From NCBI GenBank assembly GCA_021300535.1, contig JAJTED010000025.1, positions 1 to 40,336 on the forward strand: 40,336 nt of DNA, written 5' to 3'. The notes under the pieces are model-generated. The model saw only the letters and a list, made by a program, of their open reading frames with translations, ran no database searches and had not been told where the DNA came from. This document shows positions 1 to 40,336 of this stretch, piece by piece; within the stretch, counting starts at the first letter, position 1; every line of letters begins with the position of its first letter. A program made the translations under genes and the position numbers. The DNA comes from Planctomycetaceae bacterium. GTDB taxonomy: Bacteria > Planctomycetota > Planctomycetia > Pirellulales > UBA1268.

Positions 1-6
1 TTGTGT

Positions 7-221
7 GGATGCCAGGCCCGGAGGGCCGGGTTGATTCGAAGCGGGCGGCGGCCCGCCAAGCGAACCGCGGCACGATGCCGCGTGTTCGCGTGGATCATGT
101 CCCCGGGTTTCCACCCGGGGCTTCTTGTGCGGATGCCAGGCCCGGAGGGCCGGGTTGATTCCAAGCGGGCGGCGGCCCGCCAAGCGAACCGCGGCACGAT
201 GCCGCGGGTTCGCGTGCATCA
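7..221 (-). repeat. Two tandem copies (period 124 nt) of a hairpin-rich module with a REP-like hairpin (99..127) between them
   Basis: ggatgccaggcccggagggccgggttgatt[c/g]...aagcgaaccgcggcacgatgccgcg at 7 and 131; its reverse complement recurs at about 39432 and 39730. Confidence 0.85.
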
Positions 222-245
222 CGCTCCTGCGCAGTCCAATGTGAA

Positions 246-1592
246 CTAGCTGCGGCGGTCGATGGGCACGAAGTCGCGGAGCGTCTCGCCGGAGTAGATC
301 TGCCGCGGGCGGCAGATCTTCTTCGTCGGCGAGTGGTGCATCTCGATCCAGTGGGCGATCCAGCCGGGCAGGCGTCCCATCGCGAACAGCACCGTGAACA
401 TCTGCACCGGGATGCCCATCGCCCGGTAGATCACGCCCGAGTAGAAGTCGACGTTCGGGTAGAGCTTCCGCTCGATGAAGTACTCGTCGGCCAGCGCCAC
501 CTCCTCGAGCTGCTGGGCGATGTCGAAGATCGGGTCGTGGCGGGCGATCTTGGCGAGGAGCTTGTCGCAGATCGACTTGATGAGTTTGGCCCGCGGGTCG
601 TAGTTCTTGTACACCCGGTGGCCGAAGCCCATGAGGCGGAAGCCGGAGTCCTTCTTCTTGGCGAGGTCGACGTACTTCTTCACGTCGCCGCCGTCGGCCA
701 CGATCTTCTCCAGCATTTCCACGCAGGCCTGGTTGGCGCCGCCATGCAGCGGCCCCCAGAGGGCGGAAATGCCGGCGGAGATGCTGGCGAACAGGTTGGC
801 GTCGCTCGATCCCACCATGCGGACGGTCGAGGTTGAGCAGTTCTGCTCGTGGTCGGCGTGGACGATGAGCAGCGTGTCGAGGGCGTCGGCGAAGTCGGGG
901 TCGACGTGGTATTCCTCGCACGGCACCGCGAACATCATGTGGAGGAAGTTCTCGCAGTAGCCGAGGTCGTTCTGCGGGTACATGAGCGGCTGGCCGCACG
1001 ACTTCTTGTGGCTGTAGGCGGCGATCGTCGGCAGCTTCGCCATCAGCCGGTGCACGCTCACCTCGACCTGCCGCGGATCGCGGACGTCGAGGGAATCCTG
1101 GTAGAAGGTGGACAGGGCCCCCACCACGCTGCCCACGATCGCCATCGGATGGGCGTCCCGCGGGAAGCCGCCGTAGAAGCTCCGCATGTCCTCGTGGATC
1201 ATCGTGTGCCGCGACAGCGACGTCCGGAACGCGTCGAGCTCGGCGGCGGTCGGCAGCGTGCCGTAGATCAGCAGGTGGGCGACCTCCACGAAGTCGCACC
1301 GCTCGGCCAGCACCTCGATGGGGTAGCCGCGATAGCGGAGGATCCCCTGCTCGCCGTCGAGGAAGGTGATCGCGCTGGTCGTCGAGCCGGTGTTGACGAA
1401 CCCCTCGTCGAGCGTGATGCAGCCCGTCTGACCGCGGAGCTTGGCGATGTCGAGGGCCCGCTCCCCTTCTGTGCCCACGACCAGCGGGATGTCATAGGCC
1501 TGGCCGCCGATCTCGAGGCGGGCGGTGCCGTCGGACCGCGTGCCCGGCCACGGCGGCGTCGCGGGGGCTGTGGGCTTGGGGGCGGCGGTCAT
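246..1592 (-). CDS. gltA: Citrate synthase
   Basis: 448-aa ORF with the citrate synthase signatures GFVNTGSTTSAITFLDGEQGILRYRGYPIEVLAE, GPLHGGANQACVEML and MGFGHRVYKNYDPRAKL. Confidence 0.96.
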   Translation of the reverse strand: MTAAPKPTAPATPPWPGTRSDGTARLEIGGQAYDIPLVVGTEGERALDIAKLRGQTGCITLDEGFVNTGSTTSAITFLDGEQGILRYRGYPIEVLAERCDFVEVAHLLIYGTLPTAAELDAFRTSLSRHTMIHEDMRSFYGGFPRDAHPMAIVGSVVGALSTFYQDSLDVRDPRQVEVSVHRLMAKLPTIAAYSHKKSCGQPLMYPQNDLGYCENFLHMMFAVPCEEYHVDPDFADALDTLLIVHADHEQNCSTSTVRMVGSSDANLFASISAGISALWGPLHGGANQACVEMLEKIVADGGDVKKYVDLAKKKDSGFRLMGFGHRVYKNYDPRAKLIKSICDKLLAKIARHDPIFDIAQQLEEVALADEYFIERKLYPNVDFYSGVIYRAMGIPVQMFTVLFAMGRLPGWIAHWIEMHHSPTKKICRPRQIYSGETLRDFVPIDRRS

Positions 1593-1750
1593 GGCGTGGT
1601 CTCCCGGGGCGTCTCACGGCTGGGCACAGGCCGGGACGGGGCACGGTGGCGGCCCGACCAGTGGAATGGACGGCGGCAGTGTAGCCCTGGCCCCCCGGGC
1701 GGGCAACGAGGACGCGTGGTTCGCGGCGCGTGATGGAAGACCGGGTCGCG

Positions 1751-3196
1751 TCAGCGGGTCGTCGTCGGCCGGCTGGCCGTCATGGGGCGCGTCGCGCCGG
1801 GCGACTCGGCATCGAACACGCTCCACACGGGCGTCCGCTCGCGGAGCTTCCGCAGGTAGTCTTCGGTGGCCTTGCGTTCCCGGTCCGCGACCAGGGTCGC
1901 GCGGATGCCCACCTGGGCTTCGATGAAGGGCGTGCGGCCGGCGTCCTTCCGTTCCACCACGCGGACGATGTGCAGCGCGGCCTGGTCGGCCAGGTTCGGC
2001 GACGGCTCGTCCTCGATGATGGCGCTCAATTGGCCCACGGGCAGCGAGAAGATCGCCTCGTCGAGTCGCTTCGATGCCAGGCTGCCCGCGTTCGTCCAGT
2101 CGAAGAGGCCGCCCTGCCTGGCCGTGGGGCCCTCCGACCGGGCCTTCGCCACTTCGGTCAGCGGCTTGCCGGCGAGAACTTCGTTGCCCATCGACGCCAG
2201 CAGATCCCAGGCCTGCTTCCGCGATCGGCGGCCGCCGATCTTGACCGTCAGCGCCTCGAACCGGGCCTTGGCCGGGAACTCGTAGTCGGCAAGGTGGTTC
2301 TGGTAATAGGCGATCATCTCGGCGTGGGCGATCTCGTCGTCGTTCTTCGTGTTCTTGCGCATCCACTCCTGGGACAGCCCGCGCTCGAAAAACATCTTCC
2401 GCATCCGGTCGAGCGACTGCCCCTTGGCCCGCAGCTGCTGTTCATACTCCAGCGAGTTGGCGACGCCCGCCTCCTGCATCATCTTGGGGAGAAACTGCTC
2501 GTCGAAGGCCTTGTCGACGTTCTTGCGGATATCGGGGATCTTGTCCTCGGGAATCTCCCGCAGCGCGTCGACGTAGATGAGGAGCATCTCGACGTGCTGG
2601 GGCAGCACCTGCTGGCAGATCTGCAGTTTCAGCTTGCGCAGGTCCTCCGGCGGCATGCTCGGCCCCGCCTTTTCGAGATACTCCAACGCCTTGGGCGTGA
2701 GCAGGTCGCCCTCGAGCACGACCTCGGGCCCGACCCGGGCCACGACCATCGCCATCTCCAGCGACTGCGCCTGCGGGGGCACGGCCGCCGTGCCGGTCGC
2801 GGGCTGCTCGTAGGCGGCGGGCACGACGCCCCCGCTTCCGGCCGTGCCCGGGCCCACCGCCTTGGCGACCTCGGCCGCGATCAGATCGCGGACCGGCTCC
2901 AGGGGCGCCCCGGGATGTTCCCGGATGCTCGAGAGCACATGGTTGTCGAGCGGTTTTGGGCCCGCTGTCGGCCAGCCGGCGGGCCGCGACACGGCCTTGG
3001 GCACGTGGGGCACGAGCGCCGGGCCGACTCCGGCCCGCGTGCCTGCGGCGCCGGCCGCGGATGGGCTGGCGGCCAGCGGGTTCGTGTCGGCTGTTTCCGA
3101 CGGCGCCGCGGCCGCCACGCGCATGCTCACGGCCAGGCACAGGACCAGCGGGATCGGCCCGTGGAGGCGAGCGCGACGTGTGGCGAACGCTGTCAC
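1751..3196 (-). CDS. PpiC/SurA-type peptidyl-prolyl cis-trans isomerase, secreted
   Basis: N-terminal signal-like sequence; parvulin-like stretch ARSEGPTARQGGLFDWTNAGSLASKRLDEAIFSLPVGQLSAIIED...LHIVRVVERK. Confidence 0.8.
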   Translation of the reverse strand: MTAFATRRARLHGPIPLVLCLAVSMRVAAAAPSETADTNPLAASPSAAGAAGTRAGVGPALVPHVPKAVSRPAGWPTAGPKPLDNHVLSSIREHPGAPLEPVRDLIAAEVAKAVGPGTAGSGGVVPAAYEQPATGTAAVPPQAQSLEMAMVVARVGPEVVLEGDLLTPKALEYLEKAGPSMPPEDLRKLKLQICQQVLPQHVEMLLIYVDALREIPEDKIPDIRKNVDKAFDEQFLPKMMQEAGVANSLEYEQQLRAKGQSLDRMRKMFFERGLSQEWMRKNTKNDDEIAHAEMIAYYQNHLADYEFPAKARFEALTVKIGGRRSRKQAWDLLASMGNEVLAGKPLTEVAKARSEGPTARQGGLFDWTNAGSLASKRLDEAIFSLPVGQLSAIIEDEPSPNLADQAALHIVRVVERKDAGRTPFIEAQVGIRATLVADRERKATEDYLRKLRERTPVWSVFDAESPGATRPMTASRPTTTR

Positions 3197-3283
3197 GATG
3201 CGGTGGTTTCCGGGCGTGGGCAGCCGAGTCTCGGCCGAGGGGGGCGGGACTATAGAGAGAGCCCCGCGGCCGTCGCAAGCCCG

Positions 3284-6200
3284 TCACGGCCCGGGTTTGG
3301 TGGCGGTCGGCTGCTGCAGGAGGTAGGCGAGCAGGTGGGGCAGGTTCGCCTCCCCGACCTGGTCGATCATGTTTGCCGGCATCGGCGAGGTTCGGGACGT
3401 GGCCGCCTCCTCGATGTCCGCCTTGGCCACCCGCACCTCCTTGCCCGTCGCATCGGCGAACACGACGTCGCCCCCCTCCTCGCGGAGGCGGAGCCCCGCG
3501 ACCACGCGGCCGTCGGCGAGCGTGACGATCGTCGTCCGGAACGCCTCGTCGACATTGCGGCTCGGATCGAGGATGTCCTCCAACAGTCGTGCCGGACCAC
3601 GCTGCCCGATGCCGTCGAGCTGCGGGCCGACGAGACCGCCGCGCTGCCCCAGGCGGTGGCAGGCGGCGCAGTGCTTTCCGAACAGTTCGCCGCCGGTGTC
3701 GGCCGAGCCGCCCGCCTTGCCGAAATGACCGGCCACCTTGCCGATCACCTGCTGGATCCGCTGGTCGGCCGGCTGGAGGCCGGCGGTCAAGGCCGTAATC
3801 CGGCCGTCGAGATCCGGCACGCCGCACTGCTTGAGCCGGCCGACCACCTGGCGGTCCTGAAGCAACAGCGGCGACGCCCGCCCAGCGGCGATCAGCCCGA
3901 GGAGCAGGTCGGCCCCGTCGTTTCGCGAGAGCAGCACCATCGCCCAGTCCTTCTGCTGCGCCGCGTTGGCCGTCTTCATCGCCACCCCGATCGCCTCCCG
4001 CAGCGGCGTTGACTCGACCCCCGCGCAGCGTTGGGCGAAGGCGATCCGCACGGCATACGGCTCGGTCGGCACCGGGATCACGGCCGCGGCCGCAGCCAAC
4101 GTGCGGCGTTGGTCGAGCGCCAGCAGGGCGTCGATCGCATCGTTCCGCACCGCATCCGTCGAGACGGTGTTTGTGGCCAGCCGCAAGATGTCTTCCCAGG
4201 CTGCTGCGAGCCGGGGCTCCATCACCACCCGGGTCACGGAGACCGCCGTGCGGATGGCGGGCTCGGGCTTCTCCGCGCTGGACCCGGATAGAACCCGGAG
4301 GGCGAACGTGACCGCCCAATCGGCGACGTCCGTGTCGGCGGTGGGGGCACGCCCCGCAGTCAGCGCGTTTCCCAGCAGCGCCTGCAGAGCAGCCGCTTCG
4401 AGGGCGATGTCGCCGTCGCAGGCGGTCCTTGCCGCCCGCGCGGCGTCCGCAACCTGCTCCCCGCTGCACGCCTCGGCCACGGCCTGCAGCGGCGTCATCC
4501 ACGTGTTCACCGGCAGGTCGCGGCGACTTTGCCACGCGAGCCACGCCGCCGCCGGAGTCTTGACCGTCGCCGCCAGTTCGGCGAGCAGCAGCGCTTCGGT
4601 GCTCAGCGTCTCGATGTCGATCGCCGCCAACTCCTCGGGCTTCGCCGCCACGATCTGGCTGCGGACCGCGATCCGCAACGCATGGATGAGCTGCGTGTCA
4701 TTTGGCGGGGTTTCCGCCAGGCAGCGAAGCAGAGGCTGGAGCGAACGGATCGACGGATGGGCCGCCACCGCCTCCGTGGCCGCCCGCCGCACGAACGGAT
4801 CGGGGTCGGCAAGCCGCCCGCGGACGAGCTCGGCCCGCGACTCGTCCCAGCCCGGCAGGGCCGCGACCGCTTTCACCGCGTGCACGCGGACGAGCCGTGC
4901 GTCGTCCGCCAGCGCCGCCGCGGTCGTCGCCGCGTCGAGCCTGTCTAGCAGGGCCAGGGCCCGGACCGCGCGGGCCCGGTGGTGTTCCGACGGCGACGGG
5001 CGGCGGAGCAGCTCCACGACCGTGGCGTCGCCACGGCCCCGCTCCACGAGTTCTTCCATCGCCAGCCGACGGACCGTCTCGTTCGCGTCTCCGAGTCGTT
5101 CCGCCAGCGCGGCGGTGGCGAGCTTCGTCAGGTCCATGGGCACCGCTGCATCGACCGGCGTCGCCCCCGGCTCCCCCTTCCACACCACCCGCCAGATCCG
5201 GCCGCGTTCACGGTCACGACGTGGGTGCTTCAGGTCCACCTCGTAGTGGCCGATGATGCAGTTGTAGAAGTCGGCGACATACAGCCCGCCATCCGGCCCA
5301 AGCTGCAGGTCCACGGGCCGAAACCAGAGATCGTCGCAGGTCAGGAAGTCGGTCGGCTTCTCAACCCACGGCGACGAGCCCCGCCAGGTGATCGCGTCGG
5401 CGTGCACCCGGCAGTTGACGACGTTGCCGACGAACGCCTGGTCGCGGTAGGCGGCGGGAAATCGCTCGGTCTCGCTGATGGCCACCGCCCCGATCCCGGT
5501 CGAGCCGTGGCCATCGGTCGTCGTGTCGGGCGCCAGCCCGAGTTTCCCCTTGCTCGCCCCGATGCCCGCGTACTGGGCCCCCGCCAACAGCATCGTCAGC
5601 GGCCGGCTGTGGCAGTCGGCGTTGAACCGGTTTCCGAGCGCGTCGAACACCATGCCGAAGGGATTCGTTTGTCCCCAGGTGACCTGCTCGATGGCCGAGC
5701 CATCGGGCCGGAAACGGTAGGTATTGCCCGAGTTCAACTGGAGGACGACGTCGCCTTCACCGCGGAGCTTCACCCGCGACGTGTTGCGGAAGCCGTGGTT
5801 CGCATACACCCAGCCGTCGGCGCCGAGGCGGAACGCATTCTGGTTCCCGTGCGTGTCGATGAAATCGAATGGCCCGTAGAGAACCTCCCGCAGGTCGGCC
5901 CGGCCGTCGTTGTCCGTGTCGGTCAGTTTCCAGATGTGCGGGATCGACCAGACGATCGCCGCCGTCTTCCCGCCCGGCGGCCGCGGCAACGGCAGGACGC
6001 CGATCGGGATGTTGAGCTCGTCGGCAAAGAGCGTCGCCTTCCGGGCCCGGCCGTCAGGGCCGAAGTCTTCGAGGATCGTCAGCCCGTCCCGCGGCTTCCT
6101 GTCGGCGGGGGCGGCGAACGGGTATTCGACCGAGTGCGTCACCCAGAGCCGGCCCCGGGCGTCGAAGGCCATGTTCATCGGCTTCTGGATCTGCGGCTCT

Positions 6201-6397
6201 GCCGCGACCAGTTGGATGTCGAAGCCCGGCGGGAGCTTGAACTGCGCCCGCTGCGCTTCCGGGGGCAGCGGTTCGGAATTCACCACGGGGGGCGCGGCAG
6301 CCGCGAGCGTGGCGAACACGACCGCGAGGATGGGGATCGGCAGGCCCGAAGCCAGACCCGACTGGAGGCCCGTGCGAGACGCATGCATCTCCCGCAT
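3284..6397 (-). CDS. PVC-type heme-binding CxxCH protein (beta-propeller dehydrogenase-like, HEAT-like repeats, C-terminal cytochrome c domain)
   Basis: N-terminal FKLPPGFDIQLVAAEPQIQKPMNMAFDARGRLWV; central Ala-rich repeats; C-terminal GELFGKHCAACHRLGQRGGLVGPQLDGIGQRG. Confidence 0.9.
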   Translation of the reverse strand: MREMHASRTGLQSGLASGLPIPILAVVFATLAAAAPPVVNSEPLPPEAQRAQFKLPPGFDIQLVAAEPQIQKPMNMAFDARGRLWVTHSVEYPFAAPADRKPRDGLTILEDFGPDGRARKATLFADELNIPIGVLPLPRPPGGKTAAIVWSIPHIWKLTDTDNDGRADLREVLYGPFDFIDTHGNQNAFRLGADGWVYANHGFRNTSRVKLRGEGDVVLQLNSGNTYRFRPDGSAIEQVTWGQTNPFGMVFDALGNRFNADCHSRPLTMLLAGAQYAGIGASKGKLGLAPDTTTDGHGSTGIGAVAISETERFPAAYRDQAFVGNVVNCRVHADAITWRGSSPWVEKPTDFLTCDDLWFRPVDLQLGPDGGLYVADFYNCIIGHYEVDLKHPRRDRERGRIWRVVWKGEPGATPVDAAVPMDLTKLATAALAERLGDANETVRRLAMEELVERGRGDATVVELLRRPSPSEHHRARAVRALALLDRLDAATTAAALADDARLVRVHAVKAVAALPGWDESRAELVRGRLADPDPFVRRAATEAVAAHPSIRSLQPLLRCLAETPPNDTQLIHALRIAVRSQIVAAKPEELAAIDIETLSTEALLLAELAATVKTPAAAWLAWQSRRDLPVNTWMTPLQAVAEACSGEQVADAARAARTACDGDIALEAAALQALLGNALTAGRAPTADTDVADWAVTFALRVLSGSSAEKPEPAIRTAVSVTRVVMEPRLAAAWEDILRLATNTVSTDAVRNDAIDALLALDQRRTLAAAAAVIPVPTEPYAVRIAFAQRCAGVESTPLREAIGVAMKTANAAQQKDWAMVLLSRNDGADLLLGLIAAGRASPLLLQDRQVVGRLKQCGVPDLDGRITALTAGLQPADQRIQQVIGKVAGHFGKAGGSADTGGELFGKHCAACHRLGQRGGLVGPQLDGIGQRGPARLLEDILDPSRNVDEAFRTTIVTLADGRVVAGLRLREEGGDVVFADATGKEVRVAKADIEEAATSRTSPMPANMIDQVGEANLPHLLAYLLQQPTATKPGP

Positions 6398-6412
6398 TGG
6401 ATCGATCTCTCC

Positions 6413-7942
6413 TTACTTGCCGCGAACCTGGAGAAGCAACGCCACGCCCTTCTTGTTGCTGATGACCACGTCGGTGTGGCCGTCGCCGTCGACGTCCTGC
6501 GTGGTGAACTGCGTGCCTACGCCGCTGTCGTTGTCGATGCGGTGCGGCGTGAGCGTGACCACGCCTGAAGCGTCCTTTTTTGCCTGGAACCAGTAGAGCA
6601 GCGCCGGATCGGAGGGATGCTGGTCTCCGCCAGGGCCGTGCGCCCAGAAGCGACGGCCGGTGACGAAATCCTTGATGCCATCGCCGTCGATGTCGACGTG
6701 ATTGAGCGCGTGGGTCTGTCCCGGCAGTGCGAACAGGCCGCGATCGCCGAGCAGGAGACAGAATTTCTCCCCGGCCACGCCCACGCCCACCTCCAATCCG
6801 GGCTCATTGAGCCGCGGTCGATCGACCAGTTCCTTGAACGACGCTGCCATGGCGTCCGTCTCGATCGTGCCGACGAGCGAATCGACCACGGTTCCCGCAT
6901 AGCCCGCGATCGGTCCCTCGACGGCGGAGCCGGTCTCGGCAAGTTGCCGGGCCTTGGCGCTGAGCTCGGCGTTGGCCCGCCATCCGACCTTCTTGGCGTC
7001 GCCACGGGCCTTGTTCAAGCCGCCGTAGATCTCCGCTTCCTCCGCGGTGAACGTGTATCCGTCCGGGGCCTTTGCCAAGGAAGCCGGCACCGGAAAGAAC
7101 GCGTTTTGAACGAAGAACGGCTGATCTTTTTCGAGCCGCTGCTGCAACCACCAGAATCCCGTGGCGTGGGCCGAAGAGCAGATCACGTCGTTCCGCTTGT
7201 TGCCGTCGATGTCGATGGCATGCATGTCGGCACAGGCAGGAGCGGGCAGCTTGTGAATCTTCCACGGCATGCCGTCGAGCGCGGCAGGCTGTTCGTACCA
7301 GCTCCCCGCGACCATGACGTCGAGTCTGCCATCGCCGTTGATGTCGCCTGCGCCCAGGCCGTGGGAGAAACGTTGCGTGCCCGGAGCGTTGGTCCCCGAG
7401 ATGCTCACCCGCTCCCAGGGCTGCGTCGGGTCTTTCCCGGGCTGGAAGGAGCACATTTCGGCCTGGTGCCCCAGGAGCAGCACCCGCTTCCCGGTGCCGT
7501 AGAGGTCGACGTACTGCGGGGATTCGTTGCAGGCGTTGTCTTGAATGACAAACTCCTGCCATTTGTCTCCGGCCGGACCGGGATTTTTGTACCAATGACA
7601 AGGCTTGCCGGGGAATCCGACGACGATCTCGTCGGGGTGCCCGTCGGCATCGACGTCGTCCGCGAAGACCGCGAAAGCCTCGCTGTAGCCCCCGGGCCCG
7701 TACGTGCCAACCTTCCGGATGACGTGCGGCTTCCAGTCGGGAGCCTCGTACCAGAGTTCACCCACGAGGATATCGGCCTTGCCGTCCTTGTTGACGTCGG
7801 CCACGGCCGAGCCTTCGGACCGGAACTTGGTGTCGAGGACGATCTTCTTCCAGGAAATCGGGGCGGCAGGCGATTGCCGCGGTGCGGCCGACGCAACCAT
7901 CAGCAGCGCGGCAAGGCCCACGGAACCGACAGGAATCCGCAC
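6413..7942 (-). CDS. Secreted FG-GAP/VCBS repeat protein
   Basis: Signal peptide; repeated Ca-binding-type motifs DVNKDGKADILVG, DVDADGHPDEIVVG, DINGDGRLDVMVAG, DIDGDGIKDFVTG, DVDGDGHTDVVIS. Confidence 0.85.
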   Translation of the reverse strand: MRIPVGSVGLAALLMVASAAPRQSPAAPISWKKIVLDTKFRSEGSAVADVNKDGKADILVGELWYEAPDWKPHVIRKVGTYGPGGYSEAFAVFADDVDADGHPDEIVVGFPGKPCHWYKNPGPAGDKWQEFVIQDNACNESPQYVDLYGTGKRVLLLGHQAEMCSFQPGKDPTQPWERVSISGTNAPGTQRFSHGLGAGDINGDGRLDVMVAGSWYEQPAALDGMPWKIHKLPAPACADMHAIDIDGNKRNDVICSSAHATGFWWLQQRLEKDQPFFVQNAFFPVPASLAKAPDGYTFTAEEAEIYGGLNKARGDAKKVGWRANAELSAKARQLAETGSAVEGPIAGYAGTVVDSLVGTIETDAMAASFKELVDRPRLNEPGLEVGVGVAGEKFCLLLGDRGLFALPGQTHALNHVDIDGDGIKDFVTGRRFWAHGPGGDQHPSDPALLYWFQAKKDASGVVTLTPHRIDNDSGVGTQFTTQDVDGDGHTDVVISNKKGVALLLQVRGK

Positions 7943-8249
7943 GGCAGCACCTCACGATTGGCGGGTGAGAGGTAAATGAATGGGCCTCCAGAGTATACGA
8001 TCCAAGACGGTTGCCAGCTTCCAATTCATGAGCGGCTTTTTCATGGCGGTTCCGCAGCGATGTGCCGGTCGATGGGCGATCGAGCCCGCCGCCATTGGCA
8101 CACGCTGGCAGACCTGCCGTCGATCGTGCTACCCTTGCTCGCGTGCGTGTGATGGTCGTGTCGGCCCCCATCGACCCCAGGCTGTGTCGACGGCCGGATC
8201 GCTCTGCAGGCACACGATTTCCTTCCCCGTGGTGGAGCGGAGCAGCGTG

Positions 8250-9395
8250 ATGCGAGGCATTCTGTATCTCGTCGTCTGGGCGGCGGTGGTCGCGTCGGTG
8301 CATGGTCGACCCACGGCCGGTGCCGAGCCGCACAAGCCGGCGCGGCTGCTGGTGGTGAGTGTGACCATGGGCTTTCGGCATGCATCGATCGGCACGGCCG
8401 AGTCCGTGCTCGAGGAACTGGGACGCTCGACCGGTCTCTTCCACTGCGACCACCTGCGGATGCCCCCGGGCCGGCTGCCCCGGCCCAAGCCCCCGAAGCG
8501 GCCGCCGGACGTGTCGGACGAGGAGTGGAAGGCGCAGGAGGCCGGTTTCAAGCAGGCGCAGGAGAAGTTTCGCCGTGACGAGGAGGCGCGGCAGAAGCTG
8601 CTGGCGGCCGAGTTCGCGAAGGTTTTCTCGGCCGCAGCGCTCCGCGATTTCGACGGCGTGATCTTTCTGAGCACCACGGGCGAACTCCCGGTGCCCGACC
8701 TCGGGGCGTTCCTCGACTGGATCAAGTCGGGCAAGGCCTTCATCGGCTTTCACGCCGCGACCGACACCTTCAAGAGTTCCGATGCCTACTGCGACATGAT
8801 CGGTGGCCACTTCGCCGGCCATCCCTGGGGCTCCGGCGGCGAGCATGCCTTCGTGGTCCACGAGCCGGGGCACCGCGTGACGGCCATGTTCCCGGAGCGG
8901 TTTCGCTGGAAGGACGAGATTTATCAGTACGACCTCCGCTACAAGCCGGAGAACCTCCGCGTGCTCGTGAGCCTCGACATGCAGGCGAGCACCCCGCAGG
9001 AGCCGTGGCACGTGCCGGTGGCCTGGGTCCGCGACTACGGCAAGGGCCGCGTGTTCGCGACCAACTTCGGCCACAACGAGGCCACCTGGCGGGAGCCGAT
9101 GTTCCAGAAGCACATGGCCGAGGGAATCGCCTGGGCGGTCGGCCGGTTCGACGCCCCGTCCGCACCGAACCCCGAGGTGCAGGCGGCGGAGTACCTGCGG
9201 AGCGTGGTGGCGGCGGCCGCGGCGGCCACGCAGGCCGACGCCGCCGCGTTGCGGGGCAAGGTCGACGCAAAGATCGCGAAGGATCCGACCTGGGCCGTCG
9301 GTCTGCGGCCGATGCTTCTCGAACTTCGCGGGCGGAAGCCGGAGGAGCGGGCGGCCGCCTACGCGCAGGTGATCGCCGCAATCGAGAAGCCGTGA
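8250..9395 (+). CDS. ThuA domain-containing protein
   Basis: Start MRGILYLVVWAAVVASVHG (signal peptide) inside the 7980..9395 ORF; ThuA signatures FLSTTGELPV, FLDWIKSGKAFIGFHAATDTF, MIGGHFAGHPW, PVAWVRDYGKGRVFATNFGH. Confidence 0.88.
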   Translation: MRGILYLVVWAAVVASVHGRPTAGAEPHKPARLLVVSVTMGFRHASIGTAESVLEELGRSTGLFHCDHLRMPPGRLPRPKPPKRPPDVSDEEWKAQEAGFKQAQEKFRRDEEARQKLLAAEFAKVFSAAALRDFDGVIFLSTTGELPVPDLGAFLDWIKSGKAFIGFHAATDTFKSSDAYCDMIGGHFAGHPWGSGGEHAFVVHEPGHRVTAMFPERFRWKDEIYQYDLRYKPENLRVLVSLDMQASTPQEPWHVPVAWVRDYGKGRVFATNFGHNEATWREPMFQKHMAEGIAWAVGRFDAPSAPNPEVQAAEYLRSVVAAAAAATQADAAALRGKVDAKIAKDPTWAVGLRPMLLELRGRKPEERAAAYAQVIAAIEKP

Positions 9396-9524
9396 GCGAC
9401 AGTGCTTCGCGGCTCCGCTGGCCGCACCTGCTCGTGGTGCGGCCGCCGAAAGATGGGCGGGGGCGCGTGCGTTTCGAGGTCCGCCATCGCAACGCGATGA
9501 CCACGCCCCCTGCGCGACCCGACG

Positions 9525-9863
9525 TCACTGCACTTTGACGGAGTGGAGGGAGTCCCAGGTCCACGGGTTCCACGACAAGAGGCGGAACACGATCCTCCTG
9601 CCCGTCGAGATGATCTGGGCCGGCACCGCCATGAAAGCACGACGGAACGTCGTGAACTCCATCTGCAGCAGCTTGTACGTCTCGGCACGGTGTTCTTCTG
9701 CCTCACGGCCTCCCTCCGGAAGCGGCAGCGCCATCGAGGCCGTCAGGCTCCAGGCCAGCGATGCGATCACCATGGAGGCCCAGTTGCTCAGGAGCGTGTC
9801 GACGGGCGCCGAGAGCGAGCAGGCGTCGCCCTTGAGCTGCGCGAACAGGTTCTCCTGATTGCA
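9525..9863 (-). pseudogene. C-terminal remnant of an IS1380-family transposase
   Basis: Translation CNQENLFAQLKGD...PVDTLLSNWASMVIASLAWSL...HRAETYKLLQMEFTTFRRAFMAVPAQIISTGRRIVFRLLSWNPW matches the IS1380 C-terminus as I know it; no N-terminal part is recognisable upstream. Confidence 0.75.
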
Positions 9864-10226
9864 GCGGTGATGTCCATCAGCCCCCGAACCCGCGAGTGGG
9901 CGGCGGCGTGGCCCATGAGCACGGGGTTCCGTTCGCGTCCCTGCATCAACTCCTGGGAGAGCCGCACCTGCAACTCCGCCCGTTGGAGGTGCTGCAGGTC
10001 GGTCATGCCCGCGGGGAGCCAATGGACCGAATGATGGCCGTATGCCGGCGGAGTCGAGACGCCATCTTCGGCATGAGCCCGGAGATCCGAAAGCCGGGGA
10101 TCGAGGTCTGGATCGGCCGGAACGGCCCGCCGGTTTCCCGGCCAGGCTTGGGATCTGACGCCAGTTCCTTGTTTTGGTGGCGGCTGGGGGACATACTTGG
10201 CCAGGGGGTGCAGGAGGCAACCGACC

Positions 10227-11438
10227 ATGTCCGCATACACGTCGCCATTCGTGCGCAGCCGACTCCGCCACGGCTTCACGCTCGTCGAGCTGCTCAGTGT
10301 GATCGCGATCATCGCCACGCTGGTCGCCCTCCTGCTGCCGGCGGTGCAGGCCGCCCGCGAGGCGGCGCGTGCCACGGCTTGTCGCAATCATGTGCGCCAA
10401 CTCACGACGGCCGTCTTGAATCACGAGTCGAACGTGCGGCATTTGCCGTCTGGCGGATGGAGTGATGTCTGGCTGGGCATCGCGGACCGTGGGAGCGGTG
10501 TGGGCCAGCCCGGAGGCTGGACGTTTTCCATCCTGCCATTCATGGAGCAGTCTGCTCTGTTGGAAACGGTCGCGGGCGCGACGGCGGAAGATGTCGCCGC
10601 CCGCTATCAGTCCCTCATGTCCATGCCGGTGAGTCTCTTCGCCTGCCCGAGCCGCCGGTCGTCGGCGCCGCTTCCCATGGCAACCTCGGGGTTCCGGGCG
10701 GCTCTCGACGCGACTGTTTCGCCCCCCGTCGCCACCCGCTCCGACTACGCCGCCAACGGTGGCACGTCGGCGTCGTGCCCGCCGCTCGAGATCTACCGGT
10801 CGATCGCCTCCGATCCCGCCGTCGCGAGCAAGTCGGTGCAAATCTGTCACCGGATGGGCGGAGGAGATGGAAACACGCTGACTGTTTCAATTTCCGCGAT
10901 GTTCGGCAATGGCGGCCACGGCAACCACGCGGACGACCACGTCGGCATTTGCTCCTCGTGCTCGGATCCTGTCGTCGTCAGCAGTCCGTCGTCGGTCGGC
11001 GAAGGCGATCAGTGGACCCGCGACTCAGTGGCGGCCAAGGTCAACCGTCCCGATGGCGGTCTTCCGGACCTGCAAGACGGTCTCGTGTTTCGCATGAGCG
11101 CGGTGCGGCCGGCCGCCGTTCGGGACGGCATGTCTTCGACGTATCTTCTCGGCGAAAAATACGTGGCTGCCGGCCTGGCCAAGGCGGGAACCGACGCTGG
11201 TGACACCGCGCCGCTGTTCGTGGGCTACTCCGACGACAACCTGCGCTGGGCCTTCGATACCCCCCTGCAGGACACGCACGGCCTGTCGCGACCACAGGCA
11301 TTCGGCAGCCCGCATCCCGGCGGGGTGAACATGTCGCTCGCGGATGGCAGTGTCAGGTCGATCCCTTACGACGTCGATCCGACGGTGCACAAGGCATTGG
11401 CCGGACGAAAAGACGGCATCATCGTCGGGGTTCCCTGA
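10227..11438 (+). CDS. DUF1559 domain protein with type IV pilin-like N-terminal methylation motif
   Basis: [47 protein letters not shown]-terminal [39 protein letters not shown]. Confidence 0.93.
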
Positions 11439-11622
11439 CGGTCACAGGCTTGCCCATCGGCCGGATTGTGGCTGTGGTCGCGGTTCGTCTCGGGCACACG
11501 GCGGCTGGGGCTGCAGGAGCGCGGGTCCCGGTCTCCGGTTTCGCGATCATGGCCCACGGAATCGCCGCGCGTCTGGCCGAGAAGGCAGGCCCGTGGCAGC
11601 CCCGCAGGTGGGTCTTACGACC

Positions 11623-11709
11623 CTACTTCTTGGTGGCGGGCTTGGCCTTGTCCTGCTTCGGCTTCAGGTTCTTCTTGTCGTTTTTCTGCGAGTTGTTGCC
11701 CTTGCCCAT
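11623..11709 (-). CDS. Very small Lys/Asn-rich basic protein (28 aa)
   Basis: Uninterrupted ATG-to-TAG frame MGKGNNSQKNDKKNLKPKQDKAKPATKK*; below the ORF-track length cutoff. Confidence 0.5.
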   Translation of the reverse strand: MGKGNNSQKNDKKNLKPKQDKAKPATKK

Positions 11710-11837
11710 GATCGAGGCTCCAAGTGGTGGTGGTGATGGTTGGCTCCGTTCGCGCCCTACCAGTCCTTTTATCGGCAACTTTGGCACTGCCATTGAATGG
11801 GACCGGTTTTCTCCGACGTCGGTCCGCTGACAGACGC

Positions 11838-12219
11838 CTACTCCAGCACCTGGTACAGGGGCAGGTGCCGGAAGTAAGCCTCCAGCATCGGCAGCCGCAG
11901 CGCCACCGCGGTCTCCGCCGTCGGGCTCTTCGTGCAGCCCATGCCCGTGTACTTCTCACCCGCGGGGCCGGTGGGAAAGGTGTGGAGTTTTCAGCGGCCA
12001 TCCTCCCACTGCACCAACGCCAGCCAGTGCAGGCCGCGCTCGATGGCTTCCAGCGTCTCCGGACGGCCGCCGCACTGCTCGATCAGTTGGCGCTTCTCAA
12101 CGTCATCTCCGCCACGCTGCTGGAGCATCTGCCGCAATCCGATGGCCTCCTGGGCGTAGCGCAGCGAGGCGGAGCGAAGTCGTCATCGGTACGGCGAACC
12201 GATGGAGCAGGTCACGAAA
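11838..12219 (-). pseudogene. Degraded coding remnant, possibly a prenyltransferase/squalene-cyclase-repeat protein
   Basis: Minus-strand reading LRYAQEAIGLRQMLQQRGGDDVEKRQLIEQCGGRPETLEAIERGLHWLALVQWEDGR*KLHTFPTGPAGEKYTGMGCTKSPTAETAVALRLPMLEAYFRHLPLYQVLE*; protein-like composition with one internal TGA; family call is weak. Confidence 0.35.
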
Positions 12220-12238
12220 CAGGTCGCCCAACGGCGGT

Positions 12239-14884
12239 TCAGCCCGCCGTCGCAGAGCGCGGCCGTGCTTCAGGCCGGACGACCTCCTGTTGTGCATCGA
12301 CCGCTCCTTCGCGGGCTCGCGGAGCCGCGTTTCGGGGGAGCGGTGCGGCATGCGGCAGCAGTCCGCGCTCCCCCGCGTCGCCGACTCGGCCGCGGTGCAT
12401 CGCAGCCTCGACCGCCTGCACCGCGTCTGGCGATCCCCGGAAGGCCGCAGCGGGAAAGCGGAACGGTGCGGCGAGCATGCGGGCGTAGATCGCCCCGCTA
12501 TCAAACCGGTTGAGGTTCGCGCCGGCGAGGTACTGCAGACGCAGGTTGCGGTCGGTGGTGATCTCCGCGTCGGCGAGAAACTCCCGCAGGCTGTCGGCGC
12601 CGCCGACGCAGCTCGCAAACAGGTCCGTAACCGTGCGGATGCCCACATCGGCGAGCGAGCCGCGGACGGCCGCGAACTCCGGCTGGTCCAGTCGCCGGGC
12701 GATCTCGTCCACGTCGATGACCGTCGGTCCGGGCTGACCGAGGAGCACGAGGTCGTAGCCCATGCCTCCCAGCGTGTTGCCGATCACGAGCCCGTCGGAA
12801 AAGACCTCGAAGAAAGTGGCGAGCTGGCTTTTCACGGCTGCGTCGCTCGTCTGATAGAGCTGCACGAACAGCGTGAACACCCCCCCCGGCCGGAGCCGCG
12901 ACTTCGCCAACTCGAAGAACTCGCGGGTGTAGAGGGTCGCCGCGCCCCGGACCCAGGGATCGAGGGGATCGGAGGTGATGGCGTCGTAGGTCCGGGACGT
13001 CGAGAGCAGGTGATGCCGGCCGTCGTCGATCACCACGCGGACCTTCGGGTCGCGAAGCACCTCTCCGTTGTGGTCACTGAAGTGCGCGAGCACCGCGCCC
13101 GGCACGATCGGCTCGATCTCGACGATCGTCTCGAACTCCACCCGCGGGTCGAGCGACACCGCCTCCGCCGTCACCCCTGCGCCGCAGCCGATCACGAGCA
13201 CCTCCCGCGGCGATTCGGGCACGAGCGTGGTCAGGTGCCCGAGGAGACGCTGGAGCCGCATGTCATGCGACATGCTCGAGGCCTGGACCTTGCCGGCGTT
13301 GTGGTAGAGCGTCAATCCGGTTGGCGTCCGCGTGACGGCCACGGAGGCCTGCAGCCCTTCGCCGACGTACACGAACTGGTTGTCGCCCCCCCACAGCCCG
13401 CTGAACCGCCCGTAGGCGACGAGCGCGGGGGAGACCGGCGGCACCAGCCATGCGATGCCGGCAGCCCACGCCAGGGTGAGGCATCCGGCGGACAAGACCG
13501 CCAAGCGGCCGCGGGCAGACGACCGCCAAGCCGTCGCCGCGACCGGTGCGAGGGCCAGGCCGGCCGCGACCGCGGCGACGAGGATCAGCAGCCGCTGCAT
13601 GCCCTGTGAGGAGCACATCCAGACCAGCGGTGCCCCCGCAACCGCTCCGGCGATCGCCCCGAGCGTGTTCGCCGCGGCGGCTGCGGCCACCCGCGTGGCA
13701 GGGTCGTCGCCGCCGCGGGCGAGCGCCGCGACGGCCAATGGGAAGCTCGCCCCCCACAGAAACGTCGCCGGCAGCACCGCCCAGAGGCAGCGGACGAGGT
13801 CGAGCTGGAACGTGGCGACCGCATCACGGCCGAGCGACGGGTTGATTGGCCAAGCCGGAAGCGAATGGGCGAGCTGAAACGCCGCCCAGGCGATGCCCGC
13901 GGGAAGCAGCAACTGACAGAGGCCGAACGCCGTCCGGGCGTCGCCGGTCGCGCGGGCCAGCGATGATGCCCAAGCGCTGCCGAGGCCCAGCCCCGCGAGG
14001 AACACGGCGAGGATGATCGCGAAGGCGAACACGCTGCCACCGATCTGGAGCGCGAGCAGCCGCGTCCACGCCACCTCGGCCGCCAGTGCCGTGAGCCCCG
14101 AGAGGCCGAGCGCCACGAGCAGGTTGCGGTCGAGTGGCCGCCGTGCGGACTCGGCAGGTGCGGCGGGCGCGGGAGCGGGCGTAAAGCGGGCGACGACCGC
14201 GGCCAGCGCCGCCACCGCGAGGTTGCCAGCCACCGCGACGCTCCCCGCCGTGAACAGGTCGACGCGGGGCAGCAGGCCGTAGGCCGCGACCAGGCAGCCG
14301 CAAACCGCGCCTGCCAGATTGCCGGCGTAGAGCATGCCCAGGCGGGCATCGGCGGCAGGCGTCCGCGCGACGAATCCGGCCAACACCGGCATGGTGGCCC
14401 CCATGAGCACTGTCGGCGGCAGCAGGCAGATGGCCGCGACGAGCCCGCGGATCACAATGCCCAGGTATCCAGCCGGCAGGCTCTCGGCATAGAGCGATCC
14501 GAGGGTCGGCGCCGCCCAGAGGAGCCCCGCCCCACATACCGCGATGCCGGCCTCGAGGGCGGCGTAGACCGCGAGCGGGTGCCGTCCGGCAGCGGCCACC
14601 TTCGGGGCGATGAAGCTGCCGAAGCCCAGGCCCCCCATGAACGTCCCCAGCAGTACGGCCAGGGAGACCGCGGACGATCCGAGCGAGAGCTGCAGCAACT
14701 GAAACCAGACGATCTCGTGGACGAGCGCCCAGCCGCCGCCGACGGCGAACACCGCGAGCACCACCGGCCAGGCCCATGCGGGCGGGCGCGGAACCGCGAC
14801 GACGTCGTCGTGCATGCGAGCCCGCGGTGCGGGCAACGTCGAATCGGTCGCAGTGGCACTGAGCATGGAACGGGCGGAGGCCAT
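12239..14884 (-). CDS. Multi-spanning membrane protein fused to a spermidine synthase-like domain
   Basis: Hydrophobic N-terminal two-thirds followed by the Rossmann/SAM region REVLVIGCGAGVTAEAVSLDPRVEFETIVEIEPIV...VRVVIDDGRHHLLSTSRTYDAITSDPLDPWVRGAATLYTREFFELAKSRLRPGG; start chosen at MASARSM. Confidence 0.82.
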   Translation of the reverse strand: MASARSMLSATATDSTLPAPRARMHDDVVAVPRPPAWAWPVVLAVFAVGGGWALVHEIVWFQLLQLSLGSSAVSLAVLLGTFMGGLGFGSFIAPKVAAAGRHPLAVYAALEAGIAVCGAGLLWAAPTLGSLYAESLPAGYLGIVIRGLVAAICLLPPTVLMGATMPVLAGFVARTPAADARLGMLYAGNLAGAVCGCLVAAYGLLPRVDLFTAGSVAVAGNLAVAALAAVVARFTPAPAPAAPAESARRPLDRNLLVALGLSGLTALAAEVAWTRLLALQIGGSVFAFAIILAVFLAGLGLGSAWASSLARATGDARTAFGLCQLLLPAGIAWAAFQLAHSLPAWPINPSLGRDAVATFQLDLVRCLWAVLPATFLWGASFPLAVAALARGGDDPATRVAAAAAANTLGAIAGAVAGAPLVWMCSSQGMQRLLILVAAVAAGLALAPVAATAWRSSARGRLAVLSAGCLTLAWAAGIAWLVPPVSPALVAYGRFSGLWGGDNQFVYVGEGLQASVAVTRTPTGLTLYHNAGKVQASSMSHDMRLQRLLGHLTTLVPESPREVLVIGCGAGVTAEAVSLDPRVEFETIVEIEPIVPGAVLAHFSDHNGEVLRDPKVRVVIDDGRHHLLSTSRTYDAITSDPLDPWVRGAATLYTREFFELAKSRLRPGGVFTLFVQLYQTSDAAVKSQLATFFEVFSDGLVIGNTLGGMGYDLVLLGQPGPTVIDVDEIARRLDQPEFAAVRGSLADVGIRTVTDLFASCVGGADSLREFLADAEITTDRNLRLQYLAGANLNRFDSGAIYARMLAAPFRFPAAAFRGSPDAVQAVEAAMHRGRVGDAGERGLLPHAAPLPRNAAPRAREGAVDAQQEVVRPEARPRSATAG

Positions 14885-14999
14885 GGGGCCAGGACGCGGC
14901 CGTGGTGACTCGCACGGCCCGGAAGGTATAGATCGCCGTCCGGAAAATGCACAAGCGACCGACGGTCGCGGCGGCCACGCCAGCGCCGCTGCCCGCACA

Positions 15000-15353
15000 C
15001 CCGAATCGTCAGATGAGGGAATCCGCGTCGCTCCACGGGAGGCCATCCGCATTCCGCTCGGCTCGCGGCTTTTGCTGGTGCGCGTTCTCCAGTCGTGCGT
15101 TCGGCTTGACATGCGCGAACGGCACAAAAAGCCCCCGGCGGGAGCCGGGGGACACCGGGTTGCATGCCTTCCCGTGTGCCATGCGATGTGGGTTTGAACC
15201 GGGAAATCACGTTGCGTGATGCGGCATGGATGGCGGGATGGTTTTCACACCCGGAGTCCCCGGGTTGCCACCCGGGGCTTCTTGGGCCGGTGACGGGACC
15301 GATCGCCTGTGTACGGGTGGTCAACACACGATTCCCTCATCTGACGATTCGGG
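15000..15353. repeat. 354-bp intergenic segment bracketed by a 24-bp perfect inverted repeat and containing a REP-like hairpin pair
   Basis: cccgaatcgtcagatgagggaatc (15000..15023) versus gattccctcatctgacgattcggg (15330..15353). Confidence 0.85.
15126..15285 (+). repeat. Complete repeat unit: inverted hairpin (15126..15160), core, direct hairpin (15249..15285)
   Basis: aaaaagcccccggcgggagccgggggacaccgggt ... acccggagtccccgggttgccacccggggcttcttgg. Confidence 0.9.
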
Positions 15354-15424
15354 CTTCCCGGCAACCGGCGCCGGCGTGGCCACCGCGTTGCTGGTTTCGA
15401 GGCGCAACACCTGTTGCATCCGAC

Positions 15425-18400
15425 TTACGCCAATTCCACCAGCGACCGCACGCTCGCCAGGAGCTTGTTCGGGTCGGCGAGGGTTTCGGGCCGCAGCGGC
15501 ACGACCACGGTCTTCTGATCGACGACCCGCACGACGCGGCCCTTCTTGGCCGCGGCCTCCCGGAGCCGCTCCATGGCGCGGCGGTCGTGGTGGCCGATCA
15601 TGATCATCTCCGGATGCCGCGTGATCGAGTCGATGCCGAGGTCGATCGCCCGGCAGCGGAGCTTGGCGAAGTCGAGCAGGCGGCGGGCCTCGTCGGGGGG
15701 CGGGCCGAAGCGGTCGGCGAGCTCGGCGGCGAGGTCGTCCACCTGGCCGGGGGCCGTGGCCCGCGAGAGGCGGCGGTAGACGTCGATCTTGGCGCGGAAG
15801 TCGGGCACGTAGTCCCGCGGCAGCCAGGCCTCGCCGGGGAGGTCGATGTGCACCGGTGGCGGCTCGGCCGGTGGCATCTTCTTCATGCCGCGGACGGCCT
15901 GCTCGAGGAGCCGGCAATAGAGCTCGTAGCCGACGGTGGCGATGTGGCCGCTCTGCTGCGTGCCGAGGAGGTTGCCCGCGCCACGGATCTCGAGGTCGCG
16001 CATGGCCAGGGAAAACCCCGCCCCCATGCTGGAAAACTCCTGGATCGCGCGGAGCCGCTTGGCGGCCGTCTGCGTGAGGCGGGCCGTCTCGTCGACGAGC
16101 AGATAGCACCAGGCGCGGTGGTGCGAGCGGCCGACGCGGCCGCGGAGCTGGTGGAGGTCGGCGAGGCCGTAGCCGTCGGCCTCGTCGATGAAGATCGTGT
16201 TGGCCCGGGGGATGTCGAGGCCGCTCTCGATGATCGTCGTGGCGAGGAGGATGTCGGTCGTGCCGGCCACGAACGAGAGCATCACCTCCTCGAGCTCCGT
16301 CTCCGAGAGCCGGCCATGGGCGATGCCGATCGTGGCCCCGGGCACGATCGCCTGCAGCCGGGCGGCCACCTTGTGGATGTCGAGGATCCGGTTGTGGACG
16401 AAGAACACCTGCCCGCCGCGGGCCAGCTCCCGCTCGATCGCCGCGCGGACCAGGTTCTCGTCCCAGCGGCAGACCTTCGTCTCGACGGCGATCCGCGTGG
16501 CCGGGGGCGTGGTGAGGTTGGAGATGTCGCGGATCCCGAGCATCGACATGTGGAGCGTGCGCGGGATCGGCGTGGCGGTCATGGTGAGCACGTCCACGCT
16601 CGCCCGCAGGGCCTTGAGCCGCTCCTTCACGTCCACCCCGAACCGCTGCTCCTCGTCGACGACCACCAGGCCGAGGTTGGCGATGTGGACGTCGGCCCCG
16701 GCGAGGCGGTGCGTGCCGATGACGATGTCCACCCGCTTGCGGGCCAGGCCCTCGAGCGTCTCCCGCTCCTCGGCGGCCGAGGCGAGCCGCGAGAGCGACC
16801 GGATCGTGAAGGGAAACTCCGCGAACCGGGCGGCGAACGTCCGCCGGTGCTGCTCGGCGAGCACCGTCGTGGGCACGAGCACCGCCACCTGGTAGCCGGC
16901 CTCCACGGCCTTGAAGGCCGCCCGCATGGCGAGCTCCGTCTTGCCGAAGCCGACGTCGCCGCACAACAGCCGGTCCATCGGCCGCGGCCGCTCGAGGTCG
17001 GCGCGGATCGCCTCCATGGCCGTGAGCTGGTCAGGGGTTTCGTCGTAGGGAAAGGCCTCCTCGAACTGCCGCTGCCAGGGCGTGTCGGGGGGCAAGGCGA
17101 TGCCGGGCCGGCTCGCGCGGGTGGCCTGGAGGCGGATCATGTCGGCCGCCATGTCGGCCACGGCCTGCTGCACGGCCCGCTTTTGCTTTTCCCACAGCGT
17201 GCCGCCGATCTTGGCGAGCTTGGGGGCGAGCTTCGACCCGCCCACGTACTTCTGCACCAGCTCGATGCACGAGGCCGGCACGTAGATCCGCGTGTTCTCG
17301 GCGAACTCGAGCTCCAAAAACTCCTCGGTGCGGCCGTGCTTCTCCAGGAGCTTGAGCCCCTTGTAGCGGCCGATGCCGTGCGACACGTGAACGACGTAAT
17401 CGCCGTCGTGGAGGTCGAGGAACGTGTCGATGGCCCGCGAGAGCCGCTGACGGACGGGGCGGGCCACGGCGTCGTCGCGATTGAAGAGCTCGGCGGCGGA
17501 GACGAGCACGATCTTCTCAGGCACGAGCCGGAACCCGCCCGAGAGTCGGCCGCGGGCGAAGTGCAGCCGGCCGGCCCGGGCCGGCGCCGCGTCGGCGAGC
17601 AGCTCCCCGAGTCGCTTTTCCTCCGCCTCCGACGGCGCGACGACCCACACCTCCTGCTCCTTGCCTACGGTCTCGAGCTCGTCCTTGACGCGGTCGAGCA
17701 CGCCCGTGAACCGCTCCACGCTCTCCGCGGCGAGCGTGGCCGTGGCCTCGAGGCTCGACGGGGCGAGGGCCGCGAGCACGACGGAGGGCAGCCGGTGGAG
17801 CCGCGCGAACACGTCGTCGGGCGCGAACAGGCCGGCCGTGCCGCCGAGTCGCTGATGCATCCGCTGCGCCTCCTCGGCGAGCTCCGCCGGCTCCACCAGC
17901 GCCACCCGGGCGCCGGCGGGCAGGAGGTCGGCGAGGTGGGCCTGCCGCGTTCCGGCCGTGGCCACGAGCGCCGTGAGGTCGATGCCGGTAAGCGTTTCCA
18001 CGCTCCGCTGCGAGACCATGTCGAAGGTTCGCAGCCCCTCGATTTCGTCGCCGAAGAACTCGGCCCGCACCGGGCGGTCCCAGTCGGCGGCGAACAAATC
18101 CATGATCCCGCCGCGGCGGGCGAACTGGCCGGGGCCCTCGATGGCGTCGGTCGCCTGCCAGCCGCGGGCGGTGAGCCAGTCGGCGAGATCCTCGGGATCG
18201 ACGCGGCCGCCGACCTCCAGCCGCCGGGTGCCGGCGGCGATCTCCCGCGGGTCGGGCAGCGGGGCGAGCAAGGCCTGGATGCTCGTCACGACCAGCCGCG
18301 GCTGTTCCGCCTGCGGCCGCGTCAGCCGCTTCACGACGGCGAGCCGCTCCGCGGCGGCGGGGTCGGTGGTCGCCGTGTCGTCAGCGCCACCGCCAAAATC

Positions 18401-18691
18401 CTCCACCGCCGGCAGGAGCGTGGCAGTCGCGCCAAAGATCGCCAGGTCGTCGAGAAACGCCTCCGCCTCGGCCGCGTGCGGGAGAACGACGGCCAGCGTG
18501 TCGTCGGGGAGGGCCCGGGCGAGCGCCGTCACGGTCAGCGCAGACGCCGAGCCCCAGGTTCCGCCGATCGTGCCGCCATGCCCCGCAAGGAGGCTGGCGA
18601 CCACCTCGGCGAACCCGCGATGCGCTTCGAGGGTGTCGGCCAGGCCGGGCAGGCGGTGGGCCGCCCGGCCGCGGGAAACGGTCACGGCCAT
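15425..18691 (-). CDS. mfd: Transcription-repair coupling factor Mfd
   Basis: Helicase motifs LLCGDVGFGKTELAMRAAFKAV, VVVDEEQRFGV, LTMTATPIPRTLHMSMLGIRDIS, and DYVVHVSHGIGRYKGL; start chosen at MAVTVSRGRA. Confidence 0.96.
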   Translation of the reverse strand: MAVTVSRGRAAHRLPGLADTLEAHRGFAEVVASLLAGHGGTIGGTWGSASALTVTALARALPDDTLAVVLPHAAEAEAFLDDLAIFGATATLLPAVEDFGGGADDTATTDPAAAERLAVVKRLTRPQAEQPRLVVTSIQALLAPLPDPREIAAGTRRLEVGGRVDPEDLADWLTARGWQATDAIEGPGQFARRGGIMDLFAADWDRPVRAEFFGDEIEGLRTFDMVSQRSVETLTGIDLTALVATAGTRQAHLADLLPAGARVALVEPAELAEEAQRMHQRLGGTAGLFAPDDVFARLHRLPSVVLAALAPSSLEATATLAAESVERFTGVLDRVKDELETVGKEQEVWVVAPSEAEEKRLGELLADAAPARAGRLHFARGRLSGGFRLVPEKIVLVSAAELFNRDDAVARPVRQRLSRAIDTFLDLHDGDYVVHVSHGIGRYKGLKLLEKHGRTEEFLELEFAENTRIYVPASCIELVQKYVGGSKLAPKLAKIGGTLWEKQKRAVQQAVADMAADMIRLQATRASRPGIALPPDTPWQRQFEEAFPYDETPDQLTAMEAIRADLERPRPMDRLLCGDVGFGKTELAMRAAFKAVEAGYQVAVLVPTTVLAEQHRRTFAARFAEFPFTIRSLSRLASAAEERETLEGLARKRVDIVIGTHRLAGADVHIANLGLVVVDEEQRFGVDVKERLKALRASVDVLTMTATPIPRTLHMSMLGIRDISNLTTPPATRIAVETKVCRWDENLVRAAIERELARGGQVFFVHNRILDIHKVAARLQAIVPGATIGIAHGRLSETELEEVMLSFVAGTTDILLATTIIESGLDIPRANTIFIDEADGYGLADLHQLRGRVGRSHHRAWCYLLVDETARLTQTAAKRLRAIQEFSSMGAGFSLAMRDLEIRGAGNLLGTQQSGHIATVGYELYCRLLEQAVRGMKKMPPAEPPPVHIDLPGEAWLPRDYVPDFRAKIDVYRRLSRATAPGQVDDLAAELADRFGPPPDEARRLLDFAKLRCRAIDLGIDSITRHPEMIMIGHHDRRAMERLREAAAKKGRVVRVVDQKTVVVPLRPETLADPNKLLASVRSLVELA

Positions 18692-18734
18692 GACTATAAA
18701 GTCTCGCGTCCGTGATCGCATCCGCCGCATGGAC

Positions 18735-18800
18735 GCCGGCTTCCGCCGGGGGCTTTTTGTGCGCCAAGAAGCCCCGGGTGGAAACCCGGGGACACCGGGT
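18735..18800 (-). repeat. Paired REP-like hairpins in the ilvB-mfd intergenic region
   Basis: cgccggcttccgccgggggctttttgtg plus ccaagaagccccgggtggaaacccggggacaccgggt. Confidence 0.88.
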
Positions 18801-18820
18801 GTGAAAACCGCCCCGTCGTC

Positions 18821-20596
18821 CTACTTCTTGATCAGGTCCTTGACGGTCATGCCGGAGGGAATCATCGGCAGCACGTGCTCCTGATAGGGCACCTGAACGT
18901 CGAGGATCGCCGGCCCCGGGGCGTCGATCATCCGCCGCAGGGCGGGCACGAGATCCTTCTTCTCCACGATCGTCTCCGCCTGCCAGCCGAAGCCCTTGGC
19001 GATGGCCACGAAGTCGGGGTAGCGGTCGCAGGGAGAGATGCCGTCACCCTGCCCGCAGGCCTCGGGATGGTCGATCGGGCCAAGGTAGGTGTGGGCCCGG
19101 TTGCCCTTGAAGAACCGGTCCTCCCACTGCACCACCATGCCGAGGTGCTGGTTGTTGAGCAGCAGCACCTTGACCGGGATGTTTTCCGTCTTGCAGGTGG
19201 CGAACTCCTGGACGTTCATGAGGATGCTGCCGTCGCCGTCGATGTCGACGACCAGCGCCTCGGGCCTGGCCACCTTCGCCCCCATCGCCGCCGGCAGGCC
19301 GAAGCCCATCGTCCCCAGGCCGCTGGAGGAGAGCCAGGTGCGGGGCCGACGGAAGGTGTAGAACTGGGCGGCCCACATCTGGTGCTGGCCCACGCCCACG
19401 GTGACCACCGTGTCGCGGTCGGCCGTGAGCTTGGAGAGCTCGTGGATCGCCTCCTGGGCGAGGATGCCCGGGTAGCTCGTGTCGTAGGTGAACGGGTCTT
19501 CCTTCTTCCACTCGGCGATCCGCTTGTGCCAGGGGGCGAGGTCGGCGGTCGGCGGCTCGACGATGGCGTTGAGCTGGCCGAGGGCGGCCTTCACGTCGGC
19601 CACGATCGGCACGTGCACGAGCTTGTTCTTGTTGATCTCGGAGGGATCGATGTCGATGTGCACGATGAAGCCGTGCTGGGCGAAGGCCTCCACTTTGCCA
19701 GTCACGCGGTCGTCGAACCGCACGCCCACGGCGAGCAGCAGGTCGGCCTCGTCCACGGCGTAGTTGGCGTACACGCTGCCGTGCATGCCCAGCATGTCGA
19801 GCGACAGGGGATCGTCGCCGGGGAAAGCCCCCAGGCCCATGAGCGTCATCGTCACGGGGATGCCCGTCTTGCGGGCGAGCGTCCGCAACTCCTCCGCTGC
19901 GTCGGCCGCGATCACGCCGCCGCCCGCGTAGAGCACCGGCCGCTTGGCCCGCTTGATGGCCGCGGCCACCTGGGCGATCTGCTCCGGGTGGGCTGCCTTG
20001 CGCGGCTCGGGCCGGTAGCCGGGCAGGTTCATCGGGGCGTCGTAATCGGGCACGATCTGCGCCAGCTGGATGTTCTTCGGCAGATCGACGAGCACCGGGC
20101 CGGGTCTGCCGGTGGTGGCGATATGGAAGGCCTCACGCATCACGCGGGCGATGTCGTTGGCGTCGGTCACCAGGTAGTGGTGCTTGGTGATGCCGCGGCA
20201 CACCTCGACCATCGGCGTCTCCTGGAAGGCGTCGGTGCCGATCACGCTCGTGCCCACCTGGCCGCTGAGCACGACCAGCGGGATGCTGTCGAGCTTGGCG
20301 TCGGCGATCGCCGTCACGAGATTCAGGGCACCGGGACCGCTGGTGCCCATGCACACGCCGGGCCGGCCGGTCGTGCGGGCGTAGCCCTGGGCGGCGAAGG
20401 CCCCGCCCTGCTCGTGCCGCGGCAGGATCGTGCGGATCTTGTCCTTGGCCCGGGTGAGGGCCTGATGGAGCGGCATGCTCGCCCCGCCCGGATAGGCGAA
20501 GATCACGTCCACCCCGTGACGGATCAGCGACTCGACGACCACGTCGGCCCCGGAGGCGAATGCTTCGGTGGCTTTCGGGCGCGAGACGGTGGCCAT
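18821..20596 (-). CDS. ilvB: Acetolactate synthase large subunit
   Basis: [58 protein letters not shown], ThDP region [43 protein letters not shown]. Confidence 0.95.
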
Positions 20597-20746
20597 CGGG
20601 GATCTCCTTTTTTGGGGGGGCGGGATTGGTCCGGTGGGCTTGCCGGCCAGCCCCTAACCATACACGACGAAATCGGCCCGCCGAAACGCTCCGCTTCGTA
20701 CCGTCAGAGCCGGGCGGCCAGCCCCTGGATGTGCACGTTTCGTCGG

Positions 20747-21163
20747 GGCGCATTCTCCAAAGATTACTCTCGGCTTAATATGCGTGAACGGCCCAAAAAC
20801 ACCGGGTCGCGGACCTTCCCGGGTGCCATGCGCGGTGGGTTTGGAGCGGGGAATCGCGTGCCGTTGTGCGGCATGGGCGGCGGGGTGGTTTTCAAGCCCG
20901 GAGTCCCCGGGTTTCCACCCGGGGCTTCTTGGCGCACAAAAAGCCCCCGGCGGGAGCCGGGGGACACCGGGTCAACCGCCGTCCCGTTCTCCATGCGCTA
21001 CGGGTTCGCACCGGGGAATCACGTGCCGTCGTGCGGCATGGACGGCGGGGTGGTTTTCACACTCGGAGTCCCCGGGTTTCCACCCGGGGCTTCTTGGCGC
21101 ACAAAAAGCCCCCGGCGGGAGCCGGGGGACACCGGGTAGCGGACCTTCCCGGGTGCCATGCGG
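20747..21163 (+). repeat. Array of three repeat units (hairpins at 20897..20932, 20938..20971, 21061..21098, 21102..21137)
   Basis: Alternating aaaaagcccccggcgggagccgggggacaccgggt and cccggagtccccgggtttccacccggggcttcttggcgcac with conserved cores between. Confidence 0.92.
21102..21137 (-). terminator. Hairpin with U-tract downstream of the 21164..22339 gene, possible intrinsic terminator
   Basis: Minus strand reads cccccggctcccgccgggggctttttgtg just past the stop codon; it is also a repeat-family member, so terminator function is inferred. Confidence 0.5.
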
Positions 21164-22339
21164 TCACGGCCCGAACGGGCTGCCGGTGTCGAAGGGCGAG
21201 GCTGGGTCGCCCTTCGGCGGCTCTTCCTGCGGCGGCTCGCCGGCCGCCGGTCGGGCGGGGCGATTCGCGGCTGGAGCGGCGCCGGCGACCGGCTTGCCGA
21301 GCTTCTCGAGGGCCTCGACCACCGACTGTTCGTCGGGGTGAGCGTCGAGCCCGGCGGCCGCCTTGCGGAGGGAAGCCGCGAGTTCCTTGGCCGGGGCTGC
21401 GGCGTTGCCGAGCAGGCTCGCGAGCCCGGCGGCACCGTCCGCGCCTTCGATCGCGTCGGCGCACACCGCCAGCCGCCAGGCGTTGCGTCGGCAGGCCAGG
21501 GTAGGGATCGTCGGTTCGTTGTTCGGAGCCGCGGCCGGCTGACCGCCCGGCTGCCCGGTGCCGCCGGCCACGCGGCGCTCCATCCGTAACCGTTCCGCGG
21601 CGGCCAGGTCGGCTTCGAGACCGGTGATCGTGACGCCCCGCACCGACTCGACCGCCCGGGCGGCGTCCACGCCCGCGTTTGCCGTGGCGGCGGCTCCGAG
21701 GGCCGCGGCGGCGCGAACCCGCACGTCAATGGAGCGGGAGCCGTCGCCCAGGATGCGGTCGGCCGCCGCCAGCGCCTCCTTCGATCCGGTCTTCGGCCCG
21801 AGCGCCTGCATGATCGCCAGGCCGCGGCCGGCCAGCCAATCGATCGCCGCCGCGGGGCCAGTCTTGGGGTCGCCGGTGAGCATCGGCACCAGGGCGGGGC
21901 CGACCGCCTTGGCAATCGCGTCCATGTCGCCGCCGGCCTTCGCGGCCTCCGCATGACGGGCCAGGCCGGCCGCGGCCGCGATCCGCACCTCCAGCGGCTG
22001 GCGCACGTCGCTCGCGGCCGCGGCCAGCACCGGCGCGGCGGCCGGGAGCGGTCGATTGTCCTTGGCCCGCAGTTCAGCCACGAGCAGCATCGCGTTGACC
22101 CGCACGACCCGCTCCGCGTCGCCATCGCGGGCGACCGCCGCCATCGTGTCGAGAACCGTCTTCGCGCCGCCATCGCGGAGCTTGTCCTTGTAGTCGCGAG
22201 TCTCGACGGCGGCCTCGACCTTCGTCCAGGTCGAGAACTTCGCGGCCGCATCCTGCGCGGAAGCAGGCACGGAGCCGCACAGGCCGCCGACGAGCAGGAC
22301 CAGGAAGAGGCATCGAAACCGGGAACGGGTGTCGCGCAT
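21164..22339 (-). CDS. Secreted Ala-rich, HEAT-like hypothetical protein, last gene of a pilM-led operon
   Basis: Signal peptide MRDTRSRFRCLFLVLLVGGLCGSVPASAQ; co-directional, 20 bp after the neighbouring gene. Confidence 0.7.
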   Translation of the reverse strand: MRDTRSRFRCLFLVLLVGGLCGSVPASAQDAAAKFSTWTKVEAAVETRDYKDKLRDGGAKTVLDTMAAVARDGDAERVVRVNAMLLVAELRAKDNRPLPAAAPVLAAAASDVRQPLEVRIAAAAGLARHAEAAKAGGDMDAIAKAVGPALVPMLTGDPKTGPAAAIDWLAGRGLAIMQALGPKTGSKEALAAADRILGDGSRSIDVRVRAAAALGAAATANAGVDAARAVESVRGVTITGLEADLAAAERLRMERRVAGGTGQPGGQPAAAPNNEPTIPTLACRRNAWRLAVCADAIEGADGAAGLASLLGNAAAPAKELAASLRKAAAGLDAHPDEQSVVEALEKLGKPVAGAAPAANRPARPAAGEPPQEEPPKGDPASPFDTGSPFGP

Positions 22340-22359
22340 GGGGCCTTGGTGCCAGGAGG

Positions 22360-24006
22360 TCAGAACGGGCTGCCGAAGGGGCTCGGGGCCGCGTCCGGCT
22401 GACCGGGCTTGGCCGGTCCCTTGCCCGCGTCGTCAGCGGGCAGCGTTGCCTTGTGCTCGGCGATCACCGGCTCGGCGTCGGCGGCGGAGACGAACTCGAA
22501 GCCGCCGTCCGGCCGCAGGCAGAGCAACTCGAAAGGTTCGGGCGGGCGGGAGGATCGCTGGTCGGCCCGGTCTTCCTGACGGCCGCGGACATCGACGATC
22601 ACGCGGTCGGTGCGGAAATCCTCGCCGCGGGTGCGTCTGTCGCCGGGCTTGTTGAGCTTCTCGTCCACGTTCACGAAGCCTCCCGGCTCCGTCACCAGTC
22701 CGCGGAGGGCGTAGTCGCCGGTGCGGGCGCTGGGGGCGAGCACGAGCACCTCCAGCATGCCGGCCTTCATCTTCTTCATGTCGGCCTTGCGGAGCGGGCC
22801 CACGAGCACGACCGTCGGATCGGGCACGCTGACCGCGGCGGTCTCGTTGCTCGGCGGCGCCGTCAGTTTGAGCGGCGTGGCGAGCGCCGCGTTGGCGAGG
22901 TGCTGCACCGGGAGGTTCACGTTCGGGTTCCACATCTCGAACCGCACGCGGTAGCGATAGGTCTTCCCCGGCTCGACGGACGTGTCGATGAAGCGGAACA
23001 GCCTGAACTCCGCTCCCCCGGCCGAACCGGCATCGGGGCCGGCGGCGGGCTGCTGCCGCACCTGCTCCAACACCCACGGGTGCAGGCTGGTGACGCCCCA
23101 CGAGCCGCGGAGCAACTGCGGCAACGGGCCGCAGTACGGCGGCGTGGTCCTGGGATTGCGCTTGTCCTCGGCCGCGGAGAGCAGATAGCCGTCGGGCACC
23201 TTTTCAGACGCGAAGCCGGACCACTCCGTCTGCCAGCGGCGTCCCGCGTCTACCAGATCGATGGGCTCCCAGCGGTCGGCTTCTGGGCCGACGACCGTCC
23301 GCTCGATCGTCCAGTCGGCCCACAACGGCATGTCGCGCTTCGCATCCTGGAAGCCGACGCTCTCGAAACGACGGCGATACTCCGCCACCTGCTTGGCGAC
23401 GGGGATCAGCCCGGTGACGACGGCATAGGGCGCGATCCGGCCTCGCGACGGATCGGCCCCCGCTCCTGCTCCGGGCTGGCCGCCCGCCTTGTCGACGGGC
23501 GGTTCGCCGGCGGCGGGCTCGCCATCCCGGCCGCGCGGCCGGGGCCGGGGCCGTTCCGGCGGGGCCGGTTCGGCTGCCGGCGCCTTGGAGGGCAGCACCG
23601 CCAGGCCGGCCACGGCCTGCAGTTCCTCGATCCGAAACACATCGGGCTGCGTGCGCTTGGCAAACTCCTCGAACAGCGGTCGGTCGAGCAGCGCCAGTTG
23701 TGGCGGGCCGGCCACGGTCGGATTCCGCCACGGATCGATCGCCGTGGCGAGGGGCTGACCCGACCACTTTTCGCCCGCCGGCGCCGTCTTCTCGCGCTCG
23801 ATGTGCCGTGTCGCTTCGTCCGCCTGCCGGAGGATCGTCTCGGGCCGCTGCTGGGCGGAGGCCGACTTGCTCCGCACCGCTTCGATCCCGCCCCAGGCGA
23901 GTCCGAGGGCGGCGAGGCCGATCACTGCCACGCCGAACTTCTCGCCGTGCCGGAGCAGGAAGTCGACGATCGCTTCTTGATTCAACGAGATGCTCGGCCG
24001 TTTCAT
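22360..24006 (-). CDS. Hypothetical membrane-anchored protein of the pilM operon
   Basis: Start MKRPSISLNQEAIVDFLLRHGEKFGVAVIGLAALGLAWGG (one N-terminal TM); overlaps the stop of the upstream gene by 4 nt (ATGA). Confidence 0.78.
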   Translation of the reverse strand: MKRPSISLNQEAIVDFLLRHGEKFGVAVIGLAALGLAWGGIEAVRSKSASAQQRPETILRQADEATRHIEREKTAPAGEKWSGQPLATAIDPWRNPTVAGPPQLALLDRPLFEEFAKRTQPDVFRIEELQAVAGLAVLPSKAPAAEPAPPERPRPRPRGRDGEPAAGEPPVDKAGGQPGAGAGADPSRGRIAPYAVVTGLIPVAKQVAEYRRRFESVGFQDAKRDMPLWADWTIERTVVGPEADRWEPIDLVDAGRRWQTEWSGFASEKVPDGYLLSAAEDKRNPRTTPPYCGPLPQLLRGSWGVTSLHPWVLEQVRQQPAAGPDAGSAGGAEFRLFRFIDTSVEPGKTYRYRVRFEMWNPNVNLPVQHLANAALATPLKLTAPPSNETAAVSVPDPTVVLVGPLRKADMKKMKAGMLEVLVLAPSARTGDYALRGLVTEPGGFVNVDEKLNKPGDRRTRGEDFRTDRVIVDVRGRQEDRADQRSSRPPEPFELLCLRPDGGFEFVSAADAEPVIAEHKATLPADDAGKGPAKPGQPDAAPSPFGSPF

Positions 24007-25433
24007 GCCGTCACCCTCCGTCCGAGCCGCGGGCGTGCCGGCCGCCGCGGCGGCGTCGCGGCGGCGTCCGGAGTCGCCGGCGCCGGTGGCTCGAGGCCGA
24101 CCGCCGCGGCACTCGGCACCGTCGCCAGGCCCACGGTGCCGCGCAGTTCCACCTGCACGTCGTTCGTGCGGTCGGCCCGCTGGTCGGTCTTGGCCGCATC
24201 GCCGATCCCGCCAGTTCGACTCTTCGCGCCACCAGCGTTGATCCGTACCTCGCGGACATCGATCGGAATCGGCGCCTTCGCCAGATCGGCGAGCAATGCG
24301 TCGAGGCGGCGCTGGTCGATGGTCAGCCGGAGCACGAACGGCATGAGATGCACCATCCGCGCGGCGGGAGACGTCGCCACGTCGGCGGCCGACAATGGCG
24401 TGCCGCTGAAATCGACATAGATCCATTCGCGGAGGCTGGCGTCCGGGGCCTCCGCCGGCGTACCCTCGACGCCGGGGGGCGAGCCCGCTCCGGCGGCAGC
24501 GCCGCCGAACCGCGGATGCGACGGTTTGCTCAAAGTTCCGCCCTGCGGCCCACCCATCGGCGCCATGTCAGGGGGCTGATCGGCGGTCGCAGCGGGGGCG
24601 TTTTTCGGCATCGCAATCCGCGAACCGCCCACGCCGCCCGGCTTTTCCTGCGCCGCCGGGTAGCCCACGGCCAGTTCGGCCACGTTCACAATCGCCGCGT
24701 TGTAGACGCCACCGGCGTCCTTGTTGGCGCGGGCGATCACGTCGCAGAACAGCCCATACACCCACAGTTCCTCCTGGGCGAGAACCACCTGGGTCGTGGC
24801 TGCCTGCGGATTGGTGGGCAGGGTTGCCCAGTCGAACGAGTTCAGCAGCCGGCGCTGGTCTTCCGCATTCCAGGTGAGCAGTGCCTGAGACCGACGTTCG
24901 CGGTCGCCGTCCCCTGCCGCCGGCGGGCGGCCCGTGCCGGCCGGTGTCGCCTGCCGGTCGCCGCCCATCGCCTCGTCCGCACCCATCCGCGCGGGCAGCT
25001 GGCGAACGATCTCGGGAATCGTGCTCTGGTAGCGCCGCAGCAGGTTGCGATCGAGACGACCGTTGGGCTTGAGCGTGGTGACGGCCGTGAGAAAGTCGTC
25101 GCCGAGTTCCTTCGGCCAGACGCGGAGAAATCCCTGGCCTTCCCAAAACTTCTGCCACTCCGCGAGGGTGTCGCGGCGAATCCGGACGGCGTCGGCGTCG
25201 ATCTCGGTGGACCAGCCCGCATTGGGATGCGGCTCGACGCGGCGAACGCTCTGCACCGCCTCGAGCTTGCTCCTGATCTGGCCCTGCGACGAGACGATCT
25301 GCGCCTGCAGGCCACCGCGGGCGGCGAACAGGAGCGGCAGGAGGAGCAGCGGCACCAGGATCGACAGCAGCCAGAAATGGTGCTTCGCCAGGAGGGCGAC
25401 CGCGGGGCGGATGTTTTCAGGAAGCTGGATCAT
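24003..25433 (-). CDS. Hypothetical protein with one N-terminal TM segment (possible PilO-position protein)
   Basis: MIQLPENIRPAVALLAKHHFWLLSILVPLLLLPLLFAARGGLQAQIVSSQGQIRSKLEAVQSV; operonic position after pilM. Confidence 0.75.
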   Translation of the reverse strand: MIQLPENIRPAVALLAKHHFWLLSILVPLLLLPLLFAARGGLQAQIVSSQGQIRSKLEAVQSVRRVEPHPNAGWSTEIDADAVRIRRDTLAEWQKFWEGQGFLRVWPKELGDDFLTAVTTLKPNGRLDRNLLRRYQSTIPEIVRQLPARMGADEAMGGDRQATPAGTGRPPAAGDGDRERRSQALLTWNAEDQRRLLNSFDWATLPTNPQAATTQVVLAQEELWVYGLFCDVIARANKDAGGVYNAAIVNVAELAVGYPAAQEKPGGVGGSRIAMPKNAPAATADQPPDMAPMGGPQGGTLSKPSHPRFGGAAAGAGSPPGVEGTPAEAPDASLREWIYVDFSGTPLSAADVATSPAARMVHLMPFVLRLTIDQRRLDALLADLAKAPIPIDVREVRINAGGAKSRTGGIGDAAKTDQRADRTNDVQVELRGTVGLATVPSAAAVGLEPPAPATPDAAATPPRRPARPRLGRRVTA

Positions 25434-25454
25434 GGTCGGGATCGGGTCGCGGCG

Positions 25455-27357
25455 CTACTGCGCTGCCGGCTCCGGGGGCGGGGGCGGCTTGGGGATGCCA
25501 GGCGTGGTCGGCTGCCAGGCGAACTGGAGCGTGAAGTCGTACCGCTTGAGTTCGATGGTCTCGGCATCGGCCGGTGCGGCCGGGCCGCCGGTGGCCGTGG
25601 CCGTCGGCTTCGCCCTTTGGATTTGCACCTTTTGGACCTTCGGCGACTCCATGATGATCGGGTAGCCAATGCCGAGTTCGGTGACGGGCACCCGCCTGCC
25701 CCCCCAGGGACCGGCCGAGACGAGCACTTCGTCCCCGTTGCCGAGCAACGCCTGCACGAGGGACGACCGCAGGAACTGCTCGCCCTCCTCCGGCTTGTGT
25801 CGATCTTCGTTGTGGAAGTGATGGCCCGTGATCTGCACCACCCAGCCGGGGCCTTTGGGGCCGACCTGCGCGGGCGCGGCTTCGGCCGGCGGCGGCTCGG
25901 CCCCCTCCGCCGGAGGCGCGGAAGCGGGGGGCGGTGTGGCGGCCGTCCCGCCGACCGAGTGCGTCTCTTCCCACTGCCGCTTCGCGGCGGCGAACCAGGT
26001 CGCGAGGTCGGGAAAATACTGCATGTCGAGGCTCTCGATGTGCAGTTCGTTGCGATCGGCCGGATTCGGTGCCGGCTTCCCGGGCGGGTCGCGGGGCAGG
26101 AGCGACTCCACCGCCCGCAGCATGTCGAGCGTTTGGAACCGCCGGTTTTGCACGTCGACGAGATACCGCTGCTGGGCCGCGGCCTCGGTCCGCTTGGCCC
26201 GCACCTCTTCGAGCGCGGCCGACGCCGCCTGCGAGGCCGACTTGACCGCATCGGCCTTGGCGAATGCGGCGGCGTAGAGCCGTGGCGCGTAGGTGGACCA
26301 GGCGAAGAATATGCCGGCGAAGTTGAGTGCGGCCGCGGCGAACAGGCCGACCAGCGCCGCCAGTGCCCAGGGCTTCTTCGCCTCGATGAGCCGGTCGACG
26401 ACGATCTCCTTGGGCAGAAGGTTCGTCTGCAGGAACGACCCGGCCGCGGCCTGGAGGGCGAGGCCGTAGGCGGTGCCGAAGGCGAGGCGATTTTCGCGGA
26501 AGGCGGGAGCCCCAAGCACGGTCGGCCCATCCATGCGGTCGAACTTCTCCAGCCGCTGCACGTCGAGCTGCAGCTGCTTGGCGACGAAGTCGGAGAGCCC
26601 ACGGAGCTTGGTCGCGTTGCCGAGCAGCAGCACCTTGCCGACCGTCGCCGTGCGGTCGGCGCCGGTGAAGTAGTTGAGCGACCGCTGCAGCTCCGAGGCG
26701 AACTCGCTGAACACCGGCGGTCATCACGACGTCGGTCGAGTCGACGCCCATGCACACGAGCACGATCGCGGCCGGCGGCTTGTCGGGGTCGATCGTCTTC
26801 GGGTCGGGCAGCTGGTCGAACATCACCATGTTCGCCAGCGCGATCGGGGAGAGCTGGAGGACGTCGACCTCGATGCCCGCCTCGAGGAGCGGCGTGAGCG
26901 TCTTGTAGACCTGTTCGCGCTTCATCGCGAACAGCGCGACCTCGGCGTCGATGACGAAGCCGCTCTCCTCCATGCCGCCGGCCAGCCGCTGCCAGTCCCA
27001 GGCCACCTGCTCGAGCGGAAACGGGATCTGCTGCCGGGCTTCGTACTTGACGATGTCGGGGATCTTCTTGGCCTCGATCGGCGGCAGTTTGATGAACTTC
27101 GAGAGCCCGGCCTGCCCCGGCACCGCCACGGCCACCCGCTCCCCCGTGAGGTCGTTGCGGCTCATCAACTCCGCCAGGGCGGCCCGCACCAGCTCCACCG
27201 GATCGGCCTCCGGCTGGGTGAGGATCATCGGGTATTCGATGTAGTCGTAGCCCTCGGCGACGAGTTTTCGGGGATCGGTCGGCGACATGCGGCAGCGGAT
27301 CGCCTTGAGGGCGCACTTGCCGATGTCGATTCCCCACACGTACGGACTGCGGGCCAT
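25455..27357 (-). pseudogene. pilM: PilM-like type IV pilus assembly ATPase with long C-terminal extension, interrupted by an internal deletion/frameshift near 26715-26724
   Basis: N-terminal half in one frame (MARSPYVWGIDIGKCALKAIRCR...LVCMGVDSTDVVMTAG), C-terminal half in another (VFSEFASELQRSLNYFTGADRTATVGKVLLLGNATKLRGLSDFVAKQLQLDVQ...); the expected middle segment is absent. Confidence 0.8.
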
Positions 27358-27526
27358 GGGCCGTTCCAGAAGGCGTCGACAGGAGGGCTGGGCGGCGGGT
27401 CAGGCTGCGCGGCCGAAATGCCGTCTTTCCAGCACTCTACGAAGCCGCGCGGAGGGGTGTCAAACGCCCGGCGCCGCGTGGGAGGCAGGCGGCAGTGGCG
27501 GGCCGCATCGATTACACTCGACCGCC

Positions 27527-30028
27527 ATGCAGCCCGCTCGCATCGTAGTCTTTCTACCCTGTCACACGCTCGACGATTTCCCGACGTGGCTCGAGGAGCA
27601 CGAAGCCGACGACATGCTCGCTGCTTGGACGGCCGTCTGGGAGCCGCGGCTCCTGGCGACCGTCGGTCGGGCCCCGGAGTGGGCGAGCGTCGATCTGCGG
27701 CCCCCCGATGACGAGCCGATCCTCGGCATCGTGCCGGCCGCCTTCGACCCGCGGTTCGCCGCCCAGGCCGACGCCGTGTGCAACGCCGGCTCGCGGTGGG
27801 TGCGGGATGTGCGGGGTGCGGCCGCCGTGGCTGCGGCGGCGCGGGAGGCGGCTGGCAGCGAGCCCACGGCGGACGACGGGCCGTTCGCGGATGACTTTCG
27901 TGCCCTGGGGATGGCGGTGCTGCTGGTGGAGGTGCTGGCGCGACGGATGCGATCCGCGGCCGGGCTCGAGACGACCGAGTTCGCCGCCACGGTCGTCGCG
28001 GCGGCCCGGGCCGCCGTGGCCGGCCATGACGACGAGACCCGCGAGCGGCTCCGCGAGTGCTTCGGGTTCCTGTCGGCGACGCGGTCGCGGTACTACTCCG
28101 TCGACGTCTGGCTCGTCGACCTCGTCCTCCTCGCCGACACGACGCTCGGCCGGCCGCTGGTCGCGGAGCTCGCGGCGCCGACGCCCCTGGGGATCGTGGC
28201 CACGGGCCATCTGGTCGAGCGGCTCGCCGCGGAGCATCCGGAATCGCTGGCCCGGCTGCGCGAGCGGTGCACAGCGGGCACGGCCTCTGCCTGCGGCGGC
28301 CGTGACGCCGACGAGCCGCTCGCCCTGGCCACGCCCGAGCAGGTGCTCGCGTCCTTCGACCGCGGTCGGGCCGCGTGGGAACGGCACGTCGGCTGTGTGC
28401 CGCGGACGTTCGCCCGCGTGGCGGGGGGCGGATCGGCGGTCCTGCCGGCCGTGCTCGGCGGCTTCGGCTACGCCGGGGCCGTGTGGCCGCTGTTCGACGG
28501 CACCCCGCTGCCCGACCCCGGCGACTCCCGGATCCGCTGGGTGGGGGCGGGCGAGGCGTGCATTGATGGCGTGGCCCGGCCGCCGATCGATGTTCGCGCC
28601 GCGCGTGCCATCCTCGCCCTGCCGGAGTCGCTCAGCAATGTGATGGACCACGACCATGTCGCCGTCGTCACGTTCGCCCGCTACGCCGGCACCGCGAGTC
28701 CGTGGCACTCGCTGCTGCAGCGGATCGGCTCCTGGACCGACGCCCTGGGCACGTTCGTGACGCCCGACGAGCTGTTTCAGCGGACTGCCGGCAGCGGCAC
28801 GCGGGTCGACTTCGAAGCCGACGCCTTCCCCGTGCCGCCCCCGGCCGATGCCGGCGATCCGCTCGCCGTTCCCGTGGCGGATGCTGCGGCCGAGGCGCGG
28901 CGGATCGTTACCGCAGCCGCCGGGCTGCTGCCGCTGCTGCCGCCGGGCGTGGCCGCGGCCGCCGTCCCCGTCAGCGCTCGGTCGGCGGCCGCCCGGCCTG
29001 CGGGCCGGTGGCCCTGGACGCGCCGCGCCGATCGCGCCGAGCTGGTGCTCGACAACGGCCAGATTCGCCTCCAGGCCAATCCGCGGACCGGTGGCGTGCT
29101 GTCGCTGCGCCGCCCTGCCGACCGCGGCAACCGCCTCTCCCAGCAGCTCGCGCCGCGGGCCACGCGGCCCGCCGCGGCGGCCGGCTTCGTCCGGGAGTCT
29201 GCGGAGGATCGGGCCGAGCACGGGCGGATGCAGGCCGACGCGGTGGCCCGGGTCAAGACCGCGGCGGGTGACGACTGCATCGAGAGCCGCGGCCGCCTGC
29301 TCGCGGCCGACGGGCGGGGCGTCGGCGGGTTCGTCCAGCGGATGACGCTCGTGCCCGGCCTGCCGCTGGCGGTGCTCGACCTGGACGTGCGGCTCGACCA
29401 CCCGCTGTCCGGTCCGCTCTTCGAGGAGCACGTCGCCTGCCGCTTCGCGTGGCACGAGAACGAGGACGTCGAGATCCTCCGCAGCCTGCACACGCAGGCC
29501 GTCGTCACCGACCGGACCCGGTTCACGGCGCCGCACTTCATCGCCATTCGCGGCAGCGGCCGCGGCGCCGACGCGGACGACGCGGCGATTCTCACCGGTG
29601 GCCTGCCCTGGCACATCCGCTCGAGTTCGCACGTGCTCGACACGATTCTCCTCGGCGCCGGCGGCACGACCGCCACCCGGCGACTCGCCGTGGGCATCGG
29701 CCTGGAACGGCCGTGGGACGAGGCCCTGCACTTTCTCGCGGCGGCCGCCCCCGCCGCCATGGCGACGCCGGCCAACGTGCGGCTCGCGCCGGTCGCCATC
29801 GGCCCCGACGAGGCGGGGGGCGTGCGGGCGGTCGTCGATCTGATCGAGGCGGCGGGCAGCGCGGGGCAGGTGCGCGTGGAGTGGGCTCGCGAGCCGCGTG
29901 CCGCCCGCGGCTGCGACTTCGCGGGGCGGCCGCGCGACGACGTGCCGGTTGCGATCGAGGGGCGGTCGACCGTAGTTTCTCTGCGGCGGCATGAATGGCT
30001 GCGGCTGCACCTGGAATTCCCGGCATGA
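27527..30028 (+). CDS. Putative glycoside hydrolase, GH38/GH57-like
   Basis: MQPARIVVFLPCHTLDDFPTWLEEHEADDMLAAW...; C-terminal region LVLDNGQIRLQANPRTGGVLSLRRPADRGNRLSQQLA resembles GH38 beta domains; overlaps cmk start by 4 nt. Confidence 0.55.
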   Translation: MQPARIVVFLPCHTLDDFPTWLEEHEADDMLAAWTAVWEPRLLATVGRAPEWASVDLRPPDDEPILGIVPAAFDPRFAAQADAVCNAGSRWVRDVRGAAAVAAAAREAAGSEPTADDGPFADDFRALGMAVLLVEVLARRMRSAAGLETTEFAATVVAAARAAVAGHDDETRERLRECFGFLSATRSRYYSVDVWLVDLVLLADTTLGRPLVAELAAPTPLGIVATGHLVERLAAEHPESLARLRERCTAGTASACGGRDADEPLALATPEQVLASFDRGRAAWERHVGCVPRTFARVAGGGSAVLPAVLGGFGYAGAVWPLFDGTPLPDPGDSRIRWVGAGEACIDGVARPPIDVRAARAILALPESLSNVMDHDHVAVVTFARYAGTASPWHSLLQRIGSWTDALGTFVTPDELFQRTAGSGTRVDFEADAFPVPPPADAGDPLAVPVADAAAEARRIVTAAAGLLPLLPPGVAAAAVPVSARSAAARPAGRWPWTRRADRAELVLDNGQIRLQANPRTGGVLSLRRPADRGNRLSQQLAPRATRPAAAAGFVRESAEDRAEHGRMQADAVARVKTAAGDDCIESRGRLLAADGRGVGGFVQRMTLVPGLPLAVLDLDVRLDHPLSGPLFEEHVACRFAWHENEDVEILRSLHTQAVVTDRTRFTAPHFIAIRGSGRGADADDAAILTGGLPWHIRSSSHVLDTILLGAGGTTATRRLAVGIGLERPWDEALHFLAAAAPAAMATPANVRLAPVAIGPDEAGGVRAVVDLIEAAGSAGQVRVEWAREPRAARGCDFAGRPRDDVPVAIEGRSTVVSLRRHEWLRLHLEFPA

Positions 30029-30690
30029 TCATCACGCTCGACGGCCCGGCCGGCGCGGGGAAGAGCTCGGCGGCGCGGGCGCTGGCCGCCCGCCTCGGCT
30101 GGTGCTACATGGACACCGGGGCGATGTACCGCGCGGTCACGCTGGTGGCGCTGGAACGCGGCATCCCGCTCGACGATTCCCCGCGCATGGCGGCGCTCGC
30201 CGAGCAGATCCGCATCGACTTTCGCGCCGGCCGCGTGCTCGTGGACGACCGCGACGTCTCGACCGAGATTCGCACCGCGCGGATCACGGCCGCCACTCGT
30301 CCGGTGGCCGACGCCCCGCCGGTCCGCGAGGCCATGAAGCGAATCCAGCGCCGCATGGCCGCGGGCCTCGACATCGTCACCGAGGGCCGCGATCAGGGGT
30401 CGGTGGTCTTTCCGCAGGCCGAAGTGAAGGTGTTCGTGACGGCGTCGCCCGAGGAGCGGGCCCGGCGGCGGCACCGCGAGGAGGAGGCCCGTGGCAGCGG
30501 CATGACGCTCGCCGACGTGCTCGCCGCGCAGGCGGAGCGCGACGCCGGCGATCGCTGCCGGGCGGTGGGCGCCATGCGGGCCGCGGACGACGCGGTGATC
30601 CTCGAGACCGACGGCCTCACTCCGGAGCAGGTGGTGGACCGGCTCGTGGCCCTCATCGAGGCGCGGCGCGGTCCGCGGGGGCCGGCATGA
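30025..30690 (+). CDS. cmk: Cytidylate kinase
   Basis: MIITLDGPAGAGKSSAARALAARLGWCYMDTGAMYRAVTL; DIVTEGRDQGSVVFPQAEVKVFVTASPEERARRR. Confidence 0.95.
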   Translation: MIITLDGPAGAGKSSAARALAARLGWCYMDTGAMYRAVTLVALERGIPLDDSPRMAALAEQIRIDFRAGRVLVDDRDVSTEIRTARITAATRPVADAPPVREAMKRIQRRMAAGLDIVTEGRDQGSVVFPQAEVKVFVTASPEERARRRHREEEARGSGMTLADVLAAQAERDAGDRCRAVGAMRAADDAVILETDGLTPEQVVDRLVALIEARRGPRGPA

Positions 30691-31418
30691 GCGGCCCGCA
30701 GCAGCCCGCGCCGGACGCCGGCCCCCGGCCCCACGCCCGCGGCCACTCGACGTTCGGCCGCTGGCTTTACTCCGCGCTCTGGATCCTGTCCCGCACGCTC
30801 GGCGTGGCGCTGTTCGGCGTTCGCGTCGGCTGCGACGAGCCGCTGCCGTCCACGGGTGGCGTGCTGGTGCTCTCCACGCACCAGAGCCATCTCGATCCGC
30901 TCTTGCTGGGCCTGGCCACGGACCGGCGGCTGTCGAGCATGGCCCGCAGTTCGCTCTACCGCTTCAAGCCGTTCGGCTTCGTGATCACGGCGCTCGACGC
31001 GGTGCCGATCGACCGCGCGGGCTCGGCGGTGGCGGCCATGAAGGTGGTCATCAAGCGGCTGCAGGACGGCGCGGCGGTGATCGTCTTTCCCGAGGGCACG
31101 CGGACGCACGACGGCCGGATGGGGGAGATCAAGAGCGGCTTCGCGATCCTGGCGAAGAAGGCCCGCGTGCCGATCGCGCCGGTGGCGATCGTGGGAGCCT
31201 ACGAGTGCTGGCCGCGATCGCGGCGCTACCCGCGACCGGGCCGGATCCGGCTGGAGTTCGGCCGCGTGCTGTCGGTGGACGAGGTGGCGGCGCTCGACGA
31301 GAAGTCTCTCGTGGCCGAGTGCACGCGGCGGCTCGAGGAACTCGACGCCCGCGGTCGGGCCGCCCGCGCCGGCCGGCGGTTCACGGCGCCGGCTGCTCGC
31401 CCCCCCGCGCCCGCTTGA
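30687..31418 (+). CDS. plsC: 1-acyl-sn-glycerol-3-phosphate acyltransferase
   Basis: STHQSHLDPLLLGLATDRRLSSMARSSLYRFKPFGFVITALDAVPIDR (HX4D) and VIVFPEGTRTHDGRMGEIKSGFAILAKKARVPIAPVAIVGAYE; 4-nt overlap with cmk. Confidence 0.93.
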   Translation: MSGPQQPAPDAGPRPHARGHSTFGRWLYSALWILSRTLGVALFGVRVGCDEPLPSTGGVLVLSTHQSHLDPLLLGLATDRRLSSMARSSLYRFKPFGFVITALDAVPIDRAGSAVAAMKVVIKRLQDGAAVIVFPEGTRTHDGRMGEIKSGFAILAKKARVPIAPVAIVGAYECWPRSRRYPRPGRIRLEFGRVLSVDEVAALDEKSLVAECTRRLEELDARGRAARAGRRFTAPAARPPAPA

Positions 31419-34305
31419 ACGGATCGACGGTGCCGCCGCCGACGCCGGCGGGGGGCGTGTCGGCCGACTGGCCGAAGGGCAGCAGCTTCGGCCAGTCGAG
31501 GTTCATGCCGGGCCACGCCTGGCCCGTGGTCGGCGCGGCGGCCGGTGGGGCGGCGGTGGGCGCAGGCCGCGGGATCGCCGGCATCGCGGGCGGGGCCGCC
31601 GCGGGGCCGCCGAGCAGGTCGGCCGGAGCCGGGAAGCCGCCCTGCGGCGTGGTCGAGACGGTGGTCGCGGCCACGCCCGTGCCGCCATGCTCGAGCACGC
31701 GGACCGAGACGTCGTCGATGAGCGCCTCGCCCATGCCCGTGAGGGCGAAGGTGACCGCGAGCGGCTCGCCGGCCGCCTCGGCGGGCACGATCCGGTAGAG
31801 CGCCAGGCGGGCCCAGTCGCGGGTGGCGCCGATGCGTTCCGCGAGCGCCGGGCCGCCGAGCGAGTCGAAGACGAGCAGGCCGTCCACGCTGCCTTGGATC
31901 GGCTTGGGCACCCACACGCGGGCCGAGATCTCGAGCAGCTTGCCGGCGGGCGCCGCCAGCGGCGGCGTGGTGATCCACACCGGCGGCGTCTCGACCACGA
32001 TCGGCGCGTCGGCCGCCTGCACGGCGCGGGCCGTGAGGCGGAGGCTGCCCGCGCCCGCGAACCGCCGATCGCGGGCGATCTCCACGCTGGTGCTGATCTC
32101 GGCCTGCTCCTGGGCGAAGTGCCGCCAGCCGCCGCCGGCCAGATCCTCGACCCGCTCCATGCCGCCGCCGGCGAGCAGCTCGGCGCCGGGCACCGCCGCA
32201 GCCAGCGCCGCGGTGAACCGCCACTGTTCGGCGAGCGTCGAGTCGGAGGTCGCCAGCGGGCTGGCCATCAGCGAGAGCAGCGAGCCGGTGCCCTGCACGC
32301 CGCGTTCCCAGGCCAGCCGCTCGAACTGTCCGCAGATGGCGGCACAGCGGCGGTACTTGCCGACGGCCGCCGCCGGATCACCGGCCGCGAGGGCCTCGGC
32401 CTCGACGGCGTCACGCTGGGCGGCGCCGAGCATCGCGGCCACGGGCAGGTTGCCCAGTGCCTGGGGCGGCAGGCTGCCGAGCAGCGCGGCGTCGTCGGCG
32501 AGCACGAGTCCGGCGAGCGTTCGGGCCGAGGCCAGTTCGGCGGCCGCTGCCTGCCGCAGCCGATCCTGCACATGCGCCGTGACCGCCGGGTCGCCGCTGA
32601 CGAGGATCAGCGCCTGCGACGTGAAGTGGTCGAGCGTGACGGCCACGCCTCCGGTGGCCCGCCGTTGCCGCAGCGGCTTCAGCCCGCCGGGGCCGACCTC
32701 CCAGGCCTGATGCGCCTCCGGCACACCCGGCACGAGGATCGTGACCGCCGCGTCGTCCTTGGGCAGGCCGCCCTCGAATCGCCGCGCGCAGATCTGCGCG
32801 CCTTGCACGCACCGCCACGCGACCACCATCCGGCTGCGGGCCGCCTCCATCACCACCGCCTGCACCTCGCGATCGCTCGTCTGCGCCGTCGCGGAGAATC
32901 GACCGGCCGCGGCCCACGGCTCGAGCACCGCGAGCCGCAGGTTCATCTCGCGGGCGGCGGCGGCCCGCAGCCGCGCCTCGTGGTCGTCGGCATCGATCCG
33001 GCGGCTCGACGCATACAAAATGCCGCGGGTGCCGGCGGCCACGGCCGCGAAGGAGGCGAGGCACAGGCTCTCCGGATCGACGGCCAGTCCACGCGCGCCG
33101 ACGCCCGCCAACGCCGCCGCCTGCCGGGCCGCGAGCGGATCGATCTCGGTGGACAGCGTGGCCAGCAGCGGCGTGCCCGGCCGCGCCAGCCGCGGCCGCT
33201 CGCGGAGCCAGGTCAGGTAGTCGGCGAGTTCCAGGCTCGTGCCCAGGACGGTGCGGCGCGCGACGAGCATGTCGACGTGCCGCGACACGCTGCGCAGGCC
33301 GGAGTCGGCCGAAGCGATGAGGGGCCGGGAGGCCCGGAGGTCGCAGGCGCGGATCCGGCGGGCCTGCTCGGCGAGGGCCTCGACGTCGCCCTCTGCCAGG
33401 CCGCTGCCGAGGTCCCACATCAGCACCCGGTCCCAGTTCCGCAGGGCCGGCACCGAGTCGGGGTCGCGGAGGTCGATGTCGGGGATCGCCGGCGGCGGGC
33501 AGATCACCCACAGCCCCGCGGCACGGGCTGCGGCGAGCAACTCGCCGCTGGCCGGCTCCGGGAGCCGCACGCAGTTGAAGCCGAGCGCGGCGATGCTCGC
33601 CAGCGGCTCGCCGTTGTGGTCGAGGCAGCGGGGAAAGAACGGCAGGCCGTCGACCTCGAGCACGCCCCGGGCCAGGCCGGCCGGCGGATCGACCGCCGGT
33701 GTCTCGACGTTGACCGGCTGCACCAGTGGATCGCGCAGGCCGCGGCGGATCACGCCCGTGACCGCCACGTCGTCGATGCAGACCTCATACCGGCCGGGCA
33801 TGGAGTAGAGATCGAGCACGAGGTGGGTGACGATCGCGTTGGCGGCGCTGCCGCCGGCGCCGTGCTCGCGGTGCACCGCCGGCAGGCGGCGGGCGAGGGC
33901 CGCGGGCAGCCCGTCGACCTTCACCTGTTCCCAGCGGTCGGCGTCGCGGGTGGCCGTGCCGGGCAGGATCAGCGCCACCGGCCGCCCTGTCTTCCGTGAC
34001 ACGAAGTCGGGAAGCACCACACGGGCGGCGAGTCGGATATCGGGGCGGTTGGCGCGGATCCACGCGGCGGCGGTGAACTCGTCGATGACGGCCGCCGGCC
34101 CGACCGGCATCTGCAGCCGCAGGGTCGTGCCGGGCGCCGCGTCGACGGTGAATTGTTCGCAGGTCGCGCCGCGGTGCGGTGCCACGGGCGACAGCGTGTG
34201 GGCGATGACGCGGGGAGAGGTGTCGGCCTCGGCCAGTGTCCAGGCCGTCTCGGTCGGCTCGGTCGCAAAGCCCGGCAGCGGGGCCGCGGCCGACCAGATC
34301 ACCAT
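31381..34305 (-). CDS. Large secreted hypothetical protein with TIM-barrel glycosidase-like segment and C-terminal carbohydrate-binding-like region
   Basis: Long ORF; LEVDGLPFFPRCLDHNGEPLASIAALGFNCVRLPEPA resembles GH5/GH2-like N-termini; start site uncertain because the 5' region abuts repeats. Confidence 0.6.
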   Translation of the reverse strand: MVIWSAAAPLPGFATEPTETAWTLAEADTSPRVIAHTLSPVAPHRGATCEQFTVDAAPGTTLRLQMPVGPAAVIDEFTAAAWIRANRPDIRLAARVVLPDFVSRKTGRPVALILPGTATRDADRWEQVKVDGLPAALARRLPAVHREHGAGGSAANAIVTHLVLDLYSMPGRYEVCIDDVAVTGVIRRGLRDPLVQPVNVETPAVDPPAGLARGVLEVDGLPFFPRCLDHNGEPLASIAALGFNCVRLPEPASGELLAAARAAGLWVICPPPAIPDIDLRDPDSVPALRNWDRVLMWDLGSGLAEGDVEALAEQARRIRACDLRASRPLIASADSGLRSVSRHVDMLVARRTVLGTSLELADYLTWLRERPRLARPGTPLLATLSTEIDPLAARQAAALAGVGARGLAVDPESLCLASFAAVAAGTRGILYASSRRIDADDHEARLRAAAAREMNLRLAVLEPWAAAGRFSATAQTSDREVQAVVMEAARSRMVVAWRCVQGAQICARRFEGGLPKDDAAVTILVPGVPEAHQAWEVGPGGLKPLRQRRATGGVAVTLDHFTSQALILVSGDPAVTAHVQDRLRQAAAAELASARTLAGLVLADDAALLGSLPPQALGNLPVAAMLGAAQRDAVEAEALAAGDPAAAVGKYRRCAAICGQFERLAWERGVQGTGSLLSLMASPLATSDSTLAEQWRFTAALAAAVPGAELLAGGGMERVEDLAGGGWRHFAQEQAEISTSVEIARDRRFAGAGSLRLTARAVQAADAPIVVETPPVWITTPPLAAPAGKLLEISARVWVPKPIQGSVDGLLVFDSLGGPALAERIGATRDWARLALYRIVPAEAAGEPLAVTFALTGMGEALIDDVSVRVLEHGGTGVAATTVSTTPQGGFPAPADLLGGPAAAPPAMPAIPRPAPTAAPPAAAPTTGQAWPGMNLDWPKLLPFGQSADTPPAGVGGGTVDPFKRARGGEQPAP

Positions 34306-34394
34306 GCCGGCTGCTGCCAGCAGACCGCGGAGGATGGTTGGTGTCGGGATGCGGAATCGCGGCGCATGGCACGCGGGCAGGTGTGCCCGTTTTG

Positions 34395-34699
34395 GCGGCG
34401 GTCTCTGACCGCCGTGTCCCCCGGCTTCCGCCGGGGGCTTTTCGTGGCCGTGGCCCAAGAAGCCCCGGGTGGAAACCCGGGGACTCCGGGTATGAATGCC
34501 ATCCCGCCATCCATGCCGCCGGACTGCACGCAATGCTCTGGTTCGCACCCGTAGCGCATGGCACGCTGGCAGGCATGATTCTTGGAGCGGCGGTCTCTGA
34601 CCGCCGTGTCCCCCGGCTTCCGCCGGGGGCTTTTCGTGGCCGTGGCCCAAGAAGCCCCGGGTGGAAACCCGGGGACTCCGGGTATGAATGCCATCCCGC
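34395..34699 (-). repeat. Two identical 113-bp direct repeats (34395..34507, 34587..34699), each carrying paired REP-like hairpins
   Basis: gcggcggtctctgaccgccgtgtcccccggcttccgccgggggcttttcgtggccgtggcccaagaagccccgggtggaaacccggggactccgggtatgaatgccatcccgc appears identically twice, offset 192 nt. Confidence 0.95.
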
Positions 34700-34961
34700 T
34701 GCCGACGCCTCAGGATTTGATGCGAGTTCATGGAGCGGGCGAGAGTCTGGTACGGGCGTGGTGCGGAGGATTCCGCTAGGGTTCCCGAGGCTTGTACAGA
34801 TCGGGGAGGAGGGGGGCCAGCGGAGGATGCGGCGCGTACCCTCAGTTCGGGCAAGCCGGGCCGACGGGGCAGGCCGGGGGGCTTGAAGCCGTGTGGCAAT
34901 GCCCCGAACATGAGGCGATGATTTGTGAGGATTTTGTGAGCCCCGAATCCGCGGCCGCTTC

Positions 34962-36416
34962 ATGACCCCCGTCACGGCGGAACACCTCGCGCACCTGCTC
35001 GGCGAATTGGATCTCGTCGGCCATTCACAGCTCGACGACGCCCTGCGCGAGTTCGGCGGTCACGACCAGCCGGCCTACGACTTCGGCACGACCCTGGTCC
35101 GCCGCGAGTTGCTCACGGGCTACCAGCTCGAGCGGCTGCTGCGCGGCGAGCGGGCCGGCTTCTTCTACGGCAGCGCCAAGGTGCTGTATCAGATTGGTGC
35201 CGGCTCCTTCGCCCGCGTCTTCCGGGCCGTGCATCGCGACGACGGCACGATCTTGGCGGTCAAGGTGCTCCGCAGCCGCTATGCCAACGACGCCGAGAAG
35301 CAGTCCGCCTTCCGCCACGAGGGCGAGATGGGGCGGCTGCTGCGGCATCCGAACATCGTGGCCATCGAGGATGTCGGCCAGGAACATGGGGTGAGCTACA
35401 TCAACATGGAGTTCGTGGAGGGGCAGACGCTGCGCGAGTTGGTGCGGATCCGCGGCGCCGTCGACCTGCCCCGGGGGCTCGAACTGATCCAGCAGATGCT
35501 CGCCGGCCTGGAATACGCCCACCGCCGCGGTGTCACGCATCGTGACATGAAGGCCTCGAACGTGATCGTGTCGGCGGCGGGCCAGGCCAAACTCGTCGAC
35601 TTCGGCCTCGCCGGCGTGGACGTCACGGCCGACAAGGCGCTCGGCCGCATGGACAAGCCGCGCACGGTGGACTACGCCGCCCTCGAGAAGCTCACGGGGA
35701 TGCGCGACGACGGCGCGCGCAGCGACATCTACTTCCTCGGCACCGTGGCTTACCTCGCCTTGGCCGGGGCTTCCGCCCTCCCCGAGTCGCGGGATCGCAA
35801 CGTGCGGTCCGATCCGCGGCGATTCACGGCCGTCGCGCCGCTCGCCAGCCGTGCCCCGCGCCTGCCGCGGGACGTCGTCGACTTCGTGGGGCGGATGATG
35901 CATCTCGATCCGCTCGAGCGCTGGCAGACGGCCGCCGACGCCCGGCGGGCTCTGGAGCAGATCATCGCCCGTCGCGGGGCCGAACCGGCGTCGGTCGCGG
36001 CCGGTGCGGACACGGCGACCGCGGCGACCGTCGCTATCACCAAGGGGAGCGTGATGGTGGTGGAGGCGACGGAGAAGGCCCAGCAGTCGCTGCGGCAGTT
36101 CTTCACGAAACTCGGCTACCGGGTGCTGATCACCGAGAGCCCGCAGCGGGCGCTCTCACGGTTCGCCACCACGCCCCCGCCGGCCGACATGCTCGTGTTG
36201 AGCGCCCAGAAACTCGGAGGGCAGGCGGTCGAGGCGTTCAACGCCCTGTCGTCCGATCCTTTTTATGCGGCGGTGCCCGCGGTGCTGATCGCCGGCCCGA
36301 AACAGGCCGACCTCGCGGAGCAGGTGCGGGTGGACGACCGCCGTAAGTTCGTGCAATTGCCCATGCCGTCAGCCGACTTTTCCCGGCTGCTCGCGGGGCT
36401 GCTGCGGCCCGCCTGA
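34962..36416 (+). CDS. Serine/threonine protein kinase with C-terminal degenerate receiver-like domain
   Basis: IGAGSFARVFRAV, LAVKVL, HRDMKASNVIV, LVDFGLAG; tail GSVMVVEATEKAQQSLRQFFTKLGYRVLITESPQRALSRFATTPPPADMLVLSAQ... looks like a CheY fold. Confidence 0.87.
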   Translation: MTPVTAEHLAHLLGELDLVGHSQLDDALREFGGHDQPAYDFGTTLVRRELLTGYQLERLLRGERAGFFYGSAKVLYQIGAGSFARVFRAVHRDDGTILAVKVLRSRYANDAEKQSAFRHEGEMGRLLRHPNIVAIEDVGQEHGVSYINMEFVEGQTLRELVRIRGAVDLPRGLELIQQMLAGLEYAHRRGVTHRDMKASNVIVSAAGQAKLVDFGLAGVDVTADKALGRMDKPRTVDYAALEKLTGMRDDGARSDIYFLGTVAYLALAGASALPESRDRNVRSDPRRFTAVAPLASRAPRLPRDVVDFVGRMMHLDPLERWQTAADARRALEQIIARRGAEPASVAAGADTATAATVAITKGSVMVVEATEKAQQSLRQFFTKLGYRVLITESPQRALSRFATTPPPADMLVLSAQKLGGQAVEAFNALSSDPFYAAVPAVLIAGPKQADLAEQVRVDDRRKFVQLPMPSADFSRLLAGLLRPA

Positions 36417-36468
36417 AGCCGTGCGGACAAGGCGGCAAGGTGCCCCGTGTGGGTGTGACGCGTGTGGC

Positions 36469-36676
36469 CCAAGAAGCCCCGGGTGGCAACCCGGGGACAC
36501 CGGGCGTGAAAACCTCCCCGTCGTCCATGCCGTAGGGCTTTGCGGCGATTCGTTGGTTCGGGCCCGCATGGCATGGTGCGCGAGCTCGTGTTCGACCCGG
36601 AGTCCCCGGCTTCCGCCGGGGGCTTTTTGGGAACAGCGCGACAAGAAGCCCCGGGTGGCAACCCGGGGACACCGGG
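36469..36676 (-). repeat. REP-like hairpin array between the kinase and ATP-grasp genes
   Basis: Hairpins at 36469..36504, 36595..36629 and 36642..36676 in the same inverted arrangement. Confidence 0.9.
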
Positions 36677-36840
36677 CGTGAAAACCTCCCTGCCATCCAT
36701 GCCGCCGATCGTCGCGGCCCGCGAAAAGCGGGCGGCCATTTCGCGGGCGGGTCTGCGCGTGTATGGTGCGTCGATCTTCCGCGGCTCCCTTGCAGGCGGC
36801 CGGGCCGTCGCGGTGTTCCTTCCTCTCTCGTTCCGGCCGC

Positions 36841-38283
36841 ATGGACCTGCAGGCGTACCAGACCGACGGTTTCCACGACGAGCTCTTCGACGCCGGGCTC
36901 CGGCCACGGGCCGGCGCCGAGCAGCTCGTGCGGCGGCTGGCCGCGTTCTCCAGCGGTGAGCTCTCCGCGCGGCAACGGGCGGCCGACAAGTCGCTGCTCA
37001 CGATGGGGATCACGTTCAACGTCTACGGCCACGAGGCCGGGACGGAGAAGATCTGGCCGTTCGACATCGTGCCGCGGGTCATCGACGCGGCCGAGTGGGC
37101 GACCATCGAGCGCGGGCTGAAGCAGCGGATTCACGCCCTCAACCTGTTCATCGACGACGTCTACAACCGCCGTCGGATCGTCGCCGACGGCGTGGTGCCC
37201 GATTGGCTCGTCGATTCGGGCAAGTGCTTCCGCGGCCCGTGCGCCGGCCTCCAGCCGCCCCGGGGCGTGTGGTGCCACATCACCGGCACCGACCTCGTCC
37301 GCGGCGGCGACGGGGTGATGTACGTGCTCGAGGACAACCTGCGGACGCCCTCCGGTGTGTCCTACGTGCTCGAGAATCGCGAGGTCATGAAGCGGATCTT
37401 TCCGCAGCTCTTCGAGGGGCAGCGGATCAGCCCCGTCGAGGACTATCCGGAGAAGCTGCGGGCGATGCTCGAGTACGTCGCGCCCCCGCAGGCCCGCGAC
37501 CCGAACGTCGTCGTGCTCACGCCTGGCATCTACAACTCGGCCTACTTCGAGCACAGTTTCCTGGCCCGGCAGATGGGCGTGGAACTGGTGCAGGGCTCGG
37601 ATCTCGTGGTCCAGGGCGATGTCGTCTTCATGCGGACCACGCGGGGCCTGGAGCGGGTGGACGTCATCTACCGACGGATCGACGACGACTTCCTCGATCC
37701 GCGGGCGTTCCGCGGCGACTCGCTCGTCGGCGTGCCCGGCCTGATGAACGCCTACCGGGCCGGCAACGTGGCTCTGGTCAATGCACCCGGCACCGGGATC
37801 GCCGACGACAAGGCGGTGTACGCCTACGTGCCGCAGATCATCCGCTACTACCTCGGCGAGGACGCCATCATCCCCAACGTCCCCACCTACGTCTGCGGGG
37901 AGGAGAAGCAGTGCAGCCATGTCCTCTCCCGGCTCGGGGAGTTCGTGGTCAAGCCGGCCAACGAGTCGGGCGGCTACGGCATCGTGCTCGGCCCCCGGGC
38001 CACGCGGGAGCAGCTCGACGAATGCCGCTCCCGGATCCTGGCCAACCCGCGGAACTTCATCGCCCAGCCGATGCTCGCGCTGTCGCGGGTGCCCACGGTG
38101 GTGGGCGACTCGCTGGAGGGGCGGCATGTGGACCTGCGGCCGTTCATCCTCTACGGCGAGGAGATCTTCGTGCTTCCCGGCGGGCTGACCCGCGTGGCGT
38201 TGGTGAAGGGCTCGCTGGTGGTCAACTCGTCGCAGGGCGGCGGCAGCAAGGACACCTGGGTCGTCCATCCAGGGAGGGCGTGA
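36841..38283 (+). CDS. Circularly permuted ATP-grasp family protein
   Basis: [30 protein letters not shown]...; [94 protein letters not shown]. Confidence 0.93.
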
Positions 38284-38284
38284 G

Positions 38285-39268
38285 ATGCTTTCCCGAGTCG
38301 CCGACAGCATCTACTGGATGAACCGCCAGATCGAGCGGGCGGAGAACGTCGCCCGCGCGTTGGAGACGACGCTCGATCTGGCGCTCGACGGCACCGTCAG
38401 CCCCGGCCGGCTGTGGAACGCCCTGGTGTGCACGTTCGGCGACCAGACCGACTTCTGGGCCCGCCACGGCCTCGCCGATCAGGCCCAGGTGATCCGCTTC
38501 CTGGCCTTCGATCCCCACAACGCCAACTCCATCTCCAGCTGCCTGCAGGCGGCGCGGGAAAACGCCCGCACGGTCCGCGACATGATCAGCTCCCCGATGT
38601 GGGAGGAGATCAACAAGGCCCACCTCTTCGTGCGGGCCGCGGCGGCGGTGCAGGGTGAACATCCGCGCGAGTTTCTTGAAGAGGTGAAGCGTGCCAGCCA
38701 GCTGATCACCGGCGTCACCGACGCCACGATGTCGCACGGCGAGGCCTGGCACTTCGCCCGCATGGGCCGGCTCATCGAGCGGGCCGACAAAACGTCGCGG
38801 GTGCTCGACGTGGAGGCCTACTTTCAGCCTGCCACTGCCGCCGGCGCGACCGAGACTGCCGCGCCGGCACTGGAAGACCCGGCCACCGCGGTCCGCTGGT
38901 CGGCGGTGCTGGAGAGTGCCAGCGCTTTGGAGATGTATCGCAAGGAGTACGGCGCCGTCTCGCGGCGGAACGTTGCCGAGTTCCTGATCCTCGACCGGGC
39001 CTTTCCGCGGGCGATGCACTTCTGCCTCATCAAGGCCGAAGAGTCGCTGCTCGCGGTCACGGGCGGCGTGAAGGGGGCGTATTCGAATCCGGCGGAGCAG
39101 CGGATCGGCCGCCTGCGGTCGGAGCTCGACTACGGCCACATCGACGAGATTCTCGTCGGCGACGGCGGTCTGCACGGCTTCATCGACGCCTTCCAAGGCC
39201 GCCTCAACGGCGCCAGCCATGCGATCCATGACACCTTCTTCGCCCTCGCGCCCGTCGGCCGCGTGTGA
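38285..39268 (+). CDS. Alpha-E domain-containing protein
   Basis: MLSRVADSIYWMNRQIERAENVARALETTLDLAL; VCTFGDQTDFWARHG; ENARTVRDMISSPMWEEIN; immediately downstream of the ATP-grasp gene. Confidence 0.93.
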   Translation: MLSRVADSIYWMNRQIERAENVARALETTLDLALDGTVSPGRLWNALVCTFGDQTDFWARHGLADQAQVIRFLAFDPHNANSISSCLQAARENARTVRDMISSPMWEEINKAHLFVRAAAAVQGEHPREFLEEVKRASQLITGVTDATMSHGEAWHFARMGRLIERADKTSRVLDVEAYFQPATAAGATETAAPALEDPATAVRWSAVLESASALEMYRKEYGAVSRRNVAEFLILDRAFPRAMHFCLIKAEESLLAVTGGVKGAYSNPAEQRIGRLRSELDYGHIDEILVGDGGLHGFIDAFQGRLNGASHAIHDTFFALAPVGRV

Positions 39269-39316
39269 GGTTGGCGACTGGAGGGCTCGCCCCGGGCGTG
39301 GTGCGGGGACCGTGGC

Positions 39317-39982
39317 GTGCCGTCGTGCGGCATGGATGGCGGGGTGGTATTCGTACCCGGAGTCCCCGGGTTTCCACCCGGGGCTTCTCGGAACGCTGTC
39401 CACAAGAAGCCCCTGGCGGAAGCTGGGGTGGGAAAGTTCACGTGAACCTGCGGCATCGTGCCGCAGTTCGCTTGGCGTGCCTCCGCCCACTCACAGTCAA
39501 CCCGGCCCTCCGGGCCTATCGCTCCCACAAAAAGCCCCCGGCGGAAGCCGGGGGACTCCGGGTGGCATGCCTTCCCGTTCACCATGCGCCGCGGGTTTGC
39601 ACCGGTGAATCACGTGCCGTCGTGCGGCATGGACGGCGGGGTGGTATTCGTACCCGGAGTCCCCGGGTTTCCACCCGGGGCTTCTCGGAACGGTGTCCAC
39701 AAGAAGCCCCTGGCGGAAGCTGGTGGGAAAGTTCACGTGAACCTGCGGCATCGTGCCGCAGTTCGCTTGGCGTGCCTCCGCCCACTCACAGTCAACCCGG
39801 CCCTCCGGGCCTGGCGCTCCCACAAAAAGCCCCCGGCGGAAGCCGGGGGACTCCGGGTGGCATGCCTTCCCGTTCACTATGCGCCGCGGGTTTGCACCGG
39901 TGAATCACGTGCCGTCGTGCGGCATGGATGGCGGGGTGGTATTCGTACCCGGAGTCCCCGGGTTTCCACCCGGGGCTTCTCG
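39317..39982 (+). repeat. Composite tandem array: two full ~296-nt units and part of a third, each with REP-like hairpins, core and hairpin-rich module
   Basis: gtgccgtcgtgcggcatgga[t/c]ggcggggtggtattcgtacccggagtccccggg begins at 39317, 39614 and 39909 (spacings 297 and 295). Confidence 0.95.
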
Positions 39983-40067
39983 GAACGGTGGTGGGGCCGC
40001 TTCCCCAGCGCACCACCAACAGGCGTGAGCCAAGGGACTGCGGATGGCTGCGGGTGCAGTGGCGCGT

Positions 40068-40102
40068 ATTCTCTCATCTGACGATTCGGGCTTCCCGGCA
40101 AC
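40068..40102 (+). repeat. Second locus of the boundary sequence seen at 15331..15365
   Basis: attctctcatctgacgattcgggcttcccggcaac versus attccctcatctgacgattcgggcttcccggcaac; one mismatch over 35 nt. Confidence 0.85.
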
Positions 40103-40336
40103 GTTGGAGCGTTGGCAGAGGGTGGCGGGCCGGCGGGCCCATGCCGCCGTCAGGCGGCCACGGCCGCCCGGAGGTGCGGCCGCCCGGCCGTCCGGTGAAC
40201 CCTCGGCGTTCGCCGCGACGGCCCAAGGCTGTCGGGGCCATGGATGGGCTGGTTTTCGCGCCGGCGCATCCCTTCGGGCCTGCTTCGGCTTACGCGAGGC
40301 TCGCCGGGAAGGCGAGCCATCGCAGGTCGAGGCACA

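Follow-up and report, generated by a model that had tools for sequence, protein, structure and literature searches.

What is the repeat that lies in tandem downstream of the alpha-E gene (PF04168; 38285 to 39268, + strand) in this planctomycete genome, and how did it come to be there? Within the window, that is, the whole 40,336-nt stretch of DNA analyzed, Tandem Repeats Finder resolved an array at 39316 to 39990 (period 295, 2.3 copies, 97% matches). An ungapped direct-repeat search gave start spacings of 297 and 295, and none of 50 dinucleotide shuffles contained a tandem repeat; together these confirmed the original prediction of a tandem composite repeat with those spacings. Unit 1 (39316 to 39612, + strand, 297 nt, recovered by both searches) and unit 2 (39613 to 39907, + strand, 295 nt) were ~98% identical, the few differences anticipated between them amounting to 5 substitutions and one 2-nt indel. 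The third unit (39908 to 39990, + strand) was partial, comprising only the left part of the core and REP-a, with its 83 nt 99% identical to unit 1. The predicted order of core with hairpin, degenerate hairpin, hairpin-rich module, second hairpin, and next core also held. In unit 1, the left part of the core (cL, 39316 to 39354) and the REP-a hairpin (39355 to 39388, + strand; further copies at 39652 to 39685 and 39947 to 39980) are followed by a degenerate REP in the opposite orientation (d, 39402 to 39427), a 98-nt module folding as three hairpins of conserved structure (S, 39428 to 39525, + strand; copy 2 at 39723 to 39820), the REP-b hairpin, also in the opposite orientation (39526 to 39563, − strand; copy 2 at 39821 to 39858), and a 49-nt linker (l, 39564 to 39612) leading to the next core. 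REP-a reads ACCCGGAGTCCCCGGGTTTCCACCCGGGGCTT and REP-b, on the other strand, ACCCGGAGTCCCCCGGCTTCCGCCGGGGGCTTTTTG; both have a GGAA loop on the complementary strand, and by their sequences they are two forms of a single element.

The idea of a repeat private to this site did not survive, as the unit proved to be one instance of a genome-wide REP/BIME-like family. The array hairpins recurred at at least six other places in the window: a pair of S modules on either side of a REP where the contig begins (11 to 221, − strand), a REP-b/core/REP-a cluster (15123 to 15285, + strand), a close REP-a/REP-b pair (18736 to 18800, − strand), a second tandem REP array of period 165 without S (20799 to 21162, + strand), a cluster with two REP-a/REP-b pairs (34416 to 34699, − strand), and a further cluster (36472 to 36705, no strand assigned) between a protein kinase gene (34962 to 36416) and a circularly permuted ATP-grasp gene (36763 to 38283). 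The two clusters at 36472 to 36705 and 39316 to 39990 both lay outside the adjoining Pfam-supported genes. The sole ARAGORN tRNA call, at 20898 to 20993 (− strand), had no clear anticodon, lay on REP hairpins, and is probably spurious. Genome-wide counts were taken from pattern and model searches; a hairpin search with stems of at least 9 was too strict for the REPs of this genome. A degenerate REP pattern matched 727 times in this draft genome of 4.0 Mb, 365 times on one strand and 362 on the other, the reversed pattern used as a control matched 0 times in the same genome, and each of 21 congeners had 0 to 18 matches. The hairpins were thereby shown to be one genome-wide, species-specific family of the REP kind, being short palindromes of 20 to 40 nt whose copies exceed 100 per genome.

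Spacers between neighboring REPs at the sampled loci were quantized at 80 to 99 nt head to head, 0 to 29 nt tail to tail, and 90 to 109 nt in the same orientation, the last consisting mostly of S. With its regular spacing, alternating orientation, and mosaics, this is a BIME-like architecture, although the same-orientation pairs (58, next to 47 head-head and 28 tail-tail) depart from strict BIME alternation. The canonical GT[AG]G tag 5′ of the hairpin was absent, REP-a and REP-b carrying GGAG or GGTG.

The genome's sole match to PF01797 (Y1_Tnp), above the cut-off, was a gene at 26108 to 26602 of contig C177 with REPs of the same family on either side. It encodes a 165-amino-acid protein with THVH as its HUH motif, a Y----Q motif, and a conserved tyrosine at Y154, whose structure was predicted with high confidence (pLDDT 91); the nearest solved structures to the predicted fold were IS200/IS605 transposases and the REP-associated transposase 4er8, and a search of solved structures by sequence returned chance matches only. 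The protein scored below the NCBIfam cut-off for REP_Tyr_transpos (NF047646; 18.9 bits versus 80) and also below that for IS200. A Y1 HUH fold with its motifs, encoded by a single-copy gene flanked by cognate REPs, is characteristic of RAYTs (TnpA-REP), and the Y----Q motif, the planctomycete distribution, and the high-copy non-GTAG flanking hairpins are those of class 3 TnpA-Y1. On its motifs, fold, and planctomycete distribution, the gene therefore fits class 3 of Quentin et al. 2018 (PMC6006769).

A class-3-like gene was found once each in 9 of the 22 genomes of the genus (this genome and 8 congeners), every one flanked on either side by its own repeat. Three additional REP patterns from these flanks were abundant in genomes with the gene and nearly missing from the others. 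The first matched 175 times in G008 and 0 times in the others; the second matched 380 times in G010, 321 in G017, 99 in G009, 10 in G020, and 0 to 1 in the rest; the third matched 25 and 31 times in G002 and G018, 13 times in G009, and 9 times in G013, a genome having no detected gene. This association of gene and REP among congeners is partly built in, because the patterns were taken from gene-bearing genomes. Further relatives of the gene came from one scan of genome contigs (294 found, 80 kept), and were Planctomycetota wherever the record title named a phylum, a few being titled only "bacterium." Y....Q was present in 63 of 77 relatives. At 68 of the 74 testable loci, a repeat was common to both flanks, with a score higher than that of any of the 54 distal or 74 cross-locus controls; the repeats flanking the genes of the nearest relatives were mostly direct, not inverted. 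GT[AG]G hairpins were not enriched in the gene flanks (2/80, versus 1/80 distal controls), whereas an AAGCCC..GC..GC..GGG core was (41/80 versus 5/80). A CnGA-type pattern occurred in 29/80 flanks versus 11/80 distal controls and was indistinct in this genome's own REPs. Taken together, the REP family was probably spread by the single-copy transposase-like gene. By analogy with published TnpA-REP biochemistry, the HUH protein would recognize the folded single-stranded REP, cut and rejoin it, and so spread REP units.

The array thus belongs to a class-3-type REP system with local duplication. Our explanation as a whole, which we hold to be likely, is that a BIME-like mosaic of REP-type hairpins was gained downstream of alpha-E in this lineage and then locally duplicated in tandem; weighing against it are the protein's score under the NCBIfam cut-off, the missing GT[AG]G tag, the partly built-in congener association, the REPs of G013 without a detected gene, and the lack of an exact empty site at alpha-E. 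Gain in the lineage was examined at the neighboring cluster at 36472 to 36705. The interval from the kinase stop to codon 27 of the ATP-grasp gene that holds it is 425 nt here; of eight congeners, six had an orthologous interval of 115 to 186 nt with no repeated 15-mers, and the remaining 2 had one of 400 and 468 nt with other repeats. The repeats in this interval in G009 (L208) and G014 (L213) were unrelated and species specific, apparently independent gains at one site. Downstream of alpha-E, the array was absent from all congeners compared: a transglutaminase-like reading frame followed within tens of bases in seven, a kdsB-like gene in three, and unrelated tandem hairpins in two (both gene names were read by us from the sequence and do not come from a database). 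An exact empty site is unobtainable at alpha-E because the next gene differs between congeners. The tandem hairpin after alpha-E in G012 and G020 was a different one, GCCCGTCACTCCGTGACGGGC (L160, L161, and L217); upstream of the ATP-grasp gene in G020, a second Y1 transposase reading frame, class-2-like, lay beside GCCCGTCACTCCGTGACGGGC-type hairpins.

Evidence for local duplication came from the units themselves, ~98% identical to one another and 70 to 91% identical to copies elsewhere in the genome. Among 58 S copies, median identity was 97.2% within loci and 87.1% between them (permutation p ~0.0005), and local tandem duplication is therefore general in this genome. Single composites bracketed by REP-a occurred at three other loci (L012, L014, and L015) and are what unequal recombination or slippage would be expected to act on. 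In the array itself, the 295-nt step would reflect recombination or slippage between the two direct core copies that bracket d-S-b-l. A long S-REP array was also seen in this genome (G000) at L196 (G000:C145:18800-21200), with 8 S in ~124-nt steps from C145:19637 to 20597 and an extra copy at 19335. Thirteen contigs of G000 (C4, C12, C17, C21, C30, C32, C55, C80, C99, C125, C130, C160, and C169) start inside S-REP repeats; the arrays therefore break the assembly, and their copy number is probably underestimated.

The original prediction of recent amplification by unequal recombination or slippage was accordingly upheld as to its being recent and local; its mechanism fits the data, and amplification driven by the RAYT fits them likewise. 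In the latter alternative, the RAYT-like protein itself would make the tandem copies, by the rolling-circle-like copying of a basic module proposed for BIMEs (Nunvar et al. 2010) and not by homologous recombination or slippage. This is a published model, whose authors question whether recombination by itself accounts for the variation in BIME length (PMC2817692); arrays with periods of 124, 165, and 295 nt all bear REPs at their unit boundaries, and direct repeats of one and the same unit enclose the relatives' genes. Long direct repeats that recombine or slip, however, are expected to give the same arrays without a special enzyme, and S formed tandem arrays without class-3 REPs at L181 (G006:C260:312-635) and at G005:C5:77889-78274 (steps of 77 and 98 nt) in two genomes, G005 and G006, in which no class-3 gene was detected. 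We thus regard enzymatic copying as a possible but rather doubtful source of the tandem units.

The S module is the most novel part of the array and the one likeliest to be new; we found no description of it. In 20 S copies taken from six genomes, both sides had changed in 12 of the 24 pairs, and the strong covariation observed was reached by 0 of 500 shuffles. A covariance model of S had matches in 18 of the 22 genomes of the genus, with at least 145 in this genome; across the family it matched 46 of 72 genomes (7 of 12 genera), with at least 59 matches in five genomes. Outside the genus, 49 matches in six genomes were aligned; 133 cells of this alignment had compensatory changes (reached by 0 of 500 shuffles), and it leans toward the structure because it was fitted to the covariance model. 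No Rfam family was matched at the gathering score; sub-threshold matches were a mixture of microRNA, snoRNA, sRNA, and riboswitch models with no shared theme. The S hairpins bear a resemblance to CsrA-type GGA-loop sites, and nothing more. In G059 and G060, of another genus in the family, S and a GT[AG]G-tagged GACAGGC..GCCTGTC hairpin fell within a stretch of at most 1.1 kb at 18 of 30 sampled loci (L223 to L252), and in G060 S also occurred as arrays with a ~122-nt step; the history of S is therefore separate from that of the class-3 REPs. In our explanation, S would be an independent structured repeat turned spacer and carried along. We put at about even the chances that S, with its three hairpins and ~90 nt, represents a family-wide structured repeat not described before, whose spread is independent of any one transposase, either as a nonautonomous mobile element of its own or as an abundant structured RNA.

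The conserved structure of S, with its many compensatory changes, and the strong hairpins directly after the gene favor a rival reading in which the array persists because of a role that it has here (for example, in terminating transcription, in stabilizing the mRNA 3′ end, or as a structured RNA), its spread being secondary. Such a function is improbable: congeners lack this array after alpha-E, S had no Rfam match, and S showed no preference for lying after a gene's 3′ end rather than facing one (17 versus 13 copies here, 22 versus 21 elsewhere). The related idea that S is an element placed right after stop codons was rejected, since some copies do start at a stop codon, yet open reading frames end equally on the other side. 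Finally, that one unit was doubled by the assembler or by the merging of metagenome strains is very improbable: the draft genome has 197 contigs and several end within such repeats, but 5 substitutions and one indel separate units 1 and 2, tandem copies also occur at many independent loci and in other genomes, and assemblies usually collapse repeats, so that true copy numbers may be higher.

Having been read as a REP mosaic with local duplication, the array can be set beside three known systems. TIRtrons are RAYT-like tyrosine transposase genes flanked by TIRs with amplifiable non-GTAG repeats, and the planctomycete Rhodopirellula baltica was singled out as having many of these genes and repeats (Di Nocera 2013, PMC3733652). 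They share with the present case a RAYT-like gene between non-GTAG amplifiable repeats; unlike in TIRtrons, what is amplified here is a short hairpin occurring in mosaics, and the repeats on either side of the genes in the nearest relatives are for the most part direct rather than inverted. The GTAG REPs, REPINs, and BIMEs associated with RAYTs (Nunvar 2010, PMC2817692; Bertels and Rainey 2011, PMC3116915; Di Nocera 2013, PMC3733652) have in common with this system high-copy short palindromes, alternating orientation, quantized spacers, tandem clusters of near-identical units, and a transposase gene between its own REPs. In contrast to them, the GT[AG]G tag is lacking here, the protein diverges widely from the model of the canonical family, and an independent structured repeat separates REPs of the same orientation.

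The third system is class 3 of TnpA-Y1, whose genes are rare, occur mainly in Planctomycetes, encode HUH proteins with Y----Q, and have atypical non-GTAG hairpins on either side, sometimes in hundreds of copies (~600 in Solibacter usitatus) (Quentin et al. 2018, PMC6006769). The planctomycete host, the HUH and Y----Q motifs, the non-GTAG flanking hairpins, and the high copy number are all alike here. Different from that description are the species-specific REP families within one genus, the BIME-like mosaics, the S module, and the CnGA foot reported for class 3 hairpins, which is seen here only in part. A rarely studied HUH class is hereby tied to matching species-specific REP families inside one genus, so that REP-RAYT coevolution becomes testable outside Proteobacteria, and REP mosaics emerge as able to harbor another repeat, one of conserved structure and separate history.
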